Assembly (NCBI GenBank): GCA_034717495.1
Contig: JAYELL010000001.1
Coordinates: 221,081-285,080 of the forward strand
Length of the DNA stretch: 64,000 bases
Source of the DNA: Chloroflexota bacterium
GTDB lineage: Bacteria; Chloroflexota; Anaerolineae; JAAEKA01
Reading direction: 5' to 3'
Below are positions 1 to 64,000 of the stretch, one piece after another. The number at the start of each line of letters is the position of its first letter. Positions within the stretch are counted from its first letter, which is position 1. The position numbers and the translations under genes were made by a program. The notes under the pieces are model-generated. The model worked only from the letters and a program-made list of their open reading frames with translations. It did no database searches and was not told the origin of the DNA.

Positions 1-1085
1 GCTCGCCGACGCTGGCCTGGGTCGGACCCTCGATCAAGGCCGTTGGTGGCTGAGCCTGTTGGGCGATGGTGATCTGGTGGGTGTCATCGTCGCTGAGGCC
101 GTTGGCGTCAGTGACTCTGAGCCGGATGGTGTAGGTGCCCGGCTGGCTGAAGCTGGTTGTCACACTGACATCGGCAGTGGATGCAGCTGAGGCTGATCGG
201 GTGCCCAGGTCCCAGGCGTAGCTGACGATGGGGCTGCTGCCCGGTGTAGAACGGCTGGTGAAGGTCACCGGCTCGCCGACGCTGGCCTGGGTCGGACCCT
301 CGATCCTGGCCGTGGGTGGAGTCTGTTGAGGTCGCTGGCTGATCGTAATTTGATGGGTATCGGTATCTCTGAGGCCGTTGGCATCGGTAACTGTCAAACT
401 GACCGTGTAGGTGCCTGGTTGGCTGTAGCTGGTCGTGACGCTGACGTTCGACTGGGCGTAGGAACTTGACCGGCCAGTCAGATCCCAGTGGTAGCTAACG
501 ATGGGGCTGCTGCCCGGTGTAGAACGGCTGGTGAAGGTCACCGGCTCGCCTACGTAAGCCTGGGTTGGGCCTTCGATCAAGGCCGTGGGTGGCTGAGCCT
601 GTTGGGCGATGGTGATCTGGTGGGTGTCATCGTCGCTGAGGCCGTTGGCGTCAGTGACCGAGAGCCGGATGGTGTAGGTGCCCGGCTGGCTGAAACTGGT
701 CGTCACACTGACATCGGCAGTGGATGCAGCTGAGGCTGATCGGGTACCCAGGTCCCAGGCGTAGCTGACGATGGGGCTGCTGCCCGGTGTAGAACGACTG
801 ACGAAGGTGACCTGTTGATTTACGAAAGCCTGGGAGGGACCTTCTATCCTTGCCGTCGGTGGATATTGTGGCGGTCGCTGGCTGATCGTAATTTGATGGG
901 TGTCGGTGTCGCTGTAGCCGTTGGCGTCGGTTACTTTCAGACTGACGGTGTAGGTGCCGGGCCGGTTGAAGACCGTCGTCAAGCTGGAATATCCCGTCGA
1001 GTAGGGGGCAACCGAGCGGGTGCTCAGGCCCCATTGGTAGCTGACGATCGGGCTGCTGCCTGGCTGGGAGCGACTGACGAAGGTG
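1..1085. repeat. 543-bp higher-order tandem repeat encoding PKD domain pairs
   Basis: Within the PKD region, segments about 543 bp apart are nearly identical at the DNA level. For example the stretch from 48 recurs at 591, and the stretch from 331 recurs at 874. One unit codes for two alternating PKD domain types (about 270 bp each), so the array is A-B-A-B rather than simple A-A. The high DNA identity points to recent duplication or gene conversion. The array continues past the left edge. Confidence 0.85.
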
Positions 1086-3865
1086 ACCTGATCGCCCACA
1101 TAGGCCTGGGTTGGACCCTCAATGACTGCATTTGGCGGCGCGTCCTGTGGGTAGATGACAATCTGGTGGCTTGTGGAGTTGCTGAGTCCATTGGTATCGG
1201 TGACGGTCAACCGGACAGAATAACTGCCAGGATTGCTGTAGACTACGGAAGCGCTGCTGCTCGACTGGGCATGGGTCGAGGCCTGGCCACTCAGGTCCCA
1301 TTGGTAGATAGCAATAGGGCTGCTGCCCGGTTGTGAACGGCTGACAAAGGTGACCGTTTCCCCGACATAGGCGTAGGTAGGTCCTTCGATGATCGCCGTT
1401 GGAGGGATCTCGGAGGAAGGTGGAGGAAGGATGATGATCCACCGCGTCGTCGTATTGCTCAGGCCATTGGCGTCTGTTACCGTTAGCGAGACGTCATACC
1501 ATCCGGGTGTACTGTACACGGTCGCGACACTGGCGTTGTTCTCCCCGTAGGACTGCGCAGGAGTAGCCAGGTCCCACTGATAGCTTACGATGGGACTGCT
1601 GCCCGGCGTGGATCTGCTGATATAGGTTACAAGCTGGCCTGAGAAGGCATGGGTCGGGCTCTGGATGATGGCTGTCGGCGGCACCTCAGCCTCGATGATC
1701 TGGATTGTCTTTCCGGAGGTACCAGTGAAACCGGCTGAATCGACGACTGTCAGGTTTGCCAGGAATGTGCCAACAAACTGATAGGCGTGTGACACCTGGG
1801 CGCCATTGCCCCGGAAGCCGTCGCCGAACTGCCAGAAATAGAGCGAGATCGGGTACCGGGAGCGAGATCGGCTGCCGTCGAACAGGACGAGCTCCCCGCG
1901 GTTTGCCTTGCCGGGCGCGTCAATGATTGCCACGGGAGACGTCGGTTTGGGCGGAGGATCCTTTGAGAACACCAGGAGTCCCCCATCGGTTGGCATGATA
2001 AGCAGGTCATCCTGGAGGAAAAAGGAGCTTGCGGTTCCAAGCGCGCTGAGGTAAGCGGTTTCCTGTTCCATGATGCCGTCGGGTGACCCGCACATCTTCA
2101 GTGTGATACCACCCGGAATGACCCAGAATCCTGGCTCAATGGCGGCTTGGTAGTCGTTGCAGCCGGCTGAACCGTTGACAGTACCCTGGATTCTATTATC
2201 TTCGATGGTGAATTCGGCGGTGATCTGCGTTTCGGGCAGCAGGGGTTTATCGACAAGTGTGACCAGATACCAGAAGGTGCTATCCAACGGCGAAAGATCG
2301 ATCCTGCCGCCTTCGGGCAAGGGTGTACCGGCGAAGGTCATCACCTGGTGGCGATCATCGAAGAATATCTCCAACTCATCACCGAGTATTCGGTAGCTCG
2401 TGGCATCGTTCAGCCCCAGGAAGTATTGCTGCTCCCTTTCCCGAATGGCATCGCCACAGTCATTCTGTTGCTTTCGGGGCAGGTTGATCTTTATCCTGGT
2501 AAGCGATGCGATGTAGTCGGAACCGTATTCGTTGCATCCGCTGGATCCTGTCATCAGGCCGGATGGGGAATCATCGGGTGATGGGGTGAATATCGCCGTG
2601 AAATGGGTTTCGGGAATCGGGTACTGTGTCCCGTCAACTGCTCCGATGGAAACGAGTTCCCAAAGCGTGCCTTCCAGTGGCATCCGTTGGGATGTGTAAA
2701 CAAGCGAACCGCGGCTGGTCGTGATTTCAAGGCGGTCGCCCATGATATCGTAGGTCTTGGCCGCCTGAAGGTCTCGCAGGTAGACCGACTCCAGCTCTTC
2801 CAGTTGGGGGCAAACTGCGCTACCGGCCGAAATAGGACCGACGGTCATGCCATTCCCTTCGGCCTCATACCATGCGGAAAAGGAGTTACATCCGGTCCAA
2901 CCGGTCACCTGTCCATAGGAGTCCAGAAGCCAGGGCTGGAAAAGGGCTGTGATACGAACCTCAGCCGGGATCATTCTACCGTTAAGTGATTCCAGCACCC
3001 ACTCGATGTCCTGGAGGGGGTATTGGGTCGACGAAAAGACCAGTTGTCCGTCGCCATCATCGTAGTTGATCTCCAGGCTTTCCCCGAAGGTAAGGTAGGT
3101 CTCTGCATCGGTCAGGGCTTCCAGGAACAGGGATTCCTGTTCCATGCCAACGGGACATGCCTTCCGCGTTGTGGCCGCGGCCGAGACAAAGATGCGCTGT
3201 TCATCCACGCGATACTCTGCCGAATAATCGTTGCACCCGGCCGAGCCGGTGACGGTGCCACCGTCAATCTTTTCTGGAATGAATACTGCAGTAATCGTGG
3301 TGCCCGCCTCAACACCCTGCGGGGCATTGGGATCGCCCATGCTTTTCAGTATCCACTCGGTTCCTTCCAGGGGCTGCTGGCCCTGCTTGAAGAGCAGGAC
3401 CTCTTCGAAGGGCGCCTCTGAATCGTAGGTGATCTCCAGGCCACCATCGTCGCCGATCTGATAGGCCTCGGACTGGGGCAACGCTGAAAAGAACAGTTGC
3501 TCCTGTTCCATGCCGGTCGGACAGAGTTTTTTGGTAGCGCCCACACCTTCGACGACGAGACTGTAGCCATCAGAATAATAGCTCGCCGTGTAGTTGTTGC
3601 AGCCGCCTGTGCCCGAAAGTGATCCATCGGCGTTGAAAACGGCGGTGACGACGGAACCTGCTTCGACGACCCGCGGATTGAGTGCGTCGCCATAGGCTAC
3701 CAGCACCCAAAGGGTATCGGTGAGGGACACGGAATCATCGGTGTTCTCTGCGTATGCCGGCTGGGGCGCCACACCAACCAGCGCTGTCAGTGCCAGGAGA
3801 ACAGCCAGCAGTAATGTTAGCCCTCCCTGGGTAAGAGTAGTTGTTCTGTAAGTCTTTCTTCTCAT
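1..3865 (-). CDS. Exported multi-domain META x5 - PKD x7+ protein, 3' end outside window
   Basis: The reading frame is open from ATG at 3865 to the window edge (at least 1288 codons), so the C-terminus is missing. GGAGG lies 9 nt before the ATG. Residues 1-36 form a signal peptide (MRRK basic start, Leu/Ala core, PAYA end). About residues 40-635 hold five repeats of roughly 120 residues that match the META/HslJ family: W-x-L/V-L/E-S opening, ITAxF strand, and a GC-N-x-Y/F-S/T-A motif near residues 87, 209, 325, 444 and 570, then C-P-x-G-M-E-Q-E. From about residue 640 come PKD domains (PPTAxIEGP opening, SPIVSYxWDL, PGTYTVSLTVTDANG, HQITI end): seven complete and the start of an eighth. PKD and META domains are extracellular binding or structural folds; no enzyme domain is visible in the part seen. 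A surface adhesin or stalk is likely, but the missing C-terminus could carry a catalytic or anchoring domain. Confidence 0.9.
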   Translation of the reverse strand, partial: MRRKTYRTTTLTQGGLTLLLAVLLALTALVGVAPQPAYAENTDDSVSLTDTLWVLVAYGDALNPRVVEAGSVVTAVFNADGSLSGTGGCNNYTASYYSDGYSLVVEGVGATKKLCPTGMEQEQLFFSALPQSEAYQIGDDGGLEITYDSEAPFEEVLLFKQGQQPLEGTEWILKSMGDPNAPQGVEAGTTITAVFIPEKIDGGTVTGSAGCNDYSAEYRVDEQRIFVSAAATTRKACPVGMEQESLFLEALTDAETYLTFGESLEINYDDGDGQLVFSSTQYPLQDIEWVLESLNGRMIPAEVRITALFQPWLLDSYGQVTGWTGCNSFSAWYEAEGNGMTVGPISAGSAVCPQLEELESVYLRDLQAAKTYDIMGDRLEITTSRGSLVYTSQRMPLEGTLWELVSIGAVDGTQYPIPETHFTAIFTPSPDDSPSGLMTGSSGCNEYGSDYIASLTRIKINLPRKQQNDCGDAIREREQQYFLGLNDATSYRILGDELEIFFDDRHQVMTFAGTPLPEGGRIDLSPLDSTFWYLVTLVDKPLLPETQITAEFTIEDNRIQGTVNGSAGCNDYQAAIEPGFWVIPGGITLKMCGSPDGIMEQETAYLSALGTASSFFLQDDLLIMPTDGGLLVFSKDPPPKPTSPVAIIDAPGKANRGELVLFDGSRSRSRYPISLYFWQFGDGFRGNGAQVSHAYQFVGTFLANLTVVDSAGFTGTSGKTIQIIEAEVPPTAIIQSPTHAFSGQLVTYISRSTPGSSPIVSYQWDLATPAQSYGENNASVATVYSTPGWYDVSLTVTDANGLSNTTTRWIIILPPPSSEIPPTAIIEGPTYAYVGETVTFVSRSQPGSSPIAIYQWDLSGQASTHAQSSSSASVVYSNPGSYSVRLTVTDTNGLSNSTSHQIVIYPQDAPPNAVIEGPTQAYVGDQVTFVSRSQPGSSPIVSYQWGLSTRSVAPYSTGYSSLTTVFNRPGTYTVSLKVTDANGYSDTDTHQITISQRPPQYPPTARIEGPSQAFVNQQVTFVSRSTPGSSPIVSYAWDLGTRSASAASTADVSVTTSFSQPGTYTIRLSVTDANGLSDDDTHQITIAQQAQPPTALIEGPTQAYVGEPVTFTSRSTPGSSPIVSYHWDLTGRSSSYAQSNVSVTTSYSQPGTYTVSLTVTDANGLRDTDTHQITISQRPQQTPPTARIEGPTQASVGEPVTFTSRSTPGSSPIVSYAWDLGTRSASAASTADVSVTTSFSQPGTYTIRLRVTDANGLSDDDTHQITIAQQAQPPTALIEGPTQASVGE

Positions 3866-4219
3866 CTTCTTGTTCCTCCAAATATTCGCTCACAACGCCG
3901 GAAAGATTCCCGGCAGTGTTGATGCGGTCGACAAATGCAACGGGGTAACGGTTTAGCACGGCATTGGGCATGCCAGCACAGGGAGCACGGTTGGCCCACT
4001 ATGTTGCATGCGGGCCATGTCGGAAAGGTTCACTGCCACGCGGCCCGATTCACCCCAAAAAGGGCAAGTCCTGCTGAAAGAGAAGACGTCAGGAACGGCG
4101 ACAGGTTGCGCATGATTTGCAGCAACTGGTGGAACGAGGTCTTGCGTGGGTCACCCGAGGGGAATCCTCGTGAGACAAGCCCTGTAACCCGGCGTGGTGG
4201 GATGTGGTGGGATTGCCAC
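3866..4219. other. Intergenic region, no gene recognised
   Basis: This gap lies between two leftward genes. Short open frames occur on both strands, but none has a ribosome-binding site together with recognisable protein features. It must carry the promoter of the META-PKD gene, but I could not pick out a convincing -35/-10 pair. Confidence 0.5.
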
Positions 4220-6061
4220 CTATACGGCTTGTTGAAATAGGATGACATCCCTGTCGACAACTTCGATGGTGGCATGCCACTTTTCTGCCAGCCATTGCAG
4301 TGTGTCGAGAGAAAAGAAGGATATATGGGTCAGGTCGCGAATATAGTGCCAACTGGCAAAAGCCTCGCGATCGATGACGAGCTTGGTCATGATGCCCAGG
4401 GTGCCACCTGGACGCACACACTGCCATAACTGCTCCAGCACTTCGCCCGGATGGCTCAGGTGTTCGACAACCTCGCTGGCCGTAATGAAATCATAGTGTT
4501 GCTGAAGGAGTCGAGGGTCGTCGGCGAAGAAGGGATCGTAGGTCGAAACCAAATGCCCGGCCTCTTCGAACATGAGCGGGAGGGCAGGACCAGGGCCGGA
4601 GCCAAAATCGAGGCCATGACTTCCTGCCGGCAAACGCTCCTGCATTGGCAGGAACAACCTGGATAGGAATCGGCGATATCCGGGGTCATCCGGCGAATTC
4701 TCATGCAGGTTATACTGCGCTTTTTCCTTCTCGGCTGACAGATGGAAGGCGGGTGGCACGAACACCAGGCTGCAGGTGTTGCAGCGATAATAGGGCCGCC
4801 ACCTGTCATTGTGGTACAGTTCGGCGCTGTCACTACTGCATAAGGGGCAGGTTCTGGCGAAAACGACATCAGCGACGAGCTTGAGCCGCTCTTCCGGGAT
4901 CTTGAGCAGATCCCACGATAATACCAAACCGTCAGCCCCTGCATCCAGAAATGCATCCAGGTCGGTCTGGATCTGCTGGTTATTCAAGTCTGCAATACCC
5001 GGGGCATCGAGCAATTCTATGCCTGCGTACGCTGTACGCACTCCCAATCGGTGGGCGCGACGGATTTCCTTGGCCAGACTTTGCGGAGGAAGGCCCCGAT
5101 CCCTAAACGTTTCGATGGTCGCCGGCAGGTCAAGTGCCGTTTCTTCGGCAAGCCAGGCCAGCGCCTCTTGTTCACTGGTATCGCCGTTGTCAACCAGGCA
5201 ATTGGCCAGGTTGATAAGCTCGAAAGGGATCCCGGCCGGCCCCATGGCATGTCCGTAGGTCATCAACTTCACCCATCCGTTCGACCTTCCAAGCACTGAA
5301 AGGTCTTGACCGACCATCGGCGCGAGGCACGGTGAAAAACAATCCAACCCAATCGAAAATCCTGCCTGGCGGGCCTGGCTCGCGGCTGATTCGATAAACC
5401 GCGAGATAACCCGACTTCGAAACAGCATGAATCGCTGCACTGCTGTCGCTCGTTCATCCTGTGAATCGGAAGGCGTGCAATCTAACAGCAATCGCAACAG
5501 CCGTCGTCGCCCCTCCTTCGAGGAGAGCAGGGACCGAGTCGCTGATCTTACTTCGCCAAGATGCAATCCTTCGACTGCTGCGGTTCGCTGGCAGCCTTGG
5601 CAGAAGCAGGCCAGGTATCGGCCGGGATCTTCCGCCGGCGAGGGGAAGCGAATGCGGTCGAGAAAGAGGCCGTCGAAGGGGCCGCGTGCCAGCGCTCGAC
5701 CCAGGTTTTCGAGCATGGCATCGGCAGTGTCAGTTCGATTGGGACAGAGAAAGGTGAATTCCGGCAGGTTGCGGTATCCAGGCACCGGCTCGCCAGCCAG
5801 GCCTATCGTTCGCCATTCTTTTTTGATGGGAAAGTTCGCACTGCCCGTCAAGAGTGGATGCCACAGATAGAGGCGCGTGCCCGTTCTGGCAGACTCCTCG
5901 GCACAGGCGTTGATCAGGGAATCTGGCAGATCCCACCCGATGATCAATATGTCGATGGGCAGGCAGTTCAGTGCTTGGCGCAGAATCCTGCGGACGCTCG
6001 CCTCGGGCAGCGAGGATATGTCCGGCTCGTATTCGAGGAATTGCGTTGCGATAAATGGCAC
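4220..6061 (-). CDS. Fusion: GHL-like TIM-barrel domain + Cys4 motif + SAM methyltransferase
   Basis: About 613 aa. Residues 1-400 look like a glycoside-hydrolase-like (GHL) barrel: WDLPDSL, the strand motif FDGLFLDRIRFPSP followed by a CFCQGCQ cysteine cluster, and KLMTYGHAMGP. Residues 406-431 carry two CxxC pairs (CPLC, CNTC), a zinc ribbon common at the front of some C- and O-methyltransferases. Residues 480-600 are a class I SAM-dependent methyltransferase with the glycine-rich motif LDFGSGPG near 484, the acidic TYDPFF, and SEVVEHL. The reaction is unknown; a sugar- or lipid-modifying role is only inference. The longest frame opens with TTG at 6064, but GTG at 6061 has AAGG 6 nt ahead and is preferred. 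The gap to the upstream peptidase gene is 67 bp. Confidence 0.75.
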   Translation of the reverse strand: MPFIATQFLEYEPDISSLPEASVRRILRQALNCLPIDILIIGWDLPDSLINACAEESARTGTRLYLWHPLLTGSANFPIKKEWRTIGLAGEPVPGYRNLPEFTFLCPNRTDTADAMLENLGRALARGPFDGLFLDRIRFPSPAEDPGRYLACFCQGCQRTAAVEGLHLGEVRSATRSLLSSKEGRRRLLRLLLDCTPSDSQDERATAVQRFMLFRSRVISRFIESAASQARQAGFSIGLDCFSPCLAPMVGQDLSVLGRSNGWVKLMTYGHAMGPAGIPFELINLANCLVDNGDTSEQEALAWLAEETALDLPATIETFRDRGLPPQSLAKEIRRAHRLGVRTAYAGIELLDAPGIADLNNQQIQTDLDAFLDAGADGLVLSWDLLKIPEERLKLVADVVFARTCPLCSSDSAELYHNDRWRPYYRCNTCSLVFVPPAFHLSAEKEKAQYNLHENSPDDPGYRRFLSRLFLPMQERLPAGSHGLDFGSGPGPALPLMFEEAGHLVSTYDPFFADDPRLLQQHYDFITASEVVEHLSHPGEVLEQLWQCVRPGGTLGIMTKLVIDREAFASWHYIRDLTHISFFSLDTLQWLAEKWHATIEVVDRDVILFQQAV

Positions 6062-6128
6062 CAATTGCCTTCACTTCACGATCTGGCGTCCCATTAACTG
6101 ACAGGCGTAACAGGTGGACGGCATCTGA

Positions 6129-7352
6129 TTACGGCCGGTAGCGTTCCAGTCGTAGGATTAAGTCCAGCAGGGCGAATGCCGCGTCAACCAGCTTGCCACT
6201 GTCGACGATGTCCGGTACGTCATCAGCGGTATGGGCAATCTCTCGCCAGAGTGCGTCGAAATGATCGGAGGTCAGCGCCAGGGCCGGGCGCTGTTTCAGC
6301 AGGAAGAGGCTGTGATCGGACTGGTACCATTTATCGCCCTCGGCTATGCTGTCGAAACCGGCGAATGAGTCGTGAATATAGCGGGCCAGTTCCGGCGAAC
6401 AGTCGTACAGCGAGTAGGCGGTCTTGCCCTCTCTGTAACCCACGCCGTCCAGGTTGATTCCGAGGTGAATCTGGTGGAATGTGCCGGAATTCCGGGCTAA
6501 CCAGAGCTTCTCCCCGGGCGCCGAGTAGTAGTCCTCTCCATTCAATGCCACGATCTCAACGCCGAGGCTGCCTTTGTAACCTGCCAGCAACTCGGCAAGT
6601 AACAGAAGTATCACAACGCCGGTGCTGTTATCGATGGCACCGGGCGTGCCATCCTTGGCATCGATATGAGCAAAGATGACGACCCGACGGTCCCGTTCCG
6701 TACCTTTGGTGGCGACGACGTTTCTGCCGCGGGCGGGCGAACGGGCAGCCCGAATCTCGAGCGATACCTGTTCCCCCTTCAACTGTGCCAATCGATCCCC
6801 CGCTTTCGCCGTCATGTATACTGAGGGGATGTCGAAATCGCCATCCTCGATGAGCGGGAAGGGGGAGACGGCTCCAGCCAGGCCTGGATCCTGGGTGGTT
6901 GCCGCCGCGATCGCGACCGGATTCCCTGTTTCGAGGAGTTGAATGATCTCCTGGTGTCGTTCGGGATTGAAGAAGGGGAACTTCTTGGGCATCAACTGCT
7001 CTTTGGCGATATCTCCCCGCAGCAGCAGGATTTTGCCGGCGACGTCCGCAGCACGCATTTCATCAACGGTAGTGATCGATACGAGGGGAGCTTCAACACT
7101 GGCGCCCAGCGAGTAGGGGCTGACCAGGACATCGAACCTGGAATCGCCCGCGAACAGATCGGCGCCCTGCTCGAGCCAGTCGATGCAGGGAAAGGGTGGC
7201 GTTTTCGTCTCGAAGCCGAACGATTGCACCTTTTCGGCGAAGAATTCGGTAGCTGTCCGATTTCCTTCACTGCCAACACGCCTGCCCGGAATCTCGAGAC
7301 AAAGTCGGTTCAGATAGTCGCCGGCTTTCTCTTCCACTGGAATTGCCGCCAT
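6129..7352 (-). CDS. M28-family zinc aminopeptidase
   Basis: About 407 aa. The C-terminal half has the M28 metal-ligand order: FAHIDAKDG (His, Asp region), PGAIDNSTG (bridging Asp), LNGEDYYSAPGE (general base and ligand Glu), NLDGVG (Asp) and HTADD (His). M28 enzymes remove N-terminal amino acids with two zinc ions. No signal peptide is visible, so the protein is probably cytoplasmic. Residues around 90-190 form the inserted PA-like portion often seen in this family. Two adjacent ATG codons exist (7355 and 7352); AGGAG is 5 nt from the second and only 2 nt from the first, so 7352 is chosen. The exact substrate cannot be read from sequence. Confidence 0.85.
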   Translation of the reverse strand: MAAIPVEEKAGDYLNRLCLEIPGRRVGSEGNRTATEFFAEKVQSFGFETKTPPFPCIDWLEQGADLFAGDSRFDVLVSPYSLGASVEAPLVSITTVDEMRAADVAGKILLLRGDIAKEQLMPKKFPFFNPERHQEIIQLLETGNPVAIAAATTQDPGLAGAVSPFPLIEDGDFDIPSVYMTAKAGDRLAQLKGEQVSLEIRAARSPARGRNVVATKGTERDRRVVIFAHIDAKDGTPGAIDNSTGVVILLLLAELLAGYKGSLGVEIVALNGEDYYSAPGEKLWLARNSGTFHQIHLGINLDGVGYREGKTAYSLYDCSPELARYIHDSFAGFDSIAEGDKWYQSDHSLFLLKQRPALALTSDHFDALWREIAHTADDVPDIVDSGKLVDAAFALLDLILRLERYRP

Positions 7353-7389
7353 CATTACTCCTGATTCGTTCCGCCTTCAAACTGGCACA

Positions 7390-8394
7390 TTACCATGCAT
7401 ATGCCTCAGGTGCTTGACCTGGCCGCAGTGGCCGGCCCTTATTGATGCTGAAAATCTCGTTCAGCTTCCTCATGGCCTCAGGGGCCAACGTCAACTCGGC
7501 CGCTCGTTCCATGTTATCCAAATGATCCGGGGTTCGGATTCCCACGATGGCCGATGTTACCGCTGGTTGTGCCAATGTCCACGCAATGGCGACCGCAGTT
7601 TCCTCTTCGCCAAGATCCCGGCAGAGCGCGGAGAATTTGGCCAGCTGTTGGTTGGTCTCCCCGATGTGGATCCCGTATTCTCGTTCGACTTGCCTGGTCC
7701 TGGAATCGTCTTGCGACTGCGTCTTGCCGGTCAATATGCCACCGGCCAGCGGCATGTAGGGAATGACACCGATTCCCAGATCAAGGGCCGCGGGAAGCAC
7801 CTCTAACTCGGGATACCGGCATAGCAAGCTGTACATCGTCTGCTCGGAGATGAATCCCATGGAACCGCGTTGCAGGGCCTGCATCTGGTGTTTGGCCAGG
7901 CCCCACCCCGGGAAATTACTCGAACCCATGTAAAGCACCTTGCCATCATCGATCAATCGTTCGAAAGTTCCCCAGAATTCCTCCGCAGTTATTCGCCGGT
8001 CGATGTGGTGGACCTGATAGAGATCAATGTGATCGGTCTGCAGACGCCTGAGGGAGGACTCCAGGTGTTTGCGGACCCTGTAGGCTGAAATCCCCCGTTC
8101 TTCGTTGGGAAGGGATTCGTCGACCATTTGACCGTATACCTTGGTGGCCAGGACCACCCGGTCGCGGTTTTCCGGGCGTTGCTGGAACCATTTGCCGATG
8201 ATCGTCTCCGAGCCACCGCGATTCTCACTGCCGCCGTAGACGTTGGCGGTGTCAAAGAAGTTGATTCCCAGTTCCAGTGCCCGGTCCATGATGCTGAGGG
8301 ATTCCTCTTCGGAAGTGCGCTGGCCAAAATGCATGGTGCCCAGGCATATTCGACTGACCATCATGGTGGATTTTCCAAGTCTGGCGTATTTCAT
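7390..8394 (-). CDS. Aldo/keto reductase
   Basis: 334 aa, usual length for the family. It shows the conserved tetrad in order: Asp in FFDTANVYGG, Tyr in the same motif, Lys in VVLATKVYG, and His in YQVHHID. GSSNFPGW and the C-terminal AIVGIRTPDHLDN match the NADPH-binding part. The protein resembles the YghZ/Kvbeta-like AKR branch, which reduces aldehydes and ketones with NADPH as a soluble (beta/alpha)8 barrel. AGGAG lies 8 nt before the ATG. It sits 37 bp downstream (in transcription terms upstream) of the M28 peptidase gene and may be co-transcribed with it. Substrate unknown. Confidence 0.92.
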   Translation of the reverse strand: MKYARLGKSTMMVSRICLGTMHFGQRTSEEESLSIMDRALELGINFFDTANVYGGSENRGGSETIIGKWFQQRPENRDRVVLATKVYGQMVDESLPNEERGISAYRVRKHLESSLRRLQTDHIDLYQVHHIDRRITAEEFWGTFERLIDDGKVLYMGSSNFPGWGLAKHQMQALQRGSMGFISEQTMYSLLCRYPELEVLPAALDLGIGVIPYMPLAGGILTGKTQSQDDSRTRQVEREYGIHIGETNQQLAKFSALCRDLGEEETAVAIAWTLAQPAVTSAIVGIRTPDHLDNMERAAELTLAPEAMRKLNEIFSINKGRPLRPGQAPEAYAW

Positions 8395-8464
8395 CGTGGT
8401 TCTCCTCGTGTACTATGTCGTGGCAATGACAAACCTGTTGTCACCGCGTCATCGCATTTCCGCA

Positions 8465-9076
8465 CTATCGCTGCTGAAGAATCATGCCCATGACCAGACT
8501 CTTCCTGTGTTCCTCGATCACATGGAAGCCCATATGTTCGTAAAACCCAATGGCATTCTCATTCTGTTTCCCGACTCCCAAATGAACAGCCGGCACCTTC
8601 AAAAGGCGGAGGCGGCTCAAGAATGTTTGTACCAGTTTCTGTCCCCAACCCTGGCCCTGGGCCAGCGGCAACAGGTCAATGTGCAGATGGGCGGGATAGG
8701 CGCCAAGCCCTTCTTCAACGCGATGGCCTCGGTGAATCAGGCTTACCATCTTGCCGTCAGCTGACTTGGCTTCAGCTCTGTAATCAGACAACGGGTAACG
8801 TTCCCTTAACACTGGGAACCAATCACGCTCGCAGCGTTCGTGAAAGAGCTTTGAATCACGGGTGCCGATCATATAACCACATGGTTTTTCGGCATGAGTC
8901 AGGACAAAGGCCAGATCGGGTTCCTGAACTACATACGGTCCGACGAACAAGTGCCCAAGTATGTCTGGATCCCGGTAGAGATGGCTGGCATCCTTACCAT
9001 TGGTGCCCACTTGCATGCAGATTCGATAGAGCGTGCTTAGATCGGAGGGATGGTACGGCCGGATCCTGAAACTCAT
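8465..9076 (-). CDS. GNAT-family N-acetyltransferase
   Basis: 203 aa. FRIRPYHPSDL at the N-terminus is a typical GNAT start. Motif A is seen as HLHIDLLPLAQGQGWGQKL (acetyl-CoA pyrophosphate loop Q-G-Q-G-W-G), and motif B as NAIGFYEHMGF. The size and layout resemble the acetyltransferase-like domain found with bacterial O-GlcNAcase-type proteins. Its ATG overlaps the TGA of the upstream HD-domain gene by 4 nt (9073-9076), so the two genes are translationally coupled. Acceptor molecule unknown. Confidence 0.88.
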   Translation of the reverse strand: MSFRIRPYHPSDLSTLYRICMQVGTNGKDASHLYRDPDILGHLFVGPYVVQEPDLAFVLTHAEKPCGYMIGTRDSKLFHERCERDWFPVLRERYPLSDYRAEAKSADGKMVSLIHRGHRVEEGLGAYPAHLHIDLLPLAQGQGWGQKLVQTFLSRLRLLKVPAVHLGVGKQNENAIGFYEHMGFHVIEEHRKSLVMGMILQQR

Positions 9077-9735
9077 GACGCGCTGAAGGTCTTTGGCGCC
9101 CGATCGATAGCGACCGGCGCGGCATCGCTCGCCAGGCCAAATGTATTCTCGACGACTTCAGGAAACAGACTATAGACCGATCGCCCGATCACCGTCTCCG
9201 TCTGCGCCTTGATCTCAAATGTGGCTTTCCACTTGGCCACTGTGTGGTCGTTAATCCCATGCCGAAGCGCGACATCCATCATGCGCTTCTCCATCAGGCA
9301 AACCCCCGATGCCATTGCCAAAGCATCACAGAGTTGGATCAATCGGTCATAGTTATCAAAGACGGCCTCACACAAAAATCTGTCGACGAAGGTCAGTTCA
9401 TCCCGGCTGCAATCCCAGACCCCGAAAAATGTTCTGATATCCCGATTTGGAAAGGGATGGGTGAGGCAGACGTTGGCAGCGTCTTGATAGCCCAGGTTCG
9501 CCAGGAAGTTGTACCCGTCCAACAGGTGGCGCATGCCTGTAACGCCCTCACGCCGGCCGATGTCATGTAACAGGCCAAGAACAAAGGCGGCTTCCAGGTC
9601 GAGCAGGGGGTGAGGTGTGGCAATCGCTTCGGCGGCGCGCGCCACGTGCTTTGAATGTTCAACCCAGGGACCCGGGTTTAGAAGCGCCGCTTCTTCCAGA
9701 AGTGTTTCGGCCTCGTCTCGTGTGGGGGTTTGCAT
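9073..9735 (-). CDS. HD-domain phosphohydrolase
   Basis: 220 aa. The HD metal-binding signature is present: WVEHSKHVARAAEAI (first His), FVLGLLHDIGRREG (HD pair), then a later LTHPFPNRD and DRLIQLCDALAM (last Asp). HD proteins hydrolyse phosphate esters of nucleotides or related molecules; small stand-alone versions like this one are often of unknown substrate. Four-nt ATGA overlap with the downstream GNAT gene suggests a joint function or at least joint expression. No strong Shine-Dalgarno sequence precedes the ATG. Confidence 0.85.
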   Translation of the reverse strand: MQTPTRDEAETLLEEAALLNPGPWVEHSKHVARAAEAIATPHPLLDLEAAFVLGLLHDIGRREGVTGMRHLLDGYNFLANLGYQDAANVCLTHPFPNRDIRTFFGVWDCSRDELTFVDRFLCEAVFDNYDRLIQLCDALAMASGVCLMEKRMMDVALRHGINDHTVAKWKATFEIKAQTETVIGRSVYSLFPEVVENTFGLASDAAPVAIDRAPKTFSAS

Positions 9736-9846
9736 GGCAATGGGTTCCGCGGATTGGGATGTTTCAACAGCCTGAGATTGAATCTACTTCAACTTGAGAC
9801 AAATTGCAACTGAGCGAGTTTCGCCCATTTCCACAAGGAGAAACCA

Positions 9847-10029
9847 GTGAAAACCTTCGGCCTGAATGACGATGTGAAACCTGAATACGTCGAGGAGTTT
9901 ACGAAATATTCGTTACAGGTGCTTGAGGCGATGCAGGGCTTCGATGGGCACATTACGTTAACGCAGCGAAGAGGCCAGGTCAGTAGCAACTTCCAACAGG
10001 TTATCTATGAACCTCATGTTCTCACCTGA
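9847..10029 (+). pseudogene. Possible small or truncated gene converging on the DapA-like gene
   Basis: 60 codons starting with GTG at 9847. AAGGAG lies 7 nt upstream, which is unusually good for a chance ORF. The product begins MKTFGLNDDVKPEYVEEF and continues with an amphipathic helix (YSLQVLEAMQGF), followed by GHITL; this reads like the first 40 residues of a small alpha/beta-barrel protein. The last 20 codons lie inside the 3' end of the convergent DapA-like gene and look unrelated. A gene fragment cut short by rearrangement is my preferred view; a real micro-protein is possible. No family recognised. Confidence 0.35.
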
Positions 10030-10872
10030 GAGGACGATATTCCGGACCCTGCATTTTGTCTGAATAGAGAGGCCGCGCTGCTGCAGGAAGTATTTTGCTG
10101 CTGCAGGATAATTCACCGATGTGACACTTTCCATCAGTGTCAACATCCGCTGCAGGTAGCGTGCTTGTTCTGGTTTATCGCGGAAGGCGGAACAGAGCCA
10201 GGCAAACAGTTCCGGGTAGAAATTGGCCGAAATGGGCGACACTCCGGCAGCGCCGCCCTGCAATGCCGCCAGCGCGGTCGGTGTGTTTGCGCTATACAGT
10301 CCCAGACGACTTCCCTGGACCGCATCAATCTTTCCCTGGGTAAGGTCAGGATCGGAAGAAATGGATTTCAGATAGAGGAAACGTCCGGTGGCGGCAAGCT
10401 GTCTTGACGTCTCAGGCGGGATCAAACGTTCATGGGGCACCGGGCATTCATACAGGCCCAATGGCAGCGGATCGGTCAAAACCAGGAGGTGCTCAAGCCG
10501 ATCGAGGATCAGCGTTTCGTTCTCGTCAGGAGCGACCAACTGGTTCGGGATTGCGACGACTGCTTCAACACCGGTGTCAGCCATCTGTTTGACGAAAGCT
10601 GCCTGGTTTGCCAGCTTACCGCCGAAGGTACCCGTCGCAACCACAGGCACGCGCCCGTTGCTGCGTCCGACAACGTGTTGAACCAGCGAAAGACGTTCCT
10701 CGGGCGTCAGTTCATACATTTCACTGGAAAGACAGCAGGCGAAAAGCCCCGCTGCCCCGGAGGCAATGTACCAATCAGTCAGTTCGTCGACGCTATGCCA
10801 ATCTATTGAGCCGTCGCTGTTGAATCCGGTTAGCATCACCGGCCACAATCCGCCCGGTAGAGTCTTGTTCAT
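9958..10872 (-). CDS. DapA/DHDPS-family class I aldolase
   Basis: 304 aa, the usual length of the dihydrodipicolinate synthase / N-acetylneuraminate lyase family. The Schiff-base Lys is in LYLKSISSD and the catalytic Tyr in LGLYECPVP. The substrate loop that reads GTTGE in true DapA is here CCLSSEMYELT, so a sugar-acid or hydroxy-acid aldolase/dehydratase is more likely than lysine biosynthesis. LPGGLWPVMLTGF matches the family N-terminus. It follows the MalY-type lyase gene with a 56-bp gap and is probably in the same transcript. Confidence 0.88.
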   Translation of the reverse strand: MNKTLPGGLWPVMLTGFNSDGSIDWHSVDELTDWYIASGAAGLFACCLSSEMYELTPEERLSLVQHVVGRSNGRVPVVATGTFGGKLANQAAFVKQMADTGVEAVVAIPNQLVAPDENETLILDRLEHLLVLTDPLPLGLYECPVPHERLIPPETSRQLAATGRFLYLKSISSDPDLTQGKIDAVQGSRLGLYSANTPTALAALQGGAAGVSPISANFYPELFAWLCSAFRDKPEQARYLQRMLTLMESVTSVNYPAAAKYFLQQRGLSIQTKCRVRNIVLSGENMRFIDNLLEVATDLASSLR

Positions 10873-10928
10873 AGTGTGCTGCCAGGCCTTTCCGCACTGT
10901 GTGTACTTCGCTGGTCAAGTCTCGGAGA

Positions 10929-12113
10929 TTAGAACTTCGCTGCGATTCGTTGAAGAGCTTCCCGAAGAATGCTGCGGGGGCTGGGGACACAAATTCTCTG
11001 GAATCCCTGCCCTTCGGGACCATATCTCTCGCCATCCTGCAGCACTACATTGGCCTTGTTGTAGATCCTGTCATGGATTTCGGCCGCACTTAACCCATAT
11101 CCCCGAAAGTCAAGCCAGGCGAAATAAGTCCCCTCAGGTATCCAGTATCTGACGCCGGGCATGTTCTCTTCGATAAATCGAGCCAAAAAAGCCAGGTTAT
11201 CATCGACGTAGCCGTTTACCTGGGCCAGCCATTCTTCGCCATGGTCATAGGCGGCGATGAGCGCCGTGATGGCAAAAGGTGTCGGCGATTTTCTGCCCAA
11301 CGCGGCACTGAACTGCTCTCGCATCTCTTTGTTATCGATGATGATGTTGGAGCAGTGCAGTCCGGCCGTGTTGAAGGTCTTGTTGATGGCCGTGCAGGAG
11401 ATCAGCCGGTCATCCTCGACAAGGGTATGAATTGGATGGTGGGTCTTATCCTTGCGGATCAAGTCACCGTGGATTTCGTCAGACACGAAAACGACATCGT
11501 TGGCCAGGCAAATTTCCGCCATCCTGATCAACTCATCGGGCCGCCAAACCCGGCCGACGGGATTATGAGGGCTGCAGAGGAGAAACAGGGTGTTTTGTGA
11601 ATATCTGGCTTTTTCTGCAAGGTCGTCAAAATCAATTGTGTAATAACCGTCGTCGTTGACGAGTGAATTGTTTACCACGCTTCGCCGGTTCGCCTCGATT
11701 CTGTTCGTGAATGGACCGTATACCGGGCGCTGAATGATGACACCATCACCTTCCGCGGTAAACGCTCGAATCAGTGCATCGATGGCTTGCACGGTTCCCG
11801 GGCTGTAAACAATGGAATCTGCAGTGATCTCCCAGTGGTGTCTGCGTTTGAACCAACCCTGTATGGCATCGACGTAATCTGGCGAGGTGAGGTAGGAAGT
11901 GTAACCGAATATCCTTTGCTCGACCCTGGCATGCAGCGCTTCCAGCAGCGGTTGCGGGCATTGGAAATCCATATCCGCCAAAAAGAGGGCAATGGTATCC
12001 TGGTCGAATCGTTCTATCACTCCCTTACGAATGAGATACTTGCCCGATTCCCACTTGACCGAGTTGGTGCCGGCCCGACTTATGATTTCGTCAAGATCGT
12101 ACTTCAATGCCAT
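10929..12113 (-). CDS. MalY/PatB-type PLP-dependent aminotransferase or C-S lyase
   Basis: 394 aa, fold type I PLP enzyme. FLADMDFQCPQPLLEAL and FGYTS are typical of the MalY/PatB group. The PLP Lys is in AINKTFNTAGL, the phosphate-cup and ring contacts in SPGTVQAIDALI, CSPHNPVGRVW and VSDEIHGDL. Members cleave cystathionine or related thioethers (beta-lyase), and some act as aminotransferases. It would act in the cytoplasm as a dimer. Next to a DapA-like aldolase, a catabolic or amino-acid remodelling role is possible but not shown. Confidence 0.9.
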   Translation of the reverse strand: MALKYDLDEIISRAGTNSVKWESGKYLIRKGVIERFDQDTIALFLADMDFQCPQPLLEALHARVEQRIFGYTSYLTSPDYVDAIQGWFKRRHHWEITADSIVYSPGTVQAIDALIRAFTAEGDGVIIQRPVYGPFTNRIEANRRSVVNNSLVNDDGYYTIDFDDLAEKARYSQNTLFLLCSPHNPVGRVWRPDELIRMAEICLANDVVFVSDEIHGDLIRKDKTHHPIHTLVEDDRLISCTAINKTFNTAGLHCSNIIIDNKEMREQFSAALGRKSPTPFAITALIAAYDHGEEWLAQVNGYVDDNLAFLARFIEENMPGVRYWIPEGTYFAWLDFRGYGLSAAEIHDRIYNKANVVLQDGERYGPEGQGFQRICVPSPRSILREALQRIAAKF

Positions 12114-12244
12114 GGCCTGATTTTAATCCCCTTTGGGTTCGTAGACCCTTCTTCCTTCTTGAGTGAACTGCACGATTTCGGCGGTGGTGATGCCCACTCA
12201 TTTCGCCACCTCCGTGACTCTTACCCTTATTTTTTTGGCCGCTC

Positions 12245-13291
12245 TCACCAGGTTCCGATAACCTGTGGCGGGTTGCTTGATACTTCCAGCAGCTGCGCGA
12301 CTGCAGCGCGGATTCTGGCTATGTTCGGCAAGGTTCTATCTTCAAGGTGCCGGGCATAAGGGATGGTTGTTCGGGTGCAGACGCGACCGTACTTGAACGG
12401 GATTCCCGCCTCCAGCACGACCGCTGCCAGCTCGCCGGAAAGGGCAAAGCCTTCGTAATCTTCATCTACCACCAGAAGATGGCCTGTTGAGGCGACTGAT
12501 TTGAAGAGAGCCGCTTCATCGAGCGGGCAGACAGTTCGCAGGTCCAGCACTTCGGCTGAAATCCCTTCAGCCGCCAGGCCCTCGGCAGCTTCCAGGGCCC
12601 GGTGCACACCCACGCCGACGCCGGCCAGCGTGATGTCATGTCCGCTGCGTCGAACAACAGCTTTGCCAATGGGTGTCGGTTGCCACTTTGAGGGTACCGG
12701 ACCGCGCGCGCCGTCCGCAGGAACGTCGTAGTGTACCGTACTTCGGCCGCCCGAACCAAGAAACTCCAGCCAGGACTCCGAAAGCAGCTTGTGTTCGAGG
12801 AAGATGACCGGTCCATCAACCCTGAGAGCCGCCAGCATCAGACCACCCGCGTCGGCTGGCGTCGAAGGAACGACCACGGTCAGTCCGGGGATGTGGGCCA
12901 GCCACCCCCACAAGGACTGTCCGTGCTGTCCACCATCGCCATAGCCACCGCCGCAGGGAGCACGCACAACAAGGGGCGCCCGCCATTTGCCACCCGAAAA
13001 CCTCTCGAGTTTGGCTGCGTGATTGAGCAGCGCATCCATGGCTACAGCGAGGAAGTCCACCATGTACACCTCGACCACCGGGTGCAACCCTGCCATCGCA
13101 GCGGCGATTCCTGCTCCCAGGAACGCGCTCTCGCTGATCGGGGCGTTCAGTAGACGATTCGGACCAAAGCGTACCAGAAGATTGCGCCGGATCAGGCGGA
13201 TGTCCTCACCGATCAGAACGATGCTGGGGTCTTCGGCCATTGCCTGTCCGAGGGCATCATCGACGGCCTCAGTAAACCACATGTTTTTCAT
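12245..13291 (-). CDS. 2-oxoacid dehydrogenase E1 component, beta subunit
   Basis: 348 aa. It has the E1-beta (transketolase-like pyrimidine-binding) pattern: ALGQAMAEDPSIVLIGEDI near the start, ISESAFLGAGIAAAMAGLHPVVEVYMVDF, GGYGDGGQHGQS, and the C-terminal AALFKSVASTGHLLVVDEDYEGFALSGELAA. With the alpha subunit it would decarboxylate a 2-oxoacid (pyruvate, acetoin or branched-chain) using thiamine diphosphate. Start: ATG 13291 has AGGA 9 nt ahead and overlaps the alpha-subunit stop as ATGA; an in-frame ATG at 13300 is less well placed. No E2 or E3 gene is nearby. Confidence 0.88.
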   Translation of the reverse strand: MKNMWFTEAVDDALGQAMAEDPSIVLIGEDIRLIRRNLLVRFGPNRLLNAPISESAFLGAGIAAAMAGLHPVVEVYMVDFLAVAMDALLNHAAKLERFSGGKWRAPLVVRAPCGGGYGDGGQHGQSLWGWLAHIPGLTVVVPSTPADAGGLMLAALRVDGPVIFLEHKLLSESWLEFLGSGGRSTVHYDVPADGARGPVPSKWQPTPIGKAVVRRSGHDITLAGVGVGVHRALEAAEGLAAEGISAEVLDLRTVCPLDEAALFKSVASTGHLLVVDEDYEGFALSGELAAVVLEAGIPFKYGRVCTRTTIPYARHLEDRTLPNIARIRAAVAQLLEVSSNPPQVIGTW

Positions 13292-14316
13292 TGCTCGCAT
13301 TCCTGCAAGGCGGACGACAGGATCAAAGCGATTTTCTTTTCGGCCTCGTTTTCCAAGGATTGCAGGCGCGTGGGATCTGACTGCAAAGCGGCCCGGGAGC
13401 GGACCACCGGATCGTTGGCAGAGCTCTGGCGTGGATCTCGCAAGGTCGCCAGGATGGCCGAGATGACCAGTTTCAACCCGTCCAGGCGCTCACGCATGGG
13501 TGCTCCTCCGGAATGCAGGAACGACCGTGTCAGGGGGAGTGCCATCCCAGGGATTTCCCTATGGGGGGCGCGCCTCACTCGCAGAAGTTGATAGCCCAGG
13601 AAATGTCCCTCCAGATGGTCACAACGGGCATGCAGGAATCGCGGCCCCAGGCCGGAGCGGATCTGTTCGATGGCCTGGCCGGCGGCTTCGCAGACCTGGT
13701 CTACATCGCGGCCATCTGTTTCGACGGAAGGGATGCCAAAGGCGCGGGACCGCTCGCCCAGGTCACCACCGGTCATTTGGCTGGATCGGGTGGTGATGGC
13801 CCACTGGTCATCCTTGCAGACGAACAGCACAGGCAATTTCCAGGCCGAAGCCAGGTTCATGGCCTCCATCAACATGCCCTGATTCATGGCTGCTTCGCCG
13901 AAAAAAGCCAGGGCAATGGTGCCCGGCCGCAGGTATTGAGCTGCCAGCGCGAATCCTGCAGCGGTTGGGCCGGCTGCTCCAACAATGCCAGAGGAAGCCG
14001 CCAGATGCTTTTTTGAGAACAGGTGCATGTGTCCGCCCATTCCGCCACACAACCCTTTCGGACGGCCCAGCAGCTCGCGCAGGATCAGGACTGGGTCCAC
14101 GCCGCGCATGATCAAGGGCGGTGTGCCGCGGTGGTCAAGGGCCATGGCATCTCCGTCGCGCAGATGAGCGACAACGCCTGCCACGATGCCTTCCTCGCCG
14201 GTCCCCAGGTGCATCTCGCCTGAAATCAAGCCGTCCTTCCAGAGTTGGGCGACAGCCTCCTCGAACAGACGGCTTTTCAGCATGGCCGCATAGAGCGGCC
14301 ACACGTCACAGGACAT
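13288..14316 (-). CDS. 2-oxoacid dehydrogenase E1 component, alpha subunit (altered ThDP motif)
   Basis: 342 aa, usual length. Family marks: GLCGGMGGHMHLFSKK, GIVGAAGPTAAGFALAAQY, WKLPVLFVCKDD. The thiamine-diphosphate/Mg2+ motif, normally G-D-G ... N-N, reads FFGEAAMNQG and later CKDDQWA: Glu in place of the metal-binding Asp and Asp in place of the Asn. The phosphorylation-loop region is HLEGHFLGYQLL, lacking the classical SMSD. It is coupled to the beta subunit by a 4-nt overlap. Whether the enzyme is active on the usual substrates is uncertain. The start ATG has only a weak ribosome-binding site. Confidence 0.85.
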   Translation of the reverse strand: MSCDVWPLYAAMLKSRLFEEAVAQLWKDGLISGEMHLGTGEEGIVAGVVAHLRDGDAMALDHRGTPPLIMRGVDPVLILRELLGRPKGLCGGMGGHMHLFSKKHLAASSGIVGAAGPTAAGFALAAQYLRPGTIALAFFGEAAMNQGMLMEAMNLASAWKLPVLFVCKDDQWAITTRSSQMTGGDLGERSRAFGIPSVETDGRDVDQVCEAAGQAIEQIRSGLGPRFLHARCDHLEGHFLGYQLLRVRRAPHREIPGMALPLTRSFLHSGGAPMRERLDGLKLVISAILATLRDPRQSSANDPVVRSRAALQSDPTRLQSLENEAEKKIALILSSALQECEQ

Positions 14317-14372
14317 GGCATTCTTTGCCGTAGTGGGTGCAAGCGCAGGCTTTTTCGTGGCGATGGTTTCCT

Positions 14373-14714
14373 CTAGATTCCCTCTTCGGCAATGTTTCTA
14401 TCGATTTCGAGAAATTCAATCGGTGCGCCATTGTCTTCAATGAAGGCCACAATTACTCCGGGACTGGGGCTGTTTGGCTCGATCAAGACCTTTTTGTCTT
14501 TAATGGCTTCTTGGATGTTGCCTACCTCAAAAGCAACATGAGGCACTGTTTTTACCAACTCTGGATATGGCGCATCGTCTTCATATCTTGTCCATTCAAC
14601 TCCGTATGGGCTTTTGCCGTAGCCGCTGACATACATTTTCAGATGCTCAAGGTGCTTTTCATCTCTGAGTTTGTCATGGGTCGGTATCCCTAAATGGTGA
14701 TATTTCAAAACCAT
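14373..14714 (-). CDS. VOC (glyoxalase/bleomycin-resistance) superfamily protein
   Basis: 113 aa. YHHLGIPT at the N-terminus and TVPHVAFEV in the middle are the two beta-strand motifs that carry metal-ligand His residues in the vicinal oxygen chelate fold; PIEFLEI near the C-terminus would supply the Glu. The gene is visibly richer in A/T than its neighbours (AAA, AAG, GAT, TTT codons), which suggests recent transfer. Members isomerise, cleave or bind small molecules; the function here cannot be assigned. Confidence 0.75.
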   Translation of the reverse strand: MVLKYHHLGIPTHDKLRDEKHLEHLKMYVSGYGKSPYGVEWTRYEDDAPYPELVKTVPHVAFEVGNIQEAIKDKKVLIEPNSPSPGVIVAFIEDNGAPIEFLEIDRNIAEEGI

Positions 14715-14989
14715 ATTCCTTTTCAGCCCTCTCGGCTGGGATTACCGGCAACCGGGTTCAACGGCTGGGACGTTGCGGTCATTGTAGCTCCTGAGAGGGC
14801 AGATGTCAATGCAAAGACCCTATGTCGCGCTGGTAACGTGACCTGCGGGACACTTTGAGTCGACCTGAAATTTGTTCTTCCCAGACTCCGATGGAACAAG
14901 AGACTGAAGCTGTTGCCATGATGATGCTGGCAGTCCGGGTTGACGCCAGGGCGAGAAGAAGCCCAGATAATCGTAGGCGGGAGACCAAA

Positions 14990-15021
14990 GCAAAAGAGCC
15001 AACCGGAATTCGGCTGGCTCT
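14990..15021 (-). terminator. Rho-independent terminator after tRNA-Asp
   Basis: On the minus strand an 11-bp stem with one G-T pair (arms 15021-15011 and 15005-14995) and a 5-nt loop is followed by a run of four T, directly downstream of the tRNA-Asp gene. Confidence 0.75.
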
Positions 15022-15026
15022 TCTGG

Positions 15027-15100
15027 CGGTCCCGACGGGGCTCGAACCCGCGATCTCCGGCTTGACAGGCCGGTGTGTTCTCCATCTACACTACGGGACC
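15027..15100 (-). tRNA. tRNA-Asp (GTC)
   Basis: 74 nt cloverleaf read on the minus strand. Acceptor GGTCCCG pairs with CGGGACC, discriminator G. The anticodon loop CTGTCAA sits in a CCGGC/GCCGG stem and gives anticodon GTC. The T-loop GGTTCGAGCC is canonical. The 3' CCA is not encoded. Confidence 0.96.
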
Positions 15101-15285
15101 CAGTGCTTGACTTCATTGTACACAAAGCGTACCATTCGTCAAATCATGGGATCGGGATTCGGGTGCTGCTAAAAAACCCTGTGAACGTTATGCTGAGCGG
15201 CACGATGAGCCAGCGATCACGTTCGGGCGGCGCAGCGAAGCACACTCATAAATGAATAAGTCGACATAACGCCGGTGGTTTCGAT

Positions 15286-15314
15286 TTGCGCCGCGCGCCA
15301 GCTTGTGTTATACT
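15286..15314 (+). promoter_or_regulatory. Likely sigma-70 promoter of ssb
   Basis: TTGCGC (15286-15291), 17-nt spacer, TATACT (15309-15314) with an extended -10 TGT just before it. Predicted start near 15321 gives a leader of about 150 nt before the ssb ATG. Confidence 0.6.
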
Positions 15315-15471
15315 GTTGTCACAATCAATCCGCTTGCGTTGATCCACTCAACCGACTGACCATGAACCGATAATGGGGGCGACAAACCAATCCGCTTAAG
15401 GCCATCTTTTGATCGCGTTATTGGATTCTGACGTTGGGGGCAATGCACACATTCAATCGAAGGGGGAACCG

Positions 15472-15849
15472 ATGTATCAACAACTTACGATCGTTGGCAA
15501 TCTGGGCAATGACCCGGAGTTGAAGCACCTGGCCGATGGCACGCCAGTGACTAACTTCAGCGTCGCTGTTGACCGGCGCTGGACCAACAAGAATGGCGAC
15601 CCGGGGAAAGAAACTACCTGGTTCCGGGTTGGCGCCTGGCGCAAGCTGGCAGAGCCGTGCAACGAGTATCTCAAGAAAGGCCGGCGTGTCATGGTGGTCG
15701 GACGGGTGTCGACCCGCGCCTACCAGGCGGGCGATGGCGAGCCGCGGGCTGTCATGGAGATCGCAGCGAACACGGTCAAGTTCCTGGACGGCGTGCCCGT
15801 GGCCGAAGATGCGGCTCCTGACGCGGAGGGAGAGGAGGCGCCCTTCTAG
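15472..15849 (+). CDS. ssb: Single-stranded DNA-binding protein
   Basis: 125 aa. The OB-fold starts MYQQLTIVGNLGNDPELK, with VTNFSVAVDRRW, TTWFRVGAW and YLKKGRRVMVVGRV as in bacterial SSB. The acidic C-terminal tip EGEEAPF resembles the DDIPF tail that recruits replication and repair proteins. The protein coats single-stranded DNA during replication and repair. AGGGGGA stands 5 nt ahead of ATG 15472; the frame is open further upstream from 15409 but those residues do not belong to the family. The short linker makes it smaller than E. coli SSB (178 aa), as in many related phyla. Confidence 0.95.
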   Translation: MYQQLTIVGNLGNDPELKHLADGTPVTNFSVAVDRRWTNKNGDPGKETTWFRVGAWRKLAEPCNEYLKKGRRVMVVGRVSTRAYQAGDGEPRAVMEIAANTVKFLDGVPVAEDAAPDAEGEEAPF

Positions 15850-15881
15850 ACAACACTGTTTGGCTGAAGGAACCTGAGCAG

Positions 15882-15915
15882 ACCGCCCGGCATGGACGAG
15901 CCGGGCGGTTGTTTG
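15882..15915 (+). terminator. Rho-independent terminator after ssb
   Basis: A 10-bp GC-rich stem (15882-15891 with 15900-15909) and an 8-nt loop is followed by TTGTTTG. It lies 33 nt after the ssb stop codon. Confidence 0.8.
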
Positions 15916-15926
15916 ATTTGGGTGTG

Positions 15927-16016
15927 TTCAAAACGGGTTGGGCCGATCCCTGCGGTCACGCTGGTGGGCAGAGGGCGGGGAGACCCCGCCCCTACCGGGG
16001 ATCAACCCATTTTGAA
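15927..16016. mobile_element. 90-bp palindromic MITE-like element
   Basis: The ends are 14-nt inverted repeats with one mismatch (15927-15940 and 16003-16016). Inside are GATCCC / GGGGATC and a GC-rich hairpin GGGCGGGG-AGAC-CCCGCCC. The element has no coding capacity and sits between the ssb terminator and the end of the threonine aldolase gene. Palindromes with this GGGGCGGGG-type core are common intergenic repeats in Chloroflexota and Cyanobacteria (from general knowledge, not checked here). Confidence 0.6.
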
Positions 16017-16096
16017 TGCGGTCGTTTGATTTTCTGGGCGGTCCGCCGTCTGCTGTCCGCGGTCACCAAGGCACCGCGTCAACTGCGTAACATCAG

Positions 16097-17134
16097 TTAC
16101 TGGGATAGCACGTCGGTGAAGGCCGCCACGGCGCGGTCGATATCTGGCCGGTCCACATGGTAGTTGGTCACGGCACGCAGACGATTGCCTCCGATAGCAA
16201 ACAGCCAGACTTCCTGCTCGGCCAGCGCAGCGGCAAGTTGCTCGGGCGAAAGCCTGGCATGATCCAGTTCAAAGATCACAATGTTGGTTTGCACTGCCAG
16301 AGGGTCGATGGTGATGCCGGGCAGGTCGGCTATGCCTTCAGCCAATCGTCTGGCATTGGCATGGTCGTCGTCAAGCCGGTCCACCATTTCGCTCAGGGCA
16401 ACGATGCCCGCGGCGGCGATCACCCCGGCCTGGCGCATGCCTCCGCCTACCACTTTGCGTGCACGTCTGGCTCTTGCGACGAAATCGTGATCTCCCGCAG
16501 CCATCGAACCGACCGGCGCACCCAGTCCCTTGCTGAGGCAAATATTGACCGAATCGCAGCCGGAAACCAACTCCCGCACATCAACATCAAGCGCCACCGC
16601 TGCATTGAAGACCCGGGCGCCATCCAGGTGCAATGCCAGACCGTGTCTCGCCGCGATCTCGACAACCGCGCGTGTGTATGAGATGGGCAGCACTGCGCCG
16701 CCGCAGCGATTGTGGGTGTTCTCAAGCAGTATCAGGCGGGTTGGCGGCTGGTGGATATCATCGGGTCGAATCGCCTTTTCGAGCGTTTCCAGATCGATGG
16801 TGCCGTCAGGCCGATTGGGCACATTTTTTGGCTGAACGCTGCCCAGAGCGGCCATGCCGGCTTGCTCGTAGACGAAGGTGTGGGCCTGATCTCCCACGAT
16901 GGCTTCATCTCCCCGCCCGCAGTGGGCCAGAATGGATATGAGGTTGGCCATGGTGCCCGACGGTACGTAGACCGCAGCTTCCATGCCCAGCATTTCCGCG
17001 GCCAGTTCCTCCAGGCGTTTCACGGTCGGGTCGTCGCCAAGCACGTCATCGCCTACTTCGGCCTCATACATGGCCTGGCGCATGGCAGGGGTCGGTTTGG
17101 TCACAGTGTCCGATCGCAGATCAATGATTTTCAT
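16097..17134 (-). CDS. ltaE: Low-specificity L-threonine aldolase
   Basis: 345 aa PLP enzyme of the threonine aldolase family. [16 protein letters not shown] is the family start; [15 protein letters not shown] follows. The PLP Lys is in [27 protein letters not shown] holds the Asp that binds the pyridine nitrogen. [10 protein letters not shown] is also typical. It cleaves L-threonine or L-allo-threonine to glycine and acetaldehyde and could feed glycine to the cleavage system encoded at the right end of this window. It starts 20 bp from an octanucleotide array, so its promoter must lie within or beyond the array. Confidence 0.94.
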
Positions 17135-17154
17135 GGTGAATGCTTTCTATGGGT

Positions 17155-17450
17155 AAGTAGGCAAGTAGACAAGGAAACAAGTAGACAAGTAGACAAGGAA
17201 ACAAGTAGACAAGTAGACAAGGAAACAAGTAGACAAGTAGACAAGGAAACAAGTAGACAAGTAGACAAGTAGACAAGGAAACAAGTATACAAGTAGACAA
17301 GGAAACAAGTAGACAAGTAGACAAGTAGACAAGGAAACAAGTAGACAAGTAGACAAGGAAACAAGTAGACAAGTAGACAAGGAAACAAGTAGACAAGTAG
17401 ACAAGTAGACAAGGAAACAAGTAGACAAGGAAACAAGTAGACAAGTCAAC
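17155..17450. repeat. 37-unit octanucleotide array (two interleaved octamers)
   Basis: The 296 bp are built only of 8-mers. 22 to 23 are AAGTAGAC, 11 are AAGGAAAC, and three are single- or double-base variants (AAGTAGGC at the left end, AAGTATAC inside, AAGTCAAC at the right end). AAGGAAAC occurs at unit positions 3, 6, 9, 12, 16, 19, 23, 26, 29, 33 and 35, mostly every third unit. No spacer is present, so it is not a CRISPR. On the minus strand all three frames are open because the repeat lacks stops in that direction; these Leu/Ser/Thr/Cys-rich frames are not treated as genes. Confidence 0.95.
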
Positions 17451-17774
17451 ATGATCGTTGGCACACCAGCAACGATAAAAATGTGGATGCGGTGGACACC
17501 AACACGTTCCCGGCCTTTCAGGTGTCTTGCCGACAGGCCACCTGGCCGCGTCACTCCCGCTGTCATCCTCGCGAACGCCGCCAGCACGCTAGCAAGCGGT
17601 GCGTGAGCTAGGCGTACCGTGAGGTAGGAACGCGGGAGCCCAGGACTCAATGCCGCTTTCGCATGGATGATGTTCGCCTATCGCAGAAGCGCCTATTTTC
17701 AGGACAGTAGACAAGTTTGCCGATGCACCAGAAGCCAGGTATGGAGTTCGTTCCAATTGCATAGTTGGAGTTAC
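17451..17774. other. Intergenic region with REP-like inverted repeat
   Basis: No gene seen. At about 17559-17645 the sequence reads like a split extragenic palindrome: CTCCCGCTGTCATCCTCGCG on the left and AACGCGGGAGCCCAGG on the right, with about 50 bp between. The phrase AGTAGACAAG recurs at about 17706, outside the octamer array. Confidence 0.4.
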
Positions 17775-18710
17775 TCAACTCGCTGGCGGCGGCTCGTCCC
17801 AGACGGCTCGACGAAAACTCAGCCAGGCACGGGCGAATTCCGTTTCCACGCCAGGCACCGCCCGCTCGACCAGGGCAAGGGTTTCGGCGTAGAGAGCCTG
17901 CATCTCCGCGACCGCGGCGCGATAGTCCATCCAGAATACCATACGCAGCCGTTCCTGCAAATCCTGTGGCGCCACCGTCATGCGGGCGATCAGAACCTGG
18001 GCCCACTTGAAACGGGGATCGGGCAGGAAAATGCGATTGCTCGCCAGGAGAAGGCGCAACAGTTTCTTTTGCATCTGGCTGAATAGATCATACAATGGAA
18101 TATGCGCCTCACGCTCGGCCAGCATATCGGCCCTCCACCAGGCCTCGTTCACTTCCAACTGCTGCTTGACTACTGCTGCGGCCAGCTCATCGGAGTAGTT
18201 GATACGTGCCTTCCATTGAGAAAGCAGATCGACTCCGAAACAGGGTTGGCCATTTTGCACAGAGGACAGCAGGATGTGTTTGTTGTCGTCGACATCGAGA
18301 TCGTCAACCACATCGGTCAGCCAGCTCTCCATGGTGTTCGCCAGAAATGCGCTGACACCGATATTGACTCCCCGAACGTAGAAGTGCTCAGACCACTCCA
18401 GGTCCTCATAGGGCCAAATCTGGCTGGCATGACCTTCTGTGCGCAGAAGAATGTCACGGTACTCGCCCTCGCCCGGAGGATTGTTCCAATTGATATCGAT
18501 AGCGCTGCCGGCTGCCTGGAGTATGGCAGACCGCTCCGCGTCGTCGGGTGGTTCGGACCAGAACACGTCCAGCTCGATATCGGAATGGCGGTCGGCCCAG
18601 CCCCTGGCCACAGATCCTGCCAGCGAAATAGCAGCGATCTTGGGATTAGTCCTGTACGCGTCGGCGACCGACCTGACGAACTCCTGCCGCCATCGTGTTG
18701 CGTGGGTCAT
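17775..18710 (-). CDS. Nucleotidyltransferase-domain protein
   Basis: 311 aa. The N-terminal half has the minimal nucleotidyltransferase signature: SLAGSVARGWADRHSDIELDVFW, i.e. G-S followed by D-x-E-x-D metal ligands, at about residues 29-51. The rest is helical and Trp-rich (NEAWWRADML, FVRSVADAY), as in DUF4037-like or kanamycin-nucleotidyltransferase-like proteins. Such proteins transfer NMP to small molecules or proteins; no antibiotic-resistance role can be claimed. The start ATG has only a weak ribosome-binding site. The gene stands alone. Confidence 0.75.
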   Translation of the reverse strand: MTHATRWRQEFVRSVADAYRTNPKIAAISLAGSVARGWADRHSDIELDVFWSEPPDDAERSAILQAAGSAIDINWNNPPGEGEYRDILLRTEGHASQIWPYEDLEWSEHFYVRGVNIGVSAFLANTMESWLTDVVDDLDVDDNKHILLSSVQNGQPCFGVDLLSQWKARINYSDELAAAVVKQQLEVNEAWWRADMLAEREAHIPLYDLFSQMQKKLLRLLLASNRIFLPDPRFKWAQVLIARMTVAPQDLQERLRMVFWMDYRAAVAEMQALYAETLALVERAVPGVETEFARAWLSFRRAVWDEPPPAS

Positions 18711-19127
18711 GATGCTATTCCATCGAAAAGATTATGCCAGATGAACGCTGACAGACGCAGATCAATCCAAAAAAGGATCAGAAAAGATCAGCGAGAATCT
18801 GCGCCGGAGGTCTGCGTAATCAGTGTTCCTCTGGCTTGTCCAGGTTAGGGTAAGGCGGTTTGTCAGCTGTGTTTGCCTAAGACTAACCCGGCTAACCCGG
18901 AGAAATGGGGACTTCGTGCAGCCTGGACTCCAATGCATATTTGGAATACCGGCAGGACAATTGGGAGATACGGGCCCGCCGGTCTCACGGCTCTGTTCGC
19001 CGGCGACGTCGTGAACTTGGTGGCTGCCATGATCTGGGGTAAACTTATGCTGGGAACATTGTAGTACTGATGCTTTGAAACGTTGGTCATTGCCATGGTC
19101 AACTCTATTGCAGCGGGAGAAGACACA
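18711..19127. other. Intergenic region with GATCAGCG/ATCTGCG repeat
   Basis: No gene recognised. Positions 18785-18820 hold AGATCAGCG-AGAATCTGCG followed by GGTCTGCGT. A related block occurs at 40390-40434. The short direct repeat CTAACCCGG occurs twice at about 18882-18900. Confidence 0.45.
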
Positions 19128-19595
19128 ATGCGTCGCATGAGACTCAGTGAAGAACAGATTCGGGAAATGGTCCAACAGGACCGGGCGCAGGGCAAGACAC
19201 CTGATTTGAGCAATCGGGACCTTTCCGGACTCGGGTTTTTTCGAGCCGAGTTGAGTGAGGTCGATTTTCGCCGAAGTGACCTGACATCCACCAACTTTGG
19301 GCGAGCGGATCTCAGCGGTTCATTGTTTCAGGAGGCAGATCTGAGCCAGGCCGATTTTGGAGGGGCTGATCTGAGCGGTGCCGGCATGAGACGGGCCAAT
19401 CTATTCAATGCCACCCTGGTTGGGGCGAATCTTCAGGGCGTTGATATGCGGGGCGTGCAGCTGCAGGGCGCTGATCTCAGTCGTGCCAATCTGGCGGGCG
19501 CTCAGCTTGAAGGAGCACGCTACAATGAGTATACCAGTTGGCCAGCGCTGTTTGAACCCACAGAAGCAGGCGCGGTAAACGAAGTTGCTTCGTAG
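19128..19595 (+). CDS. Pentapeptide-repeat protein
   Basis: 155 aa from ATG 19128, which has GGGAGA 8 nt ahead. After a short helical start (RLSEEQIREMVQQD) the protein consists of about 20 A(D/N)LxX-type repeats, e.g. LSNRDLSG, FRRSDLTS, FGRADLSG, FQEADLSQ, ADLSGAGM, ANLFNATL, ANLQGVDM, ADLSRANL. These form a right-handed quadrilateral beta-helix. It ends with YNEYTSWPALFEP, a common tail of this family. The role is unknown; a few relatives bind DNA gyrase, but most do not. No signal peptide. Confidence 0.9.
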   Translation: MRRMRLSEEQIREMVQQDRAQGKTPDLSNRDLSGLGFFRAELSEVDFRRSDLTSTNFGRADLSGSLFQEADLSQADFGGADLSGAGMRRANLFNATLVGANLQGVDMRGVQLQGADLSRANLAGAQLEGARYNEYTSWPALFEPTEAGAVNEVAS

Positions 19596-19649
19596 GAGGG
19601 TCTGGCCCAGGTTCTGGCAGGTGACAACACCATCCATGTCCAGGCCCGA

Positions 19650-20474
19650 TCAATACTTCCTCACCAGATTTCGGTAAGCGGTAGGTTGGCGGCGCTGTAG
19701 TATCTGTGTTTGTTCCCGTGTTCCCCGGACGTCGTCCAGATCGATGGTTGCAATCGCATATCCCTCGACAGGCTCCTCGAGGTTGGTGTAAAGCTCAGCG
19801 CTGGGACCTACAACCATCGAATCGCCGCAGAAAGCGTAGCTTGGTTCCTCGCCGACTCGGTTGGCTCCGGCCACAAAGACTCCGTTTTCGCAAGCCCTCG
19901 CCACGTTGAATGCGCGCCACTGGGCATTGTCATCGACTTCCCAGGCGCCTGACACCGCGATGATCTCGGCGCCGTCCAGGGTAAGACTTCGGGCAGCTTC
20001 CGGGAATGCCAGATCCCATCCCAGCAGGAGGCCAACGCGTCCCGGCCCGTTGCGGAACTCGACATCCCACGCCAGGAAGCGATACCCATTTCTGAAGGCC
20101 AGGCGCTCCTCGCCACCGAGATGAACCTTGCGATAATCGCCGATCAACTCCCCTTCGGAGCCTAGAAATACGGCGCCATTATAGAGGATGCTTTCGACTT
20201 TTTCCTTGATAACCATACCAAATACGATATGGACTCCATATTCGCCCGCACGCTTGGCAATGTAATTCACGCTGTGCCCATGGATGCTCTCAGCCAGTTC
20301 AGTGAATCGAGGGCCCGCCTCGTAGCCCGTTGTAGTCAGTTCCGGGAACACGATCAGGTCTGTAGGTTGTTCCTGACAAATACGGTCCACAAATTCGCCC
20401 ATGCGCTCGAGGTTTCCCTCCACTTCGCCCAGACGTGGATTGAATTGAACCAATGCAACGTTGATTTCTCTCAT
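19650..20474 (-). CDS. Nitrilase/carbon-nitrogen hydrolase homologue lacking the catalytic Cys
   Basis: 274 aa. The CN-hydrolase fold is clear: VALVQFNPRLGEVEGNLERM, Glu in VFPELTTTGYE, Lys in DYRKVHL. The nucleophile motif, normally G-x-x-I-C-Y-D-x-x-F-P-E, reads GLLLGWDLAFPEAAR, so Gly (codon GGA) replaces Cys. At least two base changes from a Cys codon are needed, which makes a single sequencing error unlikely. The protein may therefore be a non-catalytic scaffold or binder, or use another chemistry. Start ATG 20474 has GAGGAG 6 nt ahead; upstream in-frame codons are not family-like. It is followed 22 bp upstream by the ATL gene, likely one transcript mobA-atl-nitrilase. Confidence 0.9.
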   Translation of the reverse strand: MREINVALVQFNPRLGEVEGNLERMGEFVDRICQEQPTDLIVFPELTTTGYEAGPRFTELAESIHGHSVNYIAKRAGEYGVHIVFGMVIKEKVESILYNGAVFLGSEGELIGDYRKVHLGGEERLAFRNGYRFLAWDVEFRNGPGRVGLLLGWDLAFPEAARSLTLDGAEIIAVSGAWEVDDNAQWRAFNVARACENGVFVAGANRVGEEPSYAFCGDSMVVGPSAELYTNLEEPVEGYAIATIDLDDVRGTREQTQILQRRQPTAYRNLVRKY

Positions 20475-20496
20475 GATGGTCTCCTCTTTTCTTTCA

Positions 20497-20856
20497 CTAT
20501 CCCTCTCCCAGCAGGGCTTCCATTTCAACAGGGCTTAAGCCGCGCCAGCCGAAGCGTTTCCAGTCGACATATCCACGATCGCTGAACTCAACACCTTCGG
20601 ACTCGAGAAGAAGTTGTTGCTCTTCGGCGGCATGCTCCAGGTTTCGAATGCTGATACGTCCCTGCGCGTTGATAACCCGTTGCCACGGGACCTCGGATGC
20701 TTGTTCCTGCGGCAGGGATGCCAACGCCCAACCCACGGTGCGGGCGGCTCTGGGGTGTCCCAGAATCGCAGCGACCTGCCCGTAGCTGGTGACTTTCCCC
20801 GGAGGGATTTGTTTGACAACCAGGTAGATCTGTTCGAAAAAACGGGACGGGGACAA
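20497..20856 (-). CDS. atl: Alkyltransferase-like protein (ATL)
   Basis: 119 aa, matching only the DNA-binding domain of O6-alkylguanine-DNA alkyltransferase: IPPGKVTSYGQVAAILG, RAARTVGWAL, and VPWQRVINAQGRIS. In the methyltransferase the active site is PCHRV; here Trp replaces Cys (PWQRV), the defining trait of ATL proteins. ATLs bind O6-alkylguanine without repairing it and hand it to nucleotide excision repair, whose uvrB is also in this window. Start is TTG 20856 with GGGAGG 7 nt ahead. Located between mobA and the nitrilase homologue on the same strand. Confidence 0.9.
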   Translation of the reverse strand: MSPSRFFEQIYLVVKQIPPGKVTSYGQVAAILGHPRAARTVGWALASLPQEQASEVPWQRVINAQGRISIRNLEHAAEEQQLLLESEGVEFSDRGYVDWKRFGWRGLSPVEMEALLGEG

Positions 20857-20880
20857 TTTGTTGCCTCCCGGAGATGTTTG

Positions 20881-21489
20881 CTAACGGCCTGCCGCCGTTC
20901 GGGCAAGCTCCGCTTTCATAGCCTGCCAGTCTTTCGGCGTATTGGCATTGGAGAAGCTTTTCCCTTCCCGGTCAAATATGGCGATCTCCCGCTGTTCGAC
21001 CAAACGCACGCGTACATCAGGATAGAAGCCAATAATCTTGCGTCGTTTGCTTTCCAGGCGCCCTTCGATGGCCTGGATACACCGCCTGTGATACAGAGCG
21101 TGAAGGGGTTCATAATTTCCGTTGTGGCGCGGAACGACGATATCGTGGCCTTCAGTCAGCAACACCATGAAGCGTACCAGTCGATGATCGACCAGCGGCA
21201 TATCACAGGCTACGACGAGTGACCAATCGTTGACCGCTACTGTCAGACCCGCGTGGATGCCTGCCAGTGGACCCGAGCCACCATACAGATCCCCTGTCTG
21301 ACGCACGGCAAGATTGTCGTAGAGTTCCGGGTTGTTGCTCACGATAACCAGGTCATCGGAAAGCACACTCAGGTTGGACACGACGCGTTCGATCAATGTT
21401 TCGTCCGCACTGATCTCCAGCAAAGCCTTGTTGCTGCCCATACGACGGCTTCGGCCGCCAGCCAGGATGATGATGCTAATCGGTTGCAA
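20881..21489 (-). CDS. mobA: Molybdenum cofactor guanylyltransferase
   Basis: 202 aa. ISIIILAGGRSRRMGSNKALL is the GTP-binding loop of the MobA/nucleotidyltransferase family; GPLAGIHAGL and VVACDMPLVD (Mg2+ Asp) follow, and FSNANTPKDW closes the protein as in MobA. It links GMP to molybdopterin to form MGD for molybdo-enzymes. Start appears to be TTG 21489 with AAGGGA upstream. No other molybdenum cofactor gene is in the window. A related MobA-like (e.g. MocA) specificity cannot be fully excluded. Confidence 0.88.
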   Translation of the reverse strand: MQPISIIILAGGRSRRMGSNKALLEISADETLIERVVSNLSVLSDDLVIVSNNPELYDNLAVRQTGDLYGGSGPLAGIHAGLTVAVNDWSLVVACDMPLVDHRLVRFMVLLTEGHDIVVPRHNGNYEPLHALYHRRCIQAIEGRLESKRRKIIGFYPDVRVRLVEQREIAIFDREGKSFSNANTPKDWQAMKAELARTAAGR

Positions 21490-21516
21490 GCCGTTTTATC
21501 CCTTGCAAACAGCGAA

Positions 21517-21541
21517 AGCGGGCGCCAGGAAGACGCCCGCT
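21517..21541 (-). terminator. Hairpin downstream of acpP
   Basis: Eight-bp stem AGCGGGCG / CGCCCGCT with a 9-nt loop, 33 nt after the ACP stop on the minus strand, followed by a weak T-rich stretch. Confidence 0.6.
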
Positions 21542-21573
21542 ACAGGTACGAAATGCAGTTCGATGGAAAAGAG

Positions 21574-21825
21574 CTAGGCCCCTGCGCCCTGCTCTACCAG
21601 GAAGTTGACTGCATCACCGACTGTGGAAATGCTCTGGGCATCCTCGTCGGAAATCTCGCCGCCAAACTCCTCTTCGAAGGCCATGATCAGCTCGACCAGA
21701 TCCAGAGAGTCGGCTTCCAAATCATCGCGAAAGCTGGCTTTCATCGTTACCTGGTCCTCGTCGACTCCCAATTGGTCAACGATGATATTCCGCACCTTGA
21801 TAAAAATAGTTTCTTTGTCGGACAT
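21574..21825 (-). CDS. acpP: Acyl carrier protein
   Basis: 83 aa from ATG 21825 (AAGGAAAA ahead). The phosphopantetheine site is Ser40 in [12 protein letters not shown]; helix III reads [17 protein letters not shown]. Acidic, as expected. It carries growing acyl chains in fatty-acid synthesis. It is free-standing, with no fab gene beside it; the gene lies alone between a terminator hairpin and the divergent fni gene. The open frame continues upstream to 22089, but those codons are not ACP-like. The 275 bp between acpP and fni hold no other gene. Confidence 0.95.
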
Positions 21826-22100
21826 GACTTTTCCTTTCTTCTCCAAAATTCGCTGAAAATTTCCCGATATTCTAGCAGCCCTCGCTGTTGCTGTCAACTT
21901 CGAAACAGACTGGGATTGCGCAACACGTCCAAGGGGAACGTATCTTCCGCCGCACTTCGCTGTGGTTCCCAAAGGCGCCAGGTACTTGACAAGCGAGACC
22001 GCGGCTGGTAAGATGCCCGCTGGCGGCGCGCCCAAGGGCTGAATGGCCAGGCTGGTGGAGCAATTCAGGGCTGGCGTTCGCTGTTTCAAACACCAGAATC

Positions 22101-23144
22101 GTGGAAAAGTTACGAGTGGACCATCAAACTCGCAAGGCGGACCACATCCGAATCAACCTGGAAGAGGATGTGCAGTTTCCCAGGCTATCGACCGGTTTGA
22201 ATCGCTACCGTTTCCTCCATCAGGCACTTCCGGAGATGGATATGGCTGATGCCGATACGAGCGTCAACCTTCTGGGCAAGACGTTGCGATTCCCCTTTCT
22301 GATATCATCGATGACCGGCGGGACGCCTGAGGCTGAGCGACTCAACCGGAACCTGGCCATTGCGGCTCAGAACCGGGGTGTTGCCATGGGCCTTGGTTCC
22401 CAGCGGGCCGGCCTTGAACTGGAGGGGAGCGCCCGCACTTTTCAGGTCCGCAGTGAAGCACCCGATATCCTGCTCATGGCCAACCTGGGTGCTGTGCAAC
22501 TAAACAAGGGCTATGGGATCGAACAGTGCCTGCGGGCCGTCGACATGATCGAGGCCGATGCTCTGATTCTGCATCTCAACCCGCTGCAGGAGGCGCTGCA
22601 AGCCGATGGGGATTGGAACTGGCGGGGGCTGCTCGGAAAAATCTCCGGGGTAGTTGCCAACGTTGGGGTACCGGTGGTGGTGAAGGAAGTCGGTTGGGGC
22701 ATCTCGGCCGCGGTAGCCCGCCAGTTATCTGAGGTGGGTGTGGCTGCAATCGACGTGGCTGGCGCAGGTGGAACATCCTGGAGCGAGGTGGAGTATCACC
22801 GGGCGCCTGACGAACGTCTTCGCCGTCTGGCTCGATCCTTTGCAGACTGGGGCAATCCCACTGCCGATTGCCTGGTGGCTGTCGGGGAAGCTGTACCTGA
22901 TCTCCCTCTTATTGCCAGCGGTGGCATTCGAACCGGCATTGATGTCGCCAAGTGTCTCGCGCTGGGTGCTACGGCCGCCGGGCTGGCGCTCCCATTTCTG
23001 AAAGCCGCTGACGTTTCGGCCGGGGCAGTGATCGAAGCCATCGATATTCTCGGGGATGAACTTCGACTCGCGATGTTCTGTGCTGGTGCAATTGACATGG
23101 CGGCGCTTCAGCAACCAGGCAGGTTAATCGAGACCCGGAAATAG
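22101..23144 (+). CDS. fni: Type 2 isopentenyl-diphosphate delta-isomerase (FMN)
   Basis: 347 aa. Family marks: [80 protein letters not shown] (Asn, Gln near the active site), [21 protein letters not shown] and [20 protein letters not shown] (FMN phosphate). It interconverts IPP and DMAPP. Start is GTG at 22101 or GTG at 22116; neither has a strong ribosome-binding site. It is followed after 30 bp by a polyprenyl synthase gene, forming a small isoprenoid operon. Confidence 0.94.
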
Positions 23145-23174
23145 AGAATCAGCAGGCTGCGGTTCAGGAGACCA

Positions 23175-24206
23175 ATGATTCAAGATATCTTTTCGGGTTA
23201 CATCCCGTTGATCGACGCCGAGATGCGCCAGATTCTGGGCGATGATCAGGCGGATCTGGCAGCTCATTATGGCATGCTGCGTTATCACATGGGATGGGTG
23301 GACGAGCAGTTCCAGACGGTTCGAAGCGACGGAGGAAAGCGCATCCGTCCGGTGCTATGCCTGCTGGCATGTCAGGCCGTGGGTGGCACGGTGGACCAGG
23401 CATTGCCTGCAGCCGCTTCCCTGGAGTTGCTGCATAATTTCTCCCTGATTCACGACGATATCGAAGACGATAGTCCGACGCGAAGGCACCGGCCAACCGT
23501 ATGGGCTATCTGGGGCCGGCCCCAGGCAATCAATGCCGGTGATGCCATGTTTTCAGTATCGCGGGTTGCATTGAGTGGCCTGGCTGAACGGGGCCTGCCG
23601 GCGGAGGTCGTCCTGGATGCCACCCGCGTATTCGATGAAAGTTGTCTGCGTTTGACCGAAGGCCAGTTTCTCGATATGTCCTTCGAGGATCGACTGGATG
23701 TGACCAGCGAGCAGTATCTGCGAATGATTGGCGGCAAAACAGCGGCACTGCTTGGTGCCAGTCTGCGTATCGGGGCGATCGTGGGCGGCGCCAGAATGCC
23801 AGTTCAGGACAGCCTGGCAGACTATGGCTACCAACTTGGATTGGCATTTCAGATCAGGGACGATCTGCTTGGTATCTGGGGGGATGAGAGGCAGACTGGC
23901 AAGTCGGCCCAAAGTGACATCCTGGCGCGCAAGAAATCATTGCCAGTTGTCTACGCTTTGCAGCACTTTGATGTGGGCGAGGCCCTGTCCGCGCTCTATA
24001 GCCAGCCCATTTTCCCCGATGACGTCCAGGCGGTTATGGCTCTGTTGGACCAATGCGGCGCCCGGGTCTATGCCGAGGATATGGCGGCCAGCGCCCATCG
24101 GGCAGCTCTCGATGCGTTACAAGCCAGCGGGGTCCTCGAAGCTGAAAACGGGGTGGGTCAGGCCTTGTTGCAGATTTCCAGGGCGCTGCTCGATCGGCAG
24201 AAGTGA
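23175..24206 (+). CDS. Polyprenyl (probably geranylgeranyl-type) diphosphate synthase
   Basis: 343 aa trans-prenyltransferase. First Asp-rich motif IHDDIEDDSPTRR (DDxxD-type DDIEDD), second motif FQIRDDLLGIWGD (DDxxG), GGKRIRPVL for IPP binding, and TGKSAQSDI near the end. It condenses IPP with allylic diphosphates made by the upstream isomerase; chain length cannot be read with certainty. The three to five residues before the first motif (LLHNFSLIHDD) have Phe at -5 and Asn at -7, and length control is therefore unclear. AGGAG lies 4 nt ahead of the ATG. The gene ends 17 bp before the convergent hemW. Confidence 0.9.
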   Translation: MIQDIFSGYIPLIDAEMRQILGDDQADLAAHYGMLRYHMGWVDEQFQTVRSDGGKRIRPVLCLLACQAVGGTVDQALPAAASLELLHNFSLIHDDIEDDSPTRRHRPTVWAIWGRPQAINAGDAMFSVSRVALSGLAERGLPAEVVLDATRVFDESCLRLTEGQFLDMSFEDRLDVTSEQYLRMIGGKTAALLGASLRIGAIVGGARMPVQDSLADYGYQLGLAFQIRDDLLGIWGDERQTGKSAQSDILARKKSLPVVYALQHFDVGEALSALYSQPIFPDDVQAVMALLDQCGARVYAEDMAASAHRAALDALQASGVLEAENGVGQALLQISRALLDRQK

Positions 24207-24222
24207 ACTCGTTAGTCGGGCA

Positions 24223-25413
24223 CTAGGGCAAAAAGCGGACGAAGACCTGGTTACCGATCAACCGTGCTTCAGGCGCGAGTCGAATCCGATCGGGCAATTG
24301 TTCCAGCAAACCAAGCCGCGTCAGTTCGACTACTTCCTGGCCAAAAACATCGATCAGAGCGGCCCCGTGCTTGCGCTCGAATCGTTGGTAACCAACCCCT
24401 TCTTCGGTCAATCTCAGGCCCAGCATCATAGTTTCACCCATTGCCAGGGGCGCGTCGATTTCTTCTGCTGAATCGACAGGGGAAGAACCATTGCCAATGG
24501 TGCGGATGAATTCCGGTACCAGCCTTTGGTTCGACCAGCGCACGCCCCTTTCGGACGAATGGGCACCCGGACCAAATCCCAGATAGGTTTCGTTGCGCCA
24601 GTAGGTCAGGTTGTGCCGGCATTCCGGTCCCGAAATGGCTGATTCCCCTGGTTCATGGGTCGAATGGGCGTCAGCTCGGGCCCAATTGCTGATTTCGTAT
24701 TGAAGGTATCCTGCATCCGCCAGAAGCTCAACCGCTATCTCGTAGAGATCGGCCGCTCGATCGGGGTCGGGGTAGGGAAACCTGCCGGCCGCTGCCCAAT
24801 CGGCAAACGGGGTGTTTTCTTCAATTGTCAGGGAGTAGAGCGACAGATGTTCGGGGTGTAGGTCGATCGCCTGGCGCAGTGAGGCGCGCCAGGTCGCTGT
24901 GGTCTGGAAGGGCAAACCGAAGATCAAGTCCAGGTTGATGTTGTTGAATCCCGTCCGCCGGGCGGCGCCAACCGCCGCTCGTGCCGTCGCTGCATCGTGA
25001 ATGCGGCCCAAAAATTGCAGTTCCCCGTCGTCGAAGCTTTGCACTCCCAGGCTCAACCGGTTGATATCCATCTGGCGAAGCGCTGCAAAACGCAGGCTGT
25101 CGACAGTGCCCGGGTTGGCCTCGCTGGTGATCTCGGCATCCGGCAGGATTCGAAAAGCGCGCCGAATCGTCGTCAGGATTCGATTTAGTTGGATGGGAGG
25201 TAGAACGGTGGGTGTCCCACCACCAATAAAGACAGTTTTGACGGCGGGACGGTTGCGCTGTGCGCCTGCCAACTCGATCTCCTGAACAAGCGCATCGGTG
25301 AAGCTTTCGTGTAGTCGATTAAGGCCGGCGAAGGTGTTGAAATCGCAATAGGGGCATTTCTTCTGACAGAAAGGAATATGGATATAGAGTGAAAGCTCCG
25401 ACGAAACCGGCAT
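24223..25413 (-). CDS. hemW: HemW-like radical SAM protein
   Basis: 396 aa. The radical SAM cluster motif is FCQKKCPYCDF (CxxxCxxC) right after LYIHIP, the classical HemN/HemW start. GGGTPTVLP, SLGVQSFDDGELQFLGRIH and DLIFGLPFQT follow; the C-terminal HemN domain includes the glycine/Trp-rich ETMMLGLRLTEEGV. HemW binds heme and is probably a heme chaperone, unlike the coproporphyrinogen dehydrogenase HemN, which needs extra residues at the N-terminus absent here. Its ATG overlaps the TGA of the FHA-winged-helix gene by one base (TGATG); a GTG at 25416 is an alternative start. Confidence 0.88.
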   Translation of the reverse strand: MPVSSELSLYIHIPFCQKKCPYCDFNTFAGLNRLHESFTDALVQEIELAGAQRNRPAVKTVFIGGGTPTVLPPIQLNRILTTIRRAFRILPDAEITSEANPGTVDSLRFAALRQMDINRLSLGVQSFDDGELQFLGRIHDAATARAAVGAARRTGFNNINLDLIFGLPFQTTATWRASLRQAIDLHPEHLSLYSLTIEENTPFADWAAAGRFPYPDPDRAADLYEIAVELLADAGYLQYEISNWARADAHSTHEPGESAISGPECRHNLTYWRNETYLGFGPGAHSSERGVRWSNQRLVPEFIRTIGNGSSPVDSAEEIDAPLAMGETMMLGLRLTEEGVGYQRFERKHGAALIDVFGQEVVELTRLGLLEQLPDRIRLAPEARLIGNQVFVRFLP

Positions 25414-26090
25414 CACGAGTCGTCGTCGCCGTCCGTGGCGTTTTCGAAGCGAAAGCCATGGCCCCTGACGGTAACAACGTACTGATGCTCCGGATCGCCT
25501 TCGCTTAACCTTTCCCGCAGACGGCGAATCAGCGCGTCGATAGCTTGCTCACTCACCCCTTCTTCAACTGCCTCGGGCCACACCTGTCGCACAACCTCGT
25601 CACGGCTCACGACTCCTCCCTGAGCCCGGATCAGGCTGGAGAGCAAACGAAATTGTGCCGGGGAGAGTGGCGGGTCGATGATTGTGTCATCCAGAGAGAC
25701 CTGTCGCGTGTTATCGTCGATCTGCAGCCGCCCTTGTGTAACAGGTATTTCAAAGGTCAATGGCGCGGTCTCGCCGGTGTCGACAAAGGCCAGCTTAAAC
25801 CGCAATGCGATCTGGATCTCATCGCCATCTTCCAGCGCATGGGTGCCTGCCAGTTCCAAACCATTCACAAAGGTTCCGTTTTTACTTTTCAGATCTTCTA
25901 CGATGTAGGAACTCTCTTCATTTTGCCAGACAACCTGGGCGTGGTGCCTTGAGACGAGACGGTCGGGTAGGACGATATCACAGTCGGCATTGCGCCCGAT
26001 AATGAATCGTCTGCGGCCCAGGGTCCAACGCCGGCCGGCCTCATTGCCGCCCCGTTGAAGGATTAGCATAGCGTTTTCGATTGGTGACAT
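25413..26090 (-). CDS. FHA domain - winged-helix (OmpR-type) transcriptional regulator
   Basis: 225 aa. Residues about 20-100 are an FHA domain ([36 protein letters not shown]), which binds phosphothreonine. Residues about 125-220 are an OmpR/PhoB-type winged helix ([48 protein letters not shown]). The usual receiver domain is replaced by FHA, so phosphopeptide binding rather than phospho-Asp would control DNA binding. It is divergent from a Ser/Thr kinase gene 106 bp away, the obvious partner. It is translationally coupled to hemW downstream. Confidence 0.92.
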
Positions 26091-26110
26091 TTGCGACTTT
26101 CCTCAAGCGT

Positions 26111-26139
26111 TTGACAGGTATTCGGTCGTGGGTGATAAT
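26111..26139 (+). promoter_or_regulatory. Strong sigma-70 promoter of the Ser/Thr kinase gene
   Basis: TTGACA (26111-26116), exact 17-nt spacer, GATAAT (26134-26139). Predicted start near 26146, about 50 nt ahead of the chosen kinase ATG. It rules out translation from the open-frame GTG at 26128. Confidence 0.8.
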
Positions 26140-26196
26140 TGCATACGGTCTCTACACCACGAAATTGCTCGTTTTCGGATGACCAGGGTTTTTTCT

Positions 26197-27267
<1,071 letters not shown>

Positions 27268-27270
27268 CAC

Positions 27271-30210
27271 CTACGCTCTCTTATGCCACTCCTTCCGTGC
27301 CCACAGGATCGCCAGCGGCAAGAGGCAACCGATGGTCGTCACCACTGCCGCACCCCAGGGACGCCACTCCCGTTGCATCCAGTTTGCTCCTGGCAGCATA
27401 CCCAGGCCATACAAGGAAAACCCGATCAAACCGCCGATAGTTGCAATCAACAGGTTCCGTACGGTCTGCTCGGGGATTTCGGCCGTCATCCGATAGAAGA
27501 GCAAGCCCACCACAGCTACCGCGATGATGGCAATCAGTGACATACCGAACGATCCCGGGTTGACCCGTCTGGGCGGCAAGGGTAAGACCGGCGTCGGAGC
27601 TGGAGTCACGGTTGGGGTGGCGCTGGGTTCTTTGGTCGGTGTCGGTGTCGTGCTGGGGCTTGGCGTGACCGTTGGAACGGGAGATGGCGTGGCAGTGGCC
27701 GTGGCAATGGCCACCTGGGCCTCTCCTTCGGCTTCGTCCACGATGTTAAGGATCAAACTGAGGGATCCCTGTGCGTCGCCGGCACGGGCTCGCACCTCGA
27801 AGTCGCCGGCCCGTTCAAGGACGACAGAGGTCTCCGCGAATCCGTCAACGGTGCCACTTTCACCCAGAGGCAGTTCGAATTGGTCACCACGTTGCTGCAG
27901 CCGGAACACCACCGTTGTGTTGTCTGGCACCAGCCGCCCATTGAAGTCCAGGATGGGGCCCGCAAGTACCCGCAAGGTGTCATCAACCTGGGCCGTGAAA
28001 GTGTTGCTGCCCATCCGCACCCGGACATCCGGGACCTGGAGCGGAATAGACTGGGCAGGATCCGGTTTGAGTTTTTCGGCGATGACATAATTGATTCCAC
28101 TGATGTCGACCGGGGAGGAACCTGTGGGAGAAAATTCTCTGAACAAAGCTCGAATTGATGCTTCCAGGAATGGCTCAGTCTTTCCGAAGGCTGCAAAGTA
28201 AGCCGTGAGCTTGGAGATGTCAGTGGCATCCAGGAAGAATGGGGCGTTATAGCTCATCGCTATGACCCGTTTGCGCTCCCGACTCACTGGCCGCTGGTCA
28301 AGGAACTGTCTGAGTGCACCCGAGGAAGGGACGTTTGGATCCTCGTCCAACATCGCAAAGACCAACCAGTCAGCAGCATCGATGAGTGCCTCGATTTCCT
28401 GGGAGGCCGCTTCGCTGGAACTGCCTTCGAGAAAGGCATTCAACTGGACAAAGCTAAGGCTTTCCACATTCTCCGGTTGCACCTGGCCGCTGCCCTGAGG
28501 ACCATATTGGCGCAAAATGATCTCCTCCAGGGCGCCAGGCTGGATGAGTGGAAACGAGGGGCAATCTTGCCCGTCCTGACACTCCTGGACCTCTCTTGCA
28601 TCTGTGAATATCAGGATCTTTTCGTCGGAACCGGGTCCGGTAGGCATTCGCTGGGCCAGCTCAGCCGAGCTGGGGCTGAGCAGCGTGACCGCATCCCTGG
28701 CTACCTGGGCAATGGTCGCTTCCGAGGTCGTCTCCCGGACCGCGATCTCGGTGCCATCGACCAGTGCGCTTCGCAGGTCGAGCTCTGGATAGAGCCTGGC
28801 CTTCATGTTCAGGATACGAGCCACCGCAGCATCGACGCGGCGCTGAAAATCGGCGTCGCTCGTGTATTTGTCTCGAAAAAACTCGATCGTCTCCTCGATA
28901 TTGGCCAACTCATCCTGCCAATCGTCGGTCAGCGAAAACCGGGAAAGAAGCAGCAGATCGTTTCCTGCCAGCAGGGCTTCCTGGGCAATCTGTTTTGTGG
29001 GAAAACTTTGCAGCGTCGGATCGTAGTATTTGCGGATAGCAGGAGCGCCCAGCGCTTCGCTCATCACCACGCCGCCCTGGTCAACGCGCCAGTCACTGAA
29101 CGGTGGACTTGCCAGGAGTTCCTGTCCGAGTTGAGGCGCCAGGCTGATGGGAGGAATGCCTTCGCTGCTGCCCTGAATAGCGGCATAACGAACGTGAGTG
29201 CTTGACAGCCCGTCGGTGGTCGTGGCGGCGTCAGAGGGGGTATCCTGCCCGTCGGCCAGAAGGGCGTCCAGCGTGCCAGGTTTGACGGCAGCAGCAAATG
29301 GGACCAATTCCACCGAGGCCAGTTCCCCGGCCGATTTCTGGATGGTCGCAACTTCATCTTCGGGAAGACGGTCGCTGCTTCCCTGGCCGGGAAAATGGTT
29401 TGCCACGGTGGCGATTCGGCCATCAGACCCTTGATGGATCCCGCCGATATAGGCCCGGGAGAGGCGACCCACCCAGTATGGACTTCCGCCAAAAGATCGC
29501 ACGCCAAGGCTTGTTTGGTCAGGCCGCGGCCGGTCGAGGATGTCCAGGGAAGGACCGGACAGAAGGTTGATTCCGATGTCAGCCAACTCTTGTCCCACGA
29601 TGCGACCAACAGTAGCCACCGCATCGGTGCTCCATGTGGCGCCAAGAGCCATGTTGCTGGGCAGAGGTGTCATGCCGCCGGTCAGCTGAGAATAGGGGAA
29701 ACCATCCCCCTCTTGTTCGATGCCAATCAAAAGCGGAAGGGTGACGCCGCGATTTGGCGGCACCGGCAGTCTGCGCACCTCACGATTTTTTGGCACAATC
29801 GCGTCCTCAGCAGGTAGATCGCCGTCGAAGGCCAGGGCTTGAAGCTGGTTGGTTAGCCGGACCAACTGGTCGGGGATGTTGGCGGGGCTGCCATCGGGCT
29901 CCAGATTGTGAAAGTTGCCGTTGTCCGACCGGAGCAGAACGCCACCGACACGGTATTGCCTGATCAACGTCGCGATATCGGCCGCGGGGGTAACCTCGTC
30001 GCCCTCGAAGGTGACGACAAAAAGCTGTCCAATTCGGTCGTCGACCGACATGGCTTCGAGAATGGGATCGACATCGATCGGTTCCTGATGGGCAGCGACA
30101 CGATCTGCGGGCAAGAATCCAGCCACGACAGCGGAAAGGAGCAGGATGCTGATAAGCCGGCTTGCCAGCCAGTTGCGACCAGAGCGCGATGGATGATGAT
30201 GGGTCATCAT
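27271..30210 (-). CDS. Membrane-anchored GH3-like protein with altered catalytic residues
   Basis: 979 aa. Start ATG 30210 gives a signal peptide (SRLISILLLSAVVAGFLPADRVAAHQ). Residues about 40-430 follow glycoside hydrolase family 3 (NagZ-type): IGQLFVVTFEG, LLIGIEQEGDGF, RSFGGSPYWVGRL. The usual K-H-F-P-G-H-G ... D-S-H reads NHFPGQGSSDRLPED, and the nucleophile motif S-D-A/D-L reads VVMSEALGA, with Glu for Asp. A C-terminal GH3 sandwich and an Ig-like beta domain (VRMGSNTFTAQVDDTLRV) follow, then a TP-rich linker (about 860-900) and three membrane helices at the end. It may bind peptidoglycan or glycans without cleaving them. No clear ribosome-binding site; codons upstream of 30210 to 30360 are not signal-peptide-like. 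Confidence 0.85.
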   Translation of the reverse strand: MMTHHHPSRSGRNWLASRLISILLLSAVVAGFLPADRVAAHQEPIDVDPILEAMSVDDRIGQLFVVTFEGDEVTPAADIATLIRQYRVGGVLLRSDNGNFHNLEPDGSPANIPDQLVRLTNQLQALAFDGDLPAEDAIVPKNREVRRLPVPPNRGVTLPLLIGIEQEGDGFPYSQLTGGMTPLPSNMALGATWSTDAVATVGRIVGQELADIGINLLSGPSLDILDRPRPDQTSLGVRSFGGSPYWVGRLSRAYIGGIHQGSDGRIATVANHFPGQGSSDRLPEDEVATIQKSAGELASVELVPFAAAVKPGTLDALLADGQDTPSDAATTTDGLSSTHVRYAAIQGSSEGIPPISLAPQLGQELLASPPFSDWRVDQGGVVMSEALGAPAIRKYYDPTLQSFPTKQIAQEALLAGNDLLLLSRFSLTDDWQDELANIEETIEFFRDKYTSDADFQRRVDAAVARILNMKARLYPELDLRSALVDGTEIAVRETTSEATIAQVARDAVTLLSPSSAELAQRMPTGPGSDEKILIFTDAREVQECQDGQDCPSFPLIQPGALEEIILRQYGPQGSGQVQPENVESLSFVQLNAFLEGSSSEAASQEIEALIDAADWLVFAMLDEDPNVPSSGALRQFLDQRPVSRERKRVIAMSYNAPFFLDATDISKLTAYFAAFGKTEPFLEASIRALFREFSPTGSSPVDISGINYVIAEKLKPDPAQSIPLQVPDVRVRMGSNTFTAQVDDTLRVLAGPILDFNGRLVPDNTTVVFRLQQRGDQFELPLGESGTVDGFAETSVVLERAGDFEVRARAGDAQGSLSLILNIVDEAEGEAQVAIATATATPSPVPTVTPSPSTTPTPTKEPSATPTVTPAPTPVLPLPPRRVNPGSFGMSLIAIIAVAVVGLLFYRMTAEIPEQTVRNLLIATIGGLIGFSLYGLGMLPGANWMQREWRPWGAAVVTTIGCLLPLAILWARKEWHKRA

Positions 30211-30345
30211 TGCTAGTATACTTGGCGGGGGAATTGTCGTCAAACTGGCAAAAACGGCTGGAATCGCGCTGGAAATCCTTATGCAACCAACTTCCAAACA
30301 CTTTGCGTATGGCTTTCTGCAAATCGGGAATCCCTGGTCTCGGCT

Positions 30346-30374
30346 TTGGACAATCAGCACGACCGATGTATAAT
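30346..30374 (+). promoter_or_regulatory. Sigma-70 promoter of uvrB
   Basis: TTGGAC (30346-30351), 17-nt spacer, perfect TATAAT (30369-30374). Predicted start near 30381, so the coding start must be at or after ATG 30391. No obvious LexA-type operator seen next to it. Confidence 0.78.
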
Positions 30375-30426
30375 AAGGCGTTGCGAACCCATGTTCTGTT
30401 TACGACCTCCCGGGAGCGATGAATCG

Positions 30427-32520
30427 GTGCCGGAATTCCAGTTAGTTTCAGAGTTCAAACCAATGGGCGACCAGCCGGAAGCGATACGCCGGTTGCTTGC
30501 CGGCATCGACGCGAACTACAAGCATCAGACCCTGCTGGGCGCAACCGGCACGGGAAAAACCTTCGTGATGGCTTCGGTAATCGAGGCGATTCAGCGACCT
30601 GCATTGATCCTGGCCCACAACAAGACGCTGGCAGCTCAGTTGTATGCCGAGTTTCGGGAGTTCTTCCCGCATAACGCAGTGGAATACTTCGTCAGCTACT
30701 ACGATTACTACCAGCCAGAGGCCTACATCCCCAGAACGGACACTTTCATCGAGAAGGATGCTAGCATCAACGACGAGATCGACCGCCTTCGTCTGGCTGC
30801 CACCGCATCCCTGTTTTCCCGCCGCGATGTGGTCATCGTAGCCTCCGTGTCGGCGATCTATGGCCTTGGCAGCCCACAGGATTATGGACGGGAGGTCGTT
30901 CATCTTGGCGTTGGGGAGACGATTCGACGAAATCTCATCCTGCGGCGACTGGTGGATATTTATTACGACCGAAACGACGTGGCGCTGCAGCGAGGAAAGT
31001 TCCGGGTCAGGGGCGATACACTGGAGATCCAGCCGGCCTATGGCCAGACCGCCTATCGGATCGAACTATGGGGTGATGAAGTCGAACGCATCAAGGAGAT
31101 CGATACCCTGACTGGCGAGGTGCTGGCCGAGCATTCAGAGATCGACATTTTCCCGGCAAAACATTTCGTGACTCCTGCCGATAAACTGGCGGAAGCTGTG
31201 GGCAAGATCGAGGATGAACTGGAGGAACGGATCGCCTGGTTCAAGGAGAACGATCTGCTTCTGGAGGCCCAACGAATCGAACAGCGTACCCGCTACGATC
31301 TGGAGATGATGCGCGAGGTGGGTTACTGCTCGGGAATCGAGAACTACAGCCAGCCTCTGAGCGGACGTCCTCCCGGGTCTCAGCCCTGGACGCTGCTTGA
31401 TTATTTTCCTGCTGATTGGCTCTGCATCGTCGATGAAAGCCACATGACCATTCCCCAGATCCGGGGCATGTTTCGCGGCGACCGGTCGCGCAAACAGGTC
31501 CTGGTCGATTTTGGATTCAGGTTGCCATCGGCGTTGGATAACCGGCCGTTGCAGTTCGACGAGTTCGAGACGATGGTAAACCAGGTGGTCTACACGAGCG
31601 CGACGCCCGGCCCTTACGAGCGCGAGGTGTCAAGTCAGGTGGTGGACCAGGTCATTCGCCCGACAGGATTGCTGGACCCTGTGGTGGAGATCAGGCCTGT
31701 TAGTGGCCAGGTTGACGATCTGGTAGGCGAGATTCGCCAGCGTCTGAGCAAAGGGCAGCGGGTTCTTGTCACTACATTGACAAAGCGCATGGCCGAGGAT
31801 TTGGCGGACTACCTGGCTGATCTGGGAATCAGGGTTCATTATCTCCACAGCGAGATCCATACGCTCGAGCGGGTGGAAATACTGCGCGACCTGCGGCTCG
31901 GCGTCTATGACGTGGTTGTCGGGATAAACCTGTTGCGAGAGGGGCTTGATCTGCCCGAGGTGAGCCTTGTCGCTATTTTGGATGCCGATAAAGAGGGTTT
32001 TCTGCGATCAGAGTCCGCTCTCATTCAGAACATGGGGCGCGCCGCTCGCCATGTCGAAGGCAAAGCGTTGCTGTATGCCGATCGCATCACCGATAGCATG
32101 CGGCGCGCTATCGAGGAAACCGACCGGCGCCGTGAAAAGCAGCGGCAATACAACGAGCAACATGGAATCGAACCGGCGAGCATCGTGAAGTCTATTCGCG
32201 ACCTGACGCAGCGGCTGCAGCTTAGCGTTGCAGAGCAGAGCGAAGACTACGAGGTTGAAGTGGGCGAGGATGGCCGCGTGGCACAGCCTCTGAACGCCCT
32301 GCCCAGGGGTGAACGGGTCAGGATTATCCGCGACCTGGAAGGGGAAATGCACCAGGCTGCTGAAGATCTTCGGTTCGAAGAAGCGGCAGCTCTCCGAGAT
32401 CAAATTATCGAACTCAAACGCAGTCTGCAGGAGGATTCCGGTCTGCCGGCCTGGAAACGGGATACTCTGGTCGAAATCGAGGAACAGGTTGATTACGCGA
32501 TCAGCCGGGATCCAGCTTAA
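30427..32520 (+). CDS. uvrB: Excinuclease ABC subunit B
   Basis: 697 aa from GTG 30427 (GGGAG about 9 nt ahead; ATG 30391 is possible but longer than the family). Walker [11 protein letters not shown], the beta-hairpin [12 protein letters not shown] that wedges into [33 protein letters not shown], helicase motifs [17 protein letters not shown] and QNMGRAARH, and the C-terminal UVR motif ([17 protein letters not shown]). UvrB verifies damage loaded by UvrA and recruits UvrC in nucleotide excision repair. The uvrA and uvrC genes are not in the window. Followed 25 bp later by the GH13 gene, perhaps in one operon. Confidence 0.97.
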
Positions 32521-32545
32521 TGGGTGTGGTGAGAAAGAGTTGACA

Positions 32546-34033
32546 ATGAAATGGCCTCGCTTCCCGCTAATTTACGAAATCAACACGTGGGTGTGGCTTG
32601 ACGCGCTCAGCCGGCAGGCTGGAGAGCGTTACTCCCTGGCTGATGTGCCCCAGAGCGAGCTGGAACGCCTGGCTGGCCTGGGGCTTGATGGCATCTGGCT
32701 CATGGGTGTTTGGCAGCGAAGTCCCGCCGGGCGCCAGGTTGCCCTTCACCACCCTGGGCTGCAGGAGGAATACCACCGGGCATTGCCCGATTTTTCCGAT
32801 GAGGACGTTGTAGGATCACCTTATGCCGTTCTGGGCTATCGAGTGGATCCTGAGCTGGGTGGTGATGAGGCGCTGGCCTGCCTGCGCCAGCGGCTGTCAG
32901 ATCTGGGCCTGCGATTGATTCTGGACTTTGTGCCCAATCATGTGGCCGTCGATCACAGGTGGACCACGGATCACCCGGAGCGTCTCCTGCAAGGTGGCCC
33001 CGATAACCTGGTCCGTGAGCCCGGCAATTACTTTGAGGTATCGGCTGACGGCACGTGGCGTATCTTTGCGCATGGGCGCGATCCCTATTTCGATGGCTGG
33101 ACCGACACAGTTCAGATCGATTATCGCGTCGTCGAGGCTCGCCGTGCCATGGCAGATAGGCTGCTGGACATAGCCGATCGCTGTGATGGCGTTCGTTGTG
33201 ACATGGCAATGCTGGTCACCCATGACATCTTCCAACGCACATGGGGTGGTGAATTTCAGCCGGCGCAGGCGGAGTTCTGGCCAGCAGCCATTGCCGATCT
33301 CAAAGCCCGACGTACTGACTTCGCAACGATTGCAGAGGTCTACTGGGACATGGAGTGGGAACTTCAGCAGCAAGGCTTCGATTTCACCTATGACAAACTC
33401 CTCTATGATCGTTTGCTTGAGGGCGATGCCATGGCGGTGCGTCTGCACCTGACCGCCAGTCCAGACTACCAGCAACACCTGGCGCGCTTCATCGAAAACC
33501 ATGATGAACGCCGGGCCGCCGAAGCCTTCGGTATTCCCGCCAGCCGCGCTGCGGCGGTTCTGTCCCTTAGCCTGCCAGGCCTGCGGCTTCTTCATGAAGG
33601 CCAACTCAGCGGCAGCCGCGTGAGATTGCCTGTTCAGCTGGGGCGCCGTCCGGATGAGCCAGAGAACAGGGGACTGGAAAAGTTTTTCCAACGTCTTTTG
33701 CTGGCGCTGAGACACCCGGTATTTCAAGAGGGCGATTGGCAATTGTTGCGGCCGCTGCCGGAATGGGAGGAGAATCCAAGCCACCGTCAGGCAGTGGCGC
33801 ATTGCTGGACGTTGCAAGAGGACTATCGGTTGATCATCGTCAACCTGTCTGATCAGCCTGCTCAGTTTTTTCTGCCGGTCCCCTTTCCAGGTCTGGCCGG
33901 CAGGGATTGGCGGCTGGTGGACCTGCTCAGCGATGACCAGTATATTCGCAGCGGGGATGAAATGCTGGGACGAGGCCTCTACGTGGATTTACCAGGCTAC
34001 CGGTATCATTTCTTTGAGCTTCTGCCGGCCTGA
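32546..34033 (+). CDS. GH13 alpha-amylase-family glycosidase
   Basis: 495 aa from ATG 32546. GH13 conserved regions: LILDFVPNHVA (region I), DGVRCDMAML (nucleophile Asp), TIAEVYWDME (acid/base Glu), FIENHDERRAA (transition-state Asp). LYYEINTWVWL-like start (LIYEINTWVWLD) and the small C-terminal beta domain are as expected. No signal peptide, so it acts on intracellular alpha-glucans or oligosaccharides. Specificity unknown. It is preceded by uvrB and followed by a GalT-like gene 26 bp later; the latter link suggests sugar metabolism. Confidence 0.9.
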   Translation: MKWPRFPLIYEINTWVWLDALSRQAGERYSLADVPQSELERLAGLGLDGIWLMGVWQRSPAGRQVALHHPGLQEEYHRALPDFSDEDVVGSPYAVLGYRVDPELGGDEALACLRQRLSDLGLRLILDFVPNHVAVDHRWTTDHPERLLQGGPDNLVREPGNYFEVSADGTWRIFAHGRDPYFDGWTDTVQIDYRVVEARRAMADRLLDIADRCDGVRCDMAMLVTHDIFQRTWGGEFQPAQAEFWPAAIADLKARRTDFATIAEVYWDMEWELQQQGFDFTYDKLLYDRLLEGDAMAVRLHLTASPDYQQHLARFIENHDERRAAEAFGIPASRAAAVLSLSLPGLRLLHEGQLSGSRVRLPVQLGRRPDEPENRGLEKFFQRLLLALRHPVFQEGDWQLLRPLPEWEENPSHRQAVAHCWTLQEDYRLIIVNLSDQPAQFFLPVPFPGLAGRDWRLVDLLSDDQYIRSGDEMLGRGLYVDLPGYRYHFFELLPA

Positions 34034-34059
34034 GACGACGGGATGACGAGGGATAGCTT

Positions 34060-35064
34060 ATGTCGGAGATTCGACAGAACATGGCGACCAAACAATGGGT
34101 CATCATTGCCTCGGAACGAGCCAAGCGCCCGGAGGACTTCGCAGACTGGTCCCGGAGCCGCCCGATGGCCGATGTGCCGGTCTATGATCCGGAATGCCCG
34201 TTTTGTCCAGGCAACGAGGAAGGGCCCGAGATGGAGGTCCTGAGATTGCCTGAGGGGGAATCGGATTGGCAGCTTCGCGTGGTCAAAAACAAGTATCCAG
34301 CTCTCAATCTGGATGGGCAGCGCGTGCGCCAATTCGATGGCGTACACCGCCGGATTTCGGGTGTGGGTTACCACGAAGTTGTCATCGAGACCAGAGAACA
34401 CAATACATCGCTGGCAACTCAGACCATCGAAGAGGTGAGCCGGACATTCCAGGCATTCCAGATGCGTGGAAAAGAGATCGCGCTGGATGATCGCATCGAG
34501 CACATTATCTACTTTCGAAACCATGGCCCTCATGCCGGCACCTCGCTGGTGCATCCCCATAGCCAGATCATCGGACTTCCTGTCGTGCCATTCAATGTGC
34601 GCTCACGAATGGAAGAGGCCCAGCGCTATTTCGATGATACGGGCATTTGCGTCTACTGTGCCATGCTCAAGGATGAGGTAAAGAGCGGCCAACGGGTCGT
34701 TGTGGAAAACGAGGATTACGTGGCGTTTTTGCCCTATGCAGCCCTCTCCCCATTTCACATCTGGATCTTGCCAAAAGAGCATCAGTTCAGTTACCTGATG
34801 GTCTCACCGCGAGCGATTGATACGCTGGCCGAAATTACGCGGGATGTGCTTGGCCGGCTCTACGTTGGACTGAACGATCCCGATTACAACATCGTGTTGC
34901 GGTCCGCGCCTGCCAAAGTCTGGTATGCGGACTACCTTCACTGGTATCTCTCCCTGATTCCTCGTGTTACGCAGTCTGCTGGCTTTGAATTGGGCAGCGG
35001 CATGTTTATCAATACAGCTCTGCCCGAGGACAGTGCCGAATTCCTCCGATCGGTAAAAACCTGA
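34060..35064 (+). CDS. galT: Galactose-1-phosphate uridylyltransferase-like protein
   Basis: 334 aa. CPFCPGNEE holds the zinc Cys pair; the active site reads SLVHPHSQIIGLP, with the HxH and Gln of the GalT/HIT superfamily (HPHSQ where E. coli has HPHGQ). The second half-domain has YVAFLPYAALSPFHIWILPKEHQ. The enzyme swaps UMP between UDP-glucose and hexose-1-phosphate. Residues WVIIASERAKRPEDF are the usual GalT start. Because this shorter GalT class is known also with other sugar- or nucleotide phosphorylase-like roles, the substrate is not certain. Likely co-transcribed with the GH13 gene. Confidence 0.85.
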   Translation: MSEIRQNMATKQWVIIASERAKRPEDFADWSRSRPMADVPVYDPECPFCPGNEEGPEMEVLRLPEGESDWQLRVVKNKYPALNLDGQRVRQFDGVHRRISGVGYHEVVIETREHNTSLATQTIEEVSRTFQAFQMRGKEIALDDRIEHIIYFRNHGPHAGTSLVHPHSQIIGLPVVPFNVRSRMEEAQRYFDDTGICVYCAMLKDEVKSGQRVVVENEDYVAFLPYAALSPFHIWILPKEHQFSYLMVSPRAIDTLAEITRDVLGRLYVGLNDPDYNIVLRSAPAKVWYADYLHWYLSLIPRVTQSAGFELGSGMFINTALPEDSAEFLRSVKT

Positions 35065-35106
35065 TCCTTCAACCGGCATTTTTCTCTGGCGCGCTGGCCG
35101 AAAGTA

Positions 35107-35115
35107 TGTTATAAT
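35107..35115 (+). promoter_or_regulatory. Extended -10 promoter of the RHH gene
   Basis: TGTTATAAT (perfect -10 at 35110-35115 with TGn extension); no good -35. It lies 41 bp ahead of the RHH gene start. Confidence 0.6.
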
Positions 35116-35156
35116 GTATACAGCATGACATTACTTCAGAGCGTTGGGGTGAAACC

Positions 35157-35333
35157 GTGAAACGAACACAGATATACCTGCCGGAAGAGTTACACGATAC
35201 GGTGCGACGTATTGCCTACGAGCAGCGGCGAAGCATGGCCGATGTTATTCGCGAGGCGGTGTCATCCTATGTGGACCGCCAGAGTGCAGATAGTGCTGGA
35301 TCAAAAGATGTTGCGGCCCGCAAGACGGCCTGA
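35157..35333 (+). CDS. Small ribbon-helix-helix (CopG/antitoxin-like) protein
   Basis: 58 aa, GTG start with GGGGT 6 nt ahead. The protein begins MKRTQIYLPEELHDTV and continues RRIAYEQRRSMADVIREAVSSY, a textbook RHH fold: one beta strand that inserts in the DNA major groove and two helices. The tail is Ser/Ala/Lys-rich. Many such proteins are antitoxins or plasmid-type repressors, but no toxin gene follows: 150 bp of non-coding DNA and then gyrA. It may repress its own extended -10 promoter or affect gyrA. Too short to appear in most automatic predictions. Confidence 0.85.
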   Translation: MKRTQIYLPEELHDTVRRIAYEQRRSMADVIREAVSSYVDRQSADSAGSKDVAARKTA

Positions 35334-35486
35334 TCATCGTTATCGCACAGCAGATCGGTGATTTTGCGTCGGAGGCGACATTACAGCGACGAGCTTGGGT
35401 GTCAAGGCAATCATGATTAAATCAGTGGCTGATGTCGCCTCGGTTATCCGGGGTGGCCGGTCGCCAGGCTTATGTGGAGCGTCGGT

Positions 35487-38447
35487 ATGGAATTAGGACA
35501 GGTTCGACAGATCGATATTCAGACGGAAATGCAGGGGGCCTATCTGGATTACGCCATGAGCGTCATCGTTGCGCGCGCTCTGCCCGATGTGCGGGATGGT
35601 CTCAAACCGGTGCACCGCCGCATACTTTATGCTATGCACGACATGGGCCTCGACCATGAAAAACCGCACAGGAAATCGGCCCGTATCGTAGGTGAAGTGT
35701 TAGGCAAATACCATCCCCATAGCGATGGGGCTGTCTATGATGCCATGGTTCGAATGGCGCAGGATTTCAGCTTGCGCTATACCCTTGTCGATGGGCAGGG
35801 CAATTTCGGTTCCATCGATGGCGATAATGCGGCGGCCATGCGTTATACCGAGGCGCGTCTCGAGTTGCTCGCCCACGAGATGCTTTCCGATATCGACAAA
35901 GATACCGTTGACTTCACCGTAAACTTTGACGGCATGTTGGAGGAGCCGACCGTGTTGCCGTCCGAACTGCCCAACCTGCTGGTAAACGGCGCCAGCGGCA
36001 TTGCTGTCGGCATGGCAACCAATATTCCTCCCCACAACCTGGACGAGGTCTGCAATGCCTTGATTTACGTCATCGAGCGCTACGACGAGATTGATGAGAT
36101 CACGGTTGCGGATCTGATGCAGTTCATCAAAGGGCCCGATTTTCCCACGGCGGGAATAGTCTACCGCTACAGCGGTGATGGAAGCGATGCTGAGGATGTA
36201 ATTGCCCGTGCCTATGCTTCAGGTCGCGGGCGCTTTCGGATGCAGGCAAAGATCCATATCGAGGAGATGAGTCGCAACCGAAACCGCATCGTGGTGACCG
36301 AGTTGCCCTATCAGGTAAACAAGACCCGCCTCATCGAGCGAATCGCCGAACTGGCCCGGGATGAAAAGATCGAGGGCATCACCGATCTGCGCGATGAGTC
36401 GGACCGGGCCGGCATGAGGATCGTCATAGAATTGACCCGCAACGCAGACCCGAAGAATGTGTTGGCCGATCTCTATAAGTACACCCCAATGCAGCAGACC
36501 TTCGGCATGATCATGCTGGCGCTGGTCAACGGCGAACCCCGTCTGTTGAGCCTGAAGAGGGTGCTGCAATTTCACATTGAACATCGCCGGGAGATCATTC
36601 GCCGCCGCAGTGAGTTCAAGTTGAAGCGAGCCAGGGCGCGGGCTCACATCGTCGAAGGTTTGCTCCGGGCCATCGACATTCTGGACGAGATCATCGAAAC
36701 CATCAGAAAATCCCGCAATACAGAAACGGCCCGCCGGAATCTGGTGCGACAGTTCAAGTTTACGCCGGTCCAGGCCCAGGCCATTCTTGATATGCCGCTC
36801 AAACGACTTGCAGGGTTGGAACGGAAGAGGTTGAGCGATGAGCTTGCCGACCTGCGGACGAACATTGCTTATCTGGAGGGCTTGCTGAAGGATCAAAAAA
36901 AGATCCTTGGTGTCATCCAGTCAGACCTTGTCGGTCTCAAGGAGCGCTACGCAGATCCAAGGCGCACACGCATCGTGGAACGTGGTGCCTCCCGCGAGAG
37001 TCTCACCGTTCGCGATATGCTGGCTGACGAGCCTGTGATGGTGGCAATGGCGTCAGACGGTCATTTGTTGCGGGAAAGCATGAGCGGGCGCCGCCGGGGC
37101 AAATTGCCTTCCAAGGTGGGCCGCCGCGCGCCCTCGGTGGTTTCTGCAGGTCGCACGCTCGACGAAGCGTTTCTCTTTTCAGCTGATGGTCGCATGGCGC
37201 ATTTCGCGGTCCATCGATTGCCCGTCAATAACCCTATCCACGTGGCAGATCTGGGGTTCTTCAATCGCAACGACCGGATCGTCGGGCTTGTATTGGCGGC
37301 CAAGGACAACAACGGCGACCCCGAAGGTGACGAACGTTTCATTGCCATGTCCACGCGCGATGGTCGCGTCAAACGGATAAAGATCGGTGATGCCCGGGCC
37401 ACGGTTCGCGTCTCGACCGCCATGAATGTCGAGCGAGGTGATGAGTTGGTTGGCGTGCAGTTGTCGGATGGCACCGGAGAGATCATGCTGACCACCAGGT
37501 TGGGCCAGGTGATCCGCTTCCGCGAATCCGACGTGCGCCCCATGGGTCTTTCGGCAGCAGGGGTTTGGGGCATGAAGTTAAGCAGCGGTGATGAGGTTGT
37601 CAGCCTGGCGGTAACACGACCTGATAGCGAACTGGTCATTGCGACCACAGCAGGCTACTTCAAGCGCACCCCTCTTGCTCAGTATTCGATCCAGGGCCGG
37701 CATGGCAGTGGCTTGACAGCCATTCGCCTGGGCCAGCGCAGTGGTGCCGTGGCGACAGCCCTCGTGGTTCAGCCCAGTGATGAGTTTTTCAGCGCCAGTC
37801 GGGGAGGGACTCTTCGGCGTATCGAATACGGGGAGATCTCCGCGGGTGGACGCAGTGCCATGGGAAAGATGCTGGTGCAACCGGCCAAAAACGATGCCGT
37901 AGTTGCCGTGCTTCATCTGCCTTCTGCTCGACCGGGACGAACCGGAGGCGGCCGTTCGGGAACGAAAACGCCGGAAACAGGGAAACCGGCCGCAGCGAAG
38001 AAAGTTGGAAAAACAAGGAAGCAGGCGGTCAGAGCTGCCGGTGCAGCGATGGCAGCGGGCGCAAGGACCAAAGCCTCGACAGCCACCAGGTCGCCAACCG
38101 CCGCGCGCAGGCAAAAGATAAAAGATGCTGCCAAAGGATCTGGAACAACCAAGAAGGTATCGCAGGGTAAACCGAGCGCGACCGGCAAACCGAAAGCGGG
38201 GTCATCCAGCGCCAGGACTTCCTCGACCAGTGGCAAAACGGCCACTGGAAAGGCGCCAGATTCTGGAAAAGAGAAGACACCGGCGGCCAAACGTGATCCT
38301 GCTGCCAGTTCAGGGTCGACTGCGAAGGGTGCGACAAAGAAGCCTGCCTCGAAACCTGTTCCAAAGGGGACGACAGGAACACGGAAAAAGAAAGCGCGGC
38401 AGCTTTCTCTCCTGGATAAGCTGCGCAGCGTTGGAAAGCAGTCATAA
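35487..38447 (+). CDS. gyrA: DNA gyrase subunit A with basic histone-H1-like tail
   Basis: 986 aa from ATG 35487 (GGAG 7 nt ahead); E. coli GyrA is 875. [25 protein letters not shown] is the winged-helix start, catalytic Tyr is Tyr120 in [11 protein letters not shown]. The quinolone region reads [10 protein letters not shown]: Ser79 and Gly81 stand where E. coli has Gly81 and Ser83, while the Asp87 counterpart is kept. Six beta-pinwheel blades follow (about 495-810). The GyrA box (QRRGGKG type) is degenerate, GRRRGKLP near the linker, so a ParC role cannot be fully excluded. Residues 812-986 are a low-complexity Lys/Ala/Thr/Ser/Gly tail like eukaryotic H1 or bacterial HupB tails, ending [14 protein letters not shown]. 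Confidence 0.93.
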
Positions 38448-38448
38448 A

Positions 38449-38480
38449 AAAAAGCCCGGTATGAAAGGTGCCGGGCTTTG
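38449..38480 (+). terminator. Terminator after gyrA (bidirectional)
   Basis: Stem AAAGCCCGG / CCGGGCTTT (38451-38459 and 38471-38479) with an 11-nt loop right after the gyrA stop. A-run before and short T-run after let it serve both gyrA and the leftward tRNA genes. Confidence 0.85.
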
Positions 38481-38487
38481 TTCAAGG

Positions 38488-38570
<83 letters not shown>

Positions 38571-38590
38571 AGATCAGGTTGATAGCAGAT

Positions 38591-38618
38591 GGCCTATAGC
38601 TGACATCCGCTATAGGCC
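38591..38618. other. Perfect 10-bp hairpin between two tRNA genes
   Basis: GGCCTATAGC, 8-nt loop TGACATCC, GCTATAGGCC. It lies between tRNA-Cys and tRNA-Leu and could form in the joint precursor RNA, for processing or partial termination. No T-run follows on either strand. Confidence 0.6.
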
Positions 38619-38628
38619 ACTTATCCAG

Positions 38629-38701
38629 AGGCGACGGCCGGACTCGAACCGGCGATCAGGGTTTTGCAGACCCTTGCCTTAACCAACTTGGCCACGTCGC
38701 C
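38629..38701 (-). tRNA. tRNA-Cys (GCA)
   Basis: 73 nt on the minus strand. Acceptor GGCGACG / CGTCGCC, discriminator T (U73, the hallmark of tRNA-Cys), anticodon loop CTGCAAA in an AGGGT/ACCCT stem giving GCA, and T-loop GGTTCGAGTC. Confidence 0.95.
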
Positions 38702-38843
38702 TGACGTAGTTTCATTTTACCTGGGATGGCGGCTCTTGTCAACTGTCGCATGTTTTCGGTTGGGTATCGAAAATTGTCGCATAGTTCCGCTCGGCCGATC
38801 TCGGCTGGCATCGGGAAAACCTCCTGTGGAGGGAACTGTTACA

Positions 38844-39170
38844 GTGAACGATGATAAGATCTTGACCTGTCGCGAGTGCGGCACAAGGTTCATCTGGACC
38901 GCCTTTCAGCAGCGTTCAGCGACAGGGAAACCGGACTATTGTCCCGGATGTATCCAGTTGCTGCCCGGTTCCGGGCGACAACGGGGCACCATCAAGTTCT
39001 TCAACGCACGCCGAGGCTGGGGCTTTATCATAGGCACCGGCGGCGGGCAAGTCTTTTTCCATCGGAGTGGGTTGCAGGAAGGGAACAAACCAGGGGAAGG
39101 CGACCTGGTGGAATTCGCTGTCGAAGCAACCTCGCGAGGGCCCCAGGCAACCGGGATCATATCCCTCTAA
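38844..39170 (+). CDS. Zinc-ribbon plus cold-shock-domain protein
   Basis: 108 aa from GTG 38844, with GGAGGG about 9 nt ahead. Residues 8-37 are a CxxC ... CxxC zinc ribbon (LTCRECGTRFIWT, YCPGCIQ). Residues 45-108 are a cold-shock OB-fold: RGTIKFFNARRGWGFI (RNP1-like) and GGQVFFHRSGL (RNP2-like), then GDLVEF. Such proteins bind single-stranded RNA or DNA as chaperones. The added zinc ribbon is of the kind seen in some Chloroflexota CspA-like proteins. Its 3' end overlaps the convergent glycosyltransferase gene by 14 bp. Confidence 0.87.
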   Translation: MNDDKILTCRECGTRFIWTAFQQRSATGKPDYCPGCIQLLPGSGRQRGTIKFFNARRGWGFIIGTGGGQVFFHRSGLQEGNKPGEGDLVEFAVEATSRGPQATGIISL

Positions 39171-40317
39171 GCGGTTCTTCAGTCGCCAACCCGGACAGCA
39201 TGTCGTCATACTGTGGAGCCATGTGTCGCCAGTCGAATGACTCGACAACGGGCCGCAGACTTTGCTGCCGCACCATGTCGATTTTGCTGATCGCCCGGTG
39301 TAGCAAGGCCACCAGGTCTTCAGGTGACTCGTAGAGACATCGACTGTGATATTCGGAGGGGATCAGGTTGGGGTAGACCAGTCGATTAGGCAGTATCGGC
39401 CAGGTGTCGCAATACATGGCTTCGGCGATGCTCACGCCGAAAAACTCGTGGCGTGCGCAGGAGACGACCAGATCGGCCTTCCACAGCCATTCCCCGTACG
39501 CCAATCGATCTTTCGCATAGCCAAACTGAACAATGCGGTGGGGCAGACGTTCCCTGGCGCTCTCGAACTCGGTCGGAGTCAATCGAAAGCTTTCACCCAA
39601 TAAAGCGACCCTGTAATCCGCTCCTGTCAACTCCAGGGCGTCGAGCGCATCGAAGAAGCTGTTGGGACCTTTATCGTGTTCCCAGCGGTGATTCCAGAGA
39701 AGCAGGGCAGGCCCGGCGTAAGGGATTGCCGGCCGGGCTTCGTCGAGGGAACCTAGTGCCAGGCCGACCGGCAGGACCTGGCTGCGCTTCTCTATCAGTC
39801 TGACGGTATCGGTTTCATTGAAATCGGGGAACTGTTTAAGGAATCGGGGCAGTCCGTCCAGGAAACTATCCCGGTTGAACCTGGAGTTCCACAGGATGCG
39901 ATCGGCTGCCAGCGCGCTGGTGTAGTTGATGAACGGGTAATGCATATCGGTGCCGGCTGACTGCGTTCGACGCCGGCGGGAGTCGTCCCAGCTTTGGTCG
40001 ACAGGATTGGCTGGATAGGCCAACTGGTTCTCGTGAAAGTAAAGGGCCACGGGGACGCCGCCGGTGACGTCCCGTGAGAGCGCCAGGAACGTGGCCAGGT
40101 CCAGCATGTCGGATGCCAGAATCACGTTGGGCCTCAGCCGGCTTTCCTTCAGCCGTCGGGCCAGCGTAACTGCAGCGCCGTGCATTCGCCACTTCCAGAA
40201 ACGGCCTGGCAGGGTCAAGAGAGTGACATCATGCCGGCTGTGCCGCGCCAAACCCTCGGCCCAGGTAGCGTGGGAGCCGGTGAAGTAGGGTTCCAACAAC
40301 AGGACCTTTTGAGGCAT
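39157..40317 (-). CDS. Glycosyltransferase, tRNA-queuosine mannosyltransferase-like (DUF3524)
   Basis: 386 aa. The N-terminal half has the DUF3524/QTMAN pattern: LLLEPYFTGSHATWAEGLA, LTLPGRFWKWRMHGAA, ALYFHENQLAYP and NYTSALAADRILWNSRFN. The C-terminal half is a GT4-like domain: LLWNHRWEHDKGP, LVVSCARHEFFGVSIAEAMYC. Human GTDC1, of the same family, mannosylates queuosine in tRNA-Asp; bacterial members are thought to do the same or a related job. The tRNA-Asp gene is in this window, but distance makes that no evidence. Cytoplasmic, no signal peptide. Confidence 0.88.
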   Translation of the reverse strand: MPQKVLLLEPYFTGSHATWAEGLARHSRHDVTLLTLPGRFWKWRMHGAAVTLARRLKESRLRPNVILASDMLDLATFLALSRDVTGGVPVALYFHENQLAYPANPVDQSWDDSRRRRTQSAGTDMHYPFINYTSALAADRILWNSRFNRDSFLDGLPRFLKQFPDFNETDTVRLIEKRSQVLPVGLALGSLDEARPAIPYAGPALLLWNHRWEHDKGPNSFFDALDALELTGADYRVALLGESFRLTPTEFESARERLPHRIVQFGYAKDRLAYGEWLWKADLVVSCARHEFFGVSIAEAMYCDTWPILPNRLVYPNLIPSEYHSRCLYESPEDLVALLHRAISKIDMVRQQSLRPVVESFDWRHMAPQYDDMLSGLATEEPLRGI

Positions 40318-40389
40318 AATCTATCAGGATACCATTTTCAGTTTCGAATTCCCGCAGACGAGCGCTGGTTTTGGTAGATTGGAGAATTG

Positions 40390-40434
40390 AAGAGATCAGC
40401 GGAAATCTGCGGCGATCTGCGTGATCTGCGGCTT
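40390..40434. repeat. GATCAGCG/ATCTGCG short repeat block
   Basis: Reads AGATCAGCG-GAAATCTGCG followed by two more GATCTGCG units. Shares its core with 18785-18820. It lies in the 172-bp gap before the subtilisin-like gene; nothing else is seen in that gap. Confidence 0.55.
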
Positions 40435-40489
40435 ATTTCTCTCCGATTTCAATCTCAGCAGCTCTTTGTAGATCATATGGGTTTTGTGA

Positions 40490-42172
40490 TCAGGGAAGCG
40501 AACCGTCGTGATTGGTCACCCCGGATCCGAGAACTGGATCTGGACTACCGTAGTGGCTGCCCGATTCTGCCAGTTCTTGCCCAACATCGGCTGGGTTGAC
40601 GCCCTCCTGCAGCAGTCGAGCCGCCTGGCCAGACACGATAGGAGCCGAGAAGGAACTGCCAACCCAAAATCGCAAGCCACCTCCATTCTCGCTTACCGTG
40701 CTTATCACACCGAAAGGACATTGGGTATCGGCAGGATCACAATCAGCCGATCGCGGCAGGCAGGACTCGCTGGGCGTCAATTGACCATCCCCTCCGGGCG
40801 CAGCGACATCACCCCTGTTGGAGTAACAGGATGGCTTGGTGTAGATATTGCTGGCCGAAACACCCACCACATAGGGGAAATCAGCCGGCAAATCGGGGCT
40901 GGCAGCTTCGCCATCTCCCTCGATCTCAGCTGAACTGTTTCCGGCGGCTGCAACCACCACGATGTCATTGTTGTAGACCCGCGAGACAGCCTCTTCCAAG
41001 GAAACCACCTCGGCAGGTACCCGGTATTTTTCGACATTCCGGGGCTGGTGAACGCCCAGGCTCAGGTTGGCGACCGCTCTACCCTGTCCCTTGTTCTCAA
41101 CCACCGAGTCGACAAAGCCGTTGAGTGCAACGATCAACGAAAAAAGATCGCCACACCCATACTTGTTCAGGACCGGATAAAGATGGATGTCTGTGACGGG
41201 AGCTACGGCGTTGACCAATCCTGCAACCATTGTGCCGTGCTCTGATGCATCTCCACCGGGGCTGCCGGGAGCGGGCTCGAGTCGATTTAGAATCGGAACG
41301 TCGTGCACCGTAAGTGCGAACGAAGCGGAATCTGCCTTCACTCTCGTTTGACCAGCCGACGAAAAGGGCGAGGTGTCGAAGACGCCAACGCGAATAGCAG
41401 CGAGCTCAGGCTGGCGCCACTCCTGGCTGTAGACTCTGCCGGCCCTGGCGGTTTTGAAGGCCCACTGGTTCCAGAAGGTGGTCTCGTCGCTCACCGATCC
41501 CGGGCCTCCCTGGCCACTGCCTTCCATCTCGAAGGGGCTGCCTTCCATTTCGAAAGGACTGCCTTCCATTTCGAATGGGTTACCGCAGGGACTGGCCCCT
41601 TGAGGCCCCACCAGGTAGTTTGGATCCGCAAACACCACACTTTGTCCCAGCTCGTTGATCCTTTTTACGACAACTTCCGGTTGCTCGCTCTCACTGTCGC
41701 CGTCGATGAAGTACAGCCGGGTTTCTACCTTGTCCTGGATATTGCTCCATGGGGGCGGTTCCGCCCACCCGCTGCGTTCACCTGGACGCATGGTGTCTCT
41801 GCGCACATACGATTTTGGGCTCGGGTAATACAGATAGCATACGGCCATCGGCTGAAGACTCACATCAAGCTCGGCGATCAGCCTGTCTATCTCGGCTCGC
41901 GGCCCGCTGACGATGACCTGCTGGTTTACATAGTGGCCTCGACTTGTGGTCTGCCCGCCGCTTTGCCCAGCTTTTAACGTGATGCAACGTTCGCCGTCGG
42001 GATCGAATGGTGGCAGCTCTCCTGGAGGGATCGTTGGCCTTTCTGGTTTTTCAGTTGGGGACGGGGGCGTCGGTTGATCAGGTTGTGGATATTGACATCC
42101 AGCGACGACGATGCTCAATACAAGCAGGCCCAGGCAAAGAGCTAACACGAATCTTCCAGGTTTGGCCATCAT
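40490..42172 (-). CDS. Subtilisin-like (S8) serine protease lipoprotein
   Basis: 560 aa from ATG 42172 (GGAGG 8 nt ahead). N-terminal lipobox LSIVVAGC, so it is probably lipid-anchored outside the membrane, then a Pro-rich linker. Residues about 75-190 look like an I9-type pro-domain (RAEIDRLIAEL ... VVFADPNYLVG). An odd spacer has three copies of SPFEMEG/NPFEMEG. The catalytic triad is Asp in VGVFDTSPF, His in SEHGTMVAGLV, Ser in WVGSSFSAPIVSG (GSS instead of the usual GTS); oxyanion Asn is in AAAGNSSAE. It sits last in a leftward block after sigma factor, anti-sigma-like and TPR-CHAT genes, 168 bp from the CHAT gene. Confidence 0.92.
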   Translation of the reverse strand: MMAKPGRFVLALCLGLLVLSIVVAGCQYPQPDQPTPPSPTEKPERPTIPPGELPPFDPDGERCITLKAGQSGGQTTSRGHYVNQQVIVSGPRAEIDRLIAELDVSLQPMAVCYLYYPSPKSYVRRDTMRPGERSGWAEPPPWSNIQDKVETRLYFIDGDSESEQPEVVVKRINELGQSVVFADPNYLVGPQGASPCGNPFEMEGSPFEMEGSPFEMEGSGQGGPGSVSDETTFWNQWAFKTARAGRVYSQEWRQPELAAIRVGVFDTSPFSSAGQTRVKADSASFALTVHDVPILNRLEPAPGSPGGDASEHGTMVAGLVNAVAPVTDIHLYPVLNKYGCGDLFSLIVALNGFVDSVVENKGQGRAVANLSLGVHQPRNVEKYRVPAEVVSLEEAVSRVYNNDIVVVAAAGNSSAEIEGDGEAASPDLPADFPYVVGVSASNIYTKPSCYSNRGDVAAPGGDGQLTPSESCLPRSADCDPADTQCPFGVISTVSENGGGLRFWVGSSFSAPIVSGQAARLLQEGVNPADVGQELAESGSHYGSPDPVLGSGVTNHDGSLP

Positions 42173-42340
42173 GATTCTTTCCTCCATAAGCTCGGTTCGA
42201 TCAAGGAAACTGTGTGAAAAGTCTTGTCCATGGCTTGTTGGGTCTTCAAAGTGTGCTTTGCTGCATCAGGCGGGTTTCCAGGCCTGAATTGCAGCTTTCG
42301 AGCGGCCTGGGGAGACCGTTGACCCTTTTTCAAACAGCTA

Positions 42341-45220
42341 CTAAAGGGCTCCCGGGTCGCCCACCAGAAAAAATGGTGCCCAGAAATAAGGATGGGCAAC
42401 GATGCCGTCTTCTACCGAGGCAAGTTGCTGGTTGAAAAACTCGCGCTGGGCCTGGCGCAGCGCAGCGCCCTTGGCGAAGCCGTCAGCGAGTTTGCCGTAG
42501 AAGTTCTCCATGAACCGCGCTGTGGCACTATCCTCCACGGTCCACAAGGTGAGAAGTAGCGAGGCCGCGCCTGCGTACAAAAAGGCGCGCATCAATCCGA
42601 GAAGTTCGTCTCCCCCGGCGATTGCGCTGCGTCCGGTCTGGCAGGCGCTGAGCGTCACCAGCGACGCTTGCACCCGCTGGTTGAAAATATCAAGCGTTGT
42701 CAACCAGCTATCTTCAAGAGCGATTCCGGAAAAGAGGGGGTTGTCCGGCCTGAAATCGCCATGGGCTGCGATATGCACAATCTGGCATTCCCTCATGGCG
42801 TCCTTCAATTTACTTACCAGGGCCTGGTCTTCCAGCAATAGCTGGCCGTCGAATTGTGCCGCCACCGATCGGGCTTCAGCCAGGGTATGGGGCAGTCTGC
42901 CGTGCAACGAATGGGCGCAGGCCACCGTCGGCCCCGGCACTTTCTGGCTCCGAGAACTGTAGCGGAGGAGACTGGCCCCTGGGAGATAGCTGATCTCGTG
43001 ATTTTCGACCAGATAGGTTGTTCCGTCGAACAGGGCGTGAAAGGGCAGGTAGTGCAAAGGACCGTGGGGCACGATCACGTGGCGCGGGAAATCCTCGACA
43101 AGTGCCTGAATCGGGGCATACAACTGGTCGTGGGCGCGCTTCAGCAGGCCCTGGGCGTTCCTGGTGAGTTCACCGATTCGCGTCGAACCGCCGGCCAGCA
43201 CCGCGCCAAAGTTGAGCTGGAGCAGACGAAGCAGTTGCTGAATCTGGGCCGGTTTTACCCCAAGCCGGCGTGCCTCAACCGCATCCTGTGTCACCAGGAA
43301 GACCACCAACTCATTCTTCACAGAGAAGTATTCGACCAGAATCGTTTCAGCAGGCAGGAAGGGCTGGATGGGCTCGGCGCGTATCTGCCACAACGCCGCG
43401 TCGCGTGCGTAGTCAGCGTTGCGGATCAGCAGTTTGTGCCACAGGGAGGTAATTTGTTTTTCAAGTTCGAGAACATCCTGCTGCGAATCCTGCCATGTGT
43501 CCTCGCCACTGGATCCACCTCGAACGCCGATTTCGTTCTGCACCTGCCATTGCCGGACTATCAGGTCGCGCTTTTCTCGCAGCCGCTGCAATTCGGTGAT
43601 CAAGGCCGCATCGCCCGGATTTCTGGCCTCGATGCTGAGATCCAGCCGGAAGGCCAGCATATCGATCAATGCCCGGGACTTGGCGCGTTCCGCATATTCC
43701 AGGCTCAATTCGGGCTGCTGGTTCTCCAGGCCCAGATCAACCAGCTCTTCGTAGACCGCCTGCTTGTCTCCCTGGAAATCGGCCCGAAACTCGATCATGA
43801 TCCGACCTCGCAGCTGTTCCAACGCCGCAATCGCCTTCTTGTATTCGTCGATCGCGTCTTCCAGACGACCCTGTTTGGCTGCGGCCAGGCCCCTCAAGTG
43901 GTGGCCCTGGTATTGCAGAGCCGGAATATTGTTTTCCTCTCCGATCCTCAGAGATCGGTCAGCCAGGTCAAGGCCTTCCGCTATGCTGTCCTGTGCCAGC
44001 GCAGACCGGGCCGCGACCAACAGTCCATGCGCCTGCCGGACAGGATGGCCGGATGCCGCCAATACTGCCGCTGCATCAAGTGCCAGGGTTTGGCTGGTTT
44101 CATACTGCTTCATCTGTCGCAAGATGCTGGCGGTCTCGATATCAGTCAGTGCCGCCCAAACCTTGTTGTCGGAAGCTGCGAAGATATGCCGGGCCTCCTC
44201 CAGGGAGTCGAGGGCGTCGCCGAATCGCCCCAGGCCTGCATAGGCCAGTGCTTCATTGACAATGGCCTGTCCGACCTCCTTTGGCGCTCCCAGCCGGACG
44301 AACAGATCGCGCACCCGGAGGCAGCGATCCCGGACATCGGCATAGCGCCGGAGCTGAATAAGGCAGTTGCTGGCGAACAACTCAACCAGCATGGCATCGC
44401 GTTCCCGCCCGTCGGCCAGAAAGACTCCCGATACGTGGTCCAGATGCTCAAGGGCTTCGTTATAGCGCCCCAGAACGAAAAAGGTCATGGCCAGATTCTG
44501 TCGGGCACGGGCAGCGGCCACCGGCTGATGAAGCTCGTCGAGGCGCTGCCAGGCGAGGGTGCTCGCGTCGATGGCAGCATCGAATTGGCCCAGGTTTCGC
44601 AGGACATGGGAGCGGTTGAGCTGTGTCCAGAGCCAGCCGGTTTCCCCCTGTTCTCCCATCTCCTGATAGAGCGAGGCTGCTTGATCGAACTTTGCCAGGG
44701 CTTCCCGATCGGCTCCCTTGCGGGCGAAATTCACCGCCATGTTCATGGTCAATGAAGTCAAAGGAGTTAGCTGATTGTGGGCAACGAGGACAGTTTCCGC
44801 TTGATCAGCTTCCCTGGCGGCCTCCTCATAGCGACCAATACACCCCAGTGCAGCTACCTTGCCGATCGCTGAACGCGCTTCCTCCACTGGCATGTTGGCT
44901 TGCCGGTAAATGTCAGCAGCCTGATCATATAGCCCGATGGCCCGATGATAATCCCCCAATCCAAGAGCGTAAACATTTGCCTCGGCAAGCAGCCCCAGGG
45001 CCTGATCTGCCGGCTCCTCGTTTAATTCAGCCCAGGTATTGATCAACTCAACAGTGTCCAGTGATCGCTGAACGTTGGACCTCAACAGTCTGTCGGCCTC
45101 CGCCTTCAGGGCGCGGGAAATCTCGCCATCATCCTTGCCAGCATGGTCCTCGAGAAGGAGGCGCTGACTGGCAGAATCTGGCGCGGCAAGAAGCTGCTCG
45201 ACAAATTCCTCCGTAGCCAT
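42341..45220 (-). CDS. TPR-CHAT protein (caspase-like peptidase)
   Basis: 959 aa. Residues about 80-500 are helical TPR repeats (e.g. ALGLGDYHRAIGLYDQAADIY, LGRYNEALEHLDHV, GLGRFGDALDSLEEARHIF, KQGRLEDAIDEYKKAIAAL). A coiled-coil link (about 530-600) leads to a CHAT domain (about 690-955): FHALFDGTTYLVENHEISYLP, the His of HIAAHGDF near 821 and Cys of LSACQTG near 861, then FLYAGAASLLLTLW. CHAT domains are separase/caspase-like Cys proteases, cutting protein substrates when the TPR part senses a partner. No signal peptide, so cytoplasmic. It follows the anti-sigma-like gene by 24 bp. GTG 45223 is an alternative start. Confidence 0.93.
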   Translation of the reverse strand: MATEEFVEQLLAAPDSASQRLLLEDHAGKDDGEISRALKAEADRLLRSNVQRSLDTVELINTWAELNEEPADQALGLLAEANVYALGLGDYHRAIGLYDQAADIYRQANMPVEEARSAIGKVAALGCIGRYEEAAREADQAETVLVAHNQLTPLTSLTMNMAVNFARKGADREALAKFDQAASLYQEMGEQGETGWLWTQLNRSHVLRNLGQFDAAIDASTLAWQRLDELHQPVAAARARQNLAMTFFVLGRYNEALEHLDHVSGVFLADGRERDAMLVELFASNCLIQLRRYADVRDRCLRVRDLFVRLGAPKEVGQAIVNEALAYAGLGRFGDALDSLEEARHIFAASDNKVWAALTDIETASILRQMKQYETSQTLALDAAAVLAASGHPVRQAHGLLVAARSALAQDSIAEGLDLADRSLRIGEENNIPALQYQGHHLRGLAAAKQGRLEDAIDEYKKAIAALEQLRGRIMIEFRADFQGDKQAVYEELVDLGLENQQPELSLEYAERAKSRALIDMLAFRLDLSIEARNPGDAALITELQRLREKRDLIVRQWQVQNEIGVRGGSSGEDTWQDSQQDVLELEKQITSLWHKLLIRNADYARDAALWQIRAEPIQPFLPAETILVEYFSVKNELVVFLVTQDAVEARRLGVKPAQIQQLLRLLQLNFGAVLAGGSTRIGELTRNAQGLLKRAHDQLYAPIQALVEDFPRHVIVPHGPLHYLPFHALFDGTTYLVENHEISYLPGASLLRYSSRSQKVPGPTVACAHSLHGRLPHTLAEARSVAAQFDGQLLLEDQALVSKLKDAMRECQIVHIAAHGDFRPDNPLFSGIALEDSWLTTLDIFNQRVQASLVTLSACQTGRSAIAGGDELLGLMRAFLYAGAASLLLTLWTVEDSATARFMENFYGKLADGFAKGAALRQAQREFFNQQLASVEDGIVAHPYFWAPFFLVGDPGAL

Positions 45221-45244
45221 CACTCGTTGTTTTTTCGCAGCCGG

Positions 45245-45991
45245 TTAATCTTTCTCCAGTTCCAATTCCTGGATATGGACTTCCAGAGCAGGTGCGCTCA
45301 AAATGATGTCGTATTGAGCTGGTGATACGCTGGCAAAGAGGAAGTTTCCCAGGTCGTCCACGTTGGCCGCGGCGATCCACTGCCCCTCTTGCCAGAGATG
45401 CGCCTGGGTCTCGACGGGTTGGCCCAGGCCCGTTACCAGTCCGAGGACGTCCAGAGAGCCGGGCGACTCCCCACTGGCCTGAAGGTCAAGGACGATTTGC
45501 ATTTCACCGGTGACATCGTAGACCATGGGTGTATCCCCGGCACCGCGAACACCGGCGAAAGCAGGAGCGAATGCCGGACTTTGCAGTCCTTGCGAAAGGT
45601 TGCCGGCCAGTTTGGCGATCAATACCTGGACCCGTTCCTTGATCGGGCCAACGAAATCGCTTTGTTCCCGGGGTTCGGTGTCAATCAGGAATCGCTCAAG
45701 CTGGACGAGTTCGAGCGCACAGTGGGGGCAGGATGCGACATGCGTTGAGATTTCCGCGGCTTGATTCGCCGGCAGCAGGCTCGCGTGAAACTCGCCAAGT
45801 TCAATGGACGAGGGGCACTCGGCTCTGAATAGAATGCCTTCAAGATGCCGTTTTTCGATCGCAACGGCATTTGCCCGGTTGCGGCAATAATCGCATCGAG
45901 CCAGGTGCGAAATCACCTCCGGGCTTGTTTCACCATCTGCCCACATTAGCAGCATGGTGTCCTCAAGGGCTGGTGGAGAGATACAGTTCAT
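45245..45991 (-). CDS. Double zinc-finger anti-sigma-like protein
   Basis: 248 aa. Two ZAS-type H-x3-C-x2-C motifs: HLARCDYC near residue 29 and HVASCPHC near residue 84. ZAS domains clamp ECF sigma factors. No membrane helix is seen, unlike most anti-sigma factors, so it would be soluble. The last 100 residues are beta-rich (MQIVLDLQASGES, VHIQELELEKD) without a known family. It lies between the sigma-factor gene (53 bp) and the TPR-CHAT gene (24 bp). It may be the substrate that the CHAT protein cuts to free the sigma factor; this is inference. Confidence 0.82.
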   Translation of the reverse strand: MNCISPPALEDTMLLMWADGETSPEVISHLARCDYCRNRANAVAIEKRHLEGILFRAECPSSIELGEFHASLLPANQAAEISTHVASCPHCALELVQLERFLIDTEPREQSDFVGPIKERVQVLIAKLAGNLSQGLQSPAFAPAFAGVRGAGDTPMVYDVTGEMQIVLDLQASGESPGSLDVLGLVTGLGQPVETQAHLWQEGQWIAAANVDDLGNFLFASVSPAQYDIILSAPALEVHIQELELEKD

Positions 45992-46044
45992 AAAAAAACA
46001 CGCTCCAATTGGAACAGATAAGGATTCACCAGTTTAAACGAGAC

Positions 46045-46761
46045 CTAGCCAAAAGTTTCAGCATAGTCGAGCAGGATATCTCTCAACTCCTTGTCTCGTC
46101 GGAGCCTCGCCAGCACATTCTGTTTGATCCGGTAGATTTCCCGGGTGTCGTCGAACACCTGGCTGTAGCTTTGTTGCAGCTCGCGCGGTTTCATCGCCAG
46201 GACGAAACAGCCGTGTAGAACCAGCCGTTCTTTCTCGCTGGCCATGCGCTGCTCGAAAAGATGCCAGAACGATTTCTTCTGAGACTCGTAGACAGCGCTG
46301 TCCTCGACGCTTGGGCCTGGCCTTGGTTTGCCTGCAAGGGCCTCCTCCGGCTCAGCATCGACTGTTTCATGACGCCGCAATCTTGAATGATCAACTATGA
46401 CACTGTTCGTGCATAATTTCAGGTAGCGCAGCAGCGATGGAAGGTTGGGAAATCGCTCAAATTTCTCCGGCGTCACAGCTCTCCAGATTTTTTCGAACGA
46501 ACGATTGACGAAATACTGGATTTCCTCTCCTGTTCCCGGATAACTCGGGTGGCGTTCTACCCAACCCGCTACAAGAGGCTGGTATTGGCTGTAGAGACAG
46601 GAGTGGGCATGTTCATCGTGATGTAGAATGGCGCGCCGGAAAAGTTCGTAACAAAAAGCAGGATCGTAATCCTTCCTGTTGAAGAAATGGGTAGTTTCCT
46701 GGGCACACCGGTGTGCGATACCGGATAAATTGAGTGCTGCGAGGTCAACTCTGTCTGCCAT
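46045..46761 (-). CDS. ECF-type RNA polymerase sigma factor
   Basis: 238 aa. A region-2-like part (CYELFRRAILHHDEHAHSCLYSQYQPLV, EIQYFVNRSFEKIWRAV, LRYLKLCTNSVIVDHSRLRR) and a region-4-like part (SEKERLVLHGCFVLAMKPREL, YRIKQNVLARLRRD) match the sigma-70 layout with an acidic/Pro linker between. The divergence from standard ECFs is notable, and the helix-turn-helix is atypical. First gene of the sigma / zinc finger / CHAT / subtilisin-like block, with a good promoter 54 bp upstream. No clear Shine-Dalgarno sequence at ATG 46761. Confidence 0.8.
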   Translation of the reverse strand: MADRVDLAALNLSGIAHRCAQETTHFFNRKDYDPAFCYELFRRAILHHDEHAHSCLYSQYQPLVAGWVERHPSYPGTGEEIQYFVNRSFEKIWRAVTPEKFERFPNLPSLLRYLKLCTNSVIVDHSRLRRHETVDAEPEEALAGKPRPGPSVEDSAVYESQKKSFWHLFEQRMASEKERLVLHGCFVLAMKPRELQQSYSQVFDDTREIYRIKQNVLARLRRDKELRDILLDYAETFG

Positions 46762-46814
46762 GGGATGAAAAGGAGAACCAACTATCGAAATTGCGCCATG
46801 TTCCTTGTCAGACC

Positions 46815-46843
46815 ATTATACAATGACTGAAAAAAGATGCAAA
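46815..46843 (-). promoter_or_regulatory. Sigma-70 promoter of the sigma/CHAT block
   Basis: On the minus strand TTTGCA (46843-46838), 17-nt spacer, perfect TATAAT (46820-46815). The rest of the 304-bp divergent gap up to htrA shows no gene and no clear rightward promoter. Confidence 0.68.
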
Positions 46844-47065
46844 GGGGTTGTCTTCCATATCAACGTAATCGCCAATCCAATTTTATGAACCCTTAATGTT
46901 GTCGTAATGGGCAGTTAGCCTTGGCAGGATACGATGATGATCGATATCAGGGGTAAGGATGGGGCATGCTGCCAGCATCTACGGTCATAGAGGGACAATT
47001 TTCTTCCAGACGCACTAATCCGGAAGAGTCTTCGGGCATAATCTGAGTTTTGAGAAAGGTGATTT

Positions 47066-48409
47066 ATGGATCAGGTTCCAGGAAAGCGTTATGGTGGTTC
47101 AGTTGCAATCATTGCTTTGCTGATCGCTACGTTGATTGTCACAGTTGTTATGGCGATTCCAGCAATTGACGGTCTGCCCGCGCAGGCCAGCACGGTGAGC
47201 GATGTTTTCGTTCAGCAACCTCCGGTCCGGGCAGGCGTCTCCGCTGCGGCAACACGACCCGCAGACCAGACTCTGCCACCCGATCTGGCAGCAGCGCTGA
47301 CCTTGGTTGAAGCACAGGAACGAGTCCTGACAAATATCTATGAGACAGTCTTGCCTTCCGTGGTGCATATTCAGGTGCGACAGCGCATTGACAGGGAAAA
47401 TCTGGGCGGGTTCGCTGTCCCAGGCTTGCCATTCGGTGGACCCGATGACCCGGACACTCCCGGCGATGATTTCTTTCGGGGTGGCGAGGGTTCCGGTTTC
47501 GTCTGGGATGATGCGGGCCATATCGTCACCAACAATCACGTAGTCGAAAATGCGGTCGAAGTTCGTGTCTTCTTTTCCAATGGGTTTGAGGCAGAAGCCG
47601 AGGTTCTTGGCAAGGATGCCGATGCCGACCTGGCTGTAATTTCCATTGACGTCGATTCCGATCAATTGGTGCCCGTGGTTCTTGGAAACAGCGGCAACCT
47701 TCGGGTTGGACAATTGGCAGTAGCTATTGGCAACCCCTTTGGCCTCGAAAACACCATGACATTTGGGATCATCAGCGCACTGGGCCGAACGATCAACAGT
47801 GGCCGGACACCCTTTTCGATCCCGGAGGTGGTTCAGACCGATGCGCCTATCAATCCGGGCAACTCGGGTGGACCTCTGCTGGATCGATTTGGTCGGGTCA
47901 TCGGTATCAACACCCAGATCGTGAGCCGAAGTGGCAGCAATTCAGGCATCGGGTTTGCCGTGCCGATAGACATTGCTAAAAGGATCGTGCCTGAGTTGAT
48001 CGAGGATGGCGACTACGAGTATTCCTGGCTGGGGATCACCGGTCAGACCTTGCGATCAGAGGTCGTCGAGGCCAACGACCTTTCCCCGGACACTCGAGGC
48101 GCTCTGGTCGTAGCGCTTGCTGGTGGCGGCCCGGCAGACCAGGCTGGTCTCGTTGGCAGCCAGAACAGGCAAATCGAGGATGCATTGCCCTATCCAGTGG
48201 GTGGAGATGTGATCGTTGCGATTGCAGATCAGCCGGTCACGGGAATGGATGATCTGATCACCTACCTGGCCAGCCAGACCCAACCGGGCGACGTGGTGAC
48301 GCTGGAGGTGATCAGGGATGGAGAGACCATCTCGCTGGACGTGGAGCTGGGAGCTCGTCCCGGTGTCATGGAAGTTCGAAACCAGTTTCAGGATGACGGC
48401 GAGAAATAG
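47066..48409 (+). CDS. HtrA/DegP-type trypsin-like serine protease with PDZ
   Basis: 447 aa. Membrane anchor at residues 12-32 (VAIIALLIATLIVTVVMAI). Triad: His in IVTNNHVVENA, Asp in KDADADLAVISI, Ser in INPGNSGGPL. A single PDZ domain occupies about residues 330-435 (YSWLGITGQTL, GGDVIVAIADQPVTGMDDL). It degrades or refolds misfolded proteins outside the cytoplasmic membrane. AAAGGTG precedes the ATG. It is divergent from the sigma-factor block and its 3' end overlaps the convergent P-type ATPase gene by 22 bp. Confidence 0.95.
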   Translation: MDQVPGKRYGGSVAIIALLIATLIVTVVMAIPAIDGLPAQASTVSDVFVQQPPVRAGVSAAATRPADQTLPPDLAAALTLVEAQERVLTNIYETVLPSVVHIQVRQRIDRENLGGFAVPGLPFGGPDDPDTPGDDFFRGGEGSGFVWDDAGHIVTNNHVVENAVEVRVFFSNGFEAEAEVLGKDADADLAVISIDVDSDQLVPVVLGNSGNLRVGQLAVAIGNPFGLENTMTFGIISALGRTINSGRTPFSIPEVVQTDAPINPGNSGGPLLDRFGRVIGINTQIVSRSGSNSGIGFAVPIDIAKRIVPELIEDGDYEYSWLGITGQTLRSEVVEANDLSPDTRGALVVALAGGGPADQAGLVGSQNRQIEDALPYPVGGDVIVAIADQPVTGMDDLITYLASQTQPGDVVTLEVIRDGETISLDVELGARPGVMEVRNQFQDDGEK

Positions 48410-50730
48410 AAACCCTGGCCTGACTCTTTCAGCGATCTCGGTCGCGATCGGAGCAGGCGCATGCTGTTCAAGATCACGATAAGCGACGCTCCCACGTCGG
48501 CAAAAACCGCCATCCAGAGCGTTGCATAACCCAGCAGTGCCAGGACGACGAAGACCGCTTTGATTGCCAGACTCAGCGCCACGTTTTGTATGATGATGTT
48601 TCGCGTTTGGCGGCTAAGGCGGACCAGGTAGGGCAGGCGCGCAAGGTCATCTCCCATCAAGGCAATATCCGCGGTTTCGATGGCCTGATCGGTGCCGGCG
48701 CTGCCCATGGCGATCCCTACTGTGGCTCGGGCCAGCGCCGGTGCGTCGTTCACGCCATCTCCCACCATGGCTACAGGGCCGATATGATCGAGGATGTCGG
48801 CGATGGCGTTGACTTTGTCTTCCGGAAGAAGACTGGCCCGAACGTCGTCGATCCCAACCTGGCCGGCGATTGCCATGGCTGCGGCGTCGCTGTCTCCCGT
48901 CAGCATGATCGTGTGCTGGATGCCGACCTCCTTTAGGGCTGCTATCGCCTCCGCGGCTTCCGGCCGGACCTGATCGGCGACGGCCAGGAATCCCCGTACC
49001 GCGTTCGTGTCGTGCACCAGGAGCGCGGTTTGCCCCCGAAGCTCGGCATCGCGGACTTGCCTGCAGAGCGGGTTAGCTTCGCAGAGGCCCAGGTCGTGAA
49101 CATGGCGGTGGCTGCTTATGCCGATCATCTGGCCGTCGATCTGGCCCTGGACGCCCATTCCGAGAAGCGCCTCGACTTGCCCGGCAGCAGGGTATTGCCG
49201 ATCCAGTTGCCTGTGCCGCGCTGCCTCTACTACAGCGCGGGCCAGGGGGTGTTCAGATCGTCGCTCGACGGCTGCCGCAAGGGCCAGCAGGTCATCGCAG
49301 GAGGAGCAGTTTGTGCTGGAATGCCCGTTGCCAGAGGCCGCGCAATGAATCGTCGTGAGCGCCGGCTGTCCAACAGTCAGCGTTCCCGTCTTGTCGAAGG
49401 CGATGGCGCGCACGCCGCTCATGGCTTCCAGGTTGGCACCTCCCTTGATCAGAACGCCATGACGGGCGGCGGCCGTGATGGCTGCAACGATGCTCACCGG
49501 GATCGATAACACCAGCGCGCAAGGGCAGGCAATCACCAGCAATGTCAGCGACCGGTAGAGCCAGCCTGTGGTGGTGGCGGTATCGAAAAAGGGTTGACCG
49601 AATAACAAGGGCGGTACGATCGCCACCAGAACGGCAATACCCATAACGGCAGGCGTGTAGATGCGGGCAAAACGGTCAACCCAGCGCTGGGCCGGCGCCT
49701 TGCTGCTTTGAGCCTCTTCAACCAGGTGAATCAACCTGCTCAGTGTGTTGTCCTCGGCCAGATGGGTGACTTCAATCGTCAGCGTGCCATTGCCATTCAC
49801 CGTGCCCGCAAAGACCTGATCGCCAGGAGACTTGTCGACCGGAAGGCTTTCACCGGTGATGGGCGACTGGTTGACAGCCGATTGTCCCGACAATACGACG
49901 CCATCCATGGGAAATCGTTCACCGGGACGTACAAAAATTGTCTCGCCGATTGCCAAATCCTCGACCGGAACGGCGAGTTCGTGGGGTTCACACCAGGGAC
50001 ATGGCCCGCCATTGTAAACTTCTCCCGTGGGAAGGGCTTTGCCAAAATGCTCCTCACAGTCGACGCAGGGACGCAGGATGGTTGCCTGTGAGGGAGAGAG
50101 GGACACCAGGCTCTGGATCGCCTGTCTTGCCCGACCCATGGTATAACCTTCGAGTAACTCGCCGATGCTGAACAGGAACACCACCATGGCCCCTTCGGGC
50201 CATTCCCCGATCGCCGCCGCGCCCAACACAGCTACCGTCATCAAGACGTTGATATCAAATTCGTGGTTGTAGCGAAGGCTGGCATAGGCCTTGCGGGCGA
50301 TCTTGTAGCCGCCGACGACGATGGCAGCGGCAAAGAATCCGGTTGTGACCACCTCAGGCCATTGCAGCCAAGCGCCAAACCAGCCGATGCCGATAAGCAA
50401 GCCACATGAAAGGGTGGCCGAAAGGCGGGCCTGGCTTCGCAGCGTATGCAGCAGCCACTCCACACCCTGGGTTTTGGCGGGGTCGCTCGAATCATCCCCG
50501 GTGGCGACAGCATAGCCCATGTCGCGAACGCGCCGCTCGACCTGGCCAGGTTCCAGCACCGCCGGATCGATTACCAGGGTCAATTTCGTACTCACGAAGC
50601 TTACATCACAGGCGTCTACGCCTGGAAGTTGGCCGATGCTCTTTTCAAGTTTCAGGGCACAATCGGCGCAATCCATTCCCTCAATGGAATAGCTTAGTTC
50701 GTTCTGTCCATCGGAGCCAGGAAGTGCCAT
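48388..50730 (-). CDS. Heavy-metal P1B-type ATPase (Zn/Cd class) with extra Cys motifs
   Basis: 780 aa from ATG 50730; TTG 50745 is an alternative. N-terminal HMA domain with GMDCADCA, membrane metal site IACPCALVLS, phosphorylation site FDKTGTLTVG, PITGESLPVDK (actuator), VGDGVNDAPAL (hinge), and SEHPLARAV (nucleotide-domain HP). Two unusual inserts: CVDCEEHFGK ... GPCPWCEPHE (two CxxC with His) inside the actuator domain, and HCAASGNGHSSTNCSSCD at the edge of the nucleotide domain. These may sense or buffer metal. CPC with no His motif suggests export of zinc, cadmium or lead. It follows the HEAT-repeat gene by 4 bp. Confidence 0.93.
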   Translation of the reverse strand: MALPGSDGQNELSYSIEGMDCADCALKLEKSIGQLPGVDACDVSFVSTKLTLVIDPAVLEPGQVERRVRDMGYAVATGDDSSDPAKTQGVEWLLHTLRSQARLSATLSCGLLIGIGWFGAWLQWPEVVTTGFFAAAIVVGGYKIARKAYASLRYNHEFDINVLMTVAVLGAAAIGEWPEGAMVVFLFSIGELLEGYTMGRARQAIQSLVSLSPSQATILRPCVDCEEHFGKALPTGEVYNGGPCPWCEPHELAVPVEDLAIGETIFVRPGERFPMDGVVLSGQSAVNQSPITGESLPVDKSPGDQVFAGTVNGNGTLTIEVTHLAEDNTLSRLIHLVEEAQSSKAPAQRWVDRFARIYTPAVMGIAVLVAIVPPLLFGQPFFDTATTTGWLYRSLTLLVIACPCALVLSIPVSIVAAITAAARHGVLIKGGANLEAMSGVRAIAFDKTGTLTVGQPALTTIHCAASGNGHSSTNCSSCDDLLALAAAVERRSEHPLARAVVEAARHRQLDRQYPAAGQVEALLGMGVQGQIDGQMIGISSHRHVHDLGLCEANPLCRQVRDAELRGQTALLVHDTNAVRGFLAVADQVRPEAAEAIAALKEVGIQHTIMLTGDSDAAAMAIAGQVGIDDVRASLLPEDKVNAIADILDHIGPVAMVGDGVNDAPALARATVGIAMGSAGTDQAIETADIALMGDDLARLPYLVRLSRQTRNIIIQNVALSLAIKAVFVVLALLGYATLWMAVFADVGASLIVILNSMRLLRSRPRSLKESGQGFYFSPSS

Positions 50731-50734
50731 TTCC

Positions 50735-51139
50735 TTAGTTTTCAAGCTCCTTCAGCAGTTCATAGGCGGCTTGCGAGGTTGCCAAATCTGCCGCAGGCCC
50801 CTTCATGGCAGCCAGAACTGGTTTACTGATTTCACGGACCCCGGGGTCCGTGTTTTTGCTTAGCGCTACCTGTGCGACTTCTCTCAGATTGACGCCGGTG
50901 CCGTGAGCCACCAGGTCACGAAGAACCGGGAGTAGTGCGGCCTTGCCGCAGTAGGCCAGCGCGTTGGCGGCCGCCCAGCGGACACCAAACTCGTCGTCGT
51001 GCAGGGTCTGGACCAGAACAGCGATCGTTTCGTCGTCGGTGTAGCCCGCGAGCGCATGAATCGCTGTTTCGTGTTCGATGTCGGTCCTGTCGGAGTCCCG
51101 AAGAATCGCAAGCGCTTCCAGTTGGCCAAGGGTATCCAT
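50735..51139 (-). CDS. Small HEAT-repeat protein
   Basis: 134 aa; GGAGG stands 6 nt ahead of ATG 51139. Three or four HEAT-like helical hairpins: IEHETAIHALAGYTDDETIAVLVQTL, FGVRWAAANALAYCGKAALLPVL, NLREVAQVALSK. The repeat D-D-E-x-V-R-W-A-A-A-x-A-L is typical of PBS-lyase/HEAT proteins, which serve as docking surfaces. Directly upstream of the heavy-metal ATPase gene and clearly co-transcribed, so it could help regulate or assemble the pump. Confidence 0.85.
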   Translation of the reverse strand: MDTLGQLEALAILRDSDRTDIEHETAIHALAGYTDDETIAVLVQTLHDDEFGVRWAAANALAYCGKAALLPVLRDLVAHGTGVNLREVAQVALSKNTDPGVREISKPVLAAMKGPAADLATSQAAYELLKELEN

Positions 51140-51295
51140 GGTTTCCTCCAGTCTTCCAGGGTTAGAAGAACCTGGGTAAGCCGGCCCAGGCTGATTGCTT
51201 GACTCGTGTCTTCCGAATCGATTCCAATCGCACTGCTGCTTCTGCCTTCCACTCTACCGCGAGTCGTCCTGCGAGTCAAGCATTGAGGTTATACT

Positions 51296-51323
51296 TTGAC
51301 ATCCTCACATCCCGGCGTATACT
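51296..51323 (+). promoter_or_regulatory. Sigma-70 promoter of uppP
   Basis: Perfect TTGACA (51296-51301), 16-nt spacer, TATACT (51318-51323). Predicted start near 51330, giving a leader of about 50 nt. Confidence 0.78.
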
Positions 51324-51382
51324 TCTTGTCTGGATTGCTCCGAGAGCGATTTCCAGAGTACATCCCGTTGAAAGACCGTTTT

Positions 51383-52183
51383 ATGAATGAACTATGGAAA
51401 GTGATTGTCCTCGGCATCGTGGAGGGAATCACGGAATTCCTTCCCGTTTCGTCCACAGGCCATCTCATCGTCGTTGCCGATCTGATCGATTTTGAGGGAT
51501 CCATCGGTGGCACGTTCGAGATATTCATCCAGTTGGGCGCCACCCTGGCTGTCGTCGTCTATTTCTTCCGCGACTTGTTGGATCAGGCAAAACGATTGCC
51601 GACCGACAGGACTGTCCAACGCTTCTGGCTCAATATTCTCATTGCCTTTTTACCCGCGGCGATCATCGGTTTCCTTATCCATGATTGGATCAAGGAAGTG
51701 TTATTCTCGCCCTTGGTGGTGGCGGTGGCGTTGGTATTGGGTGGCGTCATTCTGATTCTGGTCGACAGGGTTGAACGTGAGGGGGCCATCAGCGATCTCT
51801 TTGCTGTTCCACCCAAAAAAGCACTGGCCATCGGCATTGCCCAGGTGGCCGCGCTGATTCCTGGTACCTCACGCTCGGGCGCCACGATCGTGGGGGGGTT
51901 GCTCTCCGGTCTTGACAGGAAAACTGCCACCGAGTTTTCGTTTTATCTGGCCATACCGACCCTGGGGGGCGCGACTGTATTCGAACTGCTGACCAGCCTG
52001 GATCAGATCGGTCGGGACGATGCACTTAACCTGATCGTCGGCGCGATTGTATCGTTTGTCGTTGCTTTGGTCGTGATTGGTTGGCTGCTGCGCTACGTGC
52101 AAACCCACAGTTTTCTATTGTTTGGAATTTACCGGATCATTGCGGGGGCGACGATCCTGGCCTGGTGGCAATGGATTGCCTGA
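51383..52183 (+). CDS. uppP: Undecaprenyl-diphosphatase (BacA type)
   Basis: 266 aa from ATG 51383, the usual length. GIVEGITEFLPVSSTGHLIV and LIPGTSRSGATIVGGLLSGL are the two catalytic loops (Glu-rich and Ser/Arg). About eight membrane helices. It removes a phosphate from undecaprenyl diphosphate to recycle the lipid carrier of cell-wall synthesis. The isoprenoid genes fni and the prenyl synthase are in the same window but far away. The promoter at 51296 shows that the longer open frame upstream is not translated. Confidence 0.96.
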   Translation: MNELWKVIVLGIVEGITEFLPVSSTGHLIVVADLIDFEGSIGGTFEIFIQLGATLAVVVYFFRDLLDQAKRLPTDRTVQRFWLNILIAFLPAAIIGFLIHDWIKEVLFSPLVVAVALVLGGVILILVDRVEREGAISDLFAVPPKKALAIGIAQVAALIPGTSRSGATIVGGLLSGLDRKTATEFSFYLAIPTLGGATVFELLTSLDQIGRDDALNLIVGAIVSFVVALVVIGWLLRYVQTHSFLLFGIYRIIAGATILAWWQWIA

Positions 52184-52225
52184 ACCTCTTTATGTCGTTG
52201 CGACGGCTGGCGGATTCAGTAGTGG

Positions 52226-52975
52226 TTAGCGGCAAGCGTGCGCCAGGGCCGGCAGGATCGTGGCCGCATCCCCTCGGATTACGACGTCTGCAATGGAGTC
52301 GGCGCGGGTGGGTTCTCGATTGATAAGAATGATCTTAGCACCCTGGCGTTTGGCCAGATAGGGAAGATCAGCCGCCGGTTCAACCTCCAGCGAAGATCCG
52401 ACGGCGATCACCACGTCGCACTCGAGGGCGGCCTGTTGCGCCTTTCTCAGGTTCTCATACTCCAGCGGTTCACCGAACAGGATAACATCTGGTTTCACCA
52501 GGCCGTTGCATGCTTCGCAATGGATGATTTGGCCGCGCTCGACGAGGGGCCAGAGGATTTCTGTTGAGACCTGCTGGCGGCATGAGAGGCAGGAGGCTGA
52601 ACGCAAGTGTCCATGAAGTTCGACGACCTCGCTCGAACCGGCTGCCTGGTGCAAACCGTCGATGTTTTGGGTCACAATCAGGGGCAACAGGCCTTTGTGT
52701 TCCCACTCGGCCAGGGCGTGGTGGGCCGGGTTGGGTTGGGCGTGGCGGATCTGTCGAGCCAGGGGGACAAACCATCGATAGAAGGCGGTGGGAGTGTCCT
52801 GGAATCCCCAAATGGAGGCTACGATGAACGGGTCAACCTGCTGCCAAAGTCCTGAACTGGGGCTACGGAAATCGGGGATCCCTGAGGGTGTACTGATGCC
52901 AGCACCGGTGAGCGCCATCACATGGCTTGCGGAACGAAGTATTCTGGAGGCATTCCTGATTTCTTGCTGGCTCAT
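52226..52975 (-). CDS. cobB: Sir2-family NAD-dependent protein deacylase
   Basis: 249 aa. ALTGAGISTPSGIPDFRS binds NAD; TQNIDGLHQ and VELHGHL carry the catalytic His; two Cys pairs (CLSC, CEAC) hold zinc; VKPDVILFGE and GSSLEVEPAADLP complete the Rossmann part. It removes acetyl or other acyl groups from lysines with NAD. No Ala-Tyr-Arg triad of the Sirt5-type desuccinylase is seen in the expected place, so deacetylation is the likeliest activity. Convergent with uppP, 42 bp apart. Confidence 0.94.
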   Translation of the reverse strand: MSQQEIRNASRILRSASHVMALTGAGISTPSGIPDFRSPSSGLWQQVDPFIVASIWGFQDTPTAFYRWFVPLARQIRHAQPNPAHHALAEWEHKGLLPLIVTQNIDGLHQAAGSSEVVELHGHLRSASCLSCRQQVSTEILWPLVERGQIIHCEACNGLVKPDVILFGEPLEYENLRKAQQAALECDVVIAVGSSLEVEPAADLPYLAKRQGAKIILINREPTRADSIADVVIRGDAATILPALAHACR

Positions 52976-53051
52976 AGGTTATCGACTACCAGCCGGGTTC
53001 TGGGTTCGGCTACTGTACCATACGAGTCACTGGCGGACAAACGGCGAGCAC

Positions 53052-53080
53052 TTGACGTAATTCAGCTTTTTATGTATTAT
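53052..53080 (+). promoter_or_regulatory. Likely promoter of the CDP-alcohol phosphatidyltransferase gene
   Basis: TTGACG (53052-53057), 17-nt spacer, TATTAT (53075-53080). Predicted start near 53087, leaving a leader of about 134 nt. Confidence 0.6.
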
Positions 53081-53220
53081 GGTAGGTGATGACGGTGAAG
53101 CGCCGTGCCGATGGCCTTCTTCGATCGGGCCCGCTATCCAGTATTCTGCCGATATCGCCGACGCTAAATGTGGTATGATGCACACGAATTCTCGGGCCTA
53201 GACATGGAGCCTAGCACCAA

Positions 53221-53838
53221 ATGATATCTGATTGGGCCCGCGGTTTTTTTCGGGGATTTCTTGAGGCGGTAGCCAGGTTTTTTCAGCGCCTGGGGGTTAC
53301 ACCAAACCAGCTAACAATTATCGGCCTCATGCTTCAGGCGGTCGTTGCCGTAGTGATCGCGCTCGGATACCTTCCTTTGGCTGGAATCTTGCTGGTCCTC
53401 TTTTCCATCTTCGACGCCTTCGACGGTACCCTGGCTCGCATGACCGGGCGCGCCAGCACCTTCGGCTCCTTCCTCGATTCAACCATCGACCGTTATGCTG
53501 AGGCCATTGTTCTCTTCGGCCTTCTTGTGTACATGACAGGAATAGGCGATCGGACTGGTATTCTGCTGATCTATGTTTCAATCGTCGGTTCCCTGTTGGT
53601 AAGCTATACGCGGGCCAAGGCCGAGAGTCTCGATATCGAGTGTAAGGTTGGCATCCTAACCAGAGCCGAACGCATCATTGTCCTGGTCATTGGCCTGGTA
53701 TTCTCGGGATGGCACCCGTTTCCTGGAGGCCCCGGCGTTCTGATCCTGGCGCTCTGGGTCCTGGCTATTTTCAGCAACGTCACCGCTATCCAGCGGGTTT
53801 ATGCCGTATGGAAAGCGACTGAATCGGAGCGAAATTAG
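53221..53838 (+). CDS. CDP-alcohol phosphatidyltransferase
   Basis: 205 aa with about six membrane helices. The catalytic motif DG(x2)AR(x8)G(x3)D(x3)D is present: FDAFDGTLARMTG followed by FGSFLDSTIDR. The enzyme swaps CMP of CDP-diacylglycerol for an alcohol such as glycerol-phosphate or inositol-phosphate; Lys/Arg near TRAKAESLDIECKVG resembles the inositol-phosphate type, but substrate choice is uncertain. GGAG lies 11 nt ahead of the ATG. Next gene, the ECF sigma factor, starts 85 bp later. Confidence 0.9.
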   Translation: MISDWARGFFRGFLEAVARFFQRLGVTPNQLTIIGLMLQAVVAVVIALGYLPLAGILLVLFSIFDAFDGTLARMTGRASTFGSFLDSTIDRYAEAIVLFGLLVYMTGIGDRTGILLIYVSIVGSLLVSYTRAKAESLDIECKVGILTRAERIIVLVIGLVFSGWHPFPGGPGVLILALWVLAIFSNVTAIQRVYAVWKATESERN

Positions 53839-53923
53839 CCAATTTGTTGACCTCAGTCAACTGGATAAAAATTGTTCAAAAACTGGGCGTTATTTTTCCG
53901 CCGTCCGTACGTCTTGAGAGGTG

Positions 53924-54478
53924 ATGAGGGTGTCGTCAAAGACAACCAACTTGGAGAAGCACACATTGGAACGGGCAAAAGCCTACGATACTGATGCATT
54001 GGCTCAGATCTTCGACCAATACCAGGGCAAGATTTACAGCTACATGTATCATCGAGTCGGTAATCCGTCCGTCGCGCAAGACCTAACATCGCAGGTCTTC
54101 TTGCGTGTGCTCGAAGCAATTCAAAACGAGCGTGCCTGGCAGTCCTCCTTCTCAGGCTGGCTTTATAGAATTGCTCATAACCTGGTCATCGATTACTACC
54201 GTCGCCGGGGGCGCTCCACCCAGGTTTCATTCGAAGATGTACCGGCTCTCGTTTCCAAAGGCGTGGGCCCCGAGCAAGCAGCTCAGCGTGCGCTGGACGC
54301 CGAGGGGTTGCGTGATGCCATCAATCGACTGACGGAAGAACAAGCCCAGGTCGTAACTTTACGGTTCCTTGAAGGATTAAGCATTGCTGAAGTCGCTATG
54401 GCCATGGAAAAGACGGAAGGTGCTATTAAGGCCCTGCAATACAGGGCGGTCTCATCTCTTCGTCGGTTGATGGTGTAA
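53924..54478 (+). CDS. ECF RNA polymerase sigma factor (second)
   Basis: 184 aa from ATG 53924; GTG 53930, with AGAGG 8 nt ahead, is an equally good start. Region 2: ALAQIFDQYQGKIYSYMYHRVGN, AQDLTSQVFLRVLEAI, SGWLYRIAHNLVIDYYRRR. Region 4: RLTEEQAQVVTLRFLEGLSIAEVAMAMEKTEGAIKALQYRAVSSLRR. A standard ECF, which directs RNA polymerase to a small regulon, often including its own gene. The gene of its presumed anti-sigma partner follows after 15 bp. Confidence 0.94.
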   Translation: MRVSSKTTNLEKHTLERAKAYDTDALAQIFDQYQGKIYSYMYHRVGNPSVAQDLTSQVFLRVLEAIQNERAWQSSFSGWLYRIAHNLVIDYYRRRGRSTQVSFEDVPALVSKGVGPEQAAQRALDAEGLRDAINRLTEEQAQVVTLRFLEGLSIAEVAMAMEKTEGAIKALQYRAVSSLRRLMV

Positions 54479-54493
54479 CAGGCATTAGAAACC

Positions 54494-57019
54494 ATGGCAG
54501 ATATGAGTGCCCGTTTTGAGGCATATGTAGGTGAACTGGAAAGTGGCGCCAGCGTGGACGAATGTGTCTTCGCCGACGACGCCACGGACTCCAGTCTTGC
54601 CCCCTTGATTGAGCTGGTGGCGGCCCTGCGCGGGTTGGGCGGGCCAGTACCCGCGCGCGATCCCGAAACGCTGGACGTAGCCCGGACAAGCTTCCTTGAA
54701 CAAGTCACCCTGTTTGGTCAGCAGGTAAACCAGGAGTTGGAGGATGCCCTGGCGCAGGCCACCCTCATGTTAGGGGCCGGCGCCACCATCGATGAATGCA
54801 GTGATGCCTTTCCCGACCTGGCCGAGCAACTCGAACCGCTCCTGGTTACGGTGGACCAACTTCAAACCCTGAGCGACCCTGCGCCACTGCCGGATCCGGA
54901 CCAGGTAGCCTTTGAACGCAATCGTTTCCTGGCACGCGCTACGCTGTTGGGCCAGGCTCCGGCAACCAGCATCGACGACGCGCTGGACGCGAGTCTGGCC
55001 ATGATGGCATCGGGGGCAACGCTCGACCAGTGTATCGACAGGTTCCCCCACCATGCGGCGGAATTACGATCGCTTCTTGATACAGTGTTCGCCCTCGAAC
55101 CCGCTGCCGAACCGGTCCCGGAACGACAGCCCGCGGTAGTTTCAGCCCAGCGAGCGGCATTTCTGGCCGCAGCAGGCGAATATGCTGATGAACCAGGGCC
55201 ACTGCTTGCGTTCTGGTACGGTTTACTTGATGGCATCGAGTCTTTCTTTGTGCCGGGGGCAAGGCGATGGGCTGCTGTTGCGGCTGCCCTCCTGGTTGTG
55301 TTGGTTGGTTTGAGTGGGTTTTCCGTTCAGGTTGCCGCCTCTTCCTTGCCCGGAGATGCCCTTTATCCAGTCAAACTGGCGTCCGAACGTGTCCGTCTGG
55401 TTCTGACTACCGACGGCGGGCCCCGCGATATTTTAGCTGAACAGCTTGCGGGTCAGCGCCGGGTCGAAGCAGAAGCCATTTCCGGATTGGGGCGGGTTGC
55501 CCGGATGGTGATTCCGGGTGAGATAGAGCGCATCGAGGATGGAGTCTGGTGGCTTGCAGATCTTGCGGTCCCGGTCATGGTTTCGGGTGACACTATTGTT
55601 CTCGACGGTGTTCCCGAGCCGGGAAGTAAGGTTCTTATCGAGGCTGTTTCCGATAGCGGCGGCACGCTCCATGCCATTAACATCTGGATCCTGGAAGGCC
55701 CATCAGAGTCCTCTGTGGAGGCCGCTCCCCTGCCTGCGACTGCCACACCAACGCCGACAGCGACCTGGACATCGACGCCACTGCCAAGTGATACACCGAC
55801 GCATGAGCCGAGCAATACGCCGGTTTCGGCTGCCGTCCCGGTTCCGACCAGAACGCCGACGAGGACTCCAACCCGCACGCCGACACCATCGCCGACGCCG
55901 AGTCCCTCGCCGACCCCAACGGCGACGATTACGCCGACCCCGACCCCCACAACCCCGACTACTATAAACGTAGGCGGTGTGATTTTGGAGAAACACACCA
56001 ACTGGTGGCGTGTGGCCGACCATCGAGTTCTCCTGGATAGCGCCACCGTCATCGACGAAACCGTGGCGCCGGCTGAGGTGGGAGCGGATGTCAATGTGGA
56101 GGGCTTCCCGCAGCCCGGCGGCGAGATCCTCGCGACCCTCATTACCGTTGTCAGAGGGGCACCCGGACCGGAGATCAAGGAATTCACCGGTCGGATCAAC
56201 GCCATGAACGGTTCCAATTGGCAGATCGGCAGCACCTGGGTTGTGGTTACCGGCTCTACCGAGATCACCGGCGATCCGGAGATTGGGAAAGTTGCGTCGG
56301 TGCGGGCCGAGCGCGATCCGGGCGGACCATGGGAAGCGAAGTGGATCCATGTTCGGGAAACTGAGATTGTCTATATCGATGGGATCATCACCTCGATCAA
56401 CGGTGATACCTGGGTTGTAGGAGGCCAGACGATCCATGTGGATGGGTCTACTGATATTGCAGGTGATCCCGAGGTCGGACGTCGCGCCCAGGTTGAGGCT
56501 GAGGTTCGCCCCGAGGGATTGTACGCCCGCCGAATTCACGTCTTCGGTCCCACTGATACGCCAACCCATACGCCGACCTTTACACCGAGTCTCACGGCGA
56601 CCTTTACTCCGACGCCGACCGGTACACCCACAGTAACCATTACACCTTCGGATACTCCGACATTGGAGCCTACGGCAACAAATACGCCAACGGTCGAACC
56701 GACCAATACTTCGACTCCTGAACCCACGGAAACCCCGACGGTCAAGCCGACTGATACCGTGACACCCGAACCGACCAGTACGCCGACGCCTGAACCGACC
56801 GATACATCGACACCTGAACCGACCGATACGCCGACACCTGAACCGACCGATACGCCGACACCTGAACCGACCGATACATCGACACCTGAACCGACCGATA
56901 CATCGACACCTGAACCGACCAATACGCCGACAGAAGCGCCAACGGATACACCGACCCCCCGACCCTCGCCGACATCGACTGCAGTAATACCGATTCCGCT
57001 CACGCCGACGCCGGAGTAA
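54494..57019 (+). CDS. Anti-sigma-like membrane protein with DUF5667/DUF5666-type domains and TP stalks
   Basis: 841 aa. Residues 1-225 hold three degenerate repeats with a GA-(S/T)-x-D-x-C core followed by an acidic/helical stretch ([37 protein letters not shown]). One membrane helix lies at about 256-283. It is followed by [21 protein letters not shown], the DUF5667 signature. Three or four small beta domains ([49 protein letters not shown]) resemble DUF5666. Two Thr/Pro-rich stalks (about 404-490 and 682-835) separate and end them. The cytoplasmic part probably holds the ECF sigma encoded 15 bp upstream, and the outer part senses the envelope. Confidence 0.82.
56789..56932. repeat. 24-bp tandem repeat (6 units) coding for PEPTDTxT
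   Basis: Six consecutive 24-bp units beginning at 56789, coding for PEPTDT(S/P)T, in the C-terminal stalk of the anti-sigma-like protein. Units differ only at the S/P codon and one D/N site. Confidence 0.92.
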
Positions 57020-57293
57020 CACCTTTGGCGGATAGCCGTGCAGCGCGGCAGACAGGCTTCGATGGCTCACTGTCGCAAGAAAAATATCAACGGTTTTTTC
57101 GACTGGCGCGTTTTTTGAACCTGTTGTATACTTGCTGAAGTTATGACGCCCTGGGCATTATTGTTCTCATCAATCGTCCGCCGCCGCCGTTAACACTGCA
57201 GCGCAAGAAAAAAAGAAGCAGTTGGTGCCAGAAGCCGAGGTTGTCTCGGGTCTGGAATGCTTTTTCCGCGTTGTCCAGTGGCCTGGGCCAGAA

Positions 57294-58739
57294 ATGAATA
57301 ACCTACAACGATCTCCAACTTTGCACCATCGCCGGGATGCCGCCACGGTTTCGACCTCTTTGTCGAAGTTCGGGTGGCAGTTTTTGCTTGTACTGTTCTT
57401 GGGATTCACCAGTGGCCTGCTGGTGGCCCAAGGCCTGAATACCACTACAGGTGTTTATTCGGGGCTTTCTCCTCGTAGCCTGGCAAGGGTCCTGGAATCA
57501 GTTCCTGGATTCGCATCCAACTTCCTTTCGGCAAGCCTCCCATCTGAAACCTCGAATCTGGCTTCCGGGGCTCCGTACAACGCTGCCATCATTGATCAAA
57601 GGAGTAGCTCGGCCATGTCCAACGACCTGACTGGCTCACCAGCCTCATCCCATCAGGTGCTAAGCGCCGACTGGTCATTTCCTGAGAATATCTCATCGTC
57701 GCAGGCAAGGGCAACCCGTCCCGCCCTGGTAAGTGGACCAAATGGTCAGCTTCACGCCTTGTGGGAGCAGAATGCGAGAATCTTCTATTCGGTGCGCGAC
57801 AACGGTCAATGGAGTTCGCCTGCAACTGTCGCAACCGGGCGGCAACCGTCCGCCGGCCTCGATGAACAGGGTGCGCTTCATGTAGTCTTCACCAACGAGT
57901 TTTTCTTCAAGGACGATATCTTCTTCGTAGTGTTCGATCAGGGGATTTGGTCGCTTCCCATTAAGGTTTCCAAGACAACGGGTGCTTCCCGCCTGGCCGA
58001 CCTTGCTATCGACCATCAGGGAACGGTTCATGCTGTCTGGACCGATGAAACCCCCGGTTATGAAGTGATCTATCACGGTTGGTTCGAGGAGACCTGGCTC
58101 AACGAACCGATTCAAAATGCTCGAGGCGCGACACCGGTATTGGTGGCGGATGGTCAGGATCCTGAGGGGCTTCATCTCGCCTTCCAATCCAGCGGGATCG
58201 GAGTTGCTGCCAAGGATATCTACCACCTGAAGGGCAAGATCTACGAGTGGACATTGCCAGAAAATGTTTCGATTTCATCGGAAACGGACTCCATCGACGT
58301 CGCTTTGACCCTCGATTCTGACAATCGTGTCCACATGGTTTGGCAAGAGGTGGAGGGGGATACCAGCCGGGTTCGTTACGTGAAGGGCAACCCGAGTGGG
58401 TGGGAATATCCTGAGGATGTGTCGGTTCCTGGAATCGATGCCCGTCAGCCTGCCATTCTGGCAACCCAGGGGACTCAGATCAGTGTTGTCTGGCGGGAAG
58501 GAAATACCATTGTATTTCGCTGGCGCAGGGGAGATGTCCCCAACTGGCACGTGCCCGATCCAGTGATCGCCAACGACAGCGGACTTGCCGACATGGTCAT
58601 GGAAGGTGGTGCTGATGGAGCGCTCTACGTCGCATGGAGCGGCGCTGCCAACGGCAGCGAGCGTGATATCTTCTCCTCCCGACATGCACCCTTGTATCAA
58701 CCCAAGGTATTTCTGCCGGGCATCGAAGTCGATCACTGA
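57294..58739 (+). CDS. Exported beta-propeller-like protein
   Basis: 481 aa from ATG 57294. A membrane or signal helix (FLLVLFLGFTSGLLVAQG) follows about 26 residues. From about 140 the chain repeats blades of the form G-Q-L/V-H-x-x-W with about 50-residue spacing: GQLHALWEQN, GALHVVFTNE, GTVHAVWTDE, GLHLAFQSSG, NRVHMVWQEV, TQISVVWREG, GALYVAWSGA. This is the pattern of BNR/sialidase-like propellers, but no catalytic Asp/Glu/Tyr set is visible. It ends in PLYQPKVFLPGIEVDH; a K-V-F/Y-L-P motif near the C-terminus is common in exported Chloroflexota proteins (own impression). Function unknown. The 274-bp gap before it holds nothing recognised. Confidence 0.7.
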   Translation: MNNLQRSPTLHHRRDAATVSTSLSKFGWQFLLVLFLGFTSGLLVAQGLNTTTGVYSGLSPRSLARVLESVPGFASNFLSASLPSETSNLASGAPYNAAIIDQRSSSAMSNDLTGSPASSHQVLSADWSFPENISSSQARATRPALVSGPNGQLHALWEQNARIFYSVRDNGQWSSPATVATGRQPSAGLDEQGALHVVFTNEFFFKDDIFFVVFDQGIWSLPIKVSKTTGASRLADLAIDHQGTVHAVWTDETPGYEVIYHGWFEETWLNEPIQNARGATPVLVADGQDPEGLHLAFQSSGIGVAAKDIYHLKGKIYEWTLPENVSISSETDSIDVALTLDSDNRVHMVWQEVEGDTSRVRYVKGNPSGWEYPEDVSVPGIDARQPAILATQGTQISVVWREGNTIVFRWRRGDVPNWHVPDPVIANDSGLADMVMEGGADGALYVAWSGAANGSERDIFSSRHAPLYQPKVFLPGIEVDH

Positions 58740-58798
58740 CCTGTTTGGCAGCTTGATTCTTTCGTACCGACAGCACTTCCCGTAGCCTATACGCGAAA

Positions 58799-58823
58799 AC
58801 GCTCACCCTTCAAGGGTGGGCGT
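58799..58823. terminator. Hairpin downstream of the propeller gene
   Basis: Long stem ACGCTCACCCTT / AAGGGTGGGCGT with one G-T pair, 60 nt after the stop. There is no T-run, so it may be an RNA-stabilising or processing hairpin rather than a terminator. Nothing further is recognised until 58968. Confidence 0.5.
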
Positions 58824-58968
58824 CGTACTGTGCGCACTGAAACGCTTCGGGTGGCTATCGCATCAACATCGAGAAAACGCCTGAGGTGAGCAAAGTCGAA
58901 CTGTTGTCGATAGCGCGCTCATCGAAGCGATGCGGGGCCATCAATGGCAATTGACCACTGACAATTGG

Positions 58969-59268
58969 CTAAGCGCTTACGACCGAATTGTCGCTTCCAT
59001 GGATGTTTGGCACAAAGCGGTCGGCATGCCAGTCATTGTGCCAGATGGACTGGTCGACCAAATAGCGGAACTGGTACTCCCGACCTCTCGCCAGCTCCAG
59101 TTGCACAGTCCAGATACCGGTTCGTTTATCTTTCCCCATTGGCGTCGCAAGTTCATCCCACTCGTTAAAGTCGCCCACCAGGTGTACCTGGCGCGCTCGT
59201 GTGGCGGCTGGATACTCGAATGCGATCAGCACTGTATTGGGGTTGGAAGTATGCTCTCGACGAATCAT
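58969..59268 (-). CDS. Free-standing CBM48 (glycogen-binding) protein
   Basis: 99 aa. The whole protein is one early-set/CBM48 domain: TVLIAFEYPAATRARQVHLVGDFNEWDELATPM, with VGDFNEW the hallmark, then GIWTVQLELARGREYQFRYLVD and NDWHADRFVPNIHGSDNSVV. Such domains bind alpha-glucans in branching enzymes and AMPK beta subunits; here no enzyme domain is attached. The GH13 gene at 32546 lacks such a module, so a trans interaction is conceivable. No clear ribosome-binding site. Confidence 0.85.
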   Translation of the reverse strand: MIRREHTSNPNTVLIAFEYPAATRARQVHLVGDFNEWDELATPMGKDKRTGIWTVQLELARGREYQFRYLVDQSIWHNDWHADRFVPNIHGSDNSVVSA

Positions 59269-59376
59269 TCTATGGATATATCCAGATCATAGGGATTTCT
59301 ACCTGGAAGCAGCATTGCTGGTAGCATAGCATAATCCCCATATCAAGGCAAAACACAAAAACGTTCGGTGCGCAAC

Positions 59377-59405
59377 TTGACGAAAAGATAAGCAAAACGT
59401 AGAAT
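59377..59405 (+). promoter_or_regulatory. Sigma-70 promoter of ffh
   Basis: TTGACG (59377-59382), 17-nt A-rich spacer, TAGAAT (59400-59405). Predicted start near 59412, 120 nt ahead of ffh. Confidence 0.68.
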
Positions 59406-59532
59406 GATTTTTGTAAATGCGCCGGGGGCCACCCAACGCCAGTTCGGTGTGCTTGTGAACCGCTGATATCGGTTTGCCTCGTCGCTGATTGTGGTTGGAA
59501 AAACCAGGGAAAAGAGTTGACGGGAGCCAATA

Positions 59533-60876
59533 ATGTTTGAGTCCCTATCTGACAAATTGCAGAACATTTTCGATGGCCTTTCGAGTCGCGGGCGTCTTTC
59601 GGAAGCCGATGTCGATCGCGCCATGCGCGAGGTTCGCCTGGCGCTGCTTGAAGCCGATGTCAATTTTAAGGTAGTAAAGGATTTCGTCGATCGGGTAAAA
59701 CAGCGCGCGATTGGCGCTGAGGTCATGAAGAGCCTGACACCCGCTCAACAGGTCGTCAAGATCGTTCACGAGGAACTGGTAGAGACGCTTGGTGAGTCTT
59801 CCAGGTTGGACCTCTCTGGCACCACTCCTCACGTGATCATGCTGGTTGGTCTCCAGGGGTCGGGCAAGACAACTACTGCCGCCAAACTGGCCCGGTCATT
59901 GCGAAAGTCAGGACAGCGGCCACTGCTGGTCGCCGCCGACACCTACCGTCCTGCCGCCATTCACCAACTCGAGGTGCTCGGCAAACAATTGGACATTCCG
60001 GTGCATAGTGAAGGGGATCAGGTCCCGCCACCGGTCATCTGCGAGAATGCGGTGCGACGTGCCCGGGATGCTGCCTACACGGTTGTCATCCTGGATACTG
60101 CGGGTCGTCTTCAGATTGACGACTTGATGATGCAGGAACTGGAGGAGATTCGCGATCGTACGCGACCCCAGGAGGTTCTCCTGGTCGCTGATTCGATGAC
60201 AGGTCAGCAGGCAGTGAATGTAGCAAAATCCTTCCACGAAAAGATCGGGTTGACAGGGTTGATTCTGACGAAGGTTGATGGCGACGCTCGCGGCGGTGCT
60301 GCCATCTCCATGCGCCAGGTCACCAATGTCCCGATCAAATTCCTGGCCACGGGTGAGAAAACAGATGCACTGGAAGTGTTTCATCCAGATCGTCTGGCGA
60401 ACCGTATCCTGGGCATGGGCGACGTGCTTACCCTGATCGAACGAGCCCAGGAAACCATGGATCATGAGACATCCGCGTCGGCTGCCCGGCGCATGATGAA
60501 GGGTGAGTTTGATCTGGACGACTTTCTGGAGCAAATGGCTCAGGTGAAGAAAATGGGACCGCTGAGCCAAATAATGGATATGCTTCCAGGATTTGGCCGG
60601 ATCAGCCAGGACGTTTCTGCTGAAGTTACGGATCAGCAGATGGGCCAGATCGAGGCAATCATAAGTTCAATGACTCGAGAGGAGCGGCGGCGGCCAGAGA
60701 TCATCAATGCCAGCCGAAAACGCAGAATCGCTCGCGGCTCCGGCACGAATGTGCAGGAGATCAATGAGCTTCTTTCCCAATTCAAGCAGATCAAGAGAAT
60801 GATGAAACAGTTTGGCGGTGGTGGCAAGCGTCGTCGTGGGCAGATTCCGGGCTTCCCCGGTTTTCCGATGGAGTGA
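59533..60876 (+). CDS. ffh: Signal recognition particle protein Ffh
   Basis: 447 aa; GGGAG lies 6 nt ahead of the ATG. N domain (SLSDKLQNIFDGLSSRGRLSEADVD), then GTPase G domain with LVGLQGSGKTTTAAKLA (P-loop), ADTYRPAAI, ILDTAGRL, TKVDGDARGGAA, and an M domain with the RNA-binding signature ASRKRRIARGSGTNVQEIN. It binds signal peptides and the 4.5S RNA to target membrane proteins. The 4.5S RNA gene itself is not seen here. The next small gene begins right after or overlapping the stop. Confidence 0.97.
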   Translation: MFESLSDKLQNIFDGLSSRGRLSEADVDRAMREVRLALLEADVNFKVVKDFVDRVKQRAIGAEVMKSLTPAQQVVKIVHEELVETLGESSRLDLSGTTPHVIMLVGLQGSGKTTTAAKLARSLRKSGQRPLLVAADTYRPAAIHQLEVLGKQLDIPVHSEGDQVPPPVICENAVRRARDAAYTVVILDTAGRLQIDDLMMQELEEIRDRTRPQEVLLVADSMTGQQAVNVAKSFHEKIGLTGLILTKVDGDARGGAAISMRQVTNVPIKFLATGEKTDALEVFHPDRLANRILGMGDVLTLIERAQETMDHETSASAARRMMKGEFDLDDFLEQMAQVKKMGPLSQIMDMLPGFGRISQDVSAEVTDQQMGQIEAIISSMTREERRRPEIINASRKRRIARGSGTNVQEINELLSQFKQIKRMMKQFGGGGKRRRGQIPGFPGFPME

Positions 60877-60932
60877 TCGAAAGAATCAAGTGCCAGGCAT
60901 GGATCGAGCAGTTGAAAAAACAGAACCGGGTC

Positions 60933-61337
60933 ATGACGAGATTACCAATTGGCTTATCGAATAAATTTTACGAAACAGACAGCCTCAGGAACACCGATCA
61001 AGGATTTGAGTTAGCATTCAAGAATCGTTTGGCTCCAACTACGTTGATTGCAGTGGGGCCGCTGAAGATCGACGGCCAGGTATTTGAGGGTGAAGAAGTT
61101 CTGCTTTCACTGGAACGTCCTGCGGTCGGGCACCGTCGGCCTCCTGAACCCCTGCTTCGAACCGGGGCAGAGATATCGTCCAAGAAATCGCTGGCTTTCG
61201 ATTTGAACGCGATCGCCCGCGTGGCAGTGCCTGGTGCGAGTCTGCCTGCCGGTGAGTACAGTGTTGCCTGGACTTTCAAGACGAAAGAGGTGGGTGACAT
61301 CACCGTGAGGGCGGTGGATGAAGTTTCCGAAGCCTGA
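60933..61337 (+). CDS. Small beta-rich protein, resembles DUF6379 / C-glycoside deglycosidase beta subunit
   Basis: 134 aa from ATG 60933; a GTG at 60873 overlapping the ffh stop is an alternative. Recognised pattern: IGLSNKFYETDSLRNTDQGFELAFKNRLAPTTLIAVGPLKIDG, and near the end PAGEYSVAWTFKTKEVGDITVRAVDEV. This resembles proteins of the DUF6379 type, where one branch is the beta subunit of C-glycoside deglycosidases. The catalytic alpha subunit (a xylose-isomerase-like barrel) is not in this window. Assignment is from memory of the pattern only. It lies between ffh and gcvT, 24 bp before the latter. Confidence 0.55.
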   Translation: MTRLPIGLSNKFYETDSLRNTDQGFELAFKNRLAPTTLIAVGPLKIDGQVFEGEEVLLSLERPAVGHRRPPEPLLRTGAEISSKKSLAFDLNAIARVAVPGASLPAGEYSVAWTFKTKEVGDITVRAVDEVSEA

Positions 61338-61361
61338 TCGATCCTGGATTGGAGAGTCCCC

Positions 61362-62474
61362 GTGGTTAAAGCATTGAAACGAACAGCTTTGTACGATGAG
61401 CACCTGGAACTTCATGGAAGAATGGTGCCGTTTTCAGGTTGGGAGCTGCCTGTCCAATATGACGGCATTGGTCCAATCAAAGAGCATGAGGCAGTTCGCA
61501 CCAATGCCGGCCTGTTCGACATCGATCACATGGGCCAATTCGAAGTCCGCGGCACTGATGTGTTGCCGTTCCTTCAATTTGTCCAGGTGGCCGATTTGCG
61601 GTCTTTGCAGGATAGCGATGCTCGCTACAGCCTGCTCTGTTATGCTGACGGTGGTGTCGTGGATGATATCTTCATCTATCGCTTCGAGAGCGATCGCTGG
61701 TGGATCGTGGTTAATGCCACCAACCGTCGCAAGGATCTGGCATGGCTGGAAGCTCACGCGAGCGGCTTCGATGTCCAGATCGAGGATATATCTGACAGGG
61801 TGTATATGCTCGCCTTACAGGGACCCAAAGCACAAGAAATCCTGCAACGGTTGGTCGACACCGATCTGGATGAACTGGCCTTTCATACATCGATTTCGGC
61901 GCAGGTGGCCGGGATTCCCACTGTGATCGGCGCCACCGGCTATACCGGCGAGTATGGCTACGAACTGTTTTTTCCCGAGAGCAGCGCTGTTTTTTTGTGG
62001 CGTACTTTGCTGGAAGCGGGAAAGGCCGATGGGTTACTTCCCTGTGGTCTGGCTGCGCGCGATTCGCTTCGCTTCGAACCCTGTTTGGCTCTTTACGGTC
62101 ACGAGATCGATCAGGACATCGATCCAGTTGGCGCGCGGTTGGGGTGGGCCATAAGTTTTGACAAGGGTGGTTTTATCGGCCGTGATGCGCTCCTCAAGCT
62201 CAAACTCGAAGGGCCGCCCAAAAAACTGGTCGGATTTGAGATGGTGGATCGGGCCGTGCCTCGCGCTGGCTATCAAGTCGCAGTCGACGGTACCGTGGTC
62301 GGCCAGGTGACGACCGGGATGAAATCCCCGACAACCGGTCGTTTCGTCGGGCTTGCCTACGTGCCCGCCGAATCGTCGAGGCTGAATACTGAAATTGACA
62401 TAATTGTTCGAGACAAACCGAAGAGAGCAGTCGTCGTCCGGCGACCGTTCTATCTTGCTGCCTACCGGCGCTAG
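61362..62474 (+). CDS. gcvT: Aminomethyltransferase (glycine cleavage T protein)
   Basis: 370 aa, GTG start with GGAGAG 5 nt ahead. Family marks: TALYDEHLELHGRMVPFSGWELPVQY, GLFDIDHMGQFEVRG, DDIFIYRF, IGATGYTGEYGYELFF, GLAARDSLRFEPCLALYGHEID and TTGMKSPTTGRFVGLAYV. It takes the aminomethyl group from the lipoyl arm of GcvH to tetrahydrofolate, releasing ammonia. The operon order gcvT-gcvH-gcvPA is standard. No glycine riboswitch is present upstream; the gap to the preceding gene is only 24 bp. Confidence 0.96.
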   Translation: MVKALKRTALYDEHLELHGRMVPFSGWELPVQYDGIGPIKEHEAVRTNAGLFDIDHMGQFEVRGTDVLPFLQFVQVADLRSLQDSDARYSLLCYADGGVVDDIFIYRFESDRWWIVVNATNRRKDLAWLEAHASGFDVQIEDISDRVYMLALQGPKAQEILQRLVDTDLDELAFHTSISAQVAGIPTVIGATGYTGEYGYELFFPESSAVFLWRTLLEAGKADGLLPCGLAARDSLRFEPCLALYGHEIDQDIDPVGARLGWAISFDKGGFIGRDALLKLKLEGPPKKLVGFEMVDRAVPRAGYQVAVDGTVVGQVTTGMKSPTTGRFVGLAYVPAESSRLNTEIDIIVRDKPKRAVVVRRPFYLAAYRR

Positions 62475-62490
62475 CAGAGGAGGACATTCC

Positions 62491-62898
62491 ATGGTATACA
62501 AATTCGATAGTGGCGTGCACTACGCCAAGTCCCACGACTGGGCCCGCGTTGAAGATGGTCTGGTGGTTTGCGGAATCAGTGACTTTGCCCAGAACGCACT
62601 GTCTGACATCGTCTACATCGAGTTGCCTGAAGTTGGCAGCGAGGTGCAACAGGGTGAGGTCTACAGCACCGTCGAGTCGGTGAAAGCGGCTGAAGAGGTC
62701 TATGCACCGGTTAGTGGCGAAGTTGTTGAGGTCAATGAGGAATTGGAAGATTCACCTGAACTGCTCAACGAAGATCCCTACGGGGGTGCCTGGATAATGA
62801 AGGTTCGTCCAACAGACCTGGCTGAACTGGACAACTTGATGGTAGCCAAGGTCTACGAGGTTTTTGCTGGAAACCTCGATGATTCTGGAGGCCACTAA
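62491..62898 (+). CDS. gcvH: Glycine cleavage system H protein
   Basis: 135 aa from ATG 62491 (GAGGAGG ahead). The lipoyl-lysine is Lys65 in STVESVKAAEEVYAP. GVHYAKSHDWARVEDG and LLNEDPYGGAWIMKV match the family. It shuttles the aminomethyl intermediate between P, T and L proteins. Its TAA overlaps the gcvPA ATG by one base (TAATG), so translation is coupled. No lipA or lipB gene in the window. Confidence 0.96.
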   Translation: MVYKFDSGVHYAKSHDWARVEDGLVVCGISDFAQNALSDIVYIELPEVGSEVQQGEVYSTVESVKAAEEVYAPVSGEVVEVNEELEDSPELLNEDPYGGAWIMKVRPTDLAELDNLMVAKVYEVFAGNLDDSGGH

Positions 62899-64000
62899 TG
62901 CCATTCATTGCGACCACCGATGAAGAGCGAGCGGAGATGCTGGCAGAAATCGGTGTGGAGCGCATCGAAGACCTCTTTCTCGATGTACCGGAACTTTTCC
63001 GCTATCCGCCAATGAATCTGCCTGAACCGCTCAGTGAACTGGAGGCCATTCGCGACCTGGGCAGCCTGGCTGGCGCCAACGAGAGCGGCGAGGACCTTTC
63101 CAGCTTCATCGGTGCAGGCGCCTACCATCACTTCTCCCCGTCGGTAGTGAATTTCCTTGCAGGTAGATCGGAATTCTATTCCGCTTATACACCCTATCAG
63201 GCCGAGGTCAGTCAAGGCACGCTGCAGGCGATCTTCGAGTATCAGACGATGATTGCTGCCCTGACCGGTATGGACGTGGCGAATGCCAGTCATTATGATG
63301 GTGCTACGGCAACCGCTGAAGCCGTCATCATGGCCCTGAATATGGCGCGGGGTCGGCGTAAACGGATTGTACTGTCGCCGACTGTAAACGCTCAGTATCG
63401 GGAGGTTGTGCGCACATATACCCAGGGCATGGATCTGGATATCGTCGGCGACGGCGATCTAGACAATGATTTCCATGCGCTGATCGATCTCTGCAACGAC
63501 GACACGGCTATCGTGGTAGTTCAGAATCCTGATTTCCTGGGCCAATTGCATAGCCCGGCTGAGATGCAGGATCTGGCAAACGCCGTGCATGCCGCTGGCG
63601 CCGTATTGGCGGTGGCGGTGGATCTCATCAGTCTTGGGCTGTTCACACCGCCTGGTGATTATGGCGCCGATATCGTGATGGGCGAAGGCCAAAGCCTTGG
63701 CAACGCGATCAGTTTCGGCGGTCCCTATCTGGGCTTTTTTGCCATGCGGCAGAAGGACGTTCGCAGGTCGGCAGGCCGGATTGCCGGAGAAACGGTCGAC
63801 GCGGATGACAACACAGGCTATGTGCTCACTCTGAATACCAGGGAGCAGCATATTCGCCGCGGCCGGGCCACCAGCAATATCTGTACCAACCAGGCATGGA
63901 ACGCGCTGATGGCGTCCATCTATCTGGCAGTCATGGGGAAACATGGGCTGCGCTCCGTCGCCGAGCAATGTTACCATAAAGCCCATTACGCGGCCGCCAG
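62898..64000 (+). CDS. gcvPA: Glycine dehydrogenase (decarboxylating) subunit 1, 3' end outside window
   Basis: 367 codons visible; the full protein is usually about 445 aa. Starts MPFIATTDEERAEML. FIGAGAYHHFSP, YTPYQAEVSQGTLQAIFEYQTMIAALTGMDVANAS, DGATATAEA, and GEGQSLGNAISFGGPYLGFFA are typical of the N-terminal half of the split P protein. The PLP lysine is on subunit 2 (gcvPB), expected just past the right edge. The complex decarboxylates glycine and loads GcvH. Confidence 0.95.
   Translation, partial: MPFIATTDEERAEMLAEIGVERIEDLFLDVPELFRYPPMNLPEPLSELEAIRDLGSLAGANESGEDLSSFIGAGAYHHFSPSVVNFLAGRSEFYSAYTPYQAEVSQGTLQAIFEYQTMIAALTGMDVANASHYDGATATAEAVIMALNMARGRRKRIVLSPTVNAQYREVVRTYTQGMDLDIVGDGDLDNDFHALIDLCNDDTAIVVVQNPDFLGQLHSPAEMQDLANAVHAAGAVLAVAVDLISLGLFTPPGDYGADIVMGEGQSLGNAISFGGPYLGFFAMRQKDVRRSAGRIAGETVDADDNTGYVLTLNTREQHIRRGRATSNICTNQAWNALMASIYLAVMGKHGLRSVAEQCYHKAHYAAA

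Follow-up and report, generated by a model that had tools for sequence, protein, structure and literature searches.

A divergent sigma factor (SIG), a soluble candidate anti-sigma factor (ZAS) and a TPR-CHAT protease are encoded in one order and on one strand at 44 distinct loci of Chloroflexota. Comparison of these loci makes it fairly probable that CHAT cuts ZAS and frees SIG. Directly established are the parts, their intact active sites, the gene order, natural SIG-ZAS fusions, the promoter, and the tie between the C-terminal domain of ZAS and CHAT. The SIG-ZAS-CHAT trio is the core of the system, and an S8 subtilisin-like protease is an accessory, optional part.

The operon and its products

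The window is the whole stretch of DNA that was analysed (64,000 nucleotides). It carries the following features:

46815..46843, minus strand: housekeeping (sigma-A type) promoter TTTGCA-17-TATAAT, about 53 nt 5' of the SIG start codon
46045..46761, minus strand: SIG, divergent two-domain (sigma2-sigma4) ECF-type sigma factor, 238 aa (ORF, profile, AlphaFold2 fold)
45245..45991, minus strand: ZAS, soluble candidate anti-sigma factor, 248 aa, with two zinc fingers, linker and C-terminal beta-sandwich
45884..45907, minus strand: ZAS finger 1, His29-x3-Cys33-x2-Cys36, degenerate in all fused relatives
45719..45742, minus strand: ZAS finger 2, His84-x3-Cys88-x2-Cys91, kept in 61/61 with letters
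45545..45547, minus strand: Arg149, in the linker 5' of the ZAS beta-sandwich, putative cleavage site
45257..45526, minus strand: ZAS C-terminal beta-sandwich (CarboxypepD_reg / FN3-like), in every CHAT-linked ZAS
42341..45223, minus strand: TPR-CHAT protease, 960 aa, GTG start
43826..44980, minus strand: TPR region, residues about 82-466, presumed sensor/regulator
42356..43147, minus strand: CHAT domain, residues 693-956
42761..42763, minus strand: catalytic His821 (HIAAHG), 33/33 cassette CHATs
42641..42643, minus strand: catalytic Cys861 (SACQTG), 33/33 cassette CHATs
40490..42187, minus strand: S8 subtilisin-like protease ORF, 565 aa

The earlier note reported four consecutive leftward genes with a promoter at their front. 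All four ORFs were found where it had placed them, on one strand and closely spaced (gaps of 53, 21 and 153 nt between SIG, ZAS, CHAT and S8). The promoter was located as well; it scores 10/12, and a single such match is not above chance alone. Similar promoters (TTGACA-16/17-TAACAT, TACCAT or TATACT) lie at the same place before SIG in four relatives (L136, L137, L139, L104), and a sigma-A-type promoter precedes SIG in every testable near relative. A promoter of this type suggests that the operon is expressed constantly and controlled post-translationally rather than by ECF autoregulation. An HtrA/DegP-like trypsin-PDZ protease gene is divergent from SIG (window 47066-48409); it was ruled out as a DegS-like partner because it is not a conserved SIG neighbour in relatives. 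Just 3' of S8 is a tRNA-queuosine mannosyltransferase-like gene (QTMAN, window 39157-40317), and at the end of a DUF5666/DUF5667 gene a 24-nt unit is repeated in tandem at least nine times (window 56682-57006).

No Pfam or NCBIfam sigma model matched SIG, and the Sigma70_r2 Pfam model matches just 2 of 18 SIG homologues. When the SIG family profile was compared with PDB, RpoE (2q1z_A) was matched at E 4e-4. Nearly all 50 top PDB matches of the AlphaFold2 model (pLDDT 89) were RNA polymerase sigma subunits or RNA polymerase models, with no E-value below 0.001 and with TM-scores kept low by a different arrangement of the two domains. The protein consists of sigma2 and sigma4 domains only, in a sigma fold, which places it in the ECF/sigma-70 family. 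Judged by its family profile and predicted fold, SIG is a sigma factor despite lacking family-model matches, in agreement with its earlier description as an atypical ECF sigma factor. A second, distant SIG paralogue occurs in the genome of the window (L160:6550-8180, contig C23), followed by a 182-aa zinc-finger protein with no CHAT nearby.

ZAS matches zf-HC2 at E 3e-4, slightly under the model cut-off, and its two HxxxCxxC motifs are those of class I zinc-finger anti-sigma (ZAS) proteins. Anti-sigma factors at the membrane are usually released by regulated intramembrane proteolysis, which is unlikely here because ZAS has no transmembrane helix (maximum KD19 1.09). The protein is as the earlier note described it, a soluble double ZAS protein; the C-terminal beta-sandwich had been missed. 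CarboxypepD_reg was found in 12 of 21 ZAS homologues. A cis-linked SIG-ZAS AlphaFold2 model, built on the L098 sequence with stop codons read as Ser, had good local fold and a pTM of 0.48, which speaks neither for nor against the complex; its fold search returned mostly FN3/Ig-like matches to the C-terminal domain, and an anti-sigma complex was not among the matches. Arg149 is the best-conserved linker residue and is a candidate cleavage site or a structural residue. It was ruled out as proof of a CHAT-specific cleavage site, since CHAT-free ZAS also have it (9/11, versus 41/43 CHAT-linked ZAS; Fisher 0.053).

Another zinc-finger architecture was found in the genome of the window (L158:407-5258, contig C57) and at L159:1495-6558, where the gene after that of an ECF sigma factor encodes some 1400 aa, in which a zinc-finger anti-sigma domain at the N-terminus is combined with transmembrane segments and with an alpha-2-macroglobulin part that has a protease bait region. 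These proteins were ruled out as CHAT proteins, being alpha-2-macroglobulins; possibly they are anti-sigma factors that sense proteases.

The TPR-CHAT protein matches PF12770 at E 9e-63, plus TPR models. As the earlier note had it, this is a caspase-like CHAT protein with TPR and catalytic Cys861; the residue pairs with His821 in an intact, invariant dyad. The remaining CHAT proteins of the genome are distant, and none is beside a sigma gene of the SIG family. S8 matches PF00082 at E 3e-19, and its Asp271/His317/Ser512 triad is intact and kept in 9/9 cassette S8 proteins. Its likely start is at 42172, after GGAGG and 15 nt downstream of the ORF start, and it has the lipobox VAGC with Cys31 at 42095-42097. 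The lipoprotein signal is present on S8 in the window, L136 and L137, and the homologues of L055, L068, L069 and L072 begin without it. Catalytic and prodomain-like regions align across loci, so the S8 proteins are one family that differs in location: a surface lipoprotein in the family of the window (f1) and probably cytoplasmic elsewhere. The earlier claim that S8 acts outside therefore holds for the family of the window, but it does not extend to the system as a whole, since at least four loci elsewhere lack the signal. Three near-identical 21-nt repeats that encode FEMEGSP (window 41516-41584) lie in S8 between its prodomain-like region and its catalytic region.

Distribution, fusions and the ZAS C-terminal domain

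SIG homologues were found in 60 of 301 Chloroflexota genomes. The 44 trio loci are related, so these counts overstate the number of independent events; in the genome of the window, a co-directional CHAT gene would be expected by chance to start within the next 5 kb in about 0.35% of cases. S8 is the fourth gene in nine of the 44 (the window, L055, L062, L064, L068, L069, L072, L136 and L138), spanning six families (f1, f71, f49, f59, f45 and f29), so the four-gene order for which the earlier note proposed a search does recur in several Chloroflexota families, contrary to the absence that the note had named as refuting its model. L137, where S8 is cut by the contig end, is additional to these nine. 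ZAS is present in five of six genomes of the window's own family; all four genes occur in the genome of the window, L136 and L138, three genes plus the S8 start in L137, and three genes followed by the contig end in L139. Most trios are without S8, including those kept in Ktedonobacterales, and a clostripain-type (C11) peptidase is in place of S8 in two loci. Named carriers of the trio include Ktedonobacter racemifer, K. robiniae, Thermogemmatispora, Dictyobacter, Tengunoibacter, Thermosporothrix, Ktedonosporobacter and others.

A scan of the wider collection was made with a 6-row SIG alignment as query, the 18-SIG alignment being too diverse. Based on two short patterns and not exhaustive, it found no locus outside Chloroflexota except L098, from a MAG labelled Proteobacteria whose contig agrees in length and gene coordinates with that of a Chloroflexota genome (G193). 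Some loci have other neighbours. In an Anaerolineae MAG, a 706-aa protein without a Pfam match lies between ZAS and CHAT (L104:5702-7822). The SIG family is also found beside very large C11 peptidases with NHL beta-propellers (L096:2977-7736; L097:2947-8029; L182:7284-11660), and loci with large clostripain (C11) peptidases occur with or without CHAT.

SIG and ZAS form one polypeptide in eight loci (families f24 and f34). Single-chain SIG-ZAS proteins were seen in L087 and L088, and six more intact fusions were found when family f24 was searched with the L088 chain as query. TPR-CHAT is directly 3' of the fusion in 8/8; in L087 and L182 the gene after it encodes a clostripain-family (C11) peptidase that carries NHL repeats. 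In all eight fusions the ligands of finger 1 are lost and finger 2 is intact. An ATG is kept at the former ZAS start in 8/8 fusion genes, some with a good Shine-Dalgarno sequence, so free ZAS may also be made from them; even then, obtaining free SIG would need cutting. The presence of TPR-CHAT beside every fusion fits proteolytic cleavage, since a fused sigma factor is hardly freed otherwise. The tree, which includes two of the fusions, groups them with L096/L097 in a single clade (100/98 support), indicating that fusion was one or few events.

CHAT linkage follows the C-terminal domain of ZAS. Among 71 distinct ZAS, CHAT is adjacent to 44 of the 56 with this domain versus none of the 15 without it (Fisher 1.9e-8, which overstates the evidence because 13 of the 15 short ZAS share one clade, apart from the fusion clade). 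Twelve SIG-ZAS pairs have the domain without an adjacent CHAT, so it is not exclusive to CHAT. Both kinds of ZAS occur in one genome in G118 (L040/L181) and G134 (L044/L088). In the short ZAS clade, vWA and SurE genes come next in several loci; L038:2923-6567 and other f24 loci, for example, have SIG, a short ZAS without the C-terminal domain, then a vWA protein and SurE.

Release of the sigma factor

In the mechanism that we favor, SIG and ZAS would be made constitutively from the housekeeping promoter, and ZAS would keep SIG inactive through its zinc-finger half, as expected from its family. The TPR part of TPR-CHAT may receive a signal, after which the CHAT domain would recognise the C-terminal beta-sandwich of ZAS and cut ZAS within the flexible linker or close to it. 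What is left of ZAS would be unstable or lose its grip, and SIG would switch on its target genes. Where present, S8 would be a co-transcribed second protease.

An alternative that we consider unlikely is that ZAS itself is the sensor, a thiol/zinc or metal switch of the RsrA or ChrR kind that releases SIG upon oxidation or loss of zinc, with TPR-CHAT and S8 merely co-transcribed effectors. The two HxxxCxxC fingers agree with such a switch, ChrR and RsrA are among the closest anti-sigma profiles, and SIG-ZAS pairs without CHAT exist; however, the system persists where finger 1 has lost its ligands (the fusions) or is missing (L056/L060), a thiol switch alone hardly releases a fused anti-sigma factor, and CHAT tracks the C-terminal domain, not the fingers. 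This dependence on the anti-sigma domain also counts against simple co-expression, in which the sigma pair just controls the operon and TPR-CHAT acts on other substrates such as an S8 zymogen or a cell-death target. That S8 has an N-terminal prodomain-like region, appears cytoplasmic outside f1 and can be replaced by a C11 peptidase would suit co-expression, but most trios have no S8 to act on and the promoter is of the housekeeping type, and we regard it as improbable, more so than a ZAS switch.

Least probable, and very doubtful, is that proteolysis holds the sigma factor off through degradation of SIG itself by CHAT or S8. This follows the proposal made for ECF54 from its CHAT, subtilase and carboxypeptidase-domain neighbours, as described in PMC8999054; an anti-sigma candidate is present here, contrary to the premise of that proposal, and fused SIG-ZAS retains CHAT. 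A role in defence was ruled out, with no PADLOC match beyond weak domain matches.

Relation to known systems

In type III-E CRISPR systems, the C-terminal domain of Csx30 is the binding site for Csx29, whose cut in a flexible loop of Csx30 relieves inhibition of CASP-sigma (PMC10028731). The type III-E CASP/Craspase systems likewise combine TPR-CHAT with a neighbouring ECF sigma factor and with an inhibitor of the latter that has a separate C-terminal domain. CHAT matches Craspase structures in PDB (8d9f, 7x8a and 7y9x, E about 1e-8 to 1e-5), the NCBIfam Csx29 model matches at E 2e-19 over the CHAT part, and the linkage of CHAT to the C-terminal domain of ZAS resembles the recognition of Csx30 by Csx29. 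In contrast to type III-E, there is no Cas7-11, crRNA or array beside the locus, the operon is chromosomal and vertically kept, and the inhibitor is a zinc-finger protein. No array-like repeats were found in window positions 30000-58000, no Cas7-11-like single-chain effector in the genome (95.6% complete), and no Csx30 chain in PDB with the ZAS profile. The RAMP genes of this genome are three separate ORFs (279-394 aa) on another contig (G000 contig C81, L166-L168) and belong to a type III CRISPR effector of the ordinary kind, encoded by several genes. These results agree with the parallel to type III-E without CRISPR drawn in the earlier note: the four-gene cassette would work like a CASP module but is not type III-E CRISPR.

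ECF54, as described in PMC8999054, is the closest prior art. According to that description (citing Casas-Pastor 2021), carboxypeptidase, subtilase and CHAT genes are conserved beside it, an anti-sigma factor is absent, and proteolytic regulation was proposed; its model protein is SFT86700.1 from Geodermatophilus, an actinobacterium. The two systems, compared by description, share CHAT, subtilase and a carboxypeptidase-type domain near an ECF sigma factor. They differ in that SIG has ZAS next to it, a zinc-finger anti-sigma protein whose C-terminal half is formed by the carboxypeptidase-regulatory-like domain. By analogy of composition with this description, the ECF54 "carboxypeptidase" may correspond to the C-terminal domain of ZAS. 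The same description qualifies the remark in the earlier note on two protease classes in one sigma operon, which is unusual but has a precedent in ECF54. Searches of plasmid records with SIG, S8 and CHAT gave no actinobacterial counterpart of the cassette, and sigma matches were weak.

Other systems share single elements. CalpL cuts the anti-sigma factor CalpT (PMC11417357). In CalpL/CalpT/CalpS, as proposed here, a protease cuts a soluble anti-sigma factor and frees an ECF sigma factor, but the protease is a Lon-SAVED protein switched by cyclic oligoadenylate and has no CHAT (PMC11417357). IutY (ECF243) has sigma and anti-sigma in one proteolytically activated chain, comparable to the eight fusions; unlike them it is membrane-bound and processed by Prc and RseP (PMC8999054). 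In PDB 8rot/8rw5, a 991-aa "CHAT domain-containing protein", a zinc-finger-like segment and CHAT are in one chain; the match between the ZAS profile and residues 7-44 at its N-terminus is weak (E 0.27). No description of the Chloroflexota trio was found in the literature searched, with most subscription journals outside its reach.

To our knowledge, a CHAT protease cutting a sigma inhibitor has been shown so far solely in CRISPR systems, and we know of proteolytic control of soluble ECF anti-sigma factors mainly from CRISPR-linked systems. It is possible, although we hold it with less confidence than cleavage of ZAS itself, that the trio represents a CRISPR-free, phylum-wide class of caspase-like sigma switches in which a stand-alone TPR-CHAT cuts the C-terminal tether of a soluble zinc-finger anti-sigma factor, at some loci one that is fused to its sigma factor; such a class could be ancestor-like for the CRISPR-linked Csx29 arrangement, and the ECF54 "carboxypeptidase" could then be an overlooked anti-sigma factor. 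If cleavage of ZAS by CHAT is true, ECF54 would merit re-reading. What CHAT proteases do outside CRISPR is known only in small part, and the trio bears on this; its presence in culturable Ktedonobacter racemifer, Thermogemmatispora and Dictyobacter, together with the natural fusions, provides a small testable set.
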